64,000 nucleotides of DNA, from assembly GCA_951813295.1 (NCBI GenBank), contig CATOTI010000002.1, forward strand, positions 496,001 through 560,000, in the 5' to 3' direction. Positions 1 through 64,000 of the stretch are shown here, in pieces; position 1 is the stretch's first letter, and each line of letters opens with the position of its first letter. The position numbers and the translations under genes are program-made. The stretch comes from an uncultured Pseudomonadales bacterium. Its GTDB lineage: Bacteria > Pseudomonadota > Gammaproteobacteria > Pseudomonadales > Azotimanducaceae. The notes below the pieces were generated by a model. That model was not told the DNA's origin. It was given only the letters and a program-made list of their open reading frames with translations, and did no database searches.

Positions 1-2120
1 ACCCACGGGATCGCCCGCAAGCTCGCGATGTCGTTCGCGACGCGACGCCGCGAGGGGCGGCTCCCGAGCGCCAGCGAGCCGAGCTCCGACTCCGGCGTGC
101 AACGCTTGAAGAGTTCGACAAAATCATCCGTGCCGACGAGCCCGCGGTACGAATCGATCGACGCATTGGTCATCTCGTGCATGGCGTCGCGCCAGGCGGG
201 CTCGGGTTCGCCGGGCGGTGCAAGCGTCGCCCCAACAACGGCTGCGACGTAACGATTGAGCGTATCGCGCGCGACCCCGGGAAGGCCGAGCTTGAAACGA
301 ATCATCTCGCCCTGTTCGGTGACGCGTAGTCCACCGCGCAAGGCACCGTTCGGCAAAGCGCCGATCGCCGCTTGCGACGGTCCGCCACCGCGGCCGACGG
401 TCCCGCCACGGCCGTGGAAGAGGGTGAGTTCGACACCATGTTTTGCAGCAACACCAATCAGTTCTTCCTGTGCCCGGTATTGCGCCCAGGCGGCACCCAG
501 CTGACCCGCGTCCTTGGCGGAGTCCGAATAACCGATCATCACCTGTTGCTGGTGATCGATCGCCTCTCGATACCAATCGACCGACAGCAGGGCGTCGAGG
601 GAGGTCGCGGCACCTTCGAGATCAGCGAGCGTTTCGAACAACGGCACGATCGGAAGCTTGTACTCGAAGCCGACGGTCTTCAGGAGCAGTAACACCGCGA
701 GCACATCGCTCGCATCGCGTGCCATCGAGATGATGTATTGGCTGATACCAGCGCCTTCGAAATCCGCAATCACGCGACAAGTGGCGAGCACCTCGGCGAC
801 GTCCTCAGACGGTTGCCAATGGATCGGCAAGAGGGGACGTCTGTTGGTCAGCTCGCGCTCGAGGAAGACGAGGCGTTCGTCCTCGGACCATTCTCCGTAC
901 GCCCGATCGTCGATCGTCATGCCGAGATAGCGAGTGAGCTCATCGAGGGCGTCGAGATGACGCGCCGAGTCCTGGCGAATATCGAGCGAAGCCAACTGCA
1001 CGCCAAACGTATCGAGGCGCCGCAGTGTGTCGAGTAGCGGGCCATCCGCGATATCGGCCATCCCGCAACTCACGAGCGAGTCGTAGCAGGTGGCGAGCGG
1101 CACACGGACTTCATCCGTCGTCCAGACAATGGCCGGATCGTCACGCACCGGATCCAGTCGAGCTGCCCAATCGCGCGTCGCCGTCAATCGTTCGCGAAGG
1201 TCCTTGATCACCGCGCGATAGGGTTCGGCGGAGCCAGGTGCCAATCCCTGCAACTCGAACGACGCGGCATGCATCGAGAGCGACGATTGCAGTTCTTCCA
1301 AATCGCGCAGCAGGAGATCGGCGGCCATCCAGCGGGCCAACATCAAGACTTCCCGCGTGACGGGAGCCGTCACGTTGGGATTCCCGTCCCTGTCCCCGCC
1401 CATCCATGTCGCCACGCGAATAGGTACGAGCGAGCGTTCCAGATCATCGACGCCGCACGCGCGAAGCGCAGCATCGATATCTCGAAGCGTTCGTGGGATC
1501 GCTTCCCAGAGCGAGTTTTCGATGACCGCGAAACCCCACCTCGCCTCGTCGACCGGTGTCGGTTTCTCCGCTCGGATTTCGTCGGTATGCCAGGCCTCGG
1601 CGATCGCTCGTTCAAGACGCGCCGTCGCGTCCGGCCGTTGCGAATCGGGCGCTCGATCGAGCGCTCCCAGCGCGGCATCGATCCGTTCGTATTTCTGAAT
1701 GAGCGAACGTCGCAACACCTCGGTCGGATGCGCGGTCAGTACGAGCTCGATATTGAGGTTGTTGACGCAATCGACCAGCGCGCCGCGCTCGAACTCGGCG
1801 AAAACCGGTTCGATCGTGGACTGCCAATCGCGGGTGAGGTGATGTTGTTCCGCGATGTTTGCGAGATTCAGGAACTGATTGAACGCCCGCGCGACATCGG
1901 TGATCTCGGTCGCGGGAATCGATGCGAGAAAGCGACTCAGCGCCCGCCAGCCGCCCTCGGGTTCGTCGCGTGCACCTTTAGCCAGTTCACGGATCCGCTC
2001 TATTCGATCGACGAACGCCGATCCGCGATGCCGCGAGATGACCTGGCCCAGGATCGTTCCTAGCAGACGCACATCCTCTCGAAGCCGCGGGTCGAGCGAT
2101 GCAAGGTCACGCCGTTCCAT
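1..2120 (-). CDS. ppc: Phosphoenolpyruvate carboxylase (partial, 3' end outside window)
   Basis: Minus-strand translation from ATG at 2120 (MERRDLASLDPRLREDVRLLGTILGQVI...ELVLTAHPTE...TWMGGDRDGNPNVT...ELTLFHGRGGTVGRGGGPSQAAI); PEPC active-site motifs. Confidence 0.95.
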   Translation of the reverse strand, partial: MERRDLASLDPRLREDVRLLGTILGQVISRHRGSAFVDRIERIRELAKGARDEPEGGWRALSRFLASIPATEITDVARAFNQFLNLANIAEQHHLTRDWQSTIEPVFAEFERGALVDCVNNLNIELVLTAHPTEVLRRSLIQKYERIDAALGALDRAPDSQRPDATARLERAIAEAWHTDEIRAEKPTPVDEARWGFAVIENSLWEAIPRTLRDIDAALRACGVDDLERSLVPIRVATWMGGDRDGNPNVTAPVTREVLMLARWMAADLLLRDLEELQSSLSMHAASFELQGLAPGSAEPYRAVIKDLRERLTATRDWAARLDPVRDDPAIVWTTDEVRVPLATCYDSLVSCGMADIADGPLLDTLRRLDTFGVQLASLDIRQDSARHLDALDELTRYLGMTIDDRAYGEWSEDERLVFLERELTNRRPLLPIHWQPSEDVAEVLATCRVIADFEGAGISQYIISMARDASDVLAVLLLLKTVGFEYKLPIVPLFETLADLEGAATSLDALLSVDWYREAIDHQQQVMIGYSDSAKDAGQLGAAWAQYRAQEELIGVAAKHGVELTLFHGRGGTVGRGGGPSQAAIGALPNGALRGGLRVTEQGEMIRFKLGLPGVARDTLNRYVAAVVGATLAPPGEPEPAWRDAMHEMTNASIDSYRGLVGTDDFVELFKRCTPESELGSLALGSRPSRRRVANDIASLRAIPW

Positions 2121-2267
2121 GCGCTATCTCTTGTTTGACAGCCGACGAGTCAGTTTCCGCGCGCACTGCGTCGACGGCAAGGTGACAAGTCGTATTCCGC
2201 GTCTCCACACCGCCTTGCGACCGGTGATCTGCCGGAGCCGAGCGATGCCGGGCGGCGAACCACTTTT

Positions 2268-3491
2268 CTAACGCGCCCCCGATTGGCGGGGGTGGTAGCG
2301 AAAGGCGTAGAGCACTTTCGCCTCGCCGTTGTCGCTCAGCTCACCGTCATCGAAAGCGGGACGGAATCGCGCGTAGCGGGCCTGGCGCAGATATTTGATC
2401 GCCAACAGATTCTCCGGGACCGACCGCTCCACCTTGGGGCCGGCACGCACGTGGCCGTTGTCGTTCACACGAACGGCGATCTGAATGAAGCCGACGTGTG
2501 GCGTCGGGTCATACGGCTCGGGCGGTCTCTGCGGATTGCCCGGATGCGGCCGGTACAACACCATCGGCTGTCCGAACACTTCGTCCCGCCGCGTCTCGTC
2601 GATCAGATTCCAAACGTTTACGTAGGTTTCGCGCGCTCGTTCTTTGCGGTCGCGCAGCATGTACCAGTCGCCGAGCTCCAACAGCACCTCGGCGAGTAGT
2701 GCCGGGTTCGCACTCTCGGTTTCGTCCAGTAGGTCCGCGGCAGCCATCAACGCGCGATCCGCCGATCTTCGATTCGCGGCGGACAAACGGCCGAAGCGAA
2801 TCGATGTCGCGTGGCCGCCAAAACTAGCAGTCGACGGACGGAATTTGCCCGGGAATCGGGTCGGGTAGAACTCCATCCGGTACGTCCAGGCGACCTGGCG
2901 GAGGATGCGCACGCGCTGCTCAACGGCGACATTGAGCGCGACCGTGATACGATACGCGCGATCGTAGAGCATACGTGCGAAGAAGACGTGGAAGTGTTCG
3001 GCGTACCAGTCCGCGAGTTCCAGCGTCGCGGCCAACGCCTCCGGACTGTTCTCCGGGTATCGATCGAGCGAAATCAGATAGGCCGTCTCGAGTCGATCGT
3101 TGGCGCCTCGATAGTCCTCGAGTGCCATCAGTGCTTTCGCTTGCCATCGAAGCGACGGGATCTGCTCGACCGAATGCAGGCCGTGATTGACACGCGCGAT
3201 CGATTGCGCGCGTTCGAAGGCAATAAAAGCTTCAACCGGCTGTTCGAGCGCCATATAGGCTTCGCCCGCCACGAGCAGGGGATCGACGAGCGCCGCCGAG
3301 TAACGCTCGTGCGGAGAGTCATAGCGGGCGATGACCTCACCCGCCTGCGCGATCGCATTCTCGTACTCGAGCGCGTTCAGGCTGTCCCGCGCGTCGGCCA
3401 CAGACACGCCCTCCGACGTCTCCGCCCGGGCGAGCGCAGCAAGAACGCATCCCGTCAGAACGACGGACTGTACGACGATACGAAGCTTCAC
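2268..3491 (-). CDS. Secreted TPR-like protein with TonB C-terminal-like domain
   Basis: 448-aa ORF; likely GTG start at 3491 followed by a signal peptide; C-terminus HVGFIQIAVRVNDNGHVRAG...YLRQARYARFRPAF resembles TonB-type energy-transducer domains. Confidence 0.6.
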   Translation of the reverse strand: MKLRIVVQSVVLTGCVLAALARAETSEGVSVADARDSLNALEYENAIAQAGEVIARYDSPHERYSAALVDPLLVAGEAYMALEQPVEAFIAFERAQSIARVNHGLHSVEQIPSLRWQAKALMALEDYRGANDRLETAYLISLDRYPENSPEALAATLELADWYAEHFHVFFARMLYDRAYRITVALNVAVEQRVRILRQVAWTYRMEFYPTRFPGKFRPSTASFGGHATSIRFGRLSAANRRSADRALMAAADLLDETESANPALLAEVLLELGDWYMLRDRKERARETYVNVWNLIDETRRDEVFGQPMVLYRPHPGNPQRPPEPYDPTPHVGFIQIAVRVNDNGHVRAGPKVERSVPENLLAIKYLRQARYARFRPAFDDGELSDNGEAKVLYAFRYHPRQSGAR

Positions 3492-3633
3492 GATGAGAGA
3501 AGTACTTGCCCCACGATGTCGAGTCAATGCGCGTTCGACGATCCGACCCACGCCGGGGCGATCCGCGGGGCTACGCCCTTCGTTGTCCTCTGCACCTCGA
3601 CGAAACTGGGACAAAGGTATTCACGAGCGATTC

Positions 3634-4356
3634 ATGCAAGCAAGTTTCTCCGATGCGCTCAAAGCGGTCCTCCAGCACGAAGGCGGGTATTCCGATCATC
3701 CGGAAGATCCCGGCGGTGCGACGAACCGCGGGATCACATTTCGAGTGTTCCAAAACCATCATCCACACGCGTCGCTCGACGACCTGCGCAGTATCTCGGA
3801 TTCGGAAGTCTCGTCGATCTACCGATCAGATTATTGGGACAAGTGTCGCTGTGACGAACTACCGATCGGTGTCGACTATGTGGTCTTCGATGCTGCTGTG
3901 AACTCAGGCCCCACGCAGTCGGCGCGTTGGTTGCAGCGAGCGGTCGGCGCGACCGACGACGGCCTCATTGGACGTCAGACCATCACTGCAGCCGTAGCCT
4001 CCGACGTCGACGTCGCGATCCAGGCCATATGCCGTACACGACTCGAATTCCTCCAAGGACTGTCCACATGATCGACGTTCGGCCGAGGTTGGGAGCGCCG
4101 CGTTGTCGAAGTTCGCCAAAAAGCGCTGTCGATCGCCGGATTCGTCGTCGAAGAGACCGAACTTCCGCAGAAGCTGCGCGTTGGCAGTCGCGGCGAGGCG
4201 GTGCACGCGCTCCAAGCCGCGCTCGGGATCGCGGCCGACGGCGTCTTCGGGGCCGGGACCGAACGAGCCGTTCGAGCGTTCCAGCAACGCCACGATCTGG
4301 CGGTCGACGGCATCGCCGGCCCGGCAACCCAGGCCGCGATTCTCGTTCGCTTTTGA
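3634..4356 (+). pseudogene. GH108-family N-acetylmuramidase with C-terminal peptidoglycan-binding domain, interrupted by in-frame TGA at 4069-4071
   Basis: MQASFSDALKAVLQHEGGYSDHPEDPGGATNRGIT...FLQGLST-TGA-STFGRGWERRVVEVRQKAL...LRVGSRGEAVHALQAALGIAADGVFGAGTERAVRAFQ; same reading frame before and after the TGA. Confidence 0.75.
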
Positions 4357-4403
4357 ATCGATACGCGACGATGGCGAGTCGTCGCGTATCGGACGACCGT
4401 CGC

Positions 4404-6959
4404 CTAGAGGATGTCGCCGAGGTTCAGAAGCTGGGTCTCGCCACTGTTGTCATCGACACCATCGTTGTCGTTGACGATCCATACATGGCCGGCCGGCGTG
4501 ACCGCTGATCCCTCCACTTTCTCGGCCGTGAGACCACCGGGTGCCGCCAGGTCCGCCATCAGATCACGGACGAGCGTCTTCGTGACGGTCGCCCCATCGG
4601 CGAGACCGGTCACGTCGATCGTGTAGAGCCGCTTGATCGCCGCGTCGGGACCACCCTGATTGTCCCGTTCGACGATCAGGAACTCGCCGCCGCCGAGCGC
4701 TGTGATGTCGGAAAGACCGACCCACCCGCCGTTCTGCGACTCAGGCGCATCGAGCGGATAAAAGAGGAACGACCACTCCTCCGTGCTCGGATCGTAGACA
4801 CCGATGCGCACGTTCGTGTCGCCGAGTGCCGACCAGACTCGCTGGAAAGCGACGTAGGCCTTGCCGTCCCATTCGGTGATTCCTTCGAAGCCGAAACGAA
4901 GCTGGCCGGCATTGACGTCGTCGGGAAGCGTCACGACGCTCTCGATGACACCGGTCGCGGACGTCTTGAATATGAAGTTTCGGCTGTTGATCGGTCGACC
5001 GGCATCACCGGCGGTGCCGTTGCCTTCCGATGCGACCCAGAAACCGCCGTCGGATGCATGCGCGATGCCTTCAGGATCGACGTTGATCGTACCGTCGTCG
5101 TTGATGAGCTCGGCGAGGTCGGCTTCGTCGAAGACGTCTATCCGCGTCGCGTCGTCATTCGCGACCGTCGCGTCGGCGAGAGCAGCGACGGGAATCGCGG
5201 CAAAAACGTCGTTCGGATCGGTGATCTGAACCGCGTCGATCAACTGTGCGGGCTTCACACTCGTATCGATGTGGAAGATGCGGTTCTTGCCGTAGAAGCT
5301 GTCCTCGACGGCGTAGAGCAGGTAGTCGACCGTGCGGTCGGCGGAAAGGCCGGACATTGCACTCCAGGGAATCGGCGTACCGTCGGGACCGTCCACCGAA
5401 ACCAGTGTCGGATACTGCGCCTCGGCTTTCTCGTAGCGATAGATGTTGAGCACCGACCGGATCTTGTCGCCGCGGTCGTCAACTTCACTCGCGATCACCA
5501 GGAGGTTACGGCTCGGGATGGCGAGCGCACCCTCGGGTCCAACACCTGTCGGTAGCGCCTGAACGTAGACCGGGTTCGCTGGATCAGAAGCGTCGTACAC
5601 GAAGACGAGACTCGAACGCTCCGAGTTGACGAAAAGATAGTCGTCGCCGTCGAAGGTTCCGAAAGCCGCGTTCTCCGGCTCGTTGCCTTTGTTACCGGAA
5701 CGACCGTCCGGGTAGTGGCCCATGCGCACTGTGAGGTGGTCGTTCGAGTTACCGGACGTGAACACGACGGTTCCGGCCTGGTTGTAGATCGTGAATCCGC
5801 GACTACCGCCGTCGAGGTCCCCTTCGTCCGCCGTCGCGAAGAGCTGATCGTTGATCCAGGTCACCCCGTCCGGTTCACGCGGGACGTCGTTGTGTGTCTC
5901 CGTCAACAGGATTTGTGCCGGATCTTCTTCGGTTCCATCGATCTCGGTGAGATCGACCGTTCCGGCAGAGAACTCGGAGACGATCGATCCGTCTGCGAGG
6001 TCGACGAGCACGATGTGGTTGTTCTCCTGCAACGTGACGACGGCGATATTCGATCCGTTGATGTCCACGTATTCGGGTTCCGGATCTTCCGGGAAGAGAT
6101 CGGCTACACCGGTCAGATCGACCGTTCGAACCGTCCATGCGACCGGATCCCCAACGGCATCGATGATCGTGAGATTGCCCGCCGGGAGTTGTGGCGGTGC
6201 GCCGTCCCCAAGATCTTCATCACGCTCGTTTTCGATCACGACGGCGACGTAGGCATCGTCATCGGAGACCGCGACCGAGTCCGGCTGACCACCCACATCG
6301 ATCGTACGGACGACCGCCTGCGTCGCGATATCGACCACCGCGAGCGAGCCCGCCACGTTCACGAAATCGGCCGAAGTATTCACACCAACGACCGCGTAGT
6401 CGCCGCGAACGGCAACGGAAGTCGGTTCGCCGCCAACGTCGACGTTGCCGGCACCGGCCGGCGCCGTAGGATCCGTGAAGTCCACGAAACCGATCGAGTT
6501 CTGTTCGCTGTCCGTATAGATCAGCATCAAACCGTCATCGGATACGGCCACGATTTCAGCAACCGTCTCCGTGTCGTCGTTGCAGTTAGGCTCGATCTGC
6601 GAGCAGATCAGGAACGACGCAACTCTATTGAATCGTTTGTCGCCGACCGGCGAGCAAACGCTGCTCGTTTCGGTCACTTCGTCGTCTTCGAGAACGCCGT
6701 CGCTGTCCGTGTCGAGGCCGGACTCGATCCGCACCCCGCCCGCGGGACACGACGCACTGCCGACCGCCAGGTCGGTCTGGCGAGTTAGGCTCGATGCGCC
6801 GTCGCTACCGTCGTCACCGTCGGCGCCATCCGTCCCGGCCGCACCCTGGGCGCCGGCCGGACCCGACCCACCCGCTGCGCCATCAGCGCCGTCGTCACCT
6901 TCGCAGGCCGACAGCGTCACCATTACGGCAAGGAGTGCCGCCTTCATCCATAAGTTCAA
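4404..6959 (-). CDS. Lipoprotein with collagen-like GXX segment and esterase/phytase-like beta-propeller
   Basis: 851-aa ORF; lipobox LSAC; GADGAAGGSGPAGAQGAAGTDGADGDDGSDG; repeated beta-propeller-like segments. Confidence 0.6.
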   Translation of the reverse strand: MNLWMKAALLAVMVTLSACEGDDGADGAAGGSGPAGAQGAAGTDGADGDDGSDGASSLTRQTDLAVGSASCPAGGVRIESGLDTDSDGVLEDDEVTETSSVCSPVGDKRFNRVASFLICSQIEPNCNDDTETVAEIVAVSDDGLMLIYTDSEQNSIGFVDFTDPTAPAGAGNVDVGGEPTSVAVRGDYAVVGVNTSADFVNVAGSLAVVDIATQAVVRTIDVGGQPDSVAVSDDDAYVAVVIENERDEDLGDGAPPQLPAGNLTIIDAVGDPVAWTVRTVDLTGVADLFPEDPEPEYVDINGSNIAVVTLQENNHIVLVDLADGSIVSEFSAGTVDLTEIDGTEEDPAQILLTETHNDVPREPDGVTWINDQLFATADEGDLDGGSRGFTIYNQAGTVVFTSGNSNDHLTVRMGHYPDGRSGNKGNEPENAAFGTFDGDDYLFVNSERSSLVFVYDASDPANPVYVQALPTGVGPEGALAIPSRNLLVIASEVDDRGDKIRSVLNIYRYEKAEAQYPTLVSVDGPDGTPIPWSAMSGLSADRTVDYLLYAVEDSFYGKNRIFHIDTSVKPAQLIDAVQITDPNDVFAAIPVAALADATVANDDATRIDVFDEADLAELINDDGTINVDPEGIAHASDGGFWVASEGNGTAGDAGRPINSRNFIFKTSATGVIESVVTLPDDVNAGQLRFGFEGITEWDGKAYVAFQRVWSALGDTNVRIGVYDPSTEEWSFLFYPLDAPESQNGGWVGLSDITALGGGEFLIVERDNQGGPDAAIKRLYTIDVTGLADGATVTKTLVRDLMADLAAPGGLTAEKVEGSAVTPAGHVWIVNDNDGVDDNSGETQLLNLGDIL

Positions 6960-7090
6960 TTCGATTCCTTGTCGAGTTGCTCACGAAGAGCCGTCGACGC
7001 GGAATCTATGAACGATCGGTGACGCCGCGATGAAAGATCGATGACGTCACGATGACGATCCGTCCTGCGGTGAACCGCTGGGCCTGGGAA

Positions 7091-8233
7091 CTATGAATCG
7101 AGCGGCATGATGAAGCGCCACAGACCTTCTTTGACGCCCGAATCTCGCATCGAATCACGCGCGGCCAGCATCACCTTGCCGGTCTCGGTGTGATCCCGGA
7201 ACCAACGGAATCCCGCCCACGCCTGGGGGGTGTGATCGGCGATCTCGAGTGCTGCAAGTTCGTAGTAGCCGCGAACGTCTTGCGAGACCCTCGCCGGAAT
7301 GCCAGGAATCCCCGCTTCCTTCCACGGCGTGCCTTCCGCTACGCGAATGAACGCTTCGACGGCGGCAGGGACCGCATCCGCATCGAGCAGTCGCGCCGCC
7401 CCGGCGCGGTTGCCGAAATTCGCGACCGCCCGGTCGTACGCCGGACGTAACCCGCGAACTTCGTCGATCGCCGGGTGGGCGTTCGGATCGGTGCGCGCGG
7501 GCAGCGGACAGACGAGGACTTCCTGCGCATCGTCTTCGATCGTGACGTCGTAATCGACGACCGTGGGTTCGCTCGATTCGAGCAAGTCGAACGCGCGCAT
7601 CATCACGCGCTGCTGGAATGCGGGGTCGTTCGGCACGCCGAGGGGCCGGCCGAGCGGGAACTCGCAGAAGAGTCCGCGCGGCGGCGCGGTTCCGTAGATT
7701 TGTTCGCGGATCGAGCCGAGCGCAACGGTCGCGATACCGGCTGCCTCGAAGACGTGGGCAAGCGTACTGACCGTACGCGTGCAGAGCGGTCAGACAGGCG
7801 TGAGCAGTACGACATCGACTTCGTGTTCTTTGAGAAGTGCCGCGCCCGCCGGTCCACCGTCCATTCGGATGGCGCTGAGATCGAACTGGTTGCCGGCATA
7901 GGCGAGGTGCACGTCCGAGACCGCCCCGATGGTGCCGTCAGCTGCCATCTCGATCAGTCGATCGATGGGAAAAACGACGTTCAGATCGGCTGACACACCG
8001 CTCTGGTCGAAATTCGGGCTCCAGTGACCGACGACGACATCGCGCCGGTCCGCCTCGATGATCCGATAGCCGGCATCAACCGGCGCAAAATCATCATCGT
8101 CGGCGTGGTGCAGGGACGCGGATGTCACGATCGCGACTTTGGCATCGCGGAGCGCCTGCGGCGCTACGAACGAGACTTCGTCGAACGTTGGACTTTCCGC
8201 GTTCGCGGCACCCTGTTTGATCACGGCGGTCAT
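7091..8233 (-). CDS. Glycine/sarcosine/betaine reductase selenoprotein B-like protein; in-frame UGA (7790-7792) read as selenocysteine
   Basis: The two listed ORFs (7790..8341 and 7091..7636) are in one frame with only TGA between them; junction reads VDVVLLTPV-U-PLCTRTVSTLAHVFEAAGIATVALGSIR (UxxCT motif); SD-like GGGAGGAG upstream of ATG at 8233. Confidence 0.82.
7758..7782 (-). other. Putative bacterial SECIS element
   Basis: Minus strand after TGA: CCGCTCT GCA c GCGTAC GGTCA GTACGC t TGC; 6-bp + 3-bp stem with a 1x1 internal mismatch, 5-nt loop GGUCA starting 17 nt after the UGA. Confidence 0.72.
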
Positions 8234-8344
8234 GCAAATCTCCTCCCGTCTGGCCTGTGCTTCTAGCACGTCGCCCGCGCCTTGTCGCGGATACGTTTCG
8301 AGAGGCGCGGTAAGATGCCCGCGCCTCGAAGAGCTAAGCACCTC

Positions 8345-9250
8345 ATGACCGGATCACCCATCACCTCGGACCACATCGCCCACTACGAACAGCACGGTTA
8401 CGCCATCGTCGAATCGTTTTGCACTACCGCCGAGCTCGACGGCGCACTCGCGGACTTCGACGCGACGATCCCGGGTTGGGTCGACCTCGTGAAGGACCCG
8501 ACCGGACCCAAACCCGACACCTGGGATCGACGGTTCCCCGGGCAACGCGGGATGCCGCATTTCCCCTACAAGGGCGACACGCTCAACAACCTGACGTTCC
8601 ATCCGGCGTTACGCGCCTTCGCCACCGAGCGCGCCGGCGGTGCGGCGATGTTCTGCGAACAGTCGCACCTGAGCTACAAGATCAAGGGCTACAGCGGCGA
8701 TCACGATCAAGCGATGCACCTCGACTACGGCAACCACACGATCGCTTATCCGCCGAACGTGCCCCGCTATTGGCAAACCGCCTTTCTGTACTACTTCACT
8801 GACGTCACCGAGGACCTCGCGCCCACCGCGGTCTGCTCATGGGAGTACTACCCCGAACGGATCCTCTGGCCGGCCCACTACACCCGCGAAAGCCGACCGT
8901 CGCTCTACGACAACGAGGTGAAGGTGACGTGTCCCGCCGGCAGCTTGCTCATCTACAGCATGCGAACGTTCCACCGTGGCACGGCTTTCAAGGCAATGGG
9001 CGGACGGCTCGGGATGTTCGTGACCTACGCGCCGCTCGAAGCCCGTTGGATGGGCATCGTCGGTTGGTCACAGGAAGCGCCACGGCAAGAGTTTCGCAAC
9101 TGGATGGAAAGGGTCAGCGTCGCCGAACGGACGGCGCTCGGGTTCCCGGAACCCGGCAACGACTATTGGACAGAGGAAACTCTCGACGGCGTCGCCGCGC
9201 GCTATCCACGAATGGACATGGCACCGTACCGCGACGGGATCGAGCGCTAG
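8345..9250 (+). CDS. Phytanoyl-CoA dioxygenase family protein
   Basis: 301-aa translation MTGSPITSDHIAHYEQHGYAIVESF...HLDYGNH...HRGTAF; Fe(II)/2OG dioxygenase HxD...H pattern. Confidence 0.8.
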   Translation: MTGSPITSDHIAHYEQHGYAIVESFCTTAELDGALADFDATIPGWVDLVKDPTGPKPDTWDRRFPGQRGMPHFPYKGDTLNNLTFHPALRAFATERAGGAAMFCEQSHLSYKIKGYSGDHDQAMHLDYGNHTIAYPPNVPRYWQTAFLYYFTDVTEDLAPTAVCSWEYYPERILWPAHYTRESRPSLYDNEVKVTCPAGSLLIYSMRTFHRGTAFKAMGGRLGMFVTYAPLEARWMGIVGWSQEAPRQEFRNWMERVSVAERTALGFPEPGNDYWTEETLDGVAARYPRMDMAPYRDGIER

Positions 9251-9254
9251 GCCG

Positions 9255-9911
9255 TCAAGACGCCGCCGGGCGCGCGTCGAGTTTCTCGACCTCCACGCGG
9301 ATGAACTCCGGCAGATAGGAAGGCGTGCAGTTTCGCGGCACCACTTCGTCGCGATAGAGCCCGACCTGCTCCCCAAGTGCTATGCAACGAGCACGTTGTC
9401 CCGGCTCGTGAACACCGATCCATCCGAGACAGAAATTCATCGCCCATTGCACGTCCGGGTGGGCGTCCACGAGTCCCGCCTCAGCGGCACCGAGAAGATC
9501 GACGGTATTGCCCGGATCGCCCTTGCCCGTCCAGCGCAGCCGCGCCTGGTGATACCAGAACAGCCGCCTGAGCGTCGGCGAAACGTGCTGCTGCCAGGTC
9601 TCGACGAGGGCGATCGTCCTTTTGCTCTTCATCAATTGGTTGGCGAGCAACCATTCGCTGATACGAGTGCGATCGGTTTCGGCTAGCTCGTCGAGATCAG
9701 CGGCGAGGCCTTCGATCAACGGCAGATCGAGCGCCTTCGTATCGAGGATCAGCGTCGCCAGCAACCGTGCGTGGGCGAGCCCCGTCGACCAGAGCTCGAG
9801 CGCGAGTTCGTGATCCCGCTTGATCTCCTTCGCCTTCTTCTTGAGCGCACCCATCGCACTCGATTCGTTCACGTCAGCCAGGACGGCTTCTGCTCTTTCG
9901 GAAAGTGCCAC
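9255..9911 (-). CDS. DNA alkylation repair (AlkD-like) protein
   Basis: 218-aa ORF; ELWSTGLAHARLLATLI...DLDELAETDRTRISEWLLANQLM...WQQH helical repeat pattern. Confidence 0.6.
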   Translation of the reverse strand: MALSERAEAVLADVNESSAMGALKKKAKEIKRDHELALELWSTGLAHARLLATLILDTKALDLPLIEGLAADLDELAETDRTRISEWLLANQLMKSKRTIALVETWQQHVSPTLRRLFWYHQARLRWTGKGDPGNTVDLLGAAEAGLVDAHPDVQWAMNFCLGWIGVHEPGQRARCIALGEQVGLYRDEVVPRNCTPSYLPEFIRVEVEKLDARPAAS

Positions 9912-9950
9912 GCGTCGTCTCCTCGAACCGGCGAGCGAAAAGGTCTTTTT

Positions 9951-12149
9951 CTACGGCAGGCGAAAAGCAGTCAAGCGTGTCGGCTCGGTCGGTCCACCCG
10001 TGCCGATGACCACGAATTGTCGCCCCCCGGCGCGATAAGAAATGGGCGGCGCGCTCGAAAAACGGCCGGGTAACGGGTGTTGCCAGACTTCGCGACCGTC
10101 GGATGAGTCGAGGGCACGCAGGCGCGATGGTCTCGAACCGCCTAAGAAGAGCAGGTGTTTCGTCGCGAGCATGCCAGGCGCGGCACCCGGCTCGCCGAGA
10201 TCGGGTAGATCGAGTTCGGCCAGCAGCGGATGGTTCTTCGGACCCGGGCCGTTGGGAACCGACCAGCGTTTCTCGCCACTCGCCATGTCGTACGCCGTAA
10301 TGCTCGACCACGGTGGTTTGACTGCCGGTAAGCCGCTGACGAACAAAGATCGCGGCCGAACTCGATAGCCGTAACCGGCATCGGCAGGCATCGCGGTGGC
10401 GATGATCGGCATGCGCCGCGATGGCACATAGAGGGTCTGGGTCTCGGGATCGAACGATGCCCCGCCCCAGTTTCCGCCACCACCCCAGCCCGGACTCACG
10501 ACAGCTCCGCGTTCGGACGGCGGTATGAACATCGGACCGAAGTCGACACCATCCACCAACGCCCGACTCTCCTCGAGCAGTTGTGGGGTCAGGTCGTTCA
10601 GATCCTCATCCGTCAAGCCCTGCAGCTCGAACGCTTCGGGCCACGTCGGGAAAGGCTGCGTGGGTGAGGCATGTTCACCGTCGAGCGTGCTTTCCGGAAC
10701 CGCGCGTTCCTCGATCGGCCAGACCGGTTTTCCGGTCGCACGGTGGAATACGAACAGGAATCCCATCTTGGTGATCTGCGCGACGAGCGGAACGTTTTCG
10801 CCGTCTTTCGTGACGTCGAGGAGGATCGGCGCGGCTGGGAGGTCGTAGTCCCAAATGTCGTGATGCACGAGTTGCTGGTGCCAGCGCCGTTCGCCGGTCT
10901 TCGCGTCGAGTGCGACGACCGAATTCGCGAACAGATTGTCGCCTGGCCGGAATCCACCAAAAAAATGATGGGTCGGCGCGGACAGGGGCAAGAACGCCAG
11001 TCCACGCTCGTTGTCGCAACTCATCATGCTCCAGGCGTTGGTGTTACCCATCCAACGCCAGGATTCTTCCCCCCACGTCTCGACTCCGAATTCGCCCGCC
11101 TGCGGTACGGTATGGAACGTCCAGAGCTGCTCCCCGGTGGCGATGTCGAAACCGCGCACATCACCGAGGGGCAGGTTCGCATTCCACGCGCCGCTCTCAC
11201 CGCGGCGCTGCCGATGCGACCCGTCCGACGCCTGGTTGCCGACCACGATCACGTCGCCGCAGATCGCAGGGGGATAACTCCACGCCGACCGCCGCCGCGG
11301 TAAATCACGACGAAGCCCCTGAGTCAGATCGACCCGCCCCTCCCGACCGAAGGATTCGACGGGTTCGCCCGTCGCGGCATCGAGCACGACGAGATAGCCG
11401 TCTGATGTAAGCAGGACGACACGAGAATCCGCGCCATCCCGGTGATAGCCGAGCCCTCGGGTCGTGAAGCCGAACATGGCGGGTCGTGGTCCCGCCGCCG
11501 TGCCAGGATCGAAGACCCACAAGGTCTCACCCGTGATCGCATCGATCGCGACGACATCCGAGAACCGGGTCCGAAGGAAGGCCTTGCCGTCCACCATGAT
11601 CGGCGTGCCCTTGAAGCTATCCCCGCGCGGGTTTTCGCCGTCACGCAGCCGCGCGAAGTGCGTTCGTTCCTCCCCCGCGTCCCACGTCCACGCAACCTGT
11701 AGTCCCTTCACGGATTCGACGGTCAGTTCATCGAGCGGTGAGTACTTCGTCGCGCCGGGGTCGCCGCCGTACGCCGGCCAATCACCGTACCGCGTCGAAT
11801 AGTCGAAAGGCCGAACGCCGCCTTCCTTCTGCAAGGCGCCGAGATCAGCGCTCGTCACCACGGTAGCCTCGACCATCGGGACATCGAGGTTCGCGAAGCG
11901 GTCGCCCGCATCACGCAGCCAACGTAGGTCCAGCGTTTCCGCGCCCCGTCGATCGCGCTCGGCCGCGAGCCAGCTTCCCCGCTCGTTCAGTGCTTCGCCG
12001 GACGTGCCAACGTGGCAGAAAGAGCAGTCTCGGGCACCGAATTCCATGGCTGCGCCGAAGTATTCGGGTTTGCCGAACGCGGCGCTCGAGGCAAGGCAGA
12101 CAACGACGCAGCTCTGCAAAACCATTGTTCGTCGCAACCCAGTCGCCAT
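9951..12149 (-). CDS. PQQ-dependent dehydrogenase-like protein with N-terminal CxxCH
   Basis: Translation with signal peptide, CSFCHVG near the N-terminus, then DWPAYGGDPGATKYSPL...TWDAGE...NCNQ-like propeller repeats. Confidence 0.8.
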   Translation of the reverse strand: MATGLRRTMVLQSCVVVCLASSAAFGKPEYFGAAMEFGARDCSFCHVGTSGEALNERGSWLAAERDRRGAETLDLRWLRDAGDRFANLDVPMVEATVVTSADLGALQKEGGVRPFDYSTRYGDWPAYGGDPGATKYSPLDELTVESVKGLQVAWTWDAGEERTHFARLRDGENPRGDSFKGTPIMVDGKAFLRTRFSDVVAIDAITGETLWVFDPGTAAGPRPAMFGFTTRGLGYHRDGADSRVVLLTSDGYLVVLDAATGEPVESFGREGRVDLTQGLRRDLPRRRSAWSYPPAICGDVIVVGNQASDGSHRQRRGESGAWNANLPLGDVRGFDIATGEQLWTFHTVPQAGEFGVETWGEESWRWMGNTNAWSMMSCDNERGLAFLPLSAPTHHFFGGFRPGDNLFANSVVALDAKTGERRWHQQLVHHDIWDYDLPAAPILLDVTKDGENVPLVAQITKMGFLFVFHRATGKPVWPIEERAVPESTLDGEHASPTQPFPTWPEAFELQGLTDEDLNDLTPQLLEESRALVDGVDFGPMFIPPSERGAVVSPGWGGGGNWGGASFDPETQTLYVPSRRMPIIATAMPADAGYGYRVRPRSLFVSGLPAVKPPWSSITAYDMASGEKRWSVPNGPGPKNHPLLAELDLPDLGEPGAAPGMLATKHLLFLGGSRPSRLRALDSSDGREVWQHPLPGRFSSAPPISYRAGGRQFVVIGTGGPTEPTRLTAFRLP

Positions 12150-12237
12150 TCCAACTCCCCAGATGCCCGTAATCCGACGAGCGTCGCCACAAACCACCTA
12201 CACTGCGCTATTTCGCCGACGAATCCCAACGACACCG

Positions 12238-13407
12238 ATGCTCCGCACCCTCGCCATCGAAAACTACCGATCGTTGCGTGATCTCGTGCTCCCGCTCGCG
12301 CCATTGAACCTCGTCACCGGACCGAACGGCTGTGGCAAATCGAATCTCTATCGGGCGTTGCGCCTCCTTGCCGAGACAGCTTTCGGCACTGCCACAGCGA
12401 CGCTCGCCGCCGAGGGCGGCCTGAGTTCGGTGCTCTGGGCCGGGCCCGAAACGACGAGTCGGGCGATGCGGCGCGGCGAACACGAAGTGCAGGGCGGACC
12501 CAGAGCAGACGTTGTGCACTTGAGGATGGGATTCGCGAGTGACGAGTTCTCCTACGCTATCGACTACGGCCTGCCGATACCGGTTCCGGGTGGTTCGATG
12601 TTCGATCGCGACCCCGAGATCAAACGAGAGGCGATCTGGCACGGCGACACATTCCATGACCGGCGCGCGATGGTCGACCGCCGCGGCGCGGTCATGCGAG
12701 CCCGCGACGAGGCGGGTCAATGGCAGGTGATCGAACAACACCTGCCCGCCTTCGACAGCATGCTTGCGCGACTACCCGACCCGGAACACGCGCCGGAGGT
12801 CGTTCGCCTGCGCGAGCAACTTCGCTCCTGGCGTTTCTACGATCACTTCCGCACCGACCGCGAGGCCCCGGCGCGTCAGGCGCAGATCGGTACGCGAACC
12901 GTTGTGCTGGCGAACGACGGCAGTGATATCGCCGCCGCTTGGCAGACGATTCGTGAAGTGGGAGATGCCGAAGGGCTCGACTTTGCAGTCAACGATGCGT
13001 TCCCCGGCGCCCACGTCGAAGTCGTCAGCGAAGGCGGCCGGATGGAACTGCGTTTTCATCAGCACGGCCTACTACGACCACTACGCCAGGCCGAACTCTC
13101 GGACGGGACGCTGCGTTATCTCCTCTGGATCGCCGCACTGCTGACACCTCGACCACCGTCGCTGATGGTGTTGAACGAACCCGAAACGAGCCTGCACCCG
13201 GACCTACTTCTCCCGCTGGCACGCCTGATGGCGACGGCCGCCGACAACACGCAACTCTGGGTGATCTCGCACGCGCCCAGGCTGATCGACGCGCTGCTGG
13301 GCGCAGGCGACTGTCACCACCTCGAGCTCGACAAGGACTTCGGCGCCACCTTCGTGCACGACCTCGACATGCTCGAGACACCCGCCTGGCGCTGGCCGAG
13401 TCGTTAG
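12238..13407 (+). CDS. AAA family ATPase (SMC/RecF-like)
   Basis: MLRTLAIENYRSLRDLVLPLAPLNLVTGPNGCGKSNLYRAL (Walker A) ... PPSLMVLNEPETSLHPDLL (signature/Walker B). Confidence 0.9.
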   Translation: MLRTLAIENYRSLRDLVLPLAPLNLVTGPNGCGKSNLYRALRLLAETAFGTATATLAAEGGLSSVLWAGPETTSRAMRRGEHEVQGGPRADVVHLRMGFASDEFSYAIDYGLPIPVPGGSMFDRDPEIKREAIWHGDTFHDRRAMVDRRGAVMRARDEAGQWQVIEQHLPAFDSMLARLPDPEHAPEVVRLREQLRSWRFYDHFRTDREAPARQAQIGTRTVVLANDGSDIAAAWQTIREVGDAEGLDFAVNDAFPGAHVEVVSEGGRMELRFHQHGLLRPLRQAELSDGTLRYLLWIAALLTPRPPSLMVLNEPETSLHPDLLLPLARLMATAADNTQLWVISHAPRLIDALLGAGDCHHLELDKDFGATFVHDLDMLETPAWRWPSR

Positions 13408-13420
13408 CGGGCGAGGAAAC

Positions 13421-14794
13421 GTGGCAAGCCCAGGAAAAGACCTGACGCGCGGCAGCGTCCCCGGACATATCGCGAAACTCTCCGGTTTCATGATGGCCGG
13501 CTTCATCGCCAACAACGGCGCGCAAATCATCGAGACCATCTATCTCGGCATGGTCGGTACGACGGAACTCGCGGCCATCGCTTTCGCGTTTCCCGTCGTC
13601 TTCGGATTGAACGCCATCGGCCGCGGAATCGCCCAGGGAGCGGCCAGTCTGATGTCCCGCGCACGCGGCTCCGGCGACCCGTTGGCCGTAAAACGCTATG
13701 GCACGCATTGCATGGTGTTGGTACTGATTTTCGCCGTCGCCTCGGTCCTCGGCGGTTGGCTCGTCGCGCGGCCCTTCTACGCGATGCTCGGCGCCACGGG
13801 CACGACGCTCGACATGGTCGTGCTCTACACGAACATCTGGCTCTGGGGATTTCCGATGTACGTGCTCGGCACGGTCGGGCCCCTACTCCTGCGCGGTATC
13901 GGCAACGCACCGGTCCCGGCGATCGTCATGGGGGTGAGTTCGGTATTGCAGATCGCGATCGCACCGCCCCTCATCTTCGGTTGGTGGGGTTTCGAAGCGA
14001 TGGGAATCACCGGCGCGGCATGGGCCTTCGTTGCCTCCCGGGCCGTGGCGTTCTTCGTCGCGCTGTACTGGACGGTGATCCGCGACCCGATCGTCACCAA
14101 CGACTTCTCGAACTTCCACAAATCGAGCCGCCAGATCCTGCACATCGGTTTACCGGCCGCTGTGAACAACTGCATTCCGCCGATCTCCGCGGGCATCGTC
14201 ACCTGGCTTCTGGCAAGCCACGGCGACCTCGTCGTCGCGGCGTTCGGTGTGGCTACGAAGATCGAGCTGCTGTTCTGGATGATGATGGCCGCCGTCGCAT
14301 CGAGTACCGCGCCGGTGGTCGGTCAGAACTGGGGCGCGCGGATCTTCGAACGGGTCGAGCGCGCCATGCTCACCGCCTATACGGCGTGTCTCACCTGGAG
14401 CGTCGTCACGTTGATCGTCTTCTTCTTCTGGGCCGATGATCTGGTCGAGATCATCAACGCCGAACCCGGGATCATCGAAGTCGCGACGACGTATCTTGTC
14501 GTGATCGCGACGACGCTCGGATTCGTGGGGATTCAGAACGCAGCGAGCTTCTGCTTCAACACGATCGGCCGACCCATTCCCGGCCTCGTCTTGAGTATCC
14601 TGAGACTCATCGTCCTCTTCCTGCCGATCGCGCTCGTCGCCGACGCCTACTTCGGCTACGTCGGCGTCTTCTGGGCCACAGCGTCGGTGAATCTCATCGC
14701 CGGGAGCATCGGCTGGGCTTGGATCCATTTCACGATCCGATCCCCACGCGTGCGCGGCGTTTCGCCCATGCGTGACGCTCCGCTCTCGAGCTAA
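13421..14794 (+). CDS. MATE family efflux transporter
   Basis: 457-aa polytopic [72 protein letters not shown]. Confidence 0.85.
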
Positions 14795-15687
14795 GGCGGT
14801 AGTTCACTCGCTTCGTGCGCGAGCGCGTCGATCACCGGGATCACGTCCGGATCGACACCGAGGCCCTTGAAGTCCATCAACATCGGATCGGCGAGATGCG
14901 AAGGGACCACGCGGCCCAAACCGCGAGCGATGTTGTCGACCCGGCCGGGCGACTCGCGATCCCACGCCGTGAGCATGTCCTTGATGACCTGACGCTGCAG
15001 ATTGTCCTGCGAGCCGCAGAGATTGCACGGAATGATCGGATGACCTGCGACACGCGACCATCGCTCGATGTCACGTTCGCGACAGTAATAGAGCGGTCGG
15101 ATGACCACGTGACGCCCGTCGTCCGAACGAAGTTTCGGCGGCATGGATTTCATCCGCCCGCCATGAAAGAGATTCAAAAAGAGGGTCTCAACCGCGTCGT
15201 CAGCGTGGTGACCGAGGGCGATTTTGGTCGCTCGCTGTTCCGTCGCGACCCGATAGAGAATGCCGCGCCGGAGTCGTGAGCACACCGGGCAATAGGTCTT
15301 ACCTTCTTTCGTCAGCGACTTCACGATCGAGTAGGTGTCTTCCTCGATGATGTAGTGCTCGATACCGAGCGTCTCGAGGTAGGTCGGCAAGACATCCTCG
15401 GGGAACCCCGGCTGTTTCTGGTCGAGGTTCACGACGAAGAGCTCAAACGAGACAGGTGCGTTCCGCTTGAGCGAGATGAGCATGTCGAGCAGCGTGTAGG
15501 AATCCTTTCCGCCCGAAAGGCAGACCATGATGCGATCGCCCTCGTCGATCATCCCGAAGTCCACCGCGGCCCGACCCACCAGCCGGCGGAGCTTCTTTTG
15601 TAGCTTGTTACGCTCGAGCGTCGATTTCTGCTGCGCGTTCAACGCGAACTCCGATGAGGAAACAACCAAAGGGGCACCGACGCCCAT
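14791..15687 (-). CDS. ttcA: tRNA 2-thiocytidine(32) synthetase TtcA
   Basis: [16 protein letters not shown] (PP-loop), [29 protein letters not shown]. Confidence 0.95.
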
Positions 15688-15727
15688 GTCGTCGGACCGC
15701 GAGCATATGTCCCGTATGGAAACGGCG

Positions 15728-17119
15728 CTAGCGAATGTAGGCCGCCAGGACTTCCAACGCGCGCAAACGCGCATCGTCCGCGTTCTCCGCGAGATTCGCG
15801 ATCTCACGAAGATAGTCCTCGGCCGAGGGACGCGACGCGAAGCCGAAATCGCGGCACTCGCCCACGTGGGTCTCCCAGCGCGCCGCCTCGTCATAACCCA
15901 ACTCGTCCGGGCGTAGCTTCGCTTTCAACCGCTCGGCCAGCACACGAACGCGCGGATCGATGAAGTACACCTCGGGCCAGGGATCGTCCGCTTCGATGGC
16001 ATCGCGGATCACCGCCATCCCCTGACGATCGACGTCGGGTACGAAGCCGTCATAGAGGGCGAGCTCGGCGTCGGCGTGGTCGAACTCGCCCCGATCGCGC
16101 GCGTAGACCGCGCTGATCTTCTCGGCGAGGTTAGGCGTCGCCTGAAGGCGTAGAAACCGATCGCGCACCTCGGCAAGTGAAAACCCCAAACGCTCTTCGG
16201 TCGATGCGTCGACCACGCTGATCGGCGCTAGAAACGGACAACGATTGAGTACGACTTCTTTGAGCGGCGGACGATCGTCCGAATCGGGCGCAAACAACCT
16301 TTCCCGAAGAGTATCGACAGGCTCATCGATCAACGCGTCGATGTCGCGACTCAAGTCGACGACGATGATGCGTGAATCGATCTCGGGATGGATGGCCAAG
16401 GACGTCACGGGTGCCGCGCAGAGTCGGGCATTCGGGAACATACGCGAGACGTGCAGGCTGAGTTTCTGCCCGAGCGGGAGCAGCGCGGACCGCGCGCTCA
16501 CCTTGTCGCGCCTTTCGAAAGCGAACTCCCAGAGCTTGGGTTGGGCCTCGCGAATCAGACGCGCGAGTCCGATCGTCGCCATCACATCCGAGGTCGCATC
16601 GTGCGCATCTTCATGAACGATCCCATTGGCCGCCGACAGGGATTCCAGCCGGAAGATCGGTACACCTTCCTCGGTCACCGGCCACTCGATGCCATCGGGC
16701 CGCAGCGCACGCATCGCCCGCACCAGATCGATGACGTCCCAGCGACTGTTGTTGCCCTGCCATTCGTGCGCATACGGGTCGAACAGGTTGCGGTAGAAGC
16801 TGAAACGTAGAAAAGCATCATCGAAGCGCAGGTTGTTGTAGCCGACCAGGCAGGTTTCCGGCTCCTCGAGGAGCCCACGTATCCGTGCCATCGCCTGCCA
16901 TTCGTCGAGCCCGCGCGCATTGACCCGCTGCGGAGAGAGCCCGGTCACCAGACAAGCAGTCGGGCTCGGCAACACGTCGGCGCCGAGTTTTACGTAGAAC
17001 GTGATCGGATCATCGATCGGTTCGAGCGCGAGCGTGGTGCGTTGCGCCGCGAACTGCATGATCCGGTCGGAACCAGGATGCGTTCCTGAGGTTTCGAGGT
17101 CGTAGAAGAGGAAGTTCAC
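15728..17119 (-). CDS. sbcB: Exodeoxyribonuclease I
   Basis: [26 protein letters not shown]...[30 protein letters not shown]...[14 protein letters not shown]; probable GTG start at 17119. Confidence 0.92.
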
Positions 17120-17191
17120 TGGGCGACGACACCGTCTTCCCAACGCTCGGGCAATACGGCAAGGTGCCGCGATCGTGTACGGATCTCCACC

Positions 17192-18577
17192 ATGTCGAAC
17201 ATGTCGCTCGTCAAAGCCATCGCCTTGCCCGGCGGACCGATTCTGGCTTTATTGGCGGGTGCCCTGCTGGTAGCGAACGGCTTCGAAACACCCGCGGGAA
17301 TCGCACTCGGCGTCGCGGTGTTGGCGTTCGTCTGGTGGGTATTCGAGCCTATTCCGATACCGGCGACCTCGCTCCTGCCGCTTGCGCTACTTCCGATGTT
17401 GGGCGTCCTTCCCATGAGCCAGACGTCGCAAGCATACGGAAATCCACTCGTGCTTTTGCTGTTGGGTGGTTTTGTCCTCTCGACCGCGATGGAGAAATCG
17501 GGCGCGCATCGTCGCATCGCACTTACGATGGTGAAGGCCTTTGGCGGCACGAGCAGTCGGCGCCTCGTGTTCGGCTTCATGGCCGCATCCGCCGTGCTCT
17601 CGATGTGGATCTCGAACACTGCGACGACGCTCATGTTGCTCCCCGTGGCGCTCGCCGTGCTGCAGCAATCGGACGATCCCGATCTGCCGATCCCCTTGCT
17701 GCTCGGTATTGCCTACGCCGCGAGCATCGGCGGCATCGCGACGCCCATCGGCACACCACCGAACATCGTCTTCATGGGCGCATACACCGAGACGACCGGC
17801 GAGGTGATCTCGTTTCCCCAATGGATGGCCTGGGCGTTACCGGTCGTCATCGTGTTTCTGCCGATCGTCGCCTGGTGGTTGACGCGGAACCTCCACGCCA
17901 AGTCTGAAGTCCTGATTCCGCCCGTCGGGGAATGGCAGTCCGCCGAAAAACGTGTGCTCATCGTCTTCGTCTGCACCGCGATCGCCTGGGTCACGCGCGG
18001 TAGCCCCGGCGGGGGGTGGTCGTCGTTGTTGTCGATCCCGTACACCAACGACGCCATGGTCGCCTTCATCGCCGTTGTTTCGATGTTCATCATCCCGGAC
18101 GGCAAAGGCGGCAAGCTCCTCGATTGGGAGAGCGCCGAAAAGATCCCCTGGGGCATGTTGATCCTCTTCGGCGCCGGCCTCGCCATCGCAGCCGCGTTCG
18201 AGTCGAGCGGTCTGTCCAGCGCCATTGGCGACGGCCTTTCAGCGATCGCACTCTGGCCGACTTTCGCGATTCTCGCCGTGGTGTGCCTGTCGGTGACCTT
18301 CCTGACCGAAGCGACGAGCAATACGGCGACCACGACTCTCCTCATGCCGATTCTCGCAGCCGCTGCGATCGGCGCCGCGATCGACCCACGCCTGCTCATG
18401 GTCCCGGCGGCGATGAGCGCGAGTTGCGCTTTCATGCTCCCCGTCGCCACCGCACCGAACGTGATCATGTTCTCAACCGGCCGCGTGCCGCCCCAGCGCA
18501 TGGCGCGCGAGGGGTTCGCACTGAATCTGATCGGCGCCGGGATCATCGCCTCGGCGATCTTCCTCCTCTTCGGCTGA
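17192..18577 (+). CDS. SLC13/DASS family anion transporter
   Basis: 461-aa polytopic ORF; SMWISNTATTLMLLPVALAV, ATPIGTPPNIVFMG, EATSNTATTTLLMPIL. Confidence 0.88.
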   Translation: MSNMSLVKAIALPGGPILALLAGALLVANGFETPAGIALGVAVLAFVWWVFEPIPIPATSLLPLALLPMLGVLPMSQTSQAYGNPLVLLLLGGFVLSTAMEKSGAHRRIALTMVKAFGGTSSRRLVFGFMAASAVLSMWISNTATTLMLLPVALAVLQQSDDPDLPIPLLLGIAYAASIGGIATPIGTPPNIVFMGAYTETTGEVISFPQWMAWALPVVIVFLPIVAWWLTRNLHAKSEVLIPPVGEWQSAEKRVLIVFVCTAIAWVTRGSPGGGWSSLLSIPYTNDAMVAFIAVVSMFIIPDGKGGKLLDWESAEKIPWGMLILFGAGLAIAAAFESSGLSSAIGDGLSAIALWPTFAILAVVCLSVTFLTEATSNTATTTLLMPILAAAAIGAAIDPRLLMVPAAMSASCAFMLPVATAPNVIMFSTGRVPPQRMAREGFALNLIGAGIIASAIFLLFG

Positions 18578-19648
18578 GCCGCCGCTGATCTCGTCGTGCA
18601 CCGCTTGGAGTGCTGAACGGCGTTCGTCGTAGGAGAAATCGTCGAGTTCGATGACCCGTGCGAAGAAACGTGACCAGTCGCCATCGAGGGAACGAAACAT
18701 CGAGTCGAACTGCGGCACGAGCTGGTGATAAGTGGACAAGAGTGCCAGACGCGCATTGTCGAGCCGCGTTTCCATGAACCCGTCGAAGAGGCCTGCCCCC
18801 AGGCGCTCACGGTGGGCGTCGTAGCACGCGTGGATCGAATCGATCTCGCCTTCCTTGCGCGCCCGCATCTCGTCGCGTGACGCACCGGACGCGTAGATCT
18901 CCGCGAGCCGCGCTCGGCGTTCACGCAGGAACGCGTAGAAGGCGATTTCCTGTTCCGAACGCCGTGCCCAGTCGATCGTTTCCCCGCCTTGGGCCGCAAG
19001 CCAACGTGAAGCGCCTTCGCGCCCGACGAAAGTAGCGAACGCTTCGTTGAAACCAGCGTCCCCTTTGACGTAGATCACGCCATGAGCGAGCTCGTGGAAG
19101 ATGAGTTCAGCGAGCGAGCCTTCGCGGCGATAGACGAACGTCGAGACCACCGGGTCTTTGAACCAACCGAGTGTCGAGTATGCGGCCGCGCCCGCGACGA
19201 TCACGTCGTGCTCGGACTCGAGGCGCTCCGCTTCGCGTTCCGCCATCCCACGGTTGAAATAGCCGCGGTAGGGCACGCAGCCCACGATAGGGAAACATCG
19301 CCGAATCGCTTCGACCGAAAACTCGGGCGCGGCAATCACATTCCAGACGAGAGACGAATCCCGCCAATCGACATACGACCCATAGCGACCATCCACCGGA
19401 AGGTCGAGTTCGCTCGACGCATAGATTGTCAGTTGCTGGATGAGCCGCAGTTGACGAATCAGCGCTTCGTCGGTTGCAGGGTCGGCAAGCACCTTGTCGA
19501 TCGCACGTCGCCCAGCCAGCACGCCGAGTTGTCCATGCACGGCTTGCGAGTAGTAAACGACGGCATCACGTGCGCCCCGGACGGTCGCGCAACTCGCCAT
19601 GAGCAGTACGAGAACGGCTACCGCCAGGTAGCGCCACCGTCCGGCCAT
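18473..19648 (-). CDS. Putative zinc aminopeptidase lipoprotein
   Basis: Lipobox LLMASC; VSTFVYRREGSLAELIFHELAHGVIYVKGDAGFNEAFATFVG (HExxH...E). Confidence 0.75.
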   Translation of the reverse strand: MAGRWRYLAVAVLVLLMASCATVRGARDAVVYYSQAVHGQLGVLAGRRAIDKVLADPATDEALIRQLRLIQQLTIYASSELDLPVDGRYGSYVDWRDSSLVWNVIAAPEFSVEAIRRCFPIVGCVPYRGYFNRGMAEREAERLESEHDVIVAGAAAYSTLGWFKDPVVSTFVYRREGSLAELIFHELAHGVIYVKGDAGFNEAFATFVGREGASRWLAAQGGETIDWARRSEQEIAFYAFLRERRARLAEIYASGASRDEMRARKEGEIDSIHACYDAHRERLGAGLFDGFMETRLDNARLALLSTYHQLVPQFDSMFRSLDGDWSRFFARVIELDDFSYDERRSALQAVHDEISGGSAEEEEDRRGDDPGADQIQCEPLARHALGRHAAG

Positions 19649-19696
19649 CAATTTGCACCAATTGCGTCGGGGTCTGAATGACGCGAGACTCTGGCG

Positions 19697-20563
19697 ATGC
19701 AAGCGTTCATGCAGACCGTGCGTGGCGTCGCCGCGTTCATATTCATCGCGATCAACACGATCATCTGGGTCATTCCCATCTATCTGCTCGCTTTGATCCG
19801 GTTGTTCGTTCCCGGCCGCAACGAGCGAATCAACGCGGTCATGGATTCTTTCATCAGCGTCTGGGTTGGTGGCAATCGAGCTTTCATGCGCGCCTTCGAC
19901 GTCTCGAAGATCGACGCCGAGTTTCTCGGCGAACCGTTACGGCGCGATGGATGGTATCTCGTCGTGTCGAACCATCAGAGTTGGACCGACATCATGGTCC
20001 TGCAAACGACGTTGCTCGGCCGCATTCCGCCCCTCAAGTTCTTCACGAAAAAGCAACTGATCTGGGTGCCAGGCGTGGGACTCGCAATGAAGCTTCTCGG
20101 GTTCCCTTACGTTCGCCGGTTCAGCCGTGACGAGATCGCGCGCGACCCGAGTTTGATCGCACTCGACCGCGATGCGATCGACCAGGCCTGCGCCGGGTTT
20201 ATGGAGCGACCGTCGTCGGTGCTGAACTTCCTCGAGGGAACGCGGTACACGAAAGCGAAACACGCCAACCAGGAATCTCCCTACCGACATCTGCTGAAGC
20301 CGAAGGCAGGTGGCTTCGCCATGGTGAACCAAGCACTGCAACACCGGCTGAATGGGGTCGTGGATGTGACGATCACCTATCCGACGTCGAGCGCGCCGGG
20401 GTTCTGGGACTTCTGGTGCGGGCGTGCGCCCCGGGTCGAGTTTCGCGCGGAGTTGCTCCCCGCGCCGGCACCGGAGCGGGACGCGGTCGAGACCTGGATA
20501 ACGTCACTCTGGCAGCAGAAAGACGCCTACCTCGAGGCCCAACGCGCGGGCAACGGGACTTAA
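19697..20563 (+). CDS. Lysophospholipid acyltransferase family (YihG-like)
   Basis: VVSNHQSWTDIMVLQ (NHxxxxD), LNFLEGTRYTKAKH. Confidence 0.85.
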   Translation: MQAFMQTVRGVAAFIFIAINTIIWVIPIYLLALIRLFVPGRNERINAVMDSFISVWVGGNRAFMRAFDVSKIDAEFLGEPLRRDGWYLVVSNHQSWTDIMVLQTTLLGRIPPLKFFTKKQLIWVPGVGLAMKLLGFPYVRRFSRDEIARDPSLIALDRDAIDQACAGFMERPSSVLNFLEGTRYTKAKHANQESPYRHLLKPKAGGFAMVNQALQHRLNGVVDVTITYPTSSAPGFWDFWCGRAPRVEFRAELLPAPAPERDAVETWITSLWQQKDAYLEAQRAGNGT

Positions 20564-21288
20564 GGGATCGCCTGCTGGAGCTCGAGTACTTGTCGGTTCA
20601 AAGTCTGGCGGTTGGCATCGATCGCAACGATCGCTTCCTCCACGTCTTTCAACCGAGCATCCATCCGCACGGCAATGGCGGAAGCTGAGTTGGCTTTGTC
20701 GACCACGTCGCGACGTCCGGCGATAACTGAATTCATCTGCTGATCGAGCGTCGTGACTCGGTCGATAATTTCATCTTGCTGCTCGAGCGCCGTGTCATGA
20801 CGCGAGACGGTGCTCTTCAGGTTCTTGACGTCGCCACCCTGCACCGAGACGGCCTTGGTATTGCGCGCGATGGCCGATCGGTTGTCCTCGATCCACTTGC
20901 GGTTTCGTTTGTTCGTAAGATCCCAGAGTTTCCGGATCTCGTCTTCCCAGAAACCGATCTGCTGATTCGTGTCCGATTCGGACTCCGAGATCGACGCATC
21001 CGTCATCTGTAGCCGGTCTTCGAGCAAACGAATGCGCTGGTCGGCGTCGGCGATCGTATTCTCCGATTCGAGCAGGCGTTCACGCTGCTCGAAGATCATC
21101 CATCCCGCGCCCATGAGCGCGATGACGGCGAGCCCCAACACGAGATTGGTCGCGACATTGCCGCCGCCGCCACCGCCCGAGGTCGTCGTCGTTCGACCGT
21201 AGCGGCCGGTCGGCGCCGCCGTCGTCGGCGTCGTTTCTGCCGAAGCCGCGCCCGTCGTCTGTATACCCGGTTCGAGTCGTTCCGCCAC
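20560..21288 (-). CDS. Membrane-anchored coiled-coil hypothetical protein
   Basis: Single TM segment (NLVLGLAVIALMGAGWMIFEQRERL) followed by heptad-like region. Confidence 0.6.
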   Translation of the reverse strand: MAERLEPGIQTTGAASAETTPTTAAPTGRYGRTTTTSGGGGGGNVATNLVLGLAVIALMGAGWMIFEQRERLLESENTIADADQRIRLLEDRLQMTDASISESESDTNQQIGFWEDEIRKLWDLTNKRNRKWIEDNRSAIARNTKAVSVQGGDVKNLKSTVSRHDTALEQQDEIIDRVTTLDQQMNSVIAGRRDVVDKANSASAIAVRMDARLKDVEEAIVAIDANRQTLNRQVLELQQAIP

Positions 21289-21401
21289 GCTACCTCCCGG
21301 ACAAAGACGCGAGATTAATCCCTACCTTTCGGCCCGCCAAGAATCGTCGGATCAATTCCGACCTACCTCCCGACTTTCTCAAGAACTTTCCCCATAAAAA
21401 G

Positions 21402-21425
21402 AAACCCCGCCAATTGGCGGGGTTT
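21402..21425 (-). terminator. Rho-independent terminator of groESL
   Basis: AAACCCCGCC-AATT-GGCGGGGTTT perfect 10-bp stem followed on minus strand by TTTCTTTTT. Confidence 0.88.
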
Positions 21426-21452
21426 CCTGAACGGTCATTGGCATCGATGCGG

Positions 21453-21601
21453 CGCCCACCGGGGGTGGGCGATGCAGTTCTTGCGTAAGCAAGAACTGCC
21501 AACGAACGCCTTCGTGCAGTCGCATCCACGTTCAGCCGAGCTGAACGCTTCGCAGTTTTTGCGCGAGCAAAAACCTGCGGACGGACCGCCTTCGGCGGTC
21601 C
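21453..21601 (-). repeat. Cluster of perfect/near-perfect hairpins in the groEL 3' UTR
   Basis: CGCCCACC-GGG-GGTGGGCG; GCAGTTCTTGC-GTAA-GCAAGAACTGC; CGTTCAGC-CGA-GCTGAACG; GCAGTTTTTGC-GCGA-GCAAAAACcTGC; GGACCGCC-TTC-GGCGGTCC. Confidence 0.85.
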
Positions 21602-21602
21602 G

Positions 21603-23264
<1,662 letters not shown>

Positions 23265-23555
23265 TTAGCCTTCGAGCACGCCGAAGATTTCCGACTCAGA
23301 GAGGATCAGGAGTTCCTCACCGTCGATCTTCACCGTACTTCCGGCGTACTGACCAAAAACTACTGTGTCGCCGACTTTCACGTCAGGCGCCTGCTGCGAA
23401 CCGTTGTCGAGCAACTTGCCAGGACCAACCGCGAGGATTTCGCCCTGCGACGGTTTCTCCGAAGCGCTATCGGGCAACACGATGCCACCAGCGGACACCG
23501 CATCCTCCTCGATTCGTCGCACTACCACGCGGTCGTGCAATGGTCGAATGTTCAT
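23265..23555 (-). CDS. groES: Co-chaperonin GroES
   Basis: [31 protein letters not shown]. Confidence 0.99.
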
Positions 23556-23592
23556 GACCTAGCTTCTCCCAAGCTTCAAAACATCTTTGAAA

Positions 23593-23623
23593 CAAAGGCT
23601 CGACGTATGAGGTCGAGCCTTTG
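23593..23623 (-). promoter_or_regulatory. 12-bp perfect stem-loop in groES leader
   Basis: CAAAGGCTCGAC-N7-GTCGAGCCTTTG, followed on minus strand by TTTCAAAG. Confidence 0.8.
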
Positions 23624-23630
23624 AAGTGGG

Positions 23631-23657
23631 TTAGCACTCTCTGGCCGAGAGTGCTAG
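23631..23657 (-). promoter_or_regulatory. CIRCE operator (HrcA-binding)
   Basis: TTAGCACTC-N9-GAGTGCTAG; one mismatch from TTAGCACTC-N9-GAGTGCTAA. Confidence 0.92.
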
Positions 23658-23666
23658 CGGGCGCTT

Positions 23667-23694
23667 ATCTTAAGGATCGAAGGTGACGAATCAA
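23667..23694 (-). promoter_or_regulatory. Candidate sigma70-type promoter of groESL
   Basis: Minus strand TTGATT-16 nt-TAAGAT placing the start at the edge of CIRCE. Confidence 0.5.
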
Positions 23695-23730
23695 GGCATT
23701 TCGATCGGTTTTGCAGCAAAACCGTTCCCG

Positions 23731-24837
23731 TCACGCAGGCAGACGCTCCGCAACGGCTTCGTGGACCGCAATACTCGTCACCCGCTCGAGATCATCGAAG
23801 AACACGCGCACGAAGAATGCATCGTCGAGACCCGGCAAGGATGCATCCGTCAGGCGCGTGATCGGAAAGCAGCAGACGAGCGGCCCTTTCGCACCGCGCC
23901 TCACATCGCTCGGCTGGCCGAACCGCGCCTCGATCTCATCGCGCTCTAGCCCACGCAGATGATTCTGTGTCTCCCGAAGGCTGGAAAGGAGAGCGCGGAC
24001 GACACGAACGTTGGCTTCCACCGCGAGGCGAGAGACGAGTGCACGTACGACCTCACGATCGCCAGGCCAATTCGCGAGGCAAGCGACCGCGTGCTGGCGC
24101 ACACCGCGGTTGTCATCTCCCAGCACGTCGAGGAACGCCGCGCGGACACGTGATCGATCACGAAACTGCCAGAGGCCAGACGCGGCGGTCCGTCGAACGG
24201 TAGCGCTTGGATCGCCGAGCGATTCGATCAGGAGGTCGATGGCCGGTTCATCGAGCGGATTCGTCTTACATCGCTGGCACGACAACGCATGTAGAACCGC
24301 GGCGCGGACCCGCGGCGCCTCGTCGGTGGCGGCCCGGGTGAGGGCATCGAACGTCTGACCGTCCCAATCCGTGACATGGTGGTCGAGATACTGCGAAGCG
24401 CCGGCGCGAACGCGCGGGTTGGCGCTTGTTAAGCCGCGAATCGCCGCCGCATGGCCAGCCTCACCGGCAGTCGAGACGAACCGGTGGGCCCAATGTGAAT
24501 ACGGATAGGCGAGGCCCATCATCTCGACGAAGTCGTCGAGCTCGGCCGACGAGCACGCTTCCACGCCCTCGCGCTGCGTCCGCGCGAGCAACTCGACGTA
24601 GTGCTTGAGCCGGGTCCAGTCGCGGCAGAGTACGGAACGCGCGAGCGCCCGGTACGCGCCGGCAAGCGTAAGGGCCGTCGGGACGGGAGCGCTTTGCCAA
24701 TGTTTCGCGACGAACCGTTCGGCGGCGGGATCACCATCGGCATAAGCTTTCGTCAGGTGCTTGGCTTTCTGTTTCAGGAAGCGAAGTGACGGGAACGGGA
24801 CTTGATGAGCCACGTGAATCTCCTTCCAGTAGGGCAA
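23731..24837 (-). CDS. HEAT-repeat protein
   Basis: 368-aa ORF with repeated helical units (ADEAPRVRAAVLHALSC, LGDPSATVRRTAASGLWQ, DDNRGVRQHAVACLANW). Confidence 0.6.
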   Translation of the reverse strand: MPYWKEIHVAHQVPFPSLRFLKQKAKHLTKAYADGDPAAERFVAKHWQSAPVPTALTLAGAYRALARSVLCRDWTRLKHYVELLARTQREGVEACSSAELDDFVEMMGLAYPYSHWAHRFVSTAGEAGHAAAIRGLTSANPRVRAGASQYLDHHVTDWDGQTFDALTRAATDEAPRVRAAVLHALSCQRCKTNPLDEPAIDLLIESLGDPSATVRRTAASGLWQFRDRSRVRAAFLDVLGDDNRGVRQHAVACLANWPGDREVVRALVSRLAVEANVRVVRALLSSLRETQNHLRGLERDEIEARFGQPSDVRRGAKGPLVCCFPITRLTDASLPGLDDAFFVRVFFDDLERVTSIAVHEAVAERLPA

Positions 24838-24989
24838 TGGGTCCGCTCAATGCCGTGAAAGTGAGATCGGCAGATCGAAGTAGAACGATTCGACGTCAGT
24901 GCCAGGTGAGCTTGTGCTCTTTCCGCGGACTGGATGCGCCCTGCACGCGGCAAGACCCTACCACGCGCGACAGGGTCGAATCGACGAAG

Positions 24990-25532
24990 CTAAGAAGTCG
25001 GCGGTGGTCGCTCCCGATCGTCTTTCGCGCCTTCCGCCACGACCTCCTCTGCCACCCCGTCGATCGTGCGAAACCGCGCGGGCGCATCGTTCGCTGGCGT
25101 TTCGGTGAACGTGCTCGTATCGAATGATCGGGCACCGCCATGCCCTTCACCGAACGGCGTCGCGCCGCCGCTCAACGTCGTCACCTTGATCCTCGACATG
25201 ACCACCTTCGCGATCGACACCCGAACGGGCGGCGTCAGCAACAGGAATCCGACCGCATCGGTCACAAAGCCTGGCGTGACGAGCACGGCACCGGCGACCG
25301 CGAGTAGCAATCCCTCGACCATTTCCTGCGCCGGCAGACCACCGCTATTAAGCTTGTTCACGCCCCGGGTGAGCGTCGCCAGGCCTTGCACTCTGAGCAA
25401 GCCGACGCCGATCACGGCGGTCAGCACCACGAGGCCGATGGTCGGCCACGGACCGATCCATCCGCCGACCTCGATCAGCAGATACATCTCGGCCAGCGGC
25501 ATCAGGAAAAAGACGAGCAGCCATTTGTTCAT
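24990..25532 (-). CDS. fxsA: FxsA family membrane protein
   Basis: MNKWLLVFFLMPLAEMYLLIEVGGWIGPWPTIGLVVLTAVIGVGLLRVQG...PGFVTDAVGFLLLTPPVR. Confidence 0.85.
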   Translation of the reverse strand: MNKWLLVFFLMPLAEMYLLIEVGGWIGPWPTIGLVVLTAVIGVGLLRVQGLATLTRGVNKLNSGGLPAQEMVEGLLLAVAGAVLVTPGFVTDAVGFLLLTPPVRVSIAKVVMSRIKVTTLSGGATPFGEGHGGARSFDTSTFTETPANDAPARFRTIDGVAEEVVAEGAKDDRERPPPTS

Positions 25533-25606
25533 GGAGTAGATGATGTGGTCGATCGAGTACAAGACAATGACCCCAAGCCCCATCGTCGAACAAGTACGGC
25601 GGCCCC

Positions 25607-25975
25607 TTGGCAAAACGAACGCGCGCGAAGCGAAAGCAGAAGACCGAGACGAACGCTATCGATGAGATCGAAGCACCACCCGCGGAACGCATCTACCAGG
25701 TGATCCAGAGCATCCCAGCGGGTTCGGTTGCGACCTATGGCCAGGTCGCCGATCTCGCCGGTTTACCGCGCGGTGCGCGTCGCGTGGGTCGAGCCCTGTC
25801 GAATCTCCCAAAGGGCTCCCGCTTACCGTGGTACCGCGTCCTGAATGCGAGTGGACGCAGTTCCCTACCGCCGGCGGGCGCGAAACGGCAATACGACGCA
25901 CTGCGAGATGAAGGCGTCGCGGTCGTCGGGGGGCGTGTCAGTCTGAAGAACTTCCGCTGGCAACTCGATCCCTGA
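25607..25975 (+). CDS. Alkyltransferase-like (ATL) MGMT-family protein
   Basis: IPAGSVATYGQVADLAGLPRGARRVGRALS...LPWYRVLNASG; PWYRV replaces the catalytic PCHRV. Confidence 0.85.
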   Translation: MAKRTRAKRKQKTETNAIDEIEAPPAERIYQVIQSIPAGSVATYGQVADLAGLPRGARRVGRALSNLPKGSRLPWYRVLNASGRSSLPPAGAKRQYDALRDEGVAVVGGRVSLKNFRWQLDP

Positions 25976-27281
25976 ACTCCGCCCGTCGCAACAAAACGAG
26001 CGTCAAGACGATGGCCGGGAGCCCCAGCACCGCGGCATAGACAAAAAACGTCGTGTAGTCGGTCGCATCGACGATGAAGCCCGACGACCCACCGAGGAAC
26101 TTGCCCGGTAGCGTCATGAACGAGCTGAACAGCGCATATTGCGTAGCCGTGTAAGAGCGGTTGACGAGGCTCGAAAGAAACGCGACGAAAGCGACGGTAG
26201 CGAATCCACCGCTTAGGTTGTCCGCGACGATGACGACGGTGAGAAACTCGATGGACGGCCCGGTTTGCGCGAGCCCCGCAAACAAAAGGTTCGTCGCCGC
26301 GACGGCAATTGCGCCGATCAGCAGCATTCGCAAAACACCGTAACGCACGACCAACGCACCGCCGACGAATGAACCCAGCATCGTCATGGCGAAACCGAAT
26401 GTTTTGACTACGCCCGCGATCTCGGACTTGGTGAAGCCGAGATCGATGTAGAACGGGTTCGCCATGATGCCCATCGTAAGATCACTGATCCGATAACAAC
26501 CGATCAGCGCGAGGAGCAGAAGTGCCGTGTAGCGATGGCGGCGAAAAAACTCGAGGAACGGATTGACGACCGCTTCGTGCACGAAGCGTCGCAATCGAAC
26601 GAGGCGCGAGAGGTCGCCCAACGAGGCCACGGGCCTTTCAATGGGTTCACGGACGACGAACGTCGTCACGACGCCGATCCCCATCAAGCCCGCCATGATC
26701 GAATAGCTCGTCGGCCAGTCGTAGATATCCGCAAAAAAGAGCGCGCCGCCACCGGCCACGAGCAGCGCGACGCGATAGCCGAAGATATAGGCGGCGGCCA
26801 GCACGCCTTGCACATCGTCGGGCCCCGCTTCGATGCGAAATGCATCGACCGTGATGTCCTGTGTTGCCGAACCGAATGCGACGAGGAGCGCAAAGAGCGC
26901 CACCTGCACGAGGCTGACGGCGGGGTCGGTGCTCGCGAGACCGAGAATCCCCGCGATGATCATCACCTGGGCAATCAGCAACCAGCTACGCCGCTGCCCG
27001 AGCGGCAACGGTAGGCGCAATCGATCGACGATCGGCGCCCAAAGAACCTTGATCGAAAAGAGCAGGCCAACCCAACTGAAGAGACCGATCGTCGCGCGGC
27101 TGACATCGACTTCCCGAAGCCAGGCCGACAGCGTCGAGAAGACGAGTAGGAACGGGAGGCCGGCGGAAAAACCCAACGCGAAGATCGCAAGAGAGCGTGG
27201 TTCCAGATAGATCGAGACGGCCGCACAGGCCGAACGAATCCGGCTGGTACGCGTTCGACGATCTTCTCCCGTCACCGCCAT
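25938..27281 (-). CDS. MFS transporter, AmpG-like
   Basis: 447-aa polytopic ORF; FALGFSAGLPFLLVFSTLSAWLREVDVSRATIGLFSWVGLLFSIKVLWAPIVDRL. Confidence 0.85.
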   Translation of the reverse strand: MAVTGEDRRTRTSRIRSACAAVSIYLEPRSLAIFALGFSAGLPFLLVFSTLSAWLREVDVSRATIGLFSWVGLLFSIKVLWAPIVDRLRLPLPLGQRRSWLLIAQVMIIAGILGLASTDPAVSLVQVALFALLVAFGSATQDITVDAFRIEAGPDDVQGVLAAAYIFGYRVALLVAGGGALFFADIYDWPTSYSIMAGLMGIGVVTTFVVREPIERPVASLGDLSRLVRLRRFVHEAVVNPFLEFFRRHRYTALLLLALIGCYRISDLTMGIMANPFYIDLGFTKSEIAGVVKTFGFAMTMLGSFVGGALVVRYGVLRMLLIGAIAVAATNLLFAGLAQTGPSIEFLTVVIVADNLSGGFATVAFVAFLSSLVNRSYTATQYALFSSFMTLPGKFLGGSSGFIVDATDYTTFFVYAAVLGLPAIVLTLVLLRRAEFRDRVASGSSSD

Positions 27282-27301
27282 TTCAGCGGTCCTGGTCGGG
27301 A

Positions 27302-27784
27302 TTAATCGCGAAAGTTGTCGTACTGCAGCGGGCGATCGAGGTCTTGATCCTTGAGCGTCGCGATCACGTTCTGCAGGTCGTCGCGCTTCTTACCCGTGAC
27401 GCGCACCTTGTCGCCCTGCACTTGCGCCTGGACCTTGAGCTTCTTGTCCTTGATCAGCTTGACGATCTTCTTGCTCGTATCGCGGTCGATCCCCTGCTTG
27501 AGCCCCAGCGTCTGTCGCTTCACCTTGCCCGCCCCTTCGATGTCGCCGGGATCGATCGCGCCGATATCGAGCCGGCGTTTGATCATCTTGTCCTGCAGGA
27601 TGTCCACGAGTTGGGCAATCTGAAACTCTTCCGGCGACCAGACCTGTACGACCTGATCGGTGAGCTCGAAGCCCGCGTCCACACCACGGAAATCAAATCG
27701 CGTCTTGAGTTCACGACTCGCCTGATCGACGGCATTGCGTAACTCTTGCCAATCAACTTCGGAAACGACATCAAAGGACGGCAT
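27302..27784 (-). CDS. yajQ: YajQ family nucleotide-binding protein
   Basis: MPSFDVVSEVDWQELRNAVDQASRELKTRFDFRGV...KKRDDLQNVIATLKDQDLDRPLQYDNFRD. Confidence 0.95.
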   Translation of the reverse strand: MPSFDVVSEVDWQELRNAVDQASRELKTRFDFRGVDAGFELTDQVVQVWSPEEFQIAQLVDILQDKMIKRRLDIGAIDPGDIEGAGKVKRQTLGLKQGIDRDTSKKIVKLIKDKKLKVQAQVQGDKVRVTGKKRDDLQNVIATLKDQDLDRPLQYDNFRD

Positions 27785-27865
27785 GGTTGCTCTCCGCTGG
27801 TGGACTCAAAACGCTTATCGTCAACGATCGAACGATCCGGCGAATTACGACATGGACCACGATTG

Positions 27866-28426
27866 ATGTCGACCGATCCACCCCGAATCGACCGCGTGAC
27901 CACGGCAACGGGCGATCGTGGCACAACGAGTCTCGCCGACGGAAACCGCTACTCGAAACATGATCCACGTGTGGAACTCCTGGGATCGCTCGACGAAGCC
28001 AACAGTGCACTCGGTTTGGCGCTGGCGAGTCTCGCCGAGCATCCAGCGCCAGCGGCGACCCTCCGGCGCTGCCAGTCGGCGCTCTTCGAGATCGGTGCTG
28101 TCGTCGCGACCGGAACGATCGAGGAGACGCGTACCGCGCACATCGAGGCCGCGATCGAATCGCTGGTGGCGGACGCCGAGGAGCTGAACGCGGTGCTACC
28201 CCCACTCGCGGAGTTTCTTCTACCCGGTGGTAGCGAGCCCACCGCCCGACTACATCTCGCACGCGCCATCGTTCGGCGCGCCGAGCGGGATTTCTGGCGG
28301 GCTAATGATGAGTCCCTGGACCTGACGGCGAGCGGCGCCGGTATCTATCTCAACCGCTTGTCGGATTACCTCTTCATCGCCGCGAGAACGACCAGCAGCG
28401 ACGAGCCGCTCTGGGATCGCAAATGA
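27866..28426 (+). CDS. Cob(I)yrinic acid a,c-diamide adenosyltransferase (PduO type)
   Basis: TATGDRGTTSLADGNRYSKHDPRVELLGSLDEANSALGLAL...LHLARAIVRRAERDF...YLNRLSDYLFIAAR. Confidence 0.9.
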   Translation: MSTDPPRIDRVTTATGDRGTTSLADGNRYSKHDPRVELLGSLDEANSALGLALASLAEHPAPAATLRRCQSALFEIGAVVATGTIEETRTAHIEAAIESLVADAEELNAVLPPLAEFLLPGGSEPTARLHLARAIVRRAERDFWRANDESLDLTASGAGIYLNRLSDYLFIAARTTSSDEPLWDRK

Positions 28427-28435
28427 CGTCGTCGC

Positions 28436-29727
28436 CTAGAGGCTCAGCCGCCGGAAGTCGGCTAGAAGCGCGACCAGATCGGCCATGAAACGACCGGACT
28501 CCGCGCCATTCAACGCGCGATGATCGTAGGACAGCGACAAGGGCAATATTTTGCGAGGTTGAAAGCCGTCGCCGTCCCAGACCGGTTTCGTCGCAAGACG
28601 AGCAACCCCCAGAATCGCGACTTCGGGTGCATTCACGATCGGCGTGAATCCCGTGCCGCCGATGGCGCCCAAGCTCGAGATCGTAAAGCTCGCCCCACTC
28701 AAGTCGTCGGGGCGAAGACGTTTGGTTCGGGCCGCTTCTGACAAGGCGCCGATTTCCTCGGCGAGTTGCCAAACCCCTTTCTGATCGACATCGCGAATCA
28801 CGGGAACGAGCAATCCGTCCGCCGTGTCCACGGCAAAGCCGAGGTGGATATAACGTTTCTCGATCAGCGCCGTGACGTCCGCACTGAGCGACGCGTTAAC
28901 TCGCGGGTGCGTTTTCAGGTTGTACGCGACCGCCTTCATGATGAAAGGCAACGGCGTGAGGCTCACCTCCCGGGCGACCGCCTCCGGCTTCAAGGTCTGG
29001 CGAAACGTTTCGAGATCGGACACGTCCGCCTCGTCATGCTGCGTGACATGAACGACCGCGGCCCAACTCTTCGCGAGATTCGCGGCACCACGAGCCTGGA
29101 TCCGCGTGAGCGGCACGGACTCCACCTCGCCGAATTTCGAGAAATCGAGATTGAAGGTCGGCGTATGGGCCGTCGGTGCGTTCAAGGTCGTTTTGACGAA
29201 CGCTTTCACATCGTCCTTGACGATGCGACCGCGTGCTCCCGTGCCTTGAACCTCGCCGAGATCGACACCGAGTTCACGGGCAAGGCGTCGAACCGCCGGA
29301 CCCGCGTAGATCGATACCGAGTGGGCGGGATCGGGCGTCGTTTCCGGCATCGAGATCGAGCCATTGCTCGACGGCTCTGGTACGCGTGGCGCGTCGGGTA
29401 CCGCTTCCGGCGCGTCCGCGGTGGTCGGGGCTTCGGCAGCGGTCGGCGCGTCGACGCCTTCCGCCGACTTTTCGGCGTCCGTCTCGACCTCCGCTCCAGT
29501 GGGCGTTACCGAGACGATCAACTCATCCGCATTGACGATGTCCCCGAGCGCGACATGAATCGCTTCGACGACGCCCGCAAACGGGGCTGGCACCTCCATC
29601 GAGGCCTTGTCGGATTCGATCACGATCAGCGCATCGTTCTCGGCGACCGTCGCGCCGACGTCGACCATGATCTCGATGACCTCGACATCCTCGGCGTCGC
29701 CGATGTCGGGAATTCGAACTTCGTTCG

Positions 29728-29731
<4 letters not shown>
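28436..29731 (-). CDS. aceF: Pyruvate dehydrogenase E2, dihydrolipoyl acetyltransferase
   Basis: Lipoyl domain (ESDKASMEVPAPFAG), E1/E3-binding domain, catalytic C-terminus (SYDHRALNGAESGRFMADL). Confidence 0.95.
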
Positions 29732-32391
<2,660 letters not shown>

Positions 32392-32463
32392 AGCTGAACT
32401 CGATTGGAGGGAGCTGGAATTATGCGAGATGTGCCCGGCTTCCTCATGACTTTCGCATTCAGG

Positions 32464-33366
32464 TCATCGTACGGGCGAAACGTTCAGCCGCGCCGCACCG
32501 AACACACCGCTCGAATCCCCGCCGCGGGCCGGCACGATCGTCGTCAGGCCTTCGTGGCTGAACGCATACGCCTCGAGCAATGGCGGGACGTCCTCGTAAA
32601 GGCGCGATACGTTCGAGACTCCACCACCGAGCACGATGACGTCCGGATCGATCACGTTGATGAGCTGCGCCAACGAGCGCGCCAGCATGATGACAACGAG
32701 ATCGAACGTCGCGCTTGATTCATCGATCGCATCGCTCGACCGCACCGCGCCAGTGATCTCAAGGTGCGTCTGTGCAATCCCCGGACCCGAAAGGAAACGC
32801 TCGACGCAGTTCTGCCGACCGCAATAGCACCCCCGATCGGCGAAAGACGCTTCGATCGCGGCCGTTGCCGGATCGGTCCGGAAATAGGGCAACGGCGTAT
32901 GCCCCCATTCACCGCCGATCGCATTGGCGCCCGAAACGAGCTTGCCGTCGACGATCAACCCACCGCCGACACCGGTCCCGAGGATCACCCCGAAGACGAT
33001 CCCGCGATCAGCACCGAGCAAGGCCGCTTCCGAGAGCGCAAAGCAGTTCGCATCGTTCTCGAGACCGATCGTGCGAGAGAGGGCCTTCTCCAGGTCGTTT
33101 TTGAGCGGACGTCCGTTCAACCAGGTCGAATTGCAATTCTTCATCGCCGCGCGCTCGGCAACCCACGCCCCGGGCGTGCCGATGCCAACGGACAACGCCT
33201 CCCCACCGACCATTCGCTCCAATCGGGCGACCAGCGCGGCGATCGCGCGAACCGTGCCGTCATAGTCCTCGCGCGGCGTCGCGACTCGTTCCCTCGCAAG
33301 CACCACGTCGCCGTCCAGCACCACGCCTTCGATCTTCGTCCCGCCGAGATCGATGCCTACCTGCAC
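32464..33366 (-). CDS. ROK family sugar kinase
   Basis: VQVGIDLGGTKIEGVVLDG...ENDANCFALSEA...GTGVGGGLIVDGKLVSGAN...CYCGRQNCVERFLSGPG; GTG start at 33366. Confidence 0.88.
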   Translation of the reverse strand: MQVGIDLGGTKIEGVVLDGDVVLARERVATPREDYDGTVRAIAALVARLERMVGGEALSVGIGTPGAWVAERAAMKNCNSTWLNGRPLKNDLEKALSRTIGLENDANCFALSEAALLGADRGIVFGVILGTGVGGGLIVDGKLVSGANAIGGEWGHTPLPYFRTDPATAAIEASFADRGCYCGRQNCVERFLSGPGIAQTHLEITGAVRSSDAIDESSATFDLVVIMLARSLAQLINVIDPDVIVLGGGVSNVSRLYEDVPPLLEAYAFSHEGLTTIVPARGGDSSGVFGAARLNVSPVR

Positions 33367-33905
33367 GCGCGCGCCACTTCGCCGATCACCCGCGGCCAAT
33401 CGAAAAATCGCCCGGGGTCGGTCTTTCGACCCGGCGCGATCTCGGCGTGCCCGACGATGCTTCCCGCACCGAGGCGTGGATAACGGTCGATCAAGGCAGC
33501 CAGCAGCGCCGCCAAAGTGTCGTACTGCAGCGTCTCGAACGGCGCGTCGTCTACGCCTTCCAGTTCGATCCCGATTGAAAAGTCGTTGCACCGTTCGCGA
33601 CCGTGATGCGACGAGACGCCGGCGTGCCAGGCTCGCCGGTGCGTCGGCACGAACTGCACGAGCCCACCGTCTCGCTCGATCAGGAAATGGCTCGAGACTT
33701 CGACACCCTCGAGGTCCGCAAAGCTCGAATGCGCGGACCGATCGAGTCGATTCAAGAAAAGATCGACGACACGACCCGTGCCGTATTCACCCGCCGGCAG
33801 AGAAATGCAATGGATCACGAGGAGAGAGACGTCGTCGGGATCGCTTCGATCGTCACGATTCGGCGAGGGTTGCCGTTTCGCCGTGTTCAACCAATGATCG
33901 GCCAT
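33357..33905 (-). CDS. ampD: 1,6-anhydro-N-acetylmuramyl-L-alanine amidase AmpD
   Basis: VIHCISLPAGEYGTGRVVDLFLN...SSHFLIERDGGLVQFVPTHRRAWHAGVS...SIGIELEG...GHAEIAPGRKTDPGRFFDW. Confidence 0.92.
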   Translation of the reverse strand: MADHWLNTAKRQPSPNRDDRSDPDDVSLLVIHCISLPAGEYGTGRVVDLFLNRLDRSAHSSFADLEGVEVSSHFLIERDGGLVQFVPTHRRAWHAGVSSHHGRERCNDFSIGIELEGVDDAPFETLQYDTLAALLAALIDRYPRLGAGSIVGHAEIAPGRKTDPGRFFDWPRVIGEVARACR

Positions 33906-33927
33906 CACCTGCAACATAGTCTCGAAT

Positions 33928-34767
33928 ATGCGGATCACGCCCGAAACCGTCAAACAGAACGTGGCCGACGCCATCCGCGAGGACGTCGGCAGCGGGGACA
34001 TCAACGCGGCACTCATCCCCCCCGAACGCCGGGCACGCGCCCGAATCCTGACCCGCGATGACGGTGTGCTCTGCGGAACACCGTGGGCGAACGAAGCCAT
34101 CCGCCAGATCGATGACTCCGTCATGGCAACGTGGCACCGCAAGGACGGCGATCACGTCACCGCCGGCAGCACGATCCTCGAACTCGAAGGTAGCGCACGG
34201 AGCCTCCTCACGATGGAGCGCACGATCGTCAACTTCGTCCAGTTTCTCTCGAGCGCGGCAACCGCCGCGCGCCGCTTCGTCGAGGCCGTCACCCATACCG
34301 ACGCGATCATTCTCGATACCCGCAAAACGATCCCCGGCTTGCGCGAAGCACAGAAATACGCCGTCACCACCGGCGGCGCGGAAAACCACCGCATGGGGCT
34401 CTTCGACGCCTACCTCCTGAAGGAAAACCACATCGCCGCCGCGGGCTCCATCACCGCGGCCGTCAACGCCGCCCGCGCCCAGCACCCCGACGTCAAACTC
34501 GAGGTCGAAGTCGAAAACGACGACCAGCTCATCGAGACCATCGACGCCGGCGCCGACATGGCGTTACTCGATAACTACACCCCCACCGAGATGACCGTCG
34601 CCGTCCAACTGACCGCCGGGCGTATCCCGCTGGAAGCATCCGGCGGCATCACGCTCGACGACGTCGCCGCCTACGCCGAGACCGGCGTCGACTACATCTC
34701 CATCGGCCACCTGACGAAAAACGTCGAGCCGCTGGATCTCTCGATGCGGATTGTGGCGATGGTGTGA
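33928..34767 (+). CDS. nadC: Nicotinate-nucleotide pyrophosphorylase (carboxylating)
   Basis: DAIREDVGSGDINAALIP...MERTIVNFVQFLSSAATAARRFVEAV...DTRKTIPGLREAQKYAVTTGGAENHRMGL. Confidence 0.97.
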   Translation: MRITPETVKQNVADAIREDVGSGDINAALIPPERRARARILTRDDGVLCGTPWANEAIRQIDDSVMATWHRKDGDHVTAGSTILELEGSARSLLTMERTIVNFVQFLSSAATAARRFVEAVTHTDAIILDTRKTIPGLREAQKYAVTTGGAENHRMGLFDAYLLKENHIAAAGSITAAVNAARAQHPDVKLEVEVENDDQLIETIDAGADMALLDNYTPTEMTVAVQLTAGRIPLEASGGITLDDVAAYAETGVDYISIGHLTKNVEPLDLSMRIVAMV

Positions 34768-34823
34768 TCTGGAAACTGTCGACCGCACGGCAGTTTGAGG
34801 CTGAAATATCGTGGCTCTTTCTT

Positions 34824-34883
34824 CTAGGGGGGACCCTCCGGGTCCCCCCTAGGACCCCCCTGCGGCGCGGCGTTGCCGCGCCG
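34824..34883. repeat. Two adjacent perfect GC hairpins downstream of nadC
   Basis: CTAGGGGGGACCC-TCC-GGGTCCCCCCTAG (13 bp) and CGGCGCGGC-GTT-GCCGCGCCG (9 bp). Confidence 0.85.
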
Positions 34884-35066
34884 GGCTCATGGCCATCGGC
34901 TTCGATAACTGGGGTATGCCGGCTTCAGAACTAATTTGCCCTTAGCTAGATCGTAGCGAACCGATCAGCCTGCGAATCCTTTCCAGGAAATCGAGCGAAG
35001 GAAATTGCAGGATCCTGCAAACGCGTCCCAGCCCATCCTGCGAATCGCGCTCAACATCGAACAACG

Positions 35067-35171
35067 CCTTCCGGCGAACACGCCAACCCCGGGGGTCCCC
35101 GCGCGCAACGCGCGCAGGGGGGAACCACCCGCAGCGATTCCGCGCCGAACTGGGCGCGCGGCGAGATTCCC
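35067..35171 (+). repeat. Hairpin-rich repeat copy 1, left part (interrupted by IS256-family element)
   Basis: cgccttccggcgaacacgccaacccc...gcgcgcggcgagattccc nearly identical to 36728-36833. Confidence 0.88.
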
Positions 35172-36503
35172 GGTAGTGTGCCGAAGGATGTGCAAAAAGT
35201 TGGGTGGCCATGGTGTGCTTTTAGACACGACATCAAAAAAGGCACACACACGAGATGACCACCCAGAAGAAGCGTAAGACGACGGCAGTCGAACTGGAAG
35301 AGGTACTCAGCAGCGAGGGCGACCAGCTGCGCACGATGATGCGCGAGATGCTCCAAGAGCTATTGGAAGCGGAGATGGCCAAAGTGCTCCGCGCGCAACC
35401 CCACGAACGCAGCGACGAACGCCGGGGCTATCGAGCCGGTTACTACCCGCGCGGCTTGTTGACCCGCGTCGGCAAGCTCGAGCTGCGTGTACCGCGCGAC
35501 CGCGAAGGACGCTTTTCCACGGAGCTGTTTGCGCGCTACCAGCGTTCCGAACAAGCCTTGGTCAGCGCGCTGGCGCAGATGTATATCGAGGGCGTTTCGA
35601 CGCGCAAGGTCAAAGCGATCACGGAGGAGCTGTGTGGCCACAGCGTCTCGGCCTCGACCATCTCGCGGATCAACAAGCGCCTCGACAAGACGCTCACCGC
35701 ATTCGCCACCCGACGACTCGAAGAACCGACGCCGTATCTGATCCTCGATGCGCGTTATGAGAAGGTCCGTGAGGCGGGAGTGATCCGCTCTCGAGCCGTG
35801 CTCATTGCCATTGGCATCAACTGGGAAGGACGCCGCCAGATACTGGCCGTGGAGCTCGCTCAACGGGAGAGTCGAAGTAGCTGGAAAGAGTTCCTCACCA
35901 CGCTGCGTGATCGCGGCTTACACGGCGTCGAGTACGTCGTCAGCGATGATCACGATGGGCTGCGACGGGCGATCCAAGAAGTCCTCACCGACAGCGCCTG
36001 GCAACGCTGCTACGTGCACTTCCTGCGCAACGCCCTCGACCACATTCCGCGCAAGGCCGATGACGATTGTCTGCAGGAACTGCGCTGGCTCTACGATCGT
36101 CGCAACGTCGATGAGGCGCGATCGGATCTCGCCGCTTGGATCGGCCGATGGCACACGAAGTATCCGAAGCTCACCGACTGGGTGGAGGAAAACATCGAGC
36201 AGACGTGGACGTTCTATCGCCTCCCGCATCGCCATCACAAGCACATGAAGAGCACCAACATGCTGGAACGGTTGAACGAGGAAATCCGTCGACGAACGTA
36301 TGTGGTGCGGATCTTTCCGAACGCGGCGAGTTGCTTACGCCTGGTGCGGGCGCTGGCCGTTGAGACCCACGAAAACTGGCTCGAACAGAGCCGCTACTTA
36401 AACATGGACTTGCTCAAGGAGCTGAAGAAGGAACAGCTCCGTCAAGCCGCTTAACCGCATGCCAGGCCACTCAACCCTTTTGCACAACTTGCGGCACACA
36501 ACT
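35172..36503 (+). mobile_element. IS256-family insertion sequence
   Basis: Transposase flanked by imperfect inverted ends (GGTAGTGTGCCG...TGTGCAAAA / AGTTGTGTGCCG...TGTGCAAAA) and an exact 8-bp duplication AGATTCCC at 35164-35171 and 36504-36511. Confidence 0.9.
35255..36454 (+). CDS. IS256 family (mutator-type) transposase
   Basis: 399 aa; GYRAGYYPRGLLTRVGKLELRVPRDREGRFSTELFARYQRSEQALVSAL...LDARYEKVREAGVIRSRAVLIAIGI...KSTNMLERLNEEIRRRTYVVRIFPN. Confidence 0.96.
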   Translation: MTTQKKRKTTAVELEEVLSSEGDQLRTMMREMLQELLEAEMAKVLRAQPHERSDERRGYRAGYYPRGLLTRVGKLELRVPRDREGRFSTELFARYQRSEQALVSALAQMYIEGVSTRKVKAITEELCGHSVSASTISRINKRLDKTLTAFATRRLEEPTPYLILDARYEKVREAGVIRSRAVLIAIGINWEGRRQILAVELAQRESRSSWKEFLTTLRDRGLHGVEYVVSDDHDGLRRAIQEVLTDSAWQRCYVHFLRNALDHIPRKADDDCLQELRWLYDRRNVDEARSDLAAWIGRWHTKYPKLTDWVEENIEQTWTFYRLPHRHHKHMKSTNMLERLNEEIRRRTYVVRIFPNAASCLRLVRALAVETHENWLEQSRYLNMDLLKELKKEQLRQAA

Positions 36504-36610
36504 AGATTCCCCCATCAGCCAACTCAGACTCACCGCCGATCCGGCGGGGGCGTGGGGGCGGAGCCCCCACAAGAAAGAGCAATCAGAATCCCAGCCTACT
36601 CCTCCGGTCA
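36504..36610 (+). repeat. Hairpin-rich repeat copy 1, right part
   Basis: agattcccccatcagccaactcagactcaccgccgatccggcgggggcgtgggggcggagcccccacaagaaagagcaatcagaatcccagcctactcctccgg; matches 36826-36897 and 38251-38281. Confidence 0.88.
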
Positions 36611-36727
36611 GTCAGAGCTTCGCAGCCCACCGGAACAGCGCTTTCCAGATCATCGAGCGGCACTTCCCACACATCCCGCGAAGTCGACCAACCCGCCCTA
36701 CAAATCCCGCCCGATATCTACCGACGC

Positions 36728-36897
36728 CTTCCGGCGAACACGCCAACCCCGGGGTCCCCCGCGCGCAACGCGCGCAGGGGGGAACCACCCGCAGCGATTC
36801 CGCGCCGAACTGGGCGCGCGGCGAGATTCCCCCATCCGCCAACTCAGACTCAGCGCCGATCCGGCGGGGGCGTGGGGGCGGAGCCCCCACAAGAAAG
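36728..36897 (+). repeat. Hairpin-rich repeat copy 2 (empty IS256 site; interrupted at its right end by IS110 element)
   Basis: Near-identical to copy 1 halves joined across the IS256 insertion. Confidence 0.88.
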
Positions 36898-38250
36898 ATG
36901 TATGGGCCACCCCATCGTTGCAACAGTCATTGGCGACTTTGGCAATCAGTCGGTCTGCACAAATGTATCCGGCCTGTTAATGGGCTATTTCACGCCCTGG
37001 CCTGAGTGGGATCCGCGGCTCGTCGGCTCAATTAGCAAGGCGGGTTCGTAGACCCCTTTTTCTTGCCCGAGCTTCGACGAAGCTGGATCGACTGATGAAG
37101 CCTGCCGCTAACGAGATGCCCGATGGGCAACCAAAATCCGTTCCCTACAACTGCCGCTACGCGCGCCCTGGATCGTACTCCTCACCACTGCGCAGGACTG
37201 CCCATGACAGGCGCGCCAGTTTGTTCGCTAACGCCGTGATGATCACGTTCGGGTGCAAGCCCCGCGCCTCAAGGTCATTCAGCCAAACACCTAGGCGGTG
37301 ATCCTCCCGGCACAGGTTGTAGTAGCAGCTGCGCGCGCCGTGTATCAGCAGACTCCGAACGTAGCGGTTGCCGCGTTTGCTGATCCCCAGCAATCGCGTC
37401 CGGCCGCCTGTCGAGTGTTGCCGTGGCACCACCCCGAGCCACGCCGATACATCTCGGGCGCGTGTGAACTGCTCACCCTTGCCGATCGCCGCCACCAACG
37501 CCGTCGATGTCAGCGTGCCAATGCCCGGAATCGTCTGCAGACGCCGGCAGTCATCGCGCTCTCGCGCGATCTGCTCGATCTCCCGGGTAATCGTGCGAAC
37601 TTCATCATCTAAGTAACGCCACTGTCGTTGCAGTAATCCCAAAAGCGCGCGTAGACGCCGCGACAATGTGCTCTCGTCGTCCGCCAGTATCGTCGGTAAG
37701 GCCTTCGACAACGCTGTCGGACTCGTGCGCACCGTGATACCTCGCTCCAACAGAAACGCTCGGATCTCGTTGATGACGCTTGTGCGCGTCTTCATGAGCT
37801 GCTGACGGACGCGGTGCAGGGCTTGCTGATCGTGTTGCTCGATCGTCTTGATCGGCACATATCGCATGGTCGGGCGCCGCACCGCCTCCGCAATCGCCAA
37901 GGCGTCGTTGAAGTCGTTCTTGTTGGTCTTCACGTACGGCTTGACGAACTGCGCTGCCATCAATCGAACGTCATGACCGTCGCGTTCAAACTGCCGCGCC
38001 AGGTGTTGTGAACCAGCGCACGCTTCCATGCCGATCACACATCGGCTGTGAGTGGCGACAAACTCAGCAAGCTTCGCTCGGCTGAACTGCTGCCGGAACA
38101 CCGGCTTACCCGTGTGCGTCGTACCGACCACGTGGAAGGTGCTCTTGCCGACATCGATACCTAGGGTCACGATCTGCGTCATGGGATGGTCTCCTCGAGG
38201 GAACGTCGTGTGGGGACACTGATTGTCCACTCGGGGTGGACCATCCCATT
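36898..38250 (-). mobile_element. IS110-family (IS1111-like) insertion sequence
   Basis: DEDD transposase; subterminal inverted repeats ATGGGCCACCCC (36902-36913) and GGGGTGGACCAT (38233-38244), 11/12; removal rejoins repeat copy 2 (aagaaag|agcaaacagaatcccagcctactcctccgg). Confidence 0.85.
37157..38182 (-). CDS. IS110 family transposase
   Basis: MTQIVTLGIDVGKSTFHVVGTT...CVIGMEACAGSQHLAR...KTNKNDFNDALAIAEA...LQTIPGIGTLTSTALVAAIG...LGVVPRQHSTGGRTRLLGISKRGNRYVRSLLIHGARS. Confidence 0.96.
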   Translation of the reverse strand: MTQIVTLGIDVGKSTFHVVGTTHTGKPVFRQQFSRAKLAEFVATHSRCVIGMEACAGSQHLARQFERDGHDVRLMAAQFVKPYVKTNKNDFNDALAIAEAVRRPTMRYVPIKTIEQHDQQALHRVRQQLMKTRTSVINEIRAFLLERGITVRTSPTALSKALPTILADDESTLSRRLRALLGLLQRQWRYLDDEVRTITREIEQIARERDDCRRLQTIPGIGTLTSTALVAAIGKGEQFTRARDVSAWLGVVPRQHSTGGRTRLLGISKRGNRYVRSLLIHGARSCYYNLCREDHRLGVWLNDLEARGLHPNVIITALANKLARLSWAVLRSGEEYDPGRA

Positions 38251-38470
38251 AGCAAACAGAATCCCAGCCTACTCCTCCGGCCAACTCCGCGGCGACGGCG
38301 CCGACGTCGATCGGCTCGTAGATTCGTGCACTGCGGCTCGGCGCGGCTTCGTCGAAATCGAGAAAGGTAGCCCGATAGCGCTGGTAGATCGCCCGGGCAA
38401 GTTCGAAGTCCGTGGGTGGGCGCAGCATCGTAGTCGGCTCCGTTCGGGTGCGATCGGCGGCTCTCGCCAT
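38249..38470 (-). pseudogene. 3'-truncated small hypothetical protein
   Basis: MARAADRTRTEPTTMLRPPTDFELARAIYQRYRATFLDFDEAAPSRSARIYEPIDVGAVAAELA then runs into repeat sequence (GGVGWDSVC*). Confidence 0.5.
38251..38281 (+). repeat. Repeat copy 2, right fragment beyond IS110 element
   Basis: agcaaacagaatcccagcctactcctccgg matches copy 1 right end. Confidence 0.8.
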
Positions 38471-38618
38471 TTGCGGGGCCGCGACCTAAGATCCGCCGCG
38501 AAGTCCCACTACCGATTTCACCAAAGCGACCGCCTTGATTGAAGGAGCGGGCGCCCAAACATCAGTCACGACTCGGCGCGCTCGTTGCCGACTCACGTCC
38601 CCCACACGGAGTAATCCC

Positions 38619-39044
38619 ATGTCGATCACCAAACGTGCCTTCCTCGCGGTCACGAGTCTCGCGCTCCTCGCCTCGTTCGGCTGCAGCACGATGAGCGGGC
38701 CGAGCCCCGAAGACGAAATCCGCGCGATGCTCGATGAGTACCACGCGGCGCAGCAATCCGGCGAGATCGAAGCGATCGTTGCCCACTTCTCCGACAGCTT
38801 CAGCAACTCGATGGGCGGTACCAAAGCGGTGCTGCCGATGTTTTTCCAGACGCTCGTCCAGCAGAACATCTTCACCAACATGACCTACGACATGGAGAAC
38901 ACCGTCATCACGGTCGATGGCGAGACGGCGGTCGTCGACTCGGTCGCGTACGTGAGCGCGATGGGAACGCAGAAGCAGGTCTACAAGATGGCCAAGGAAG
39001 CCGATGGCGCCTGGCGGATTACCAACAGCGAACTGACCCCATAA
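38619..39044 (+). CDS. NTF2-like (DUF4440-type) lipoprotein
   Basis: Lipobox LLASFGC; EDEIRAMLDEYHAAQQSGEIEAIVAHFSDSF. Confidence 0.7.
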   Translation: MSITKRAFLAVTSLALLASFGCSTMSGPSPEDEIRAMLDEYHAAQQSGEIEAIVAHFSDSFSNSMGGTKAVLPMFFQTLVQQNIFTNMTYDMENTVITVDGETAVVDSVAYVSAMGTQKQVYKMAKEADGAWRITNSELTP

Positions 39045-39051
39045 CGGCGTT

Positions 39052-39444
39052 TCAGGGAACGACGATCTCGACGGCGTCGCCGACCGCGCAGTCGAGAACG
39101 TCGCAGGCATTGCCGAAGCTGATGGCGATCGTGAGCACGCTGCCGCTGGTCACGATCACCCAATCACCGCGATCGACGGCCGCAAAATCGTCCACGTAGG
39201 TCGCGCTGAACGCTTCGCCGTCGTGACGAAACGTCACCGTCGAGCCGAGCGCGATGTCCGCTAAGGCGTCGGTGGAAATGTTCGTGTTGACGTTCGCAAA
39301 TTCGATATCGACGCTGACGATCGCGCCGCTGAACGTCGCGCCGAAAGTCGGTGCCGTGATGCCGAAAACCAGGGCCAGCAATCCGATGCCGACGTGAAAC
39401 CTCGAGAGAACCACCACTCTACCCCCACTCGAAAAGCCCCACAT
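39052..39444 (-). CDS. Secreted stand-alone domain resembling the SAM hydroxide adenosyltransferase C-terminal domain
   Basis: Signal peptide, then GAIVSVDIEFANVNTNIS...TYVDDFAAVDRGDWVIVTSGSVLTIAISFGNACDVLDCAVGDAVEIVVP. Confidence 0.55.
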   Translation of the reverse strand: MWGFSSGGRVVVLSRFHVGIGLLALVFGITAPTFGATFSGAIVSVDIEFANVNTNISTDALADIALGSTVTFRHDGEAFSATYVDDFAAVDRGDWVIVTSGSVLTIAISFGNACDVLDCAVGDAVEIVVP

Positions 39445-39485
39445 TCTGCGCTTCCCGTTCGCGCGAGCCCATCGATTATTGAACC

Positions 39486-40190
39486 ATGCTGATCAACAAC
39501 GACTTCACCCGCCGCGCCATCGTCCATGGCCAGCAGACCGAATGGATCGCCTCGCCCATGGCGGGCGTCGACCGGCGGATGTTCGATCGCATCGGCGATG
39601 AAGTAGCGCGCGCCACGTCGATTGTCCGCTATGCGCCCGACAGCCACTTTTCGCCACATGTGCACGATGGCGGTGAGGAGTTCGTCGTCCTCGACGGCGT
39701 CTTCCAGGACGAGCACGGTGATTACCCGGCTGGAACGTACGTGCGCAACCCGCCGACGTCTCGGCACACACCCGGTTCGGCGGCGGGCTGCACGATCTTC
39801 GTCAAGCTGCACCAATTCGACCCGGACGATCGAACGTTCACACGCCTCGACACCAATCGCGTCGAGGCGGTACCCCTCGCCGGGCATCCCGGCGTTCAGG
39901 TCGTACCGCTCTACCACGACGACAGAGAAACGGTGAACCTGGAGCGTCTTGATCAGGGGACCACGACCACGTTCGGTGATCCAGGCGGCTGCGAACTGCT
40001 CGTCCTCGGCGGTGACGTGCTCGTCGCCGGTGAGCACATGACCGAGCAGTCATGGATGCGGCTCCCGCAGCACGACGGGGTCTCGGCAACGGCGGGTGAC
40101 AGCGGTGCCGCTATTTGGGTCAAACGACGCCATCTGCGCGGCGCGGTCCTGAAGACAGGCGCCTTCGCGAAGGAGGACTTCGGTCTGTAA
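39486..40190 (+). CDS. Cupin-domain protein (ChrR-like)
   Basis: [51 protein letters not shown]. Confidence 0.85.
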
Positions 40191-40424
40191 CCGCTTCGTC
40201 GACGTTTGCGGCCTCGAAGGGTCTGATCTTCACGGCTACCCGGTCATCGAACCGGCCGCCGTGGTAACGACGTTGCGTGCGCATCGATGGTGTTCGCGCG
40301 CGCGTCGAAGCGACGCGTCCGCGGTTCGCTTGGCGAACTGCTCCCTCTTCGCCAATCGGCGAGCCGCCTGTCGGCACATCCGCAATTCCCGGGTCGAGTC
40401 CTACGCCCGTGGGAGCTACCATCG

Positions 40425-41759
40425 ATGAGTCACCCCATCAGCAGAATGTCACACATGCTCGGATCGAAGTCCCATCGCCACGGCGTCTCCGTTGCCCTTC
40501 TCCTGGTCTCGGTATGTGCCGCGGCCGTCCCGGCAGCAGGAGACGTCTCCTCGATCCCCGTCGCATCGCCTGCGGACGTCGGGCTCTCCGCGGAGCGCCT
40601 CCAACGCATCGACGCGGTCATGCAGCGCCACGTCGACGAAGGTCGTATAGCCGGAGCCATCGGCGTTGTCGCTCGGCGCGGCAAGGTTGCTTACCAGGCA
40701 ACCTGGGGGCACGCCGACCGTGAAAGACGCGAGCCGATGTCCATGGACACGATGTTCCGAATGTATTCGATGACCAAGGCCGTCACAGGCGTCGCGGTCA
40801 TGATGCTCCACGAGGAGCAGGGCTGGTCTTTGTCGACGCCGGCGAAGCGCTGGATCCCGGAGCTCGGCGATATGCAGGTCGTCCACCACGAGGTGGACCC
40901 CGAGACCGGTCAAGCCAGCCAACGTCTGGTGCCGGCGCGACGCGACATCACGATCCGTCACCTGCTGACTCACACCGCTGGCATCAGCTATGCGGGACCC
41001 AGGGATGCGGGCGGCAATTCCTACTACCAAGCAGTGCGTGGTCCGAATGCACGCGCCGAATCGATCGGTGACCTCACGCGCGGGCTCGGCGAGGCGCCGC
41101 TTCACGATCATCCGGGCGAGGTCTGGCGCTACGGCTTGAGCCAGGACGTGCTCGCCGCGATCGTGGAAGTCATATCGGGACAACCCTGGGATGCGTTCCT
41201 CGAGGAGCGCATCTTCGGACCGCTCGGCATGATCGACACGAAGCACTATGTGCCGAGTGCCAAGCACGATAGGCTTGCGACGCTCTATTCCCCGACCGCG
41301 GTCGGCGGCATCGAGCCCTCGGGGGCGCCCGCCCAGACGTCATATCTGGAAAAGCCAGCGGTGCTTGGCGGCGGCTCCGGGCTCGTCTCGACTGCTGGCG
41401 ACTATCTGCGTTTCTATCAGATGCTGCTCAACGGTGGCGAACTCGACGGCGTGCGCCTGCTGAGCCGCAAGTCGGTCGAACTGATGTCGGCAGATCACAT
41501 CGGTGACCTCGCGCGCGTCGGCGGCCTCGGCCCCCATGACGGCTTCGGACTCACCTTCCGAGTGATCCGAGAGTCGGGACTGTCGGGCGCTCTGGGATCG
41601 CCGGGCGAATACAGCTGGGGCGGCGCAGCCGGCACACGCTTCTGGATCGATCCCCAGGAGGAGCTCATCGGGATCTACATGATCCAGATCCTGCCGCACC
41701 GCGGCCTGACCTACGGCACGGAGTTCAAGAACCTCGTCTATCAGTCGATCGTCGATTAG
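40425..41759 (+). CDS. Serine hydrolase, class C beta-lactamase family
   Basis: Signal peptide; FRMYSMTKAVTGVAVMML (SxxK), YGLSQDVLAAIVE (YxN-like). Confidence 0.88.
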   Translation: MSHPISRMSHMLGSKSHRHGVSVALLLVSVCAAAVPAAGDVSSIPVASPADVGLSAERLQRIDAVMQRHVDEGRIAGAIGVVARRGKVAYQATWGHADRERREPMSMDTMFRMYSMTKAVTGVAVMMLHEEQGWSLSTPAKRWIPELGDMQVVHHEVDPETGQASQRLVPARRDITIRHLLTHTAGISYAGPRDAGGNSYYQAVRGPNARAESIGDLTRGLGEAPLHDHPGEVWRYGLSQDVLAAIVEVISGQPWDAFLEERIFGPLGMIDTKHYVPSAKHDRLATLYSPTAVGGIEPSGAPAQTSYLEKPAVLGGGSGLVSTAGDYLRFYQMLLNGGELDGVRLLSRKSVELMSADHIGDLARVGGLGPHDGFGLTFRVIRESGLSGALGSPGEYSWGGAAGTRFWIDPQEELIGIYMIQILPHRGLTYGTEFKNLVYQSIVD

Positions 41760-41786
41760 CTGACGCGCCCACCGAGGGAGGACGCC

Positions 41787-42629
41787 ATGCTCCTCGTCCA
41801 GATCTCCGATACGCATATCGACGCTTCGGGCGAACGCGTCTACGGCCGCTTCGACACCAGCTTCGCGCTGAAACGCACCGTCACCGCGATCAATGCCATG
41901 AGGCCGGCACCCGATCTCGTCCTGCATACCGGCGACATCGCATCCCACGGCAGCGTCGAGCGCTACGAGGCGTTCCGCGACATCGTCGACGATCTCGAGG
42001 TTCCCTTCGCGCTCATACCCGGCAACCACGACGACCGTGTGGCGCTGTGTACCGTGTTTGGCGGATCCCCCGCGCTGCCGACCACCGGAGAGTTCCTGCA
42101 TTACGTCATCGACCACCTGCCGGTTCGCATCATCTGTTGCGACTCCGTCATCGTCGGTGAAGCGCCGGGCGAGATGTGCGCGAACCGACGCGAGTGGCTC
42201 GACGCCCGCTTGCAGGAGGCGCCGGACCGACCCACGATCGTCGCCTTGCATCACCCGCCCTTCTATTCGGGAATGACGGGTTCGTCGGCAAAAGGCCTCA
42301 AACGTGGCGGCCCCGAACTCGCCGATGTGATTCGTCGACACGACCAGGTGATTCGCGTCCTCGCGGGACACGTGCATCGGCCGATCACCGCCGCGTTCGG
42401 CGGCACCATCGCCTTTGCGGGGCCGACGACCTCCTATCCGTTCGGTCTAGACATGGGATCCGATCGTGTCCTCACCATCGTGTCGGAACCGCCCGCGTTC
42501 GCCGTACACGCCTGGTTGCCCGATGCAGCACCCGACGGAGCCGGACTCGTGACCCACGTGCAACCCGTGGGTGACTGGGGCCAGCCGCTTACGCTGCTGC
42601 GCGAGGGACGCGTCGTCCGGAACGATTGA
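41787..42629 (+). CDS. Metallophosphoesterase (CpdA/Icc-like)
   Basis: LLVQISDTHID...LVLHTGDIASHGS...LIPGNHDDR...HHPPFYSG...LAGHVHRPI. Confidence 0.9.
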   Translation: MLLVQISDTHIDASGERVYGRFDTSFALKRTVTAINAMRPAPDLVLHTGDIASHGSVERYEAFRDIVDDLEVPFALIPGNHDDRVALCTVFGGSPALPTTGEFLHYVIDHLPVRIICCDSVIVGEAPGEMCANRREWLDARLQEAPDRPTIVALHHPPFYSGMTGSSAKGLKRGGPELADVIRRHDQVIRVLAGHVHRPITAAFGGTIAFAGPTTSYPFGLDMGSDRVLTIVSEPPAFAVHAWLPDAAPDGAGLVTHVQPVGDWGQPLTLLREGRVVRND

Positions 42630-42805
42630 GCGGCACCAGCGCCCGCTAGCAACGGCTCGAGAGACGGCGTGCCGCTGAAGACCGCGGGTACCCGCACACC
42701 ACCCTCCGACCCACCACACGTCGGCACTCACTCATCGGCTCGGTGTTTACCTGCGCCGTGCGCAATGGGCGAAAATCCGCTTCCCAGCTTCTTACCGAGC
42801 CACGC

Positions 42806-44857
42806 ATGACAGCTCCCGATTCGCCCAAGACCATCGTCGGTTATCTCGACGAGATCACCGCTCGGCCTGGCAAAACCCTCGCCGCAAAGGTGAGCTGTGA
42901 AGAACCGAGTTTCACAGCCGAGTTGGTCAGGCTTGTTTCAGGCGACGCAAGACCACACGGCACGGGCTATCGCGAAGTACCGCTCGAGGCGGACTTCGAA
43001 GCAAGTTATCCCGGTCGCGTGCAGCCGGTCCGGCCGGGCTCCTACGCGATTCTGCCTGGCTTACCGGCGCTGACGACGTTCCAGTTCGAGTGCCTCGTCT
43101 ACCCGACGCTCGCAAAAGCATCATGGCAAACGATCGTGCGGGCACCGGGGTTCACGCTCGGCATTGCGGCCGAAACGCTGATTCTCACGACGCCCTCGAC
43201 CAGGATCGAACTCGGTAGTCTCCAGCTTCGCCGATGGCACACCATCGTCATCGACGTGCGCGAGGCTTCCGTCGACGTGAATCTCGATCGCCGCGGCGAC
43301 GGACCAGCCGAGCGGGACGATTCGTGGCAGCAAGCGCTCGATGTCGATCTCGAAACGACGGCCGGCGACTGGATTCTCGCCGATCGCGCATTCAACGGAC
43401 GCATCGAAGCGCCGACGATCACCGTCGACGGTGCCCTCGTCGGTCGCTGGGATTTTTCGGTGGGGATCGAGACGAGCACCATTCACGACACGTCGGGCCA
43501 CGGCCGAGATGGTTCACTGAAGCAAACGCCGACGCGGGCCGTGAAGGGCTCACGTTGGGACAGCTCCACTCAACGTTGGACCGACGCGCCGGAACAGTAC
43601 GCAGCGATTCACTTCCACGAGGACGATCTCACCGACTGCGAGTGGGAAACCGATGTCGCCTGGACCGTCCCGGACCTGCCAAGCGGCCTCTATGCGTTGA
43701 AACTCAGCGCCGGCGATTCCGAGGACTATCTCCCTTTCGTCGTGACCGTTCCCCGGCCGCAGCGTAACCGGGTCGCGTTTCTCGCCGCGACGGCGACGTA
43801 TCTCGCGTACGCCAACGAGGCCATGTCGGGCTTCTCCAAAGGCGCTCGAGAACCGAACGCGGCGTACCTGCGCGACCACCCGGAGGTCGGCCATTCGCTC
43901 TACGCCTACCACGCCGATCGCAGTGGCGTGCACTTCTCATCGCGCCTGCGTCCCGTGCTGAATCTGAAGCCGAAGACGCTCACCTGGTCGTTCAACGCCG
44001 ACACCAACATCACGGCATGGCTCGAGCAGACCGGAATCCCGTTTGATGTGATCTCGGACGAAGACCTGCACATCGACGGCACCGATGCGCTCACCGGCTA
44101 CGACGTGGTCATCACGGGCACGCATCCCGAGTACTACTCCACCGCCATGCTCGACGCGGTCGCCAACTGGCAGGCGGACGGCGGGCGGTTGATGTACCTC
44201 GGTGGTAACGGTTTCTACTGGCGAATTGCCTACGATCCTGAAAACCCCGCCATCATCGAGGTGCGCCGCGCAGAAGGCGGCACGCGGGCATGGATGGCCG
44301 AGCCGGGGGAATACCACCACGCCTTCACGGGCGAATACGGCGGTATGTGGCGCCGGCTCGGGCGTCCGCCGAACAAGACAGTCGGCATCGGCTTCGCGGC
44401 GCAAGGATTCGATGGCGGAACCTACTATCGCCGCCAGGCAGGCGCGGACGATCCCCGCGCGGCGTTCATTTTCGAAGGCGCGACCGAAGGCGATACGTTC
44501 GGCAACTATGGAACGCAAGCCGGTGGATCCGCGGGCGAGGAGATCGACCGATGGGATGCCGCCCTCGGCTCCCCCCAGCACGCCCTCATCCTCGCGTCGA
44601 GCGAGAACCACCGACCCGGCATGCTGCGCGTGATCGAGGAAATCCACATGACCGAAGTGCCGCACGGCGACGCCGAGATCCGTGCGGACATGGTGTTTTT
44701 CGAAACACCGGGCGGCGGAGCCGTGTTCTCCACCGGATCGATTTCCTATGCGGGCGCTTTGTCGATCGATGAATATCAGAACGACATTCAAACGATCACG
44801 CGCAACGTGCTCGACCGGTTCCTCGATCCGACGCCGTTCGACTACCCCGTGAGCTAG
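42806..44857 (+). CDS. N,N-dimethylformamidase large (beta) subunit-like protein
   Basis: LamG-like insert and RVAFLAATATYLAYANEAM...YDVVITGTHPEYYSTAMLDAVANWQADGGRLMYLGGNGFYWRI...HRPGMLRVIEEIHMTEV. Confidence 0.8.
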   Translation: MTAPDSPKTIVGYLDEITARPGKTLAAKVSCEEPSFTAELVRLVSGDARPHGTGYREVPLEADFEASYPGRVQPVRPGSYAILPGLPALTTFQFECLVYPTLAKASWQTIVRAPGFTLGIAAETLILTTPSTRIELGSLQLRRWHTIVIDVREASVDVNLDRRGDGPAERDDSWQQALDVDLETTAGDWILADRAFNGRIEAPTITVDGALVGRWDFSVGIETSTIHDTSGHGRDGSLKQTPTRAVKGSRWDSSTQRWTDAPEQYAAIHFHEDDLTDCEWETDVAWTVPDLPSGLYALKLSAGDSEDYLPFVVTVPRPQRNRVAFLAATATYLAYANEAMSGFSKGAREPNAAYLRDHPEVGHSLYAYHADRSGVHFSSRLRPVLNLKPKTLTWSFNADTNITAWLEQTGIPFDVISDEDLHIDGTDALTGYDVVITGTHPEYYSTAMLDAVANWQADGGRLMYLGGNGFYWRIAYDPENPAIIEVRRAEGGTRAWMAEPGEYHHAFTGEYGGMWRRLGRPPNKTVGIGFAAQGFDGGTYYRRQAGADDPRAAFIFEGATEGDTFGNYGTQAGGSAGEEIDRWDAALGSPQHALILASSENHRPGMLRVIEEIHMTEVPHGDAEIRADMVFFETPGGGAVFSTGSISYAGALSIDEYQNDIQTITRNVLDRFLDPTPFDYPVS

Positions 44858-44929
44858 CGAGGCGCACTCGCGCGCGCTGGAAGGGCGGCGTAGTTTTAGC
44901 GGCTCTCGAGCTCAAGCGGCCCAATACCT

Positions 44930-47293
44930 ATGCAATCCATTCGTGTGCTGGATCTCTGTACCGACGAACGGGCGTTCGCGAGCTACCTGCTCGCACATTT
45001 CGGCGCCGACGTCGTCGCGATCGAACCGCCGGGTGGCGTCACTGCGCGATCGACGCCCGATGTCTTCGACGCCTACTGGCGCGGCAAGACCAGCCGAGTG
45101 ATCGATCGAACGACACCTGACGGAATCGCGGAACTCGAGGCATGGATCGCACAGGCCGACGTCGTGATCGATCCGCACACGCCCCTCGAGGGCGCGAACG
45201 TCGGTATGACCCCGGCGCGGGTGGCCGAACTCAATCCACGAGCCATACACGTCTCGATCACACCGTTCGGTGCCGTCGGCCCGAAAACGGAGTGGCCGGC
45301 GACCGACCTGACGGTCTGGGCCTCGAGCGGCGCCCATGCACTCGCCGGTGACAACGACCGGGCGCCAGTGCGCACGAGCGTGCCGCAATCGTTCCTCCAT
45401 GCCGCTGGCGATGCCGCGGGCGCGGTTCTGATCGCGCTTTATGAGCGCGAACAGTCCGGTCTCGGCCAACACATCGACGTATCGACCCAGTCATCGTCCG
45501 CACAAGCCGCGTTGTCGGGGATCATTGCCCGCGCGAACGGCAGCAGCATGCAGATCGAACGGATCGCGGGTGGTCTCGCGGGCGCGATACCGGTCCGTCT
45601 CACCTGGCCGTGCGCAGACGGCTACATCGCCATCACGTTCCTGTTCGGTCCGGCATTCACCGATCCGAATGCGCGCCTCATGCAATGGCTCCTCGATGAA
45701 GGGGCCGTCACCGCCGAGGAAGCAGCGACGGACTGGGGCGACGCGATTGCCACGATGATCACGAGCGGTCAGTCACCCGAGCCGTATTACGAGATCTGTG
45801 CGAAGATCGAAGCGTTCACCAAGCCGCGAACGCAGTACGAGTTGTTCGAAGAAGGGCTCGCGCGGGGGATCTACATCGCGCCGACTATCGATGTTCGCGG
45901 CGTCTTGGATGAAGCGCATTTCCGCGCCCGTGACTACTGGCATTCACTTAACGTCGACGGACGCTCGATCGACGTGCCGGGCGCTTTCGCGAAGATGTCG
46001 CGCACGCCAATTGTTCCACCCGGACCGGCACCAACACTCGGCAACGAAGGCCGGACGCCGAGCGCGTCGTCCGCGCGAGTAACTGCCGCCGCGCCGCCAT
46101 CGGCAGCCCCTCTCGCGGGGCTCAAGGTGCTCGATTTCATGTGGGTGATCGCGGGTCCCTTCTTCACGCGCGTGTTGTCCGACTACGGCGCCGACGTCAT
46201 CAAGGTGGAGTCATCGACCCGGCTCGAGCCCGCGCGCGGCGCGCCGACATTCAAGGACGACTTCCCCGGCGTGGAACACGGGATCCCTTTTCAGAATTTC
46301 AACGCGGGCAAGCGTTCGATGACGATCGACCCCTCGAATCCCGCCGGGCGCGAGATCATTCTCGATCTCGTGCGTTGGGCCGACGTCGTCACCGAGTCGT
46401 TTTCGCCGAAAGCAATGAAGAGCTGGGGGCTCGACTACGACACCTTGAAGGCCGTCAACCCGAAGCTCGTGATGGTATCGAGCTGCCTCATGGGCCAGAC
46501 CGGACCACGAGCGCAGGTGCCGGGCTACGGCAACATGGCCGCCGCGATCGCCGGTTTCTACGATCTGACCGGCTGGCCGGATCGTTCACCCGCCGGGCCT
46601 TACCTTGCCTATACCGACGGCGTCGCACCGCGCTTCATGCTCGTCGCGTTGCTGGAGGCGTTGGCGCATGCGCGTCGAACTGGCGAAGGTCAGCATATCG
46701 ACCTCTCTCAAGCCGAGGCCGCGATCCACTTTCTTGCGCCAGCCATCGTCGACTACGGACGGACGGGCCACGTCGCGCACCGCCTCGGCAACCGCGACGC
46801 CTCGATGTGCCCCCACGGCGTCTATCCCACGGCCGGGGACGATGAGTGGATCGCGATCGCCTGCGATTCCGAAACGGCCTGGCGGACGCTCGCCCAAACG
46901 ATGGGCCTCGATGCCGGGCTCGACCTCGACGCCCGTCGTAGCCGCGAGGTGGCGATCGATGACGAGATTGGGGAATACACGAAGAACATCACCGCTGCCA
47001 CGCTGACCCAGACCCTGATCGAGCAGGGCGTTCCCGCTCATCCGGTACAGAACTCGGCCGCGTGTCTTGCAGATGAACATCTCGCCGCTCGCCAGCATTT
47101 CGTCGAAGTCGAGCATTCATCTCTTGGCGAAATCCTCGTCGAGAACACTCGCACGAGGATGAGCCGTACCCCGGGCACGCCGCGACGCGCCGCACCGGAA
47201 CTCGGTGAACATTCCGTCGAGATCCTGACCGAGATTCTCGGCTACGACGAAGAGAAGATCGCCAACGCCCTCGCGTCCCTCGCGATCTCCTGA
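44930..47293 (+). CDS. Fused two-domain CaiB/BaiF (family III) CoA-transferase
   Basis: 787 aa; N-half IRVLDLCTDERAFASYLLAHFGADVVAIEPP, C-half GLKVLDFMWVIAGPFFTRVLSDYGADVIKVE. Confidence 0.9.
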   Translation: MQSIRVLDLCTDERAFASYLLAHFGADVVAIEPPGGVTARSTPDVFDAYWRGKTSRVIDRTTPDGIAELEAWIAQADVVIDPHTPLEGANVGMTPARVAELNPRAIHVSITPFGAVGPKTEWPATDLTVWASSGAHALAGDNDRAPVRTSVPQSFLHAAGDAAGAVLIALYEREQSGLGQHIDVSTQSSSAQAALSGIIARANGSSMQIERIAGGLAGAIPVRLTWPCADGYIAITFLFGPAFTDPNARLMQWLLDEGAVTAEEAATDWGDAIATMITSGQSPEPYYEICAKIEAFTKPRTQYELFEEGLARGIYIAPTIDVRGVLDEAHFRARDYWHSLNVDGRSIDVPGAFAKMSRTPIVPPGPAPTLGNEGRTPSASSARVTAAAPPSAAPLAGLKVLDFMWVIAGPFFTRVLSDYGADVIKVESSTRLEPARGAPTFKDDFPGVEHGIPFQNFNAGKRSMTIDPSNPAGREIILDLVRWADVVTESFSPKAMKSWGLDYDTLKAVNPKLVMVSSCLMGQTGPRAQVPGYGNMAAAIAGFYDLTGWPDRSPAGPYLAYTDGVAPRFMLVALLEALAHARRTGEGQHIDLSQAEAAIHFLAPAIVDYGRTGHVAHRLGNRDASMCPHGVYPTAGDDEWIAIACDSETAWRTLAQTMGLDAGLDLDARRSREVAIDDEIGEYTKNITAATLTQTLIEQGVPAHPVQNSAACLADEHLAARQHFVEVEHSSLGEILVENTRTRMSRTPGTPRRAAPELGEHSVEILTEILGYDEEKIANALASLAIS

Positions 47294-47336
47294 CCACCGC
47301 TTATCATCGCCCGATCACCAACCGCCGAGGAAGCCC

Positions 47337-48332
47337 ATGAACGACATCGTCAGCCGCGAGATCCACCTCACCTCGAGACCCGACGGCCTTCCCACCCCGG
47401 ACAACTTCGGTCTGGTCGAACGGGCGATCACGCCGGCCGACGACGACATCGTCGTCAAGAACCGCTACATGTCGGTCGACCCTGCCATGCGCCCGCCGTT
47501 GACGAACGGCCAGCAACCCGTCGACGTCGTGATGTCGGGCGGCGCCATCGGGCAGGTCATCGCGAGTAACAACGCCGACTATCCGATCGACGCCTACGTC
47601 ATGTCCCGAGCGGGGTTTCGTGAATATCACATCTCCGACGGTAGCGATCTCAACGTCATCGAAACCGAAGATGAGCCGCTGACCGCACATCTCTCGGTGC
47701 TCGGCGGCACCGGACTCACCGCCTACGGCGGATTGCTCGTCACGGGTGAACTCAAAGACGGCGAAAACGTCTTCGTCTCCGCCGCCGCCGGCGCGGTCGG
47801 GTCGGTCGTCTGCCAGATCGCGAAGATCAAGGAGTGTCGGGTCGCCGGCAGTTGCGGTTCGGACGATAAGGTTGACTACCTTCTAAACGATCTCGGCATC
47901 GACTATGCCTTCAACTACAAGACCTCGAGCATCGGCCGCGAGCTTCATACCGGCCTGCCGGATGGGATCGACGTTTACTTCGAAAACGTCGGCGGTAAGC
48001 ACCTCGACGCCGCCTGCGGGCAGATGAGGCCGCTTGGGCGAATTCCGGTCTGCGGAATGATCTCGGCCTATAACAACAAGGGTGCGCGGTCCGAAGGCGT
48101 CACGACGCTTTCGAACATGATCTACAACCGCGTCACGATGAAAGGCTTCGTCGTCTACGAGTTCAACCACATGCGCGATCAGTTCCTGGCCGACATGCGC
48201 CAATGGATGCGCGAAGGCAGGATGAAATACGAGGAGACGATCATGGAGGGCATCGAGAACGCGCCGCACGCTTTGATCGGTCTCCTTGAAGGGAAGAACA
48301 CCGGCAAGATGCTGGTGCGCCTCGCCGACTAG
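47337..48332 (+). CDS. NADP-dependent oxidoreductase (MDR / leukotriene B4 dehydrogenase family)
   Basis: MSVDPAMR...GGTGLTAYGGLL...VFVSAAAGAVGSVVCQIAKIKECRVAGS...GIDVYFENVGGKHLDA. Confidence 0.92.
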   Translation: MNDIVSREIHLTSRPDGLPTPDNFGLVERAITPADDDIVVKNRYMSVDPAMRPPLTNGQQPVDVVMSGGAIGQVIASNNADYPIDAYVMSRAGFREYHISDGSDLNVIETEDEPLTAHLSVLGGTGLTAYGGLLVTGELKDGENVFVSAAAGAVGSVVCQIAKIKECRVAGSCGSDDKVDYLLNDLGIDYAFNYKTSSIGRELHTGLPDGIDVYFENVGGKHLDAACGQMRPLGRIPVCGMISAYNNKGARSEGVTTLSNMIYNRVTMKGFVVYEFNHMRDQFLADMRQWMREGRMKYEETIMEGIENAPHALIGLLEGKNTGKMLVRLAD

Positions 48333-48345
48333 GCGGAAAAACGGC

Positions 48346-48765
48346 TCAGCGCTTGTTTTTTTCGTCCCAGAGCTTCGGCTCCCAGAGCTCGATCTTGTTG
48401 CCCTCGGGATCGAGTAACCAGGCGAACGCACCGTTCTCGTGGTACTCGGTTGGCCTAAGCATCTCGATGCCGGCAGCAGTCAGCTTCTCGATCAGCTTTG
48501 CGAGGTCGTCGACGCGGTAGTTGATCATGAAGCGTGCGCGGCTGGGCGCGAACCATTCGCTGTCCGGCGCCGCGACGTGCCACACCGTCGATCCGCCGTC
48601 CTCGGCCGTGTCGTTCCGCCATTCGAGCACCCCGCCGCCCCAGGGCTCGATCGGCATCCCGAGATGCTCCTGGTACCACTTCGCGAGTGCCTCGTTGTCC
48701 TCCCCCGCCAGGAAAAACACACCCCCGATGCCGGTGACCCTACCCGCGTTTTCGTCTTCCGCCAT
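48346..48765 (-). CDS. VOC family (glyoxalase-like) protein
   Basis: VTGIGGVFFLAGEDNEALAKWYQEHLGMPIEPWGGGVLEW...GAFAWLLDPEGNKIELWEP. Confidence 0.9.
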   Translation of the reverse strand: MAEDENAGRVTGIGGVFFLAGEDNEALAKWYQEHLGMPIEPWGGGVLEWRNDTAEDGGSTVWHVAAPDSEWFAPSRARFMINYRVDDLAKLIEKLTAAGIEMLRPTEYHENGAFAWLLDPEGNKIELWEPKLWDEKNKR

Positions 48766-48848
48766 ACCCCAATCCGTCTCGTTTCCCGACCGCTATGCTG
48801 CCAGGGATTCCAGACGAATGATCGGGCCGCTAAACGTCGCGCGTACCC

Positions 48849-50603
48849 TCACCTCGCCGGCGATTCATCGTCTCGACGAAAGGCGACTTCGCCCCCGATC
48901 ATCGTGAGATCCACCACCACCTCGTGCAGTTCGGTCGACGAAATTTCGTAGGGGTTACGGTCGATCACAATGAGATCGGCGAGGTGCCCCGCCGCGAGCA
49001 CCCCGGTCGCATCGCCACCCATCTGCTCCGCCGACGCGACCGTGAAAAGATGAATCGCTTCGTCGACCGTGATCGCCTGGGGTGCGCCGAAGTTGAGCTC
49101 GCTGCCTCCCGGTAGTTCACGTGTCACGAGCGACTCGATCGCGGACCACGGATTGACGGAGGGGACGACGGACCAGTCCGAACCCGGAACGACCGCCACG
49201 CCCGCGTCGATCACTTCGCGGAACGGCCAGACACGCTCAATGCGCCACAAACCGACGGCCTTCGTGATGTCGTCGTTGATGGGACTCGGCGCCCAAAGGT
49301 AGGGCGAGAGTTCCAGCGTCGCGCCGATCTCCCGAGCAAGCACCAAATCTTCCGGCGCGATGAACGTCACATGACCGACGGTGTGGGGTTCGTGTACGCC
49401 GCCATTAGCAGTGTTGGCCGTCGCGATGGCATTGAGGCCCGCTCGCACCGCCGCATCACCGGCGGCATGAAACTTGACGCGCAAACCTTCGGCGTCGAGC
49501 GCCGTCACCAACGCGTTCAGCTCGTCTGTCGGTATCAGCAGGAGGCCGAATCGGCTTGCCCGGTCATCTCGCCCCGGCACCGTATCGTCGTACGGGTCGA
49601 GCATGGCTGCCGTGTGGCTGTCCGTCGGCACCCCGTCGAGGAAGAGTTTCGCGCAGTCGAAGGTCAACCGTTCGCGACGATACGCCTCGCGGTTGAACAG
49701 GATCGTGCGTTCCCGATCGCCTTCGGCCTCGAACTGGTCGGAGTCGTAGTTCGTGCAGATTCGGACGCGGTGCTTCTGCAATCCTTCGTCGGCGAGTTCC
49801 AGGTAGAGACTCGCCTCACGCGCCGCACCCGCAACGAAGCCCCCCGATGCCTCGACGTACGAGGTGATGCCGTAGGAGAGCATCTCCCGCCACGACCACA
49901 GCAGCGATTCACGGATGACCTGGTGCGACGGCGGCGGAACGTGCATCCGCGCGAGACCATTCGCCGTCTCACGCAAGAGACCCGTCGGCTCGCCGTCGGC
50001 GTCTCGTTCGATGATGCCCCCCGGCGGATCCGGCATTTCGCCCGTGATGCCGGCCAGTTCCAGGCCTCTCGAATTGACCCACACACTATGGCCGCTCGTG
50101 TCATTGAGGATGACGGGGACATCCGCCGCGACGGCATCCAGCATGGATCGATCCGGCGTAACGCCGAGCGCGGCCACATCCCACTGACCGCCCGTTATCC
50201 AATCGCCCGGCTGCGCGCGTGCGACACAAATATCGAGTGCGGCAAGGAGTGATTCGAGGTCGGACCCCTGCGCGATACGACAGTTTGTGTAGTCGGCACC
50301 GGAATACATGACACCGCCGAAGATCGGGTGAACGTGCATGTCGTGAAATCCGGGGAGGACGACTCGGCCAGTAAGATCGACGACTTCGGTTTCATCACCT
50401 ATGTAGTCGTCGACCACGTCGGTCGTATCGACCGCGACGATCCGTTCACCGCGAATCGCGATGGCTTCCGCGGACCCCGTCGCCGTCATCACAGTCCCAC
50501 CCGTCAACACGATATCCGCCGGGGTCGGGCCCACCGGTTCGGGTTCAGCACACCCCGAGACGAGAAAAATCGCAAAACACAGGGGAACGCCGACCCGAGC
50601 CAT
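48849..50603 (-). CDS. Amidohydrolase family protein (YtcJ-like), lipoprotein
   Basis: Lipobox [25 protein letters not shown]...[10 protein letters not shown]...[17 protein letters not shown]. Confidence 0.9.
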
Positions 50604-50696
50604 ATCTCAGTCCTTCTACCGTTTCCTCGTCGCCTGAACGCTCTTCGTGCACGTGAATCGAGCGTGTAGCATCCGCGCATTGTCGGGGAGGAAGCA

Positions 50697-52652
50697 ATGT
50701 CGAGTTACCGAAAAGCCTGCGCGGTATTCGTGGGTGCGTCTCTCGCGTTCATCGCCGCCGTCGCCGCAGCCGAGCATCCGCTCGATAGCCTTCGCGCGCA
50801 CGAATACACACGCGCGACCGAGATTCTCCGCGCGGTCGGACATGCCACGGACGCAACGCTATACGTGACAATTCGCCTCGACGAACCCGCCAAGGACGAC
50901 GTCCTCGCGTGGCGAGAAGGCGACACAATCGACCGAGTGGCCCATGTCACGCTGCGCGAAAGCGCCGACCTTTTCGAAGCGCGCGTCGATCTCAACGCCG
51001 GCGAAGTGCTCGACTTCGAGGCGATCGATGACGCCCAGTCCGGCATCCTCTTGAGCGAGTGGACTCTCGCCCAGGAGATCGTCAAGTCCGACCCCGACTT
51101 CCAGGCTGCACTTGCGAAGCGCGGCTATACACCGTTCGATCCGGACCAGTTCAACTGCCTGCCGCTCTCGCCCGGCTACTTCGCGGAGGAGGAATTCGAA
51201 GGTAAGCGGATTCTTCGTGTGCAGTGCCTCGATCTCGAGGGAACGCGACACCACGTCTACCAACGACCCATCGAGGGACTGACCGCCGTTGTCGATCTCC
51301 TGGCGAACGAAGTACTCCAGATCGTCGACGAGGACGTGATTCCGACACCCGGAATCAGCGGTAACTACGACGAGGAATCCCTCCAACCTTACCGCGATCC
51401 GATGAACCCGATCGCGATCAGCCTGCCGCGAGGACCGTCCTATACCTTCGACGGCTCGTTCGTCGAATGGGGACCGTGGCGCTTCCACATGCGAATGGAC
51501 CGGCGCCGGGGAATCGTCGTCTCACTGGCGACCTTCGACGATCGCTCAGTGTTGTATCAGGCTTCCTTGAGCGAGATGTGGGTGCCGTATCAGGACCCCG
51601 CTTACGGTTGGTTCTTCAAGAGCTACTTCGATGCTGGCGAGTACGGCTTCGGCCTCTTCGGTACCGAATTGCACGCCGGGATCGACTGTCCGGCCCACGC
51701 CGACTTCTACGACCAGACGCTCGCGGTCGATGACGGGGTGCCGTATCCGACGTCGAAGGTCATGTGCCTCTTCGAGCGCCCGACCATGACGCCCGTGTGG
51801 CGCCACGCCGAAGGGGCGGACGGTAGCCACGCCGGGCGCGCCGGCCGCGAATTGGTCGCCCGGATGATCTCGGCCATCGGCAACTACGACTACGTCTTCG
51901 ACTTCATCTTCAAGCCGACCGGTGCGATGACCGTCAGCATCGGATCAACCGGCATCGACATCGTCAAAGGCGCCAAAGCCGCGCACCTCGACGACGACTC
52001 GGCCGCGGACGAGACCCGCTTTGGTGCGTTGATCGCACCGAACCTCGTCGGCGTCTATCACGATCATTTCTTCTCGTTGCGCTTCGATCTCGACGTCGAC
52101 GGAACCGAGAACCACTTCGTCCGGGATCGCATCGTCCCGCGAGATCTAGCCGACGATCATGTCAGGCGAAGCATCTGGGCCGTCGAATCCACCCGAGTTC
52201 GAACAGAGGCTGGGGCACAACTCGATATCGACATGCGCGCGCCGGAGCAATGGCGGGTCGAAAGCACGAACGCGCGGAACGCCATGGGTTACCCGACCGG
52301 TTACGCCCTGCAGGTCTCTTCCAACGCGCTGCCGCTCCTTTCGAAAGACGACTATCCGTTACGCCGCGCCGGGTTCGCTGAACATCACCTCTGGGTGACG
52401 CCCTATTCTCCAGAAGAACTTTTCTCGGCCGGGGACTATCCGAACCAAAGTAAAGGTGGCGATGGTCTTCCCGCCTGGACCGCTCGCAACCGTTCGATCG
52501 AAGGCACCGACCTCGTGCTCTGGTACACGCTCGGATTTCACCACCTGACCGCCGCCGAGGACTGGCCCGTTCTGCCGACGCATCCGAAAACCGTGACTCT
52601 GAAGCCGCACAACTTTTTCGATCGTTCGCAGGTGATCAACCTCGCGCCCTAG
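50697..52652 (+). CDS. Copper-containing primary-amine oxidase
   Basis: TPQ precursor motif IGNYDYVFDFIFKPTGAM; copper-ligand HDHFFSLRFDLDVDG; LVLWYTLGFHHLTAAEDWPVLP; signal peptide. Confidence 0.93.
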   Translation: MSSYRKACAVFVGASLAFIAAVAAAEHPLDSLRAHEYTRATEILRAVGHATDATLYVTIRLDEPAKDDVLAWREGDTIDRVAHVTLRESADLFEARVDLNAGEVLDFEAIDDAQSGILLSEWTLAQEIVKSDPDFQAALAKRGYTPFDPDQFNCLPLSPGYFAEEEFEGKRILRVQCLDLEGTRHHVYQRPIEGLTAVVDLLANEVLQIVDEDVIPTPGISGNYDEESLQPYRDPMNPIAISLPRGPSYTFDGSFVEWGPWRFHMRMDRRRGIVVSLATFDDRSVLYQASLSEMWVPYQDPAYGWFFKSYFDAGEYGFGLFGTELHAGIDCPAHADFYDQTLAVDDGVPYPTSKVMCLFERPTMTPVWRHAEGADGSHAGRAGRELVARMISAIGNYDYVFDFIFKPTGAMTVSIGSTGIDIVKGAKAAHLDDDSAADETRFGALIAPNLVGVYHDHFFSLRFDLDVDGTENHFVRDRIVPRDLADDHVRRSIWAVESTRVRTEAGAQLDIDMRAPEQWRVESTNARNAMGYPTGYALQVSSNALPLLSKDDYPLRRAGFAEHHLWVTPYSPEELFSAGDYPNQSKGGDGLPAWTARNRSIEGTDLVLWYTLGFHHLTAAEDWPVLPTHPKTVTLKPHNFFDRSQVINLAP

Positions 52653-52774
52653 GCGGGCACGAGGGAAACTTGCATTGCCGGTGCAGTCTTGAACTACTGC
52701 CCGATGCGCCCCGGGAAGGGTTCGTCGCACCAGAACAACCACCGACATGAGGCCTCGGCCTCGAAGGAAAAAGC

Positions 52775-53647
52775 ATGAAAGTAGGTCTCGCATTCGCGAG
52801 CAGTATCGGCATCGATGGCCCGACGGCCCTCGAGATCTGCCAGCGCGCCGAAGCCGCGGGTTTCGAATCGCTCTGGGGCGGTGAACACGTCGTCATCCCG
52901 GACGAGATCGGATCGAAGTACCCCTACACGGCCGACGGCAAGATCCCGGCCGAACCCGATACGCCGATTCCGGACCCTTTGATTTGGCTCGCGTTTGCGG
53001 CTGCGGCGACGAGCACCATGCGCCTCGGCACCTGCATTCTCATCGTCCCGCAACGCAACCCTCTCGTCCTTGCCAAGGAACTCGCGACGCTCGACGCCCT
53101 CTCAGGCGGTCGCGTCGAACTGGGTCTCGGCGTCGGATGGATGCGAGAGGAATTCGACGCTCTCGGTATCGAGTGGGCAGGTCGCGGGGCACGCAACGAC
53201 GAGTACATCGCCGCGATGAAAGCCCTCTGGGCGGGGCCCCATGCGGAGTTTCATGGCGAGTTCGTCGATTTCGAACCCGCCACGTGCAGCCCACGCCCCG
53301 TCAACGGCGACATCCCGGTCATCGTCGGCGGCGACTCGGATGCTGCGGTACGTCGCGCGGTGACGCTCGCCGACGGATACTTCCCGGGCGAAGGCGATTT
53401 CGATCAGCTCGCAGCACTGATCACACGGGTGCGCCAAGCCTGCGAAGCGGCCGATCGTGATCCGGCGACGCTCGCCATCAACACGATCTTCGGCGCCCAG
53501 ATGATGAACCCGGCCGAAGGCGTCGAGCAGATGAAATCGATCGGCGTCGATCGGATCATGGTCCCGGCATTCTTCTTCGCGGGACCCGGCGGCCTCGACC
53601 GCCTAGAGGAGTTCGGCGAGAACGTCGTCCCGCTGACGCGCGACTGA
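52775..53647 (+). CDS. LLM class (luciferase-like) F420-dependent oxidoreductase
   Basis: AEAAGFESLWGGEHVVIP...TCILIVPQRNPLVLAKELATLDALSGGRVELGLGVGWMREEFDALG. Confidence 0.93.
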   Translation: MKVGLAFASSIGIDGPTALEICQRAEAAGFESLWGGEHVVIPDEIGSKYPYTADGKIPAEPDTPIPDPLIWLAFAAAATSTMRLGTCILIVPQRNPLVLAKELATLDALSGGRVELGLGVGWMREEFDALGIEWAGRGARNDEYIAAMKALWAGPHAEFHGEFVDFEPATCSPRPVNGDIPVIVGGDSDAAVRRAVTLADGYFPGEGDFDQLAALITRVRQACEAADRDPATLAINTIFGAQMMNPAEGVEQMKSIGVDRIMVPAFFFAGPGGLDRLEEFGENVVPLTRD

Positions 53648-53657
53648 ACGACTACTG

Positions 53658-54125
53658 ATGAGTGATTCGTTCACGATCCGAGCCATCGGCCGGGTGCGTT
53701 CGAGCCGGGCGGAGGCACGCGACGACGGCTGGGACGCGGAGACGACGTTCATCGATCTCGACGAAGCCGTCCTCGCATCGAGCGCCGTCGACGGCCTCGA
53801 GGCGTTTTCGCACATCGAAGTCGTCTATCTATTCCACGCGCTCGACGAAGGTGAGGTCGTCACGGGCGCGCGCCACCCACGCGGCAATCGCGATTGGCCT
53901 AAGGTCGGCATCCTGGCGCAGCGCGGGCGCAATCGCCCCAACCGGATCGGCGTCACGGCATGTGAGTTGCTCGGCGTTGACGGGATGACGCTCGGCGTGC
54001 GCGGCCTCGATGCGATCGACGGCACGCCCGTGGTCGACGTCAAACCCGTGATTCGCGAATTCCTGCCCCGCGGCGAGGTGACCGGCCCACCGTGGTCCGA
54101 GGAGATCATGGCGGCGTATTGGTGA
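53658..54125 (+). CDS. TsaA/TrmO-like tRNA (t6A37) methyltransferase
   Basis: IRAIGRVRSSR...LFHALDEGEVVTGARHPRGNRDWPKVGILAQRGRNRPNRIGVTACELLGVDG. Confidence 0.88.
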   Translation: MSDSFTIRAIGRVRSSRAEARDDGWDAETTFIDLDEAVLASSAVDGLEAFSHIEVVYLFHALDEGEVVTGARHPRGNRDWPKVGILAQRGRNRPNRIGVTACELLGVDGMTLGVRGLDAIDGTPVVDVKPVIREFLPRGEVTGPPWSEEIMAAYW

Positions 54126-54141
54126 GGAGAGGTGTCGTCTC

Positions 54142-55461
54142 CTAGCCATCCTCAAACGTTGCGTCGACCGCATCGCTCAAGCGCGCCACGAGTTCGCCTC
54201 GCTCGGTCTCGGAAAGAATGAAAGGTGGGGCCAGCAACACGTGATCGCCACGCTCGCCGTCCGCCGTACCGCTCATGGTGTAGCAGAGCAGTCCACGCGC
54301 CATCGCTTCGTGTTTGAGTCTCAGAAACACTTGTTCATCAGCCGGAAATGGCATCTTGCTCATCCGGTCCTGGACGAACTCGACCGCGAGCAAGAGACCT
54401 CGCCCACGGATATCGCCGACATGCGGATGGTTACCGAACGCGGCGCGTAGATCGTTCACGAGCGAAGCGCCAGTCTCGTTCACACGGGGAATCAATTCGT
54501 CTTGTTCGAGAACATCCAGCGTCGCGCACGCTGCGGCGGCCGCGATTGGATGAGCCATGAAGGTATGTCCGTGCTGGAAATACCCACGCTTTTCGAGCGG
54601 CGCTACGATTTCGGCGCGCGTCAGCATCGCCGAAACGGGCTGATAGCCCGCCGCGAGTCCTTTACCGATCACGACGATGTCCGGGCGAATCGCTTCCTTC
54701 TCGAACGCAAACAAGCTCCCGGTCCGCCCCATCCCACACATCACTTCATCGAGGATGAGATGAACGCCGAAGCGGTCGCAGACGGCCCGCACTCGCTCGA
54801 AGTAGTCCTCGACGGGAGGAATCGCGCCGGCAGTCGACCCACCGACCGTTTCAGCGACGAATCCCGCGACACGATCCGGTCCCAGGCGCTCGATTTCGGC
54901 TTCCAATTCCTGCGCAAGGCGAGCGGCGTAGGCGGCTCGCGATTCGCCATTCGGACGCTCGCGATACTCGAAGCAGGGGGCGACCAGGCACGGCTCACGC
55001 AATAGCGGTGCATAGGGTTCGCGGCGCGGGAGGTTGCCGCCAAGGCTCAGCGCACCAATCGTTGCGCCGTGATAGCTCTGCCGACGCGAGATATAGATCT
55101 CGCGGTGCGATTCACCACGATCCACCCAGTGCTGGCGTGAAAGCTTGATCGCCGCCTCGATCGCCTCCGAACCGCCGGTGAGCAACGCGACACGATCGAG
55201 CCCCGAACGGGCAATGAGGCGTCTGGCCAGGTCTTCAGCCGGGGCCGTGGTGAAAAACGACGAGTGCGCGAACGCGAGTTCGCCCGCTTGGCGACGGATC
55301 GCGGCAACGACACGATCTTCGCTGTGGCCGAGAATCGATACTGCGGCACCACCGCTCGCATCCAGGTATCGACGTCCGGCGGCATCGATCAGATAAACGC
55401 CGTCACCACCAACCGCGCGCGGATAGTCGGTGTCGAAACGGCGATGGATTAGGCCGGCCAC
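54142..55461 (-). CDS. Class III PLP-dependent aminotransferase
   Basis: YLDASGGAAVSILGHSEDRVVAAI...LTGGSEAIEAAIKLSRQHW...HLILDEVMCGMGRTGSLFAFEKEAIRPDIVVIGKGLAAGYQPVSAML. Confidence 0.93.
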   Translation of the reverse strand: MAGLIHRRFDTDYPRAVGGDGVYLIDAAGRRYLDASGGAAVSILGHSEDRVVAAIRRQAGELAFAHSSFFTTAPAEDLARRLIARSGLDRVALLTGGSEAIEAAIKLSRQHWVDRGESHREIYISRRQSYHGATIGALSLGGNLPRREPYAPLLREPCLVAPCFEYRERPNGESRAAYAARLAQELEAEIERLGPDRVAGFVAETVGGSTAGAIPPVEDYFERVRAVCDRFGVHLILDEVMCGMGRTGSLFAFEKEAIRPDIVVIGKGLAAGYQPVSAMLTRAEIVAPLEKRGYFQHGHTFMAHPIAAAAACATLDVLEQDELIPRVNETGASLVNDLRAAFGNHPHVGDIRGRGLLLAVEFVQDRMSKMPFPADEQVFLRLKHEAMARGLLCYTMSGTADGERGDHVLLAPPFILSETERGELVARLSDAVDATFEDG

Positions 55462-55470
55462 TGTCTCCCT

Positions 55471-56334
55471 CTAGAGGTAGGCGCTGATTCGCGCGAGTTC
55501 GGCATCGGTTTCCTTCACGACCGAAATCGCATCGACGCCGGCCTCCGCGGCGAGCAGCGTGATGAGGGCATGCGTTGCCGCGTGCGCCCCGGTGAACGAT
55601 TGAAAGAACGAGGGCGATTCGTCCGAGACCCCGAGCACCACGGACGCCGAACGCGCCACGGGAGAGAGGTCACTATCGGTAAGCGCGATCGAACGAACGC
55701 CCGCGTCCACCAGGAAATCCGTCACGTCCTTGGTGATCTGCGTGTACGGCGGAAGCGATACCACCAGCAGGCAGTCTCCGTCGTCCACGCCACGAAGACG
55801 TTCGTCGAGGAATCCGCCGCGTAAATCGAGCAGTTGGGAGTTGTCACGAAAGAGTCGGTAGGCGTAGTGAAAAAAGAAAGCCACCGAGTAGGCGCCACGC
55901 AAACCCAGGACGTAGACACGACGACTGGCAGCGATCACATCGACGGCTCGCTGAAAGACGTCATAACGATCAGGCGCGATCGTGTTCGCGACGTTCGCGA
56001 CGTCGCGCTCGCGAACTTCGTCGTAAAGCGCTTCGGCACCCGCCGTGCGGATACGCTGTTGCAGATCGCGAAGGTGATCCTCGTAGCTGGGCGCATCACC
56101 GCGCAGGCGATCGCGAAACGGCTCACGCAGACCGTCATACGAAGAAAAGCCGAGCGCTCTTGCGAGGCGGGACACCGTGGCCGGTTGCACACCAGCCGCG
56201 CGCGCGACGGCGCGCATCGAGACGAGGCCGACCTCTTCCGGATGATCGATGAAGAACCGCGCCGCACGCTGCAACTGCGGCGTCAGATCATCGAACGAAT
56301 CGATCAATCGTTGGCGTGTCTCCGCGTAGCTCAT
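55471..56334 (-). CDS. MurR/RpiR family transcriptional regulator
   Basis: LQRAARFFIDHPEEVGLVSMRAVARAAGVQPATVSRLARALGFSSYDGLREPFRDRL plus SIS domain. Confidence 0.92.
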   Translation of the reverse strand: MSYAETRQRLIDSFDDLTPQLQRAARFFIDHPEEVGLVSMRAVARAAGVQPATVSRLARALGFSSYDGLREPFRDRLRGDAPSYEDHLRDLQQRIRTAGAEALYDEVRERDVANVANTIAPDRYDVFQRAVDVIAASRRVYVLGLRGAYSVAFFFHYAYRLFRDNSQLLDLRGGFLDERLRGVDDGDCLLVVSLPPYTQITKDVTDFLVDAGVRSIALTDSDLSPVARSASVVLGVSDESPSFFQSFTGAHAATHALITLLAAEAGVDAISVVKETDAELARISAYL

Positions 56335-56452
56335 GATCCTCCCTATCGTGAAACAAACGTATCACACCGCCCCGATTGCCGGTTCAAACGTTGCACCGCC
56401 CCTATCGTTTAGCTACGGTCCGGCGACCACAAGATTCACAGGAACGTCATTG

Positions 56453-58929
56453 ATGTCGACGATCACTGAGAACGGACACGCACGCCGCCACCGGCGCGCC
56501 ACTTGGATCTCAAGCCAGGTATTTCTCCTCACCCTCTTCACAAGCCTCGCCCCCCCCCTCAATGCCGGCCAGCAGGTCGAGGAGGGCCAGACCGTCGCCG
56601 TCTTCATCGCGTCGGGCAACAGGAAACGGCCATGGTCGATCCAGACGACATCGAAGAAGTCATCGCGATCGGCACGCGTGGTCAGCCGCGCTGCGCCTCC
56701 GATTCGCCCGTCCCCGTCGAGGCGATCCGGAGCGAGGAACTCTTAGCCCTCGGCAACTCCGCCGATCTCACCGACAACCTGAAGATGCTGGTGCCGTCGT
56801 ACACCGCGACGCCCGCCACGGGGGACGGCAGCGCGTTCGTGCGCCCCACTTCACTCCGCGGTACCGCATCCAATCAGACCCTCGTGCTCGTCGACGGCAA
56901 ACGCCGGCATCGTTCCGCCCTCGTGCAGTTCTTCGCGCCGGCGGCCGGCAACGGCGCGCACGGCGTCGATATCGGCATGATCCCGTCGATCGCGCTCGAA
57001 CGGGTCGAAGTGTTGAAAGACGGGGCTGCCTCCCAGTACGGATCCGACGCCATCGCGGGGGTCATTAACTTCGTCACGAAAAACGATCGCGAAGGCGGGC
57101 AAGTCACTGCCCAGTGGGGCGAATTCTTCGACGGCGAAAACAGCATGCAGATCGCCGCCAACGTCGGCCTGCCCCTCGGCGATACCGGTTTCTTGAACTT
57201 GAGCATCGAGCGGATCGACAACGACGCGCTATCGCGCGGTATTCAACGACCCGACGCGCAGGCGTTGATCGACCAGGGTGCGCCGGTCGGTCTCGACGCC
57301 CCGTTTGGTGATGCGCCGCTCGCGCAGACCTGGGGTCGTCCGGAAACGGCAGCGACACGCTTCTTCGCGAACGCCGGCATCGACGTCTCCGACGACGACA
57401 TGCTCTATCTTCGCGTGGGCGCCGCCGATACCGAGGGGCGTTATCGATTCTTCTATCGAAACCCGCAGCATTCGAGCCTCGTGCCGTTGCGCGCCATGGG
57501 CTTCACCGGGCTTCCGGGCGGTTACACACCTTTCCTTGACGGGGATCAGAAGGACCTGTCGGTCGTCGGTGGTTTCGAAGGCATCACCGACGGCGGGATG
57601 AACTTCGATTTCTCGATCGGCTTCGGTCGCAACGAACTCGACTACTTCCTGAACAACACCACCAACCCCGACCTAGGCCTCGTCGGCGGCAATCCCGCGC
57701 AACGCGACTTCGACGTCGGCGGTTACGAGCAGGAAGAACTCAACCTCAACGCCGATTTCGCCATGTCGCTCGCCGACGACCTCGGCCTCGGTTTCGGTTT
57801 CGAATACCGCGAAGAGACCTACACCGCCGTCGCCGGCGAACCGGCTTCCTACCAGGGCGCGGGTTCCAACGGCCTGAAAGGCATCGCACCGCAGGACGCG
57901 GGTGCGTTCGAGCGAGACAACTGGGCCGTCTACGCGGACCTCGAGCACGACATCAATGAATCGTTGATGCTCCAGTACGCCGCGCGCTACGAGGACTACT
58001 CCGACTTCGGCGGGACGTTCAACGGCAAGTTGGCGGGTCTCGTTCGCGTCAACGATCGCTTCAGCTTGCGTGGCGCGGTCTCGACCGGCTTCCACGCGCC
58101 GACCCCGGGCCAGGCGAACGTACGGACCACGATCACGACGTTCGATGGTGTGACGGGACTGCAGGTCGAAGAGGGCCTGGTGCCTTCGACAGACCCTCGC
58201 GTCGCCACCGTCGGCGGCACCGCCCTCGCCGAAGAGAAGTCGACGAACTTCAGCGCGGGCTTCGCACTCGACATCGGTGACAACACGACCGTGACAGCGG
58301 ACTACTACCACATCGCCGTCGACGACCGGATCTACCGCACCGGCGACATCGCGGTGCCGGGTTCGACGAACACGATCTCGTTCTACACGAACGCACTCGA
58401 CGTCGAGCACAGCGGTATCGACCTCGTGGTCACCTCCGCCATCGATTGGTCGCCCTCTGTGGCAACGACGCTGACGTTCTCCTACAACCACAACCAGATC
58501 GACGTGGTATCGCAGTCCCTGGTTGGCGGCGTCCAGCCGGTGAGCGCAGGTCTCATCGAGGACATCGAGAACAACTACCCCGAAAACCGCTTCGTGGTCA
58601 CCGCCGTCACTGGCTTCTCGCCCGAATGGACGTTGATGCTGCGTGGCACGTTCTATGGCGAGCACTACGATGAACGCGGTCGCATCGGTGCGGCGTCAGC
58701 ACCGAGTGCCTTGATCGACTCGACGCTCTACGTCGACGCCGAGCTCGCCTACACGCCGAACGACCAGGTTCGCATCGCCCTTGGCGCGGTGAACATCTTC
58801 GATGAGTTCATCGACACGATCGGCCCGCCGAACTCCAACCGGCTCAGCGTCGGCCTGCAGTACCCGCGCCGAAGTGCGGCGAACTACGAAGGCGGATCGC
58901 TTTACCTTCGCGGCAACTACTTCTTCTAA
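56453..58929 (+). CDS. TonB-dependent receptor; signal peptide and mature body are in different frames in this assembly
   Basis: Frame-2 MSTITENGHARRHRRATWISSQVFLLTLFTSLAPPLNAGQQVEEG; frame-1 DDIEEVIAIGTR...SLRGTASNQTLVLVDGKRRHRSALVQ...IALERVEVLKDGAASQYGSDAIAGVINFVTK...C-terminal YLRGNYFF. Confidence 0.85.
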
Positions 58930-58976
58930 GCCACCCACGCTCGCCGCGGATCCAAAACGACCGCGGCGAGTGACGC

Positions 58977-61094
58977 CTAATCGCCCATCGCCGCCGCGTG
59001 GGCCTGGCGACGGATGTACTGTCGCAGCGCCTCGAGTTGACGGTCGGTGAGATCAGGAAACGCCGGCATCGCGCGCGATACCCGGGCACCATCACGCACG
59101 ATCGAGCGGAACACCGGTTCGGTTTCTGAAAGCGTCATGGCGGAAGCACGAAGGTCCGGCGCCATGCCGCCGGCGATGGCTTCGCCCCCGTGGCAACCGA
59201 TGCACATCTTCACCAGGTAGAGTTCCTCGCCTTCGAGCGCAAGCTCTTCGTCGACCTCGAAATCCGCTTCGACGATCGGCTCGGGGAAATACGGCGGCGG
59301 TTGCGTCGGAACCTCGCTTTCGGCGCCGAGAGCAAACGCGATCAGCCGTCGTTTGTGAACGCCATAGGCCCAACCGTGGGCTTCCGGTCCTTCACCCATT
59401 CGTGCGGCATAGGCACCACCAAAACCGACGAGTACGGCGACATACTGCACGCCGTCGATGCGATAGGTAATGGGTGGCGCAGAGATGCCGAGGCCGGTAT
59501 CGAAGGACCAGAGTTCATCGCCCGTCTTTGCGTCGTACGCTTTGAACCAACCACTCGTCTCACCCTGGAAGACGAGATTTCCCGCCGTCGTGAGCGTGCC
59601 GGATCCCCACGGTTCCGCCTGCGGCACCGACCAGACCTGTCGTTTCTCGACTGGATCCCACGCCTGCAGTTCGCCCTGGTAGTCCCGCGGCTGAGGTCCC
59701 ATCAGGAAACCCACGGCCGTATTGAGCTCGAACGGCGCCGGTTTGTACGTCTCTTCTTCGAACGTCGTGTCGTCGAAGTCCGTCGAAAGATGCAACGTCG
59801 GTAGATAGACCAAACCCGTCCCCGGGTTGTACGACATCGCGTGCCAGCTGTGTGCGCCCAACGGCGACGGCGTGATGACTTCCCGGCCGTCTTCGTAGCG
59901 CGCGCCCTCACGCTCGACCGGGCGGCCCGTCTCGAGATCGACGTGCGTCGCCCAGTTGACGTCGGCAAAGGCGTCCGCCGAGATCAGGCGTCCATCGGTC
60001 CGATCGATGACGTAGAAGAAACCGTTCTTCGGCGCGTGCAGTAGTGCTTTGACTGTCTCGCCGTCGATTTCGAGATCCGCGAGCACGATGTCCATGTTCG
60101 AGTTGTAGTCCCAGGTCTCGCCGGGCGTCGTCTGGTAGTGCCAGAGGTATTCACCCGTGTCGGGATCAAGCGCCACGATCGAGCAAAGGAAGAGGTTGTC
60201 GCCGCCACCGGGGCTACGCATTTTCTGATTCCACGGTGAGCCGTTACCCGTGCCGATGTAGATGGCATCGAGTTCCTCGTCGTAGGTGAACCCGTGCCAG
60301 GCGTTGCCCCCGCCGCCCTGCTCCCACCATTTACCGGTCCATGTTTCGGCCGCCATTTCCATGGCCGCGTTCTCGAAACCATCCGCCGGGTTGCCCGGCA
60401 CGATATGAAAACGCCAGGCGAGATCACCCGTCTCGGCGTCGTAGGCCGAAACGAATCCGCGCGCGGCGCCGTTCTCGGTCCCGCCGTTGCCGATCAGCAC
60501 CTTGCCTTTGAAAGCTTTGGGCGCGCCGGTGATGTAGAGCGGCTCACCAAGATCAAAGGTTCGGGTCGACCAGATGAGCTCACCCTGATCGAGGGACAAC
60601 GCGAGCAACCGCCCGTCCCAGGTGGCGGCGAAAAGCTTGTCGCCGTAGATCGCGAGCCCGCGGTTGTGCACCATGCCGGCCTGTTTGCGGCCACGGATTT
60701 CATCCGCGACTCGCGGGTCGTACTCCCAGAGGAGTTCACCCGACGTCGCATCGACCGCGCGTACGACGTTCATCGTCCCCGTGAAGTAGAGCACCCCGTC
60801 GAGCACCAGCGGTGTGGCGACGAGACCAACGTCATTGGGGAGATCCAGATACCAGGAAACCCCGAGATCGCTCACCGACTTCGTATCGATATCGGTCAGC
60901 GGGCTAAATCGTTGCTCGTTGTGGTTGCGACCGTAAGCGAGCCAATCGGCCGTATTGGATACGTCCGCGATCTCGCGATCCGTGATCCGCGGTACGCCAT
61001 CCGCGGCCATCGCGATCGAACCGAGCGTCGCCACGACGACGAGCAGGAACCGTTTCAGGGTGCCCATCACCCTCCCCCCAAGGTTGTCCGACAC
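58977..61094 (-). CDS. PQQ-dependent quinohemoprotein alcohol dehydrogenase
   Basis: DWLAYGRNHNEQRFSPLTDI...propeller repeats...C-terminal cytochrome c motif CIGCHGG; signal peptide. Confidence 0.92.
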   Translation of the reverse strand: MSDNLGGRVMGTLKRFLLVVVATLGSIAMAADGVPRITDREIADVSNTADWLAYGRNHNEQRFSPLTDIDTKSVSDLGVSWYLDLPNDVGLVATPLVLDGVLYFTGTMNVVRAVDATSGELLWEYDPRVADEIRGRKQAGMVHNRGLAIYGDKLFAATWDGRLLALSLDQGELIWSTRTFDLGEPLYITGAPKAFKGKVLIGNGGTENGAARGFVSAYDAETGDLAWRFHIVPGNPADGFENAAMEMAAETWTGKWWEQGGGGNAWHGFTYDEELDAIYIGTGNGSPWNQKMRSPGGGDNLFLCSIVALDPDTGEYLWHYQTTPGETWDYNSNMDIVLADLEIDGETVKALLHAPKNGFFYVIDRTDGRLISADAFADVNWATHVDLETGRPVEREGARYEDGREVITPSPLGAHSWHAMSYNPGTGLVYLPTLHLSTDFDDTTFEEETYKPAPFELNTAVGFLMGPQPRDYQGELQAWDPVEKRQVWSVPQAEPWGSGTLTTAGNLVFQGETSGWFKAYDAKTGDELWSFDTGLGISAPPITYRIDGVQYVAVLVGFGGAYAARMGEGPEAHGWAYGVHKRRLIAFALGAESEVPTQPPPYFPEPIVEADFEVDEELALEGEELYLVKMCIGCHGGEAIAGGMAPDLRASAMTLSETEPVFRSIVRDGARVSRAMPAFPDLTDRQLEALRQYIRRQAHAAAMGD

Positions 61095-61195
61095 GCCGAG
61101 CGTACCCCGGAACGCTCGTTTGCGCGCGTCGCGCGTCGCCCTCAGGGACCATGCGGTTGTCGCCAGACGAACATCACCTCGCGAACGCGGGCACG

Positions 61196-62479
61196 CTAGT
61201 CGGTCTTGTAGACCTCACCGCCTTTCATGACGAACGACACCGATTCCATCACTTCGATGTCTTCGAGCGGTGAGCCATCGACCGCGATGATGTCCGCGTA
61301 AAGCCCGGGCTCGATTCGCCCGACGCGGTCTTCCCAGTCGAGCAACGCCGCCGATCTGATCGTCGCTGCCTGCAACGCCTCGAGCGGCGTCATGCCGAAA
61401 CGCACCATCCGGGCGAACTGCTTACCGTTGTCGCCGTGCGGAAAGATGCCCGCATCACTACCGAAGACGACGTTGGCGCCTCGCTCGACCGCCATCCGGA
61501 AGCTCTCTCGCTGGATCGTCCCCACCTGGAGTTCCTTGTCGAGGTTCTCCTCTGGAACGCCGTTCTTCTCACCTTCGCTCAACGTGTATTCGGTGTTGTA
61601 GATGTCCATCGACAGCGCCGTGCCGTGTTGTTTGGCGAGCCGAATCGTCTCGCGATCCAGGTAGCTCGCGTGCTCGATCGAATCGACGCCCGCACGAATG
61701 GCGAATCGAATGCCTTCGTTGCCGTGGGCATGGGCCGCGACACGCCGGCCATGCATGTGCGCTTCGTCCACGATCGCCTGCATTTCCTCGAAGGTGTACT
61801 GGCGCTGACCGAGCTTCGTGCCTTTCGAGAACACACCACCCGTCGCGCAGAACTTGATCAGGTCTACGCCGTATTTGACGTTCTCACGCACCTTCTCGCG
61901 AATCGCCCAGGGGCCGTCGGCAACGCCGTCGCTGCGTTGAGCAAACGAGTGATTGAGGGTGTTGCTGTCACAGTGGCCACCCGTGATGCCGAGCCCTGGA
62001 CCCGAGACCGCCATCCGCGGACCGGGAACTTCTCCCGCGTCGATGGCGTTGCGTAGCGCCACATCCTGATAGTCGCCCGCGCCGACGTTGCGTATCGACG
62101 TGAATCCGGCCAGCAGCGTACGTTCGACATTCACCACGCCGCCGATCAGGCGGCGGTGCGGCGACTGGAAGAGCCCGGAGAAGTAGCTGCGCGCGAGCCC
62201 GCGCACGACATGGGTGTGCATATCCATCACACCCGGCAGGACGAACTTGTCGCCGAGATCGATGACGTTCGCACCGTCGGGAATCGCGATGTCGCCGCCG
62301 ACCGCTTCGATCCGATCGCCCCTGACGTGCACGATCTGATCGCTGAGCGTCTCGCCGGTCGCGACATCGAGCAAAACACCCGCTTTCACGAACACATCGG
62401 GCTCGTCCGCGGGCGACTCGACGCCATAAGCCAGGAGGACAACGGCCAGTGCAATGAGAGGTGGTTTCGGGAGATTCAT
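61196..62479 (-). CDS. Metal-dependent amidohydrolase family protein
   Basis: Signal peptide; VIDLGDKFVLPGVMDMHTHVVRG...GRRVAAHAHGNEGIRFAIRAGVDSIEHASYLD...VVFGSDAGIFPHGDN. Confidence 0.92.
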   Translation of the reverse strand: MNLPKPPLIALAVVLLAYGVESPADEPDVFVKAGVLLDVATGETLSDQIVHVRGDRIEAVGGDIAIPDGANVIDLGDKFVLPGVMDMHTHVVRGLARSYFSGLFQSPHRRLIGGVVNVERTLLAGFTSIRNVGAGDYQDVALRNAIDAGEVPGPRMAVSGPGLGITGGHCDSNTLNHSFAQRSDGVADGPWAIREKVRENVKYGVDLIKFCATGGVFSKGTKLGQRQYTFEEMQAIVDEAHMHGRRVAAHAHGNEGIRFAIRAGVDSIEHASYLDRETIRLAKQHGTALSMDIYNTEYTLSEGEKNGVPEENLDKELQVGTIQRESFRMAVERGANVVFGSDAGIFPHGDNGKQFARMVRFGMTPLEALQAATIRSAALLDWEDRVGRIEPGLYADIIAVDGSPLEDIEVMESVSFVMKGGEVYKTD

Positions 62480-62513
62480 CTTCTCTAGTCAGTCCGCGAT
62501 GGCGGTTCTGACA

Positions 62514-63629
62514 CTACGCCTTCGCCGCCAGCCAATCAGCAATGAGATCCGCTACGTCCGACCGCGCGCGAGCCGGCGTCTCAAGGTAGTGATCGCCTTC
62601 GATCATGTGCAGCGTCTTGTCGGATGACGCGAGCGAGTCGTGGATGAATTGCGCATCCGTTGGGAAAACGCCCGTGTCCGCGTCCGCTTGGACGACGAGC
62701 GCTGGCGCCGTGATGCGGCCGAGATGAGGCGCCCCCCGACAGAACGATTCCCGCAGGCTCCACATCGAAAGCCAGGTGCGTAACGTATTCGTGAGACCGA
62801 TGCCTCGGGGCGAGAAATTGGCCGCTTTCGGGTCCCCGGCGTAGCACCAGCGTGGTTTTCGCTTCGACGGATCGATGGTCGGATCCATCAGGCGCAGATC
62901 CGCCCATGTGCGATAGAGGTTGAACGCCCGATCCGCCATGCCGTGTGCTTTCAGCCGATCGAGTTCTTCGAAGCACCAATCGGTGATTTTGTCGTTGCGG
63001 GCTTTCTGTGCCGCGCGGTACTGATTGATGAAATCGTGCGAATACGGCGGTCCGTTCGCCTCGTCGTACATGTTGAGGTCCGGATCGATGCTCGTCGGAT
63101 CACCTTCGTCGACGATCGACGGATCAAACCAATCGGTGAGGACCTCGGGCCGCCCACCATGGGCGCAAAGCGAGATGTAGAGGTCACCAGAACCGATCTC
63201 GTGCAACGCGTCCGGTAAGCGCATTCCCGGCGTCACGGTCATCGTCACGCCTGTCGACTGGGACTGGTATGCGCCCATCAACGAACCCCCGCCGGAATTG
63301 CCGAGCAAGACCACGGTTTCGACACCCGCCGTCTCCCTGAGCCAACGGACACCCACGCCGATATCGATCAGCGCGTGTTCGAGAAGGAAGTATTGCTCGA
63401 GACCACGGAAGCGCGTGTTCCAACCGAGAAAGCCGTAGCCGCGTTCGGCCATGAACTCGCCGAGATAGTGCTCACTGAAATCGACGTTGTAGTGCGTCGC
63501 GATCAAAGCGACTTTCGGCATGGTGCCGGTCGGGTGGACGTAGATGCCCTGGCAGGGATGAAAGCCGGCGCCGTTACGCGACGCCGTGGGCGAATCGAGC
63601 GAAATGAAAGTCCGAGTGACGTCAACCAT
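62514..63629 (-). CDS. Alpha/beta hydrolase family protein
   Basis: MVDVTRTFISLDSPTASRNGAG...VVLLGNSGGGSLMGAYQ (GNSGGG nucleophile elbow)...ALVVQADADTGVF...EGDHYL. Confidence 0.85.
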   Translation of the reverse strand: MVDVTRTFISLDSPTASRNGAGFHPCQGIYVHPTGTMPKVALIATHYNVDFSEHYLGEFMAERGYGFLGWNTRFRGLEQYFLLEHALIDIGVGVRWLRETAGVETVVLLGNSGGGSLMGAYQSQSTGVTMTVTPGMRLPDALHEIGSGDLYISLCAHGGRPEVLTDWFDPSIVDEGDPTSIDPDLNMYDEANGPPYSHDFINQYRAAQKARNDKITDWCFEELDRLKAHGMADRAFNLYRTWADLRLMDPTIDPSKRKPRWCYAGDPKAANFSPRGIGLTNTLRTWLSMWSLRESFCRGAPHLGRITAPALVVQADADTGVFPTDAQFIHDSLASSDKTLHMIEGDHYLETPARARSDVADLIADWLAAKA

Positions 63630-63737
63630 CGCGAGAATCCCTTCTGCAATAACCGCACGGCAATGCCCAGCGGCGAGGTAGCTGTTGCGTCCGCGTTTGC
63701 GCCACGCGAGCCTTAGGTAAACCGTCGAAGGCGAACC

Positions 63738-64000
63738 ATGCAAGAACGGCAGCTCATCGAAGCCATCAGAGCGCTTTCGCCCATGATCGAGGATCGGGCC
63801 GCGGAGGCGACGCGCCTGCGCCGACCGGTCGATGCGGTCATGCAGGCGGTCGAGGCGACCGAGGTATACCGATATTTCGTACCCAAACGCTTCGGCGGGT
63901 TCGAGTTCAGCCTCGAAGGGTTCATGGAGATCGGCACGATTCTCGGCGCCGCCGATGTCGCCACCGGGTGGGTCGTGACGTTCTATATCGAGCACAACTG
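63738..64000 (+). CDS. Acyl-CoA dehydrogenase / flavin monooxygenase-like protein (partial, runs off window)
   Basis: MQERQLIEAIRALSPMIEDRAAEATRLRRPVDAVMQAVEATEVYRYFVPKRFGGFEFSLEGFMEIGTILGAADVATGWVVTFYIEHN. Confidence 0.75.
   Translation, partial: MQERQLIEAIRALSPMIEDRAAEATRLRRPVDAVMQAVEATEVYRYFVPKRFGGFEFSLEGFMEIGTILGAADVATGWVVTFYIEHN

What the first reader, a model, noticed from the sequence alone, without database searches (positions are those of the whole stretch)
36898..38250. IS110/IS1111-like element inserted beside a palindrome in repeat copy 2
Removing 36898-38250 rejoins aagaaag|agcaaacagaatcccagcctactcctccgg, which matches intact copy 1 (aagaaagagcaatcagaatcccagcctactcctccgg). The insertion lies a few nt from GTGGGGGCGGAGCCCCCAC, consistent with the known preference of IS110-family elements for REP-like targets. 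The roughly 260-nt non-coding segment downstream of the transposase (36914-37156) and the subterminal inverted repeats fit the IS1111 group, whose guide (seek/bridge) RNA lies in that position.
Basis: partly seen in the sequence, partly recalled or inferred. Interest (0 to 1): 0.6.

Follow-up and report, generated by a model that had tools for sequence, protein, structure and literature searches.

The report
RNA-guided jumping gene in repeat
This is an intact, recently active bacterial jumping gene of the IS1111 group; it carries its own guide RNA and has placed 17 nearly identical copies at one exact position inside a repeat found many times in this genome, so it is a clear new example of a known mechanism.

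Summary
A 1353-bp IS1111-group element lies at 36899-38251, one base right of the quoted 36898-38250; both choices rejoin the same empty site. It encodes a 341-aa DEDD/Transposase_20 recombinase on the minus strand, has 12-bp subterminal inverted repeats with 7-nt and 3-nt tips, and a downstream non-coding region. (1) The genome holds 17 full, at least 99% identical copies, all in one orientation at TTGC|T of the same dispersed repeat; 24 exact empty sites remain. (2) A covariance model built from 27 relatives, without this element, gives one hit in the 64-kb window: 36953-37101, minus strand, 69.5 bits. That RNA carries two segments matching the two target strands, in the IS1111 order, and segments matching the joined element ends. 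In the relatives the same RNA positions change with each element's own insertion site (26-27 of 27 matches at five positions in a fixed-register test). The target is a genome-specific repeat with a hairpin, not a demonstrated REP. This is a new member of a known kind. RNA expression and activity were not tested.

The parts
36899..38251 (-). complete IS1111-group insertion sequence, 1353 bp
   Evidence: 17 copies of 1351-1353 bp with the same ends; empty site restored on removal
37157..38182 (-). transposase/recombinase gene, 341 aa, DEDD catalytic domain plus Transposase_20 domain
   Evidence: PF01548 1.3e-19, PF02371 6e-24; NCBIfam NF033542 'IS110 family RNA-guided transposase' 4e-102; motif GVVPRQHSTG = G--P----TG read
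38233..38251 (-). left end: 7-nt tip TAATGGG plus left subterminal inverted repeat ATGGTCCACCCC
   Evidence: sequence; same layout NNATGNN-ATG in 49 relatives
36899..36913 (-). right end: subterminal inverted repeat GGGGTGGCCCAT (11/12 match to left) plus 3-nt tip ACA
   Evidence: sequence
36953..37101 (-). predicted seekRNA/bridge RNA
   Evidence: only hit in the window of model R1 built from 27 relatives without this element: 69.5 bits, E 9.6e-16
37056..37065 (-). target guide, top-strand-pairing segment (RNA CAAGAAAAAG), pairs target -1..+9 of TTGC|TTTTTCTTG
   Evidence: same model region as in relatives
37034..37039 (-). target guide, bottom-strand-pairing segment (RNA CUUGCU), matches target -5..+1
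   Evidence: homologous columns match own target in 26-27 of 27 relatives at -4..+1
37007..37012 (-). donor guide, segment complementary to left end about +4..+9 (RNA AUCCCA)
   Evidence: aligned with the donor segment of relatives and 38 nt from the next one, as in most of them
36963..36968 (-). donor guide, segment copying right end plus the shared base (RNA AUACAU)
36978..36984 (-). alternative donor match CCCAUUA (complement of the 7-nt left tip); possibly coincidental
   Evidence: not at the position used by relatives
36813..36898 (.). left-hand part of the interrupted repeat copy 2, including hairpin GTGGGGGCGGAGCCCCCAC at 36872-36890
   Evidence: direct repeat of 36493-36578, 92%
38252..38283 (.). 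right-hand part of the interrupted repeat copy 2
   Evidence: direct repeat of 36578-36610, 94%
36493..36812 (.). intact repeat copy 1 with an unoccupied target site

Best explanation
The element is an autonomous IS1111-group insertion sequence. Its recombinase binds a roughly 150-nt RNA transcribed from the region downstream of the gene. In the first loop of this RNA, CAAGAAAAAG pairs with the top strand to the right of the cut and CUUGCU pairs with the bottom strand to the left, overlapping at the junction, so the protein cuts and joins only at TTGC|T[C/T]TTTCTTG. A second pair of segments, AUCCCA and AUACAU, matches the abutted left and right ends of the excised circle. The element leaves as a circle whose joined ends form a promoter (TTGCAA-17 nt-CATAAT) that can transcribe the gene and then the RNA. 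It re-enters another copy of the genome's abundant repeat, with no duplication beyond one shared base. Shown here: the element's anatomy, the 17 same-phase insertions, the RNA fold by covariation, and the change of guide with target among relatives. Inferred: transcription, protein binding, circle formation and current activity.
For: Seventeen full copies in one 6-Mb genome, at least 99% identical, six others identical to the window copy, all with the frame open. All sit at TTGC|T in one orientation. Twenty-four exact empty sites; at up to one mismatch 51 sites versus 22 for the reversed-pattern control. Guide matches in this non-coding region: best target score 16, reached by 1 of 1000 dinucleotide shuffles. 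Relatives: own-target guide score at least 12 in 37 of 50 elements versus 112 of 2450 swapped pairs. Fixed-register test: RNA columns 67-71 equal target -4..+1 in 26-27 of 27. RNA structure: 16 of 22 pairs with two-sided changes, 91% of cells paired versus 30-40% when slid. Independent model hit 69.5 bits. Donor guide score mean 12.0 versus 7.8 with other donors and 7.1 with shuffled RNA. Circle-junction promoter.
Against: No expression or biochemical data. Seven of 17 occupied sites have TC rather than TT at +1/+2, one mismatch to the top-strand guide, and three have a shorter T run, so pairing is not perfect at every copy. The preference for perfect sites is not significant (7 of 13 versus 7 of 25, p = 0.16). 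The single-sequence fold is unremarkable (z = -1.0). Which of two donor segments is used is not settled. No Rfam family matched at gathering threshold, so the RNA call rests on a model made here.
Confidence: 0.93

Rival explanations
1. The insertion site is chosen by the recombinase protein (or by a DNA hairpin in the repeat), and the RNA matches are incidental.
For: The site is 8 bp from a strong hairpin, and several IS families prefer hairpin-rich repeats. A second, unrelated IS (IS256 family) also clusters around these repeats.
Against: In 27 relatives with different targets the RNA positions track the target base by base; swapped targets score far lower. The insertion is outside the hairpin, at one exact base, whereas the IS256-type element inserts at scattered positions with a duplication of about 8 bp.
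Confidence: 0.04
2. The 17 copies were spread by duplication or recombination of the repeat with the element already inside, not by repeated transposition.
For: The repeat is itself dispersed and occurs in tandem pairs, and gene conversion between repeats could carry the element.
Against: Occupied sites differ among themselves in the repeat sequence: left flanks TTCTGATTGC, TTCTGTTTGC, TGCGGCTTGC; right flanks TCTTTCTTG, TTTTTCTTG, TTTCTTG, while the elements are nearly identical. A few copies may share history, e.g. L013 and L014 carry the same three substitutions.
Confidence: 0.05
3. The RNA works only with its target loop (short seekRNA); the apparent donor-matching segments are by-products of conserved ends.
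For: For ISEc11 a short RNA holding the target segments was sufficient for transposition (PMC11187229). Donor ends are conserved, so matches can persist without function.
Against: Donor matches follow each element's own ends better than other elements' ends (12.0 versus 7.8) and sit at a conserved spacing. Durrant et al. predicted donor-binding nucleotides in many IS1111 RNAs (PMC11208160).
Confidence: 0.3

Closest known systems
IS1111-group elements with demonstrated seekRNA (ISEc11, ISPa11, ISKpn4, ISPst6; Siddiquee et al. 2024, PMC11187229)
   Same: DEDD transposase of 330-350 aa, sTIRs, downstream non-coding RNA region, top-strand match 5' of bottom-strand match, one-orientation insertion at one base, promoter at the circle junction; ISPa11 also targets a repetitive hairpin element
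   Different: Different target and guides. Nearest transposases found are about 50-56% identical, so it is a separate element
IS110/IS621 bridge RNA system (Durrant et al. 2024, PMC11208160)
   Same: RNA with a target loop and a donor loop, each matching both strands; circular intermediate; REP targets
   Different: RNA is downstream rather than upstream, guide order within the loop is reversed, long sTIRs present, and the shared base at the junction is one nucleotide that varies among relatives rather than a CT pair
Sphingomonas IS1111-type elements (L079-L082), Sinorhizobium plasmid elements (H1-H4) and those from the window's own family (L160-L166)
   Same: Transposase relatives; for those whose ends or RNA were examined (not H1-H4) the same end layout and the same RNA family
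   Different: 44-56% transposase identity and different insertion sequences, matched by their own guides where tested

Membership tests
IS1111 group of the IS110 family | DEDD (RuvC-like) N-terminal domain and Transposase_20 C-terminal domain | tested here: met
   PF01548 and PF02371 above curated cut-offs
IS1111 group of the IS110 family | Transposase length 330-350 aa with G--P----S/TG motif | tested here: met
   341 aa, GVVPRQHSTG; criteria from PMC11187229
IS1111 group of the IS110 family | Subterminal inverted repeats with 7-nt left and 3-nt right tips | tested here: met
   ATGGTCCACCCC / GGGGTGGCCCAT, 11 of 12; TAATGGG and ACA. The 7-nt left tip is stated in PMC11187229; the 3-nt right tip rests on general knowledge of the group
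IS1111 group of the IS110 family | Long non-coding region downstream of the transposase | tested here: met
   243 bp between stop codon and right sTIR, against about 50 bp between left sTIR and ATG
IS1111 group of the IS110 family | Specific target, fixed position and orientation, no extra target duplication | tested here: met
   17 of 17 copies, one shared ambiguous base only
seekRNA / bridge RNA | Conserved structured RNA in the non-coding region | tested here: met
   covariation in relatives and independent model hit
seekRNA / bridge RNA | Two segments matching top and bottom target strands, top-strand match 5' (IS1111 order) | tested here: met
seekRNA / bridge RNA | Donor-binding segments matching the joined ends | tested here: inconclusive
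   present and better than controls across relatives, but two candidates for one segment in this element
seekRNA / bridge RNA | RNA expressed, bound by the recombinase and required for transposition | not testable with these tools
   needs RNA-seq and assays
REP element as target | Short (20-40 nt) extragenic palindrome associated with a RAYT (Y1) transposase | tested here: not met
   Target lies in a repeat with a roughly 160-bp conserved core; no PF01797 match in the genome

The most novel reading that the evidence does not exclude
In this branch of IS1111 elements the exchanged core is a single base that is itself variable. The first base of the element equals the first target base in 49 of 50 elements, taking all four identities, and the RNA carries it twice, once in each loop (columns 71 and 154). 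That would make the core programmable, unlike the strongly preferred CT core of IS621. The alternative reading, a one-base target duplication from a staggered cut, is not excluded.
Probability: 0.35. Interest if true: 0.5.

Novelty: new member of a known kind. Interest (0 to 1): 0.4.

Why it matters
It is an unusually clean natural case: one element, 17 nearly identical recent insertions, 24 exact empty sites in the same genome, and a guide that explains the site. Together with its relatives it gives about 50 natural guide/target/end combinations for a compact (341 aa) RNA-guided recombinase, and it supports a donor-matching part in IS1111 RNAs, on which the two founding papers differ in emphasis.

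Tried and rejected
Rfam scan of the whole window: no family at gathering score. Single-sequence folding alone does not support a structured RNA (z = -1.0); covariation evidence was needed. A first pattern for empty sites was wrongly composed and found nothing. Free inverted-repeat searching for element ends gave many false pairs, so ends were re-identified with the NNATGNN-ATG layout. CCCAUUA was first taken as the donor guide because of its 7-nt match; homology to relatives favours AUCCCA instead. The idea that the repeat is a classical REP with its own RAYT was rejected.

Full report
WHAT IS THERE. The window holds a complete insertion sequence at 36899-38251 on the minus strand. The quoted coordinates 36898-38250 are equivalent within one ambiguous base; the end layout of the IS1111 group favours the former. 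Taking it out restores an uninterrupted repeat copy like the one at 36493-36812. The gene at 38182-37157 encodes 341 aa with the DEDD and Transposase_20 domains and the G--P----TG motif that Siddiquee et al. list for IS1111 transposases (PMC11187229). The left end is TAATGGG followed by ATGGTCCACCCC; the right end is GGGGTGGCCCAT followed by ACA.

COPIES AND TARGETS. The genome (6.0 Mb, 3 contigs) has 17 full copies. Six others match the window copy exactly and the rest differ at one to six positions, one of them with a 2-nt deletion near the stop codon. All 17 lie in the same orientation at the same base of the same repeat, TTGC|T. The right flank is TCTTTCTTG in seven, TTTTTCTTG in seven and one to two bases shorter in three. 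The exact site TTGCTNTTTCTTG occurs 24 more times without the element; a rough base-composition estimate for a 12-base pattern in this genome is about one by chance. With up to one mismatch the count is 51 against 22 for the reversed-pattern control. Among 15 other genomes of the genus neither the repeat nor a close copy of the element (best 47% identity) was found, so the repeat is specific to this genome at the sensitivity used. Its well-conserved part extends about 55 bp to the left and 105 bp to the right of the insertion point.

THE RNA. Among relatives found in named genomes and in the window's own order I identified 49 elements by the layout NNATGNN-ATG with matching sTIRs. From 27 of them, leaving this element out, I aligned the downstream region. 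The consensus has 22 pairs, 16 of which keep pairing through changes on both sides; 91% of cells pair, against 30-40% when the partner is slid by 1 to 3 columns. The covariance model made from it has a single hit in the window, at 36953-37101 minus strand, 69.5 bits, E about 1e-15. It also hits relatives not used in building it, including enterobacterial ones at 38-39% transposase identity.

GUIDES. In this RNA, CAAGAAAAAG complements the target's top strand at -1 to +9, and CUUGCU copies the top strand at -5 to +1, about 17-20 nt further on. Only 1 of 1000 shuffled RNAs does as well against any of the ten target variants. The order, top-strand match first, is the IS1111 order. Across relatives, each RNA matches its own target much better than others' targets. 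In a test with no search freedom, RNA alignment columns 67 to 71 equal target positions -4 to +1 in 26 or 27 of 27 elements, against 8 to 14 expected. The 27 include some close relatives, so these are not 27 independent events. Later in the RNA a second pair of segments matches the joined ends; own-end scores average 12.0 against 7.8 for other elements' ends and 7.1 for shuffled RNAs. In the window element the segment homologous to that of relatives is AUCCCA, 38 nt before AUACAU; CCCAUUA is a second candidate.

MECHANISM. The best reading is RNA-guided cut-and-join transposition through a circle. Joining the ends creates TTGCAA-17-CATAAT, as described in kind for ISEc11. Transcription, binding and movement are inferred from the family. 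The first base of the element equals the first target base in 49 of 50 elements (41 of 42 after removing near-duplicates; none of 10,000 permutations reach this), while the next base agrees in only 21 of 50. This marks a one-base shared core, which could be programmed by the RNA or could be a one-base duplication.

COMPARISON. The element meets every sequence-level criterion of the IS1111 group that I could test. Durrant et al. [quoted passage not shown] showed the target-matching seekRNA and natural reprogramming. What is added here is a new element with a large within-genome set of insertions, and position-by-position covariation for one IS1111 branch. It is a new member of a known kind.

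Noticed in passing
35172-36503 (gene 35255-36454): An IS256-family element with a duplication of about 8 bp (AGATTCCC) sits in the neighbouring repeat copy. The genome has about 17 large copies; by coordinates most lie in or within a few hundred bases of the same repeats, but at scattered positions, so two unrelated ISs pile up in one repeat family.
   Followed up: partly
36493-36812 and 36813-36898 plus 38252-38283: A dispersed, partly tandem repeat (units up to about 320 bp) with at least 40 matching places in this genome and none detected in 15 genomes of the same genus; origin and means of spread unknown, no Y1/RAYT gene found.
   Followed up: partly
L163, L164, L166: IS1111 elements in genomes of the same genus as the window use the same RNA family (86-110 bits) but different insertion sequences; L164 and L166 (two genomes) share a target context and have non-coding regions of about 400 bp.
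   Followed up: partly
L114: Besides its own ends, this element has an extra inverted repeat of about 26 bp outside its borders, apparently part of the target.
   Followed up: no
window:37157-38182: NCBIfam reports a weak match (20 bits, far below its cut-off of 100) to the TIGR-Tas endonuclease model, in line with the published relation between Tas proteins and IS110 recombinases.
   Followed up: no
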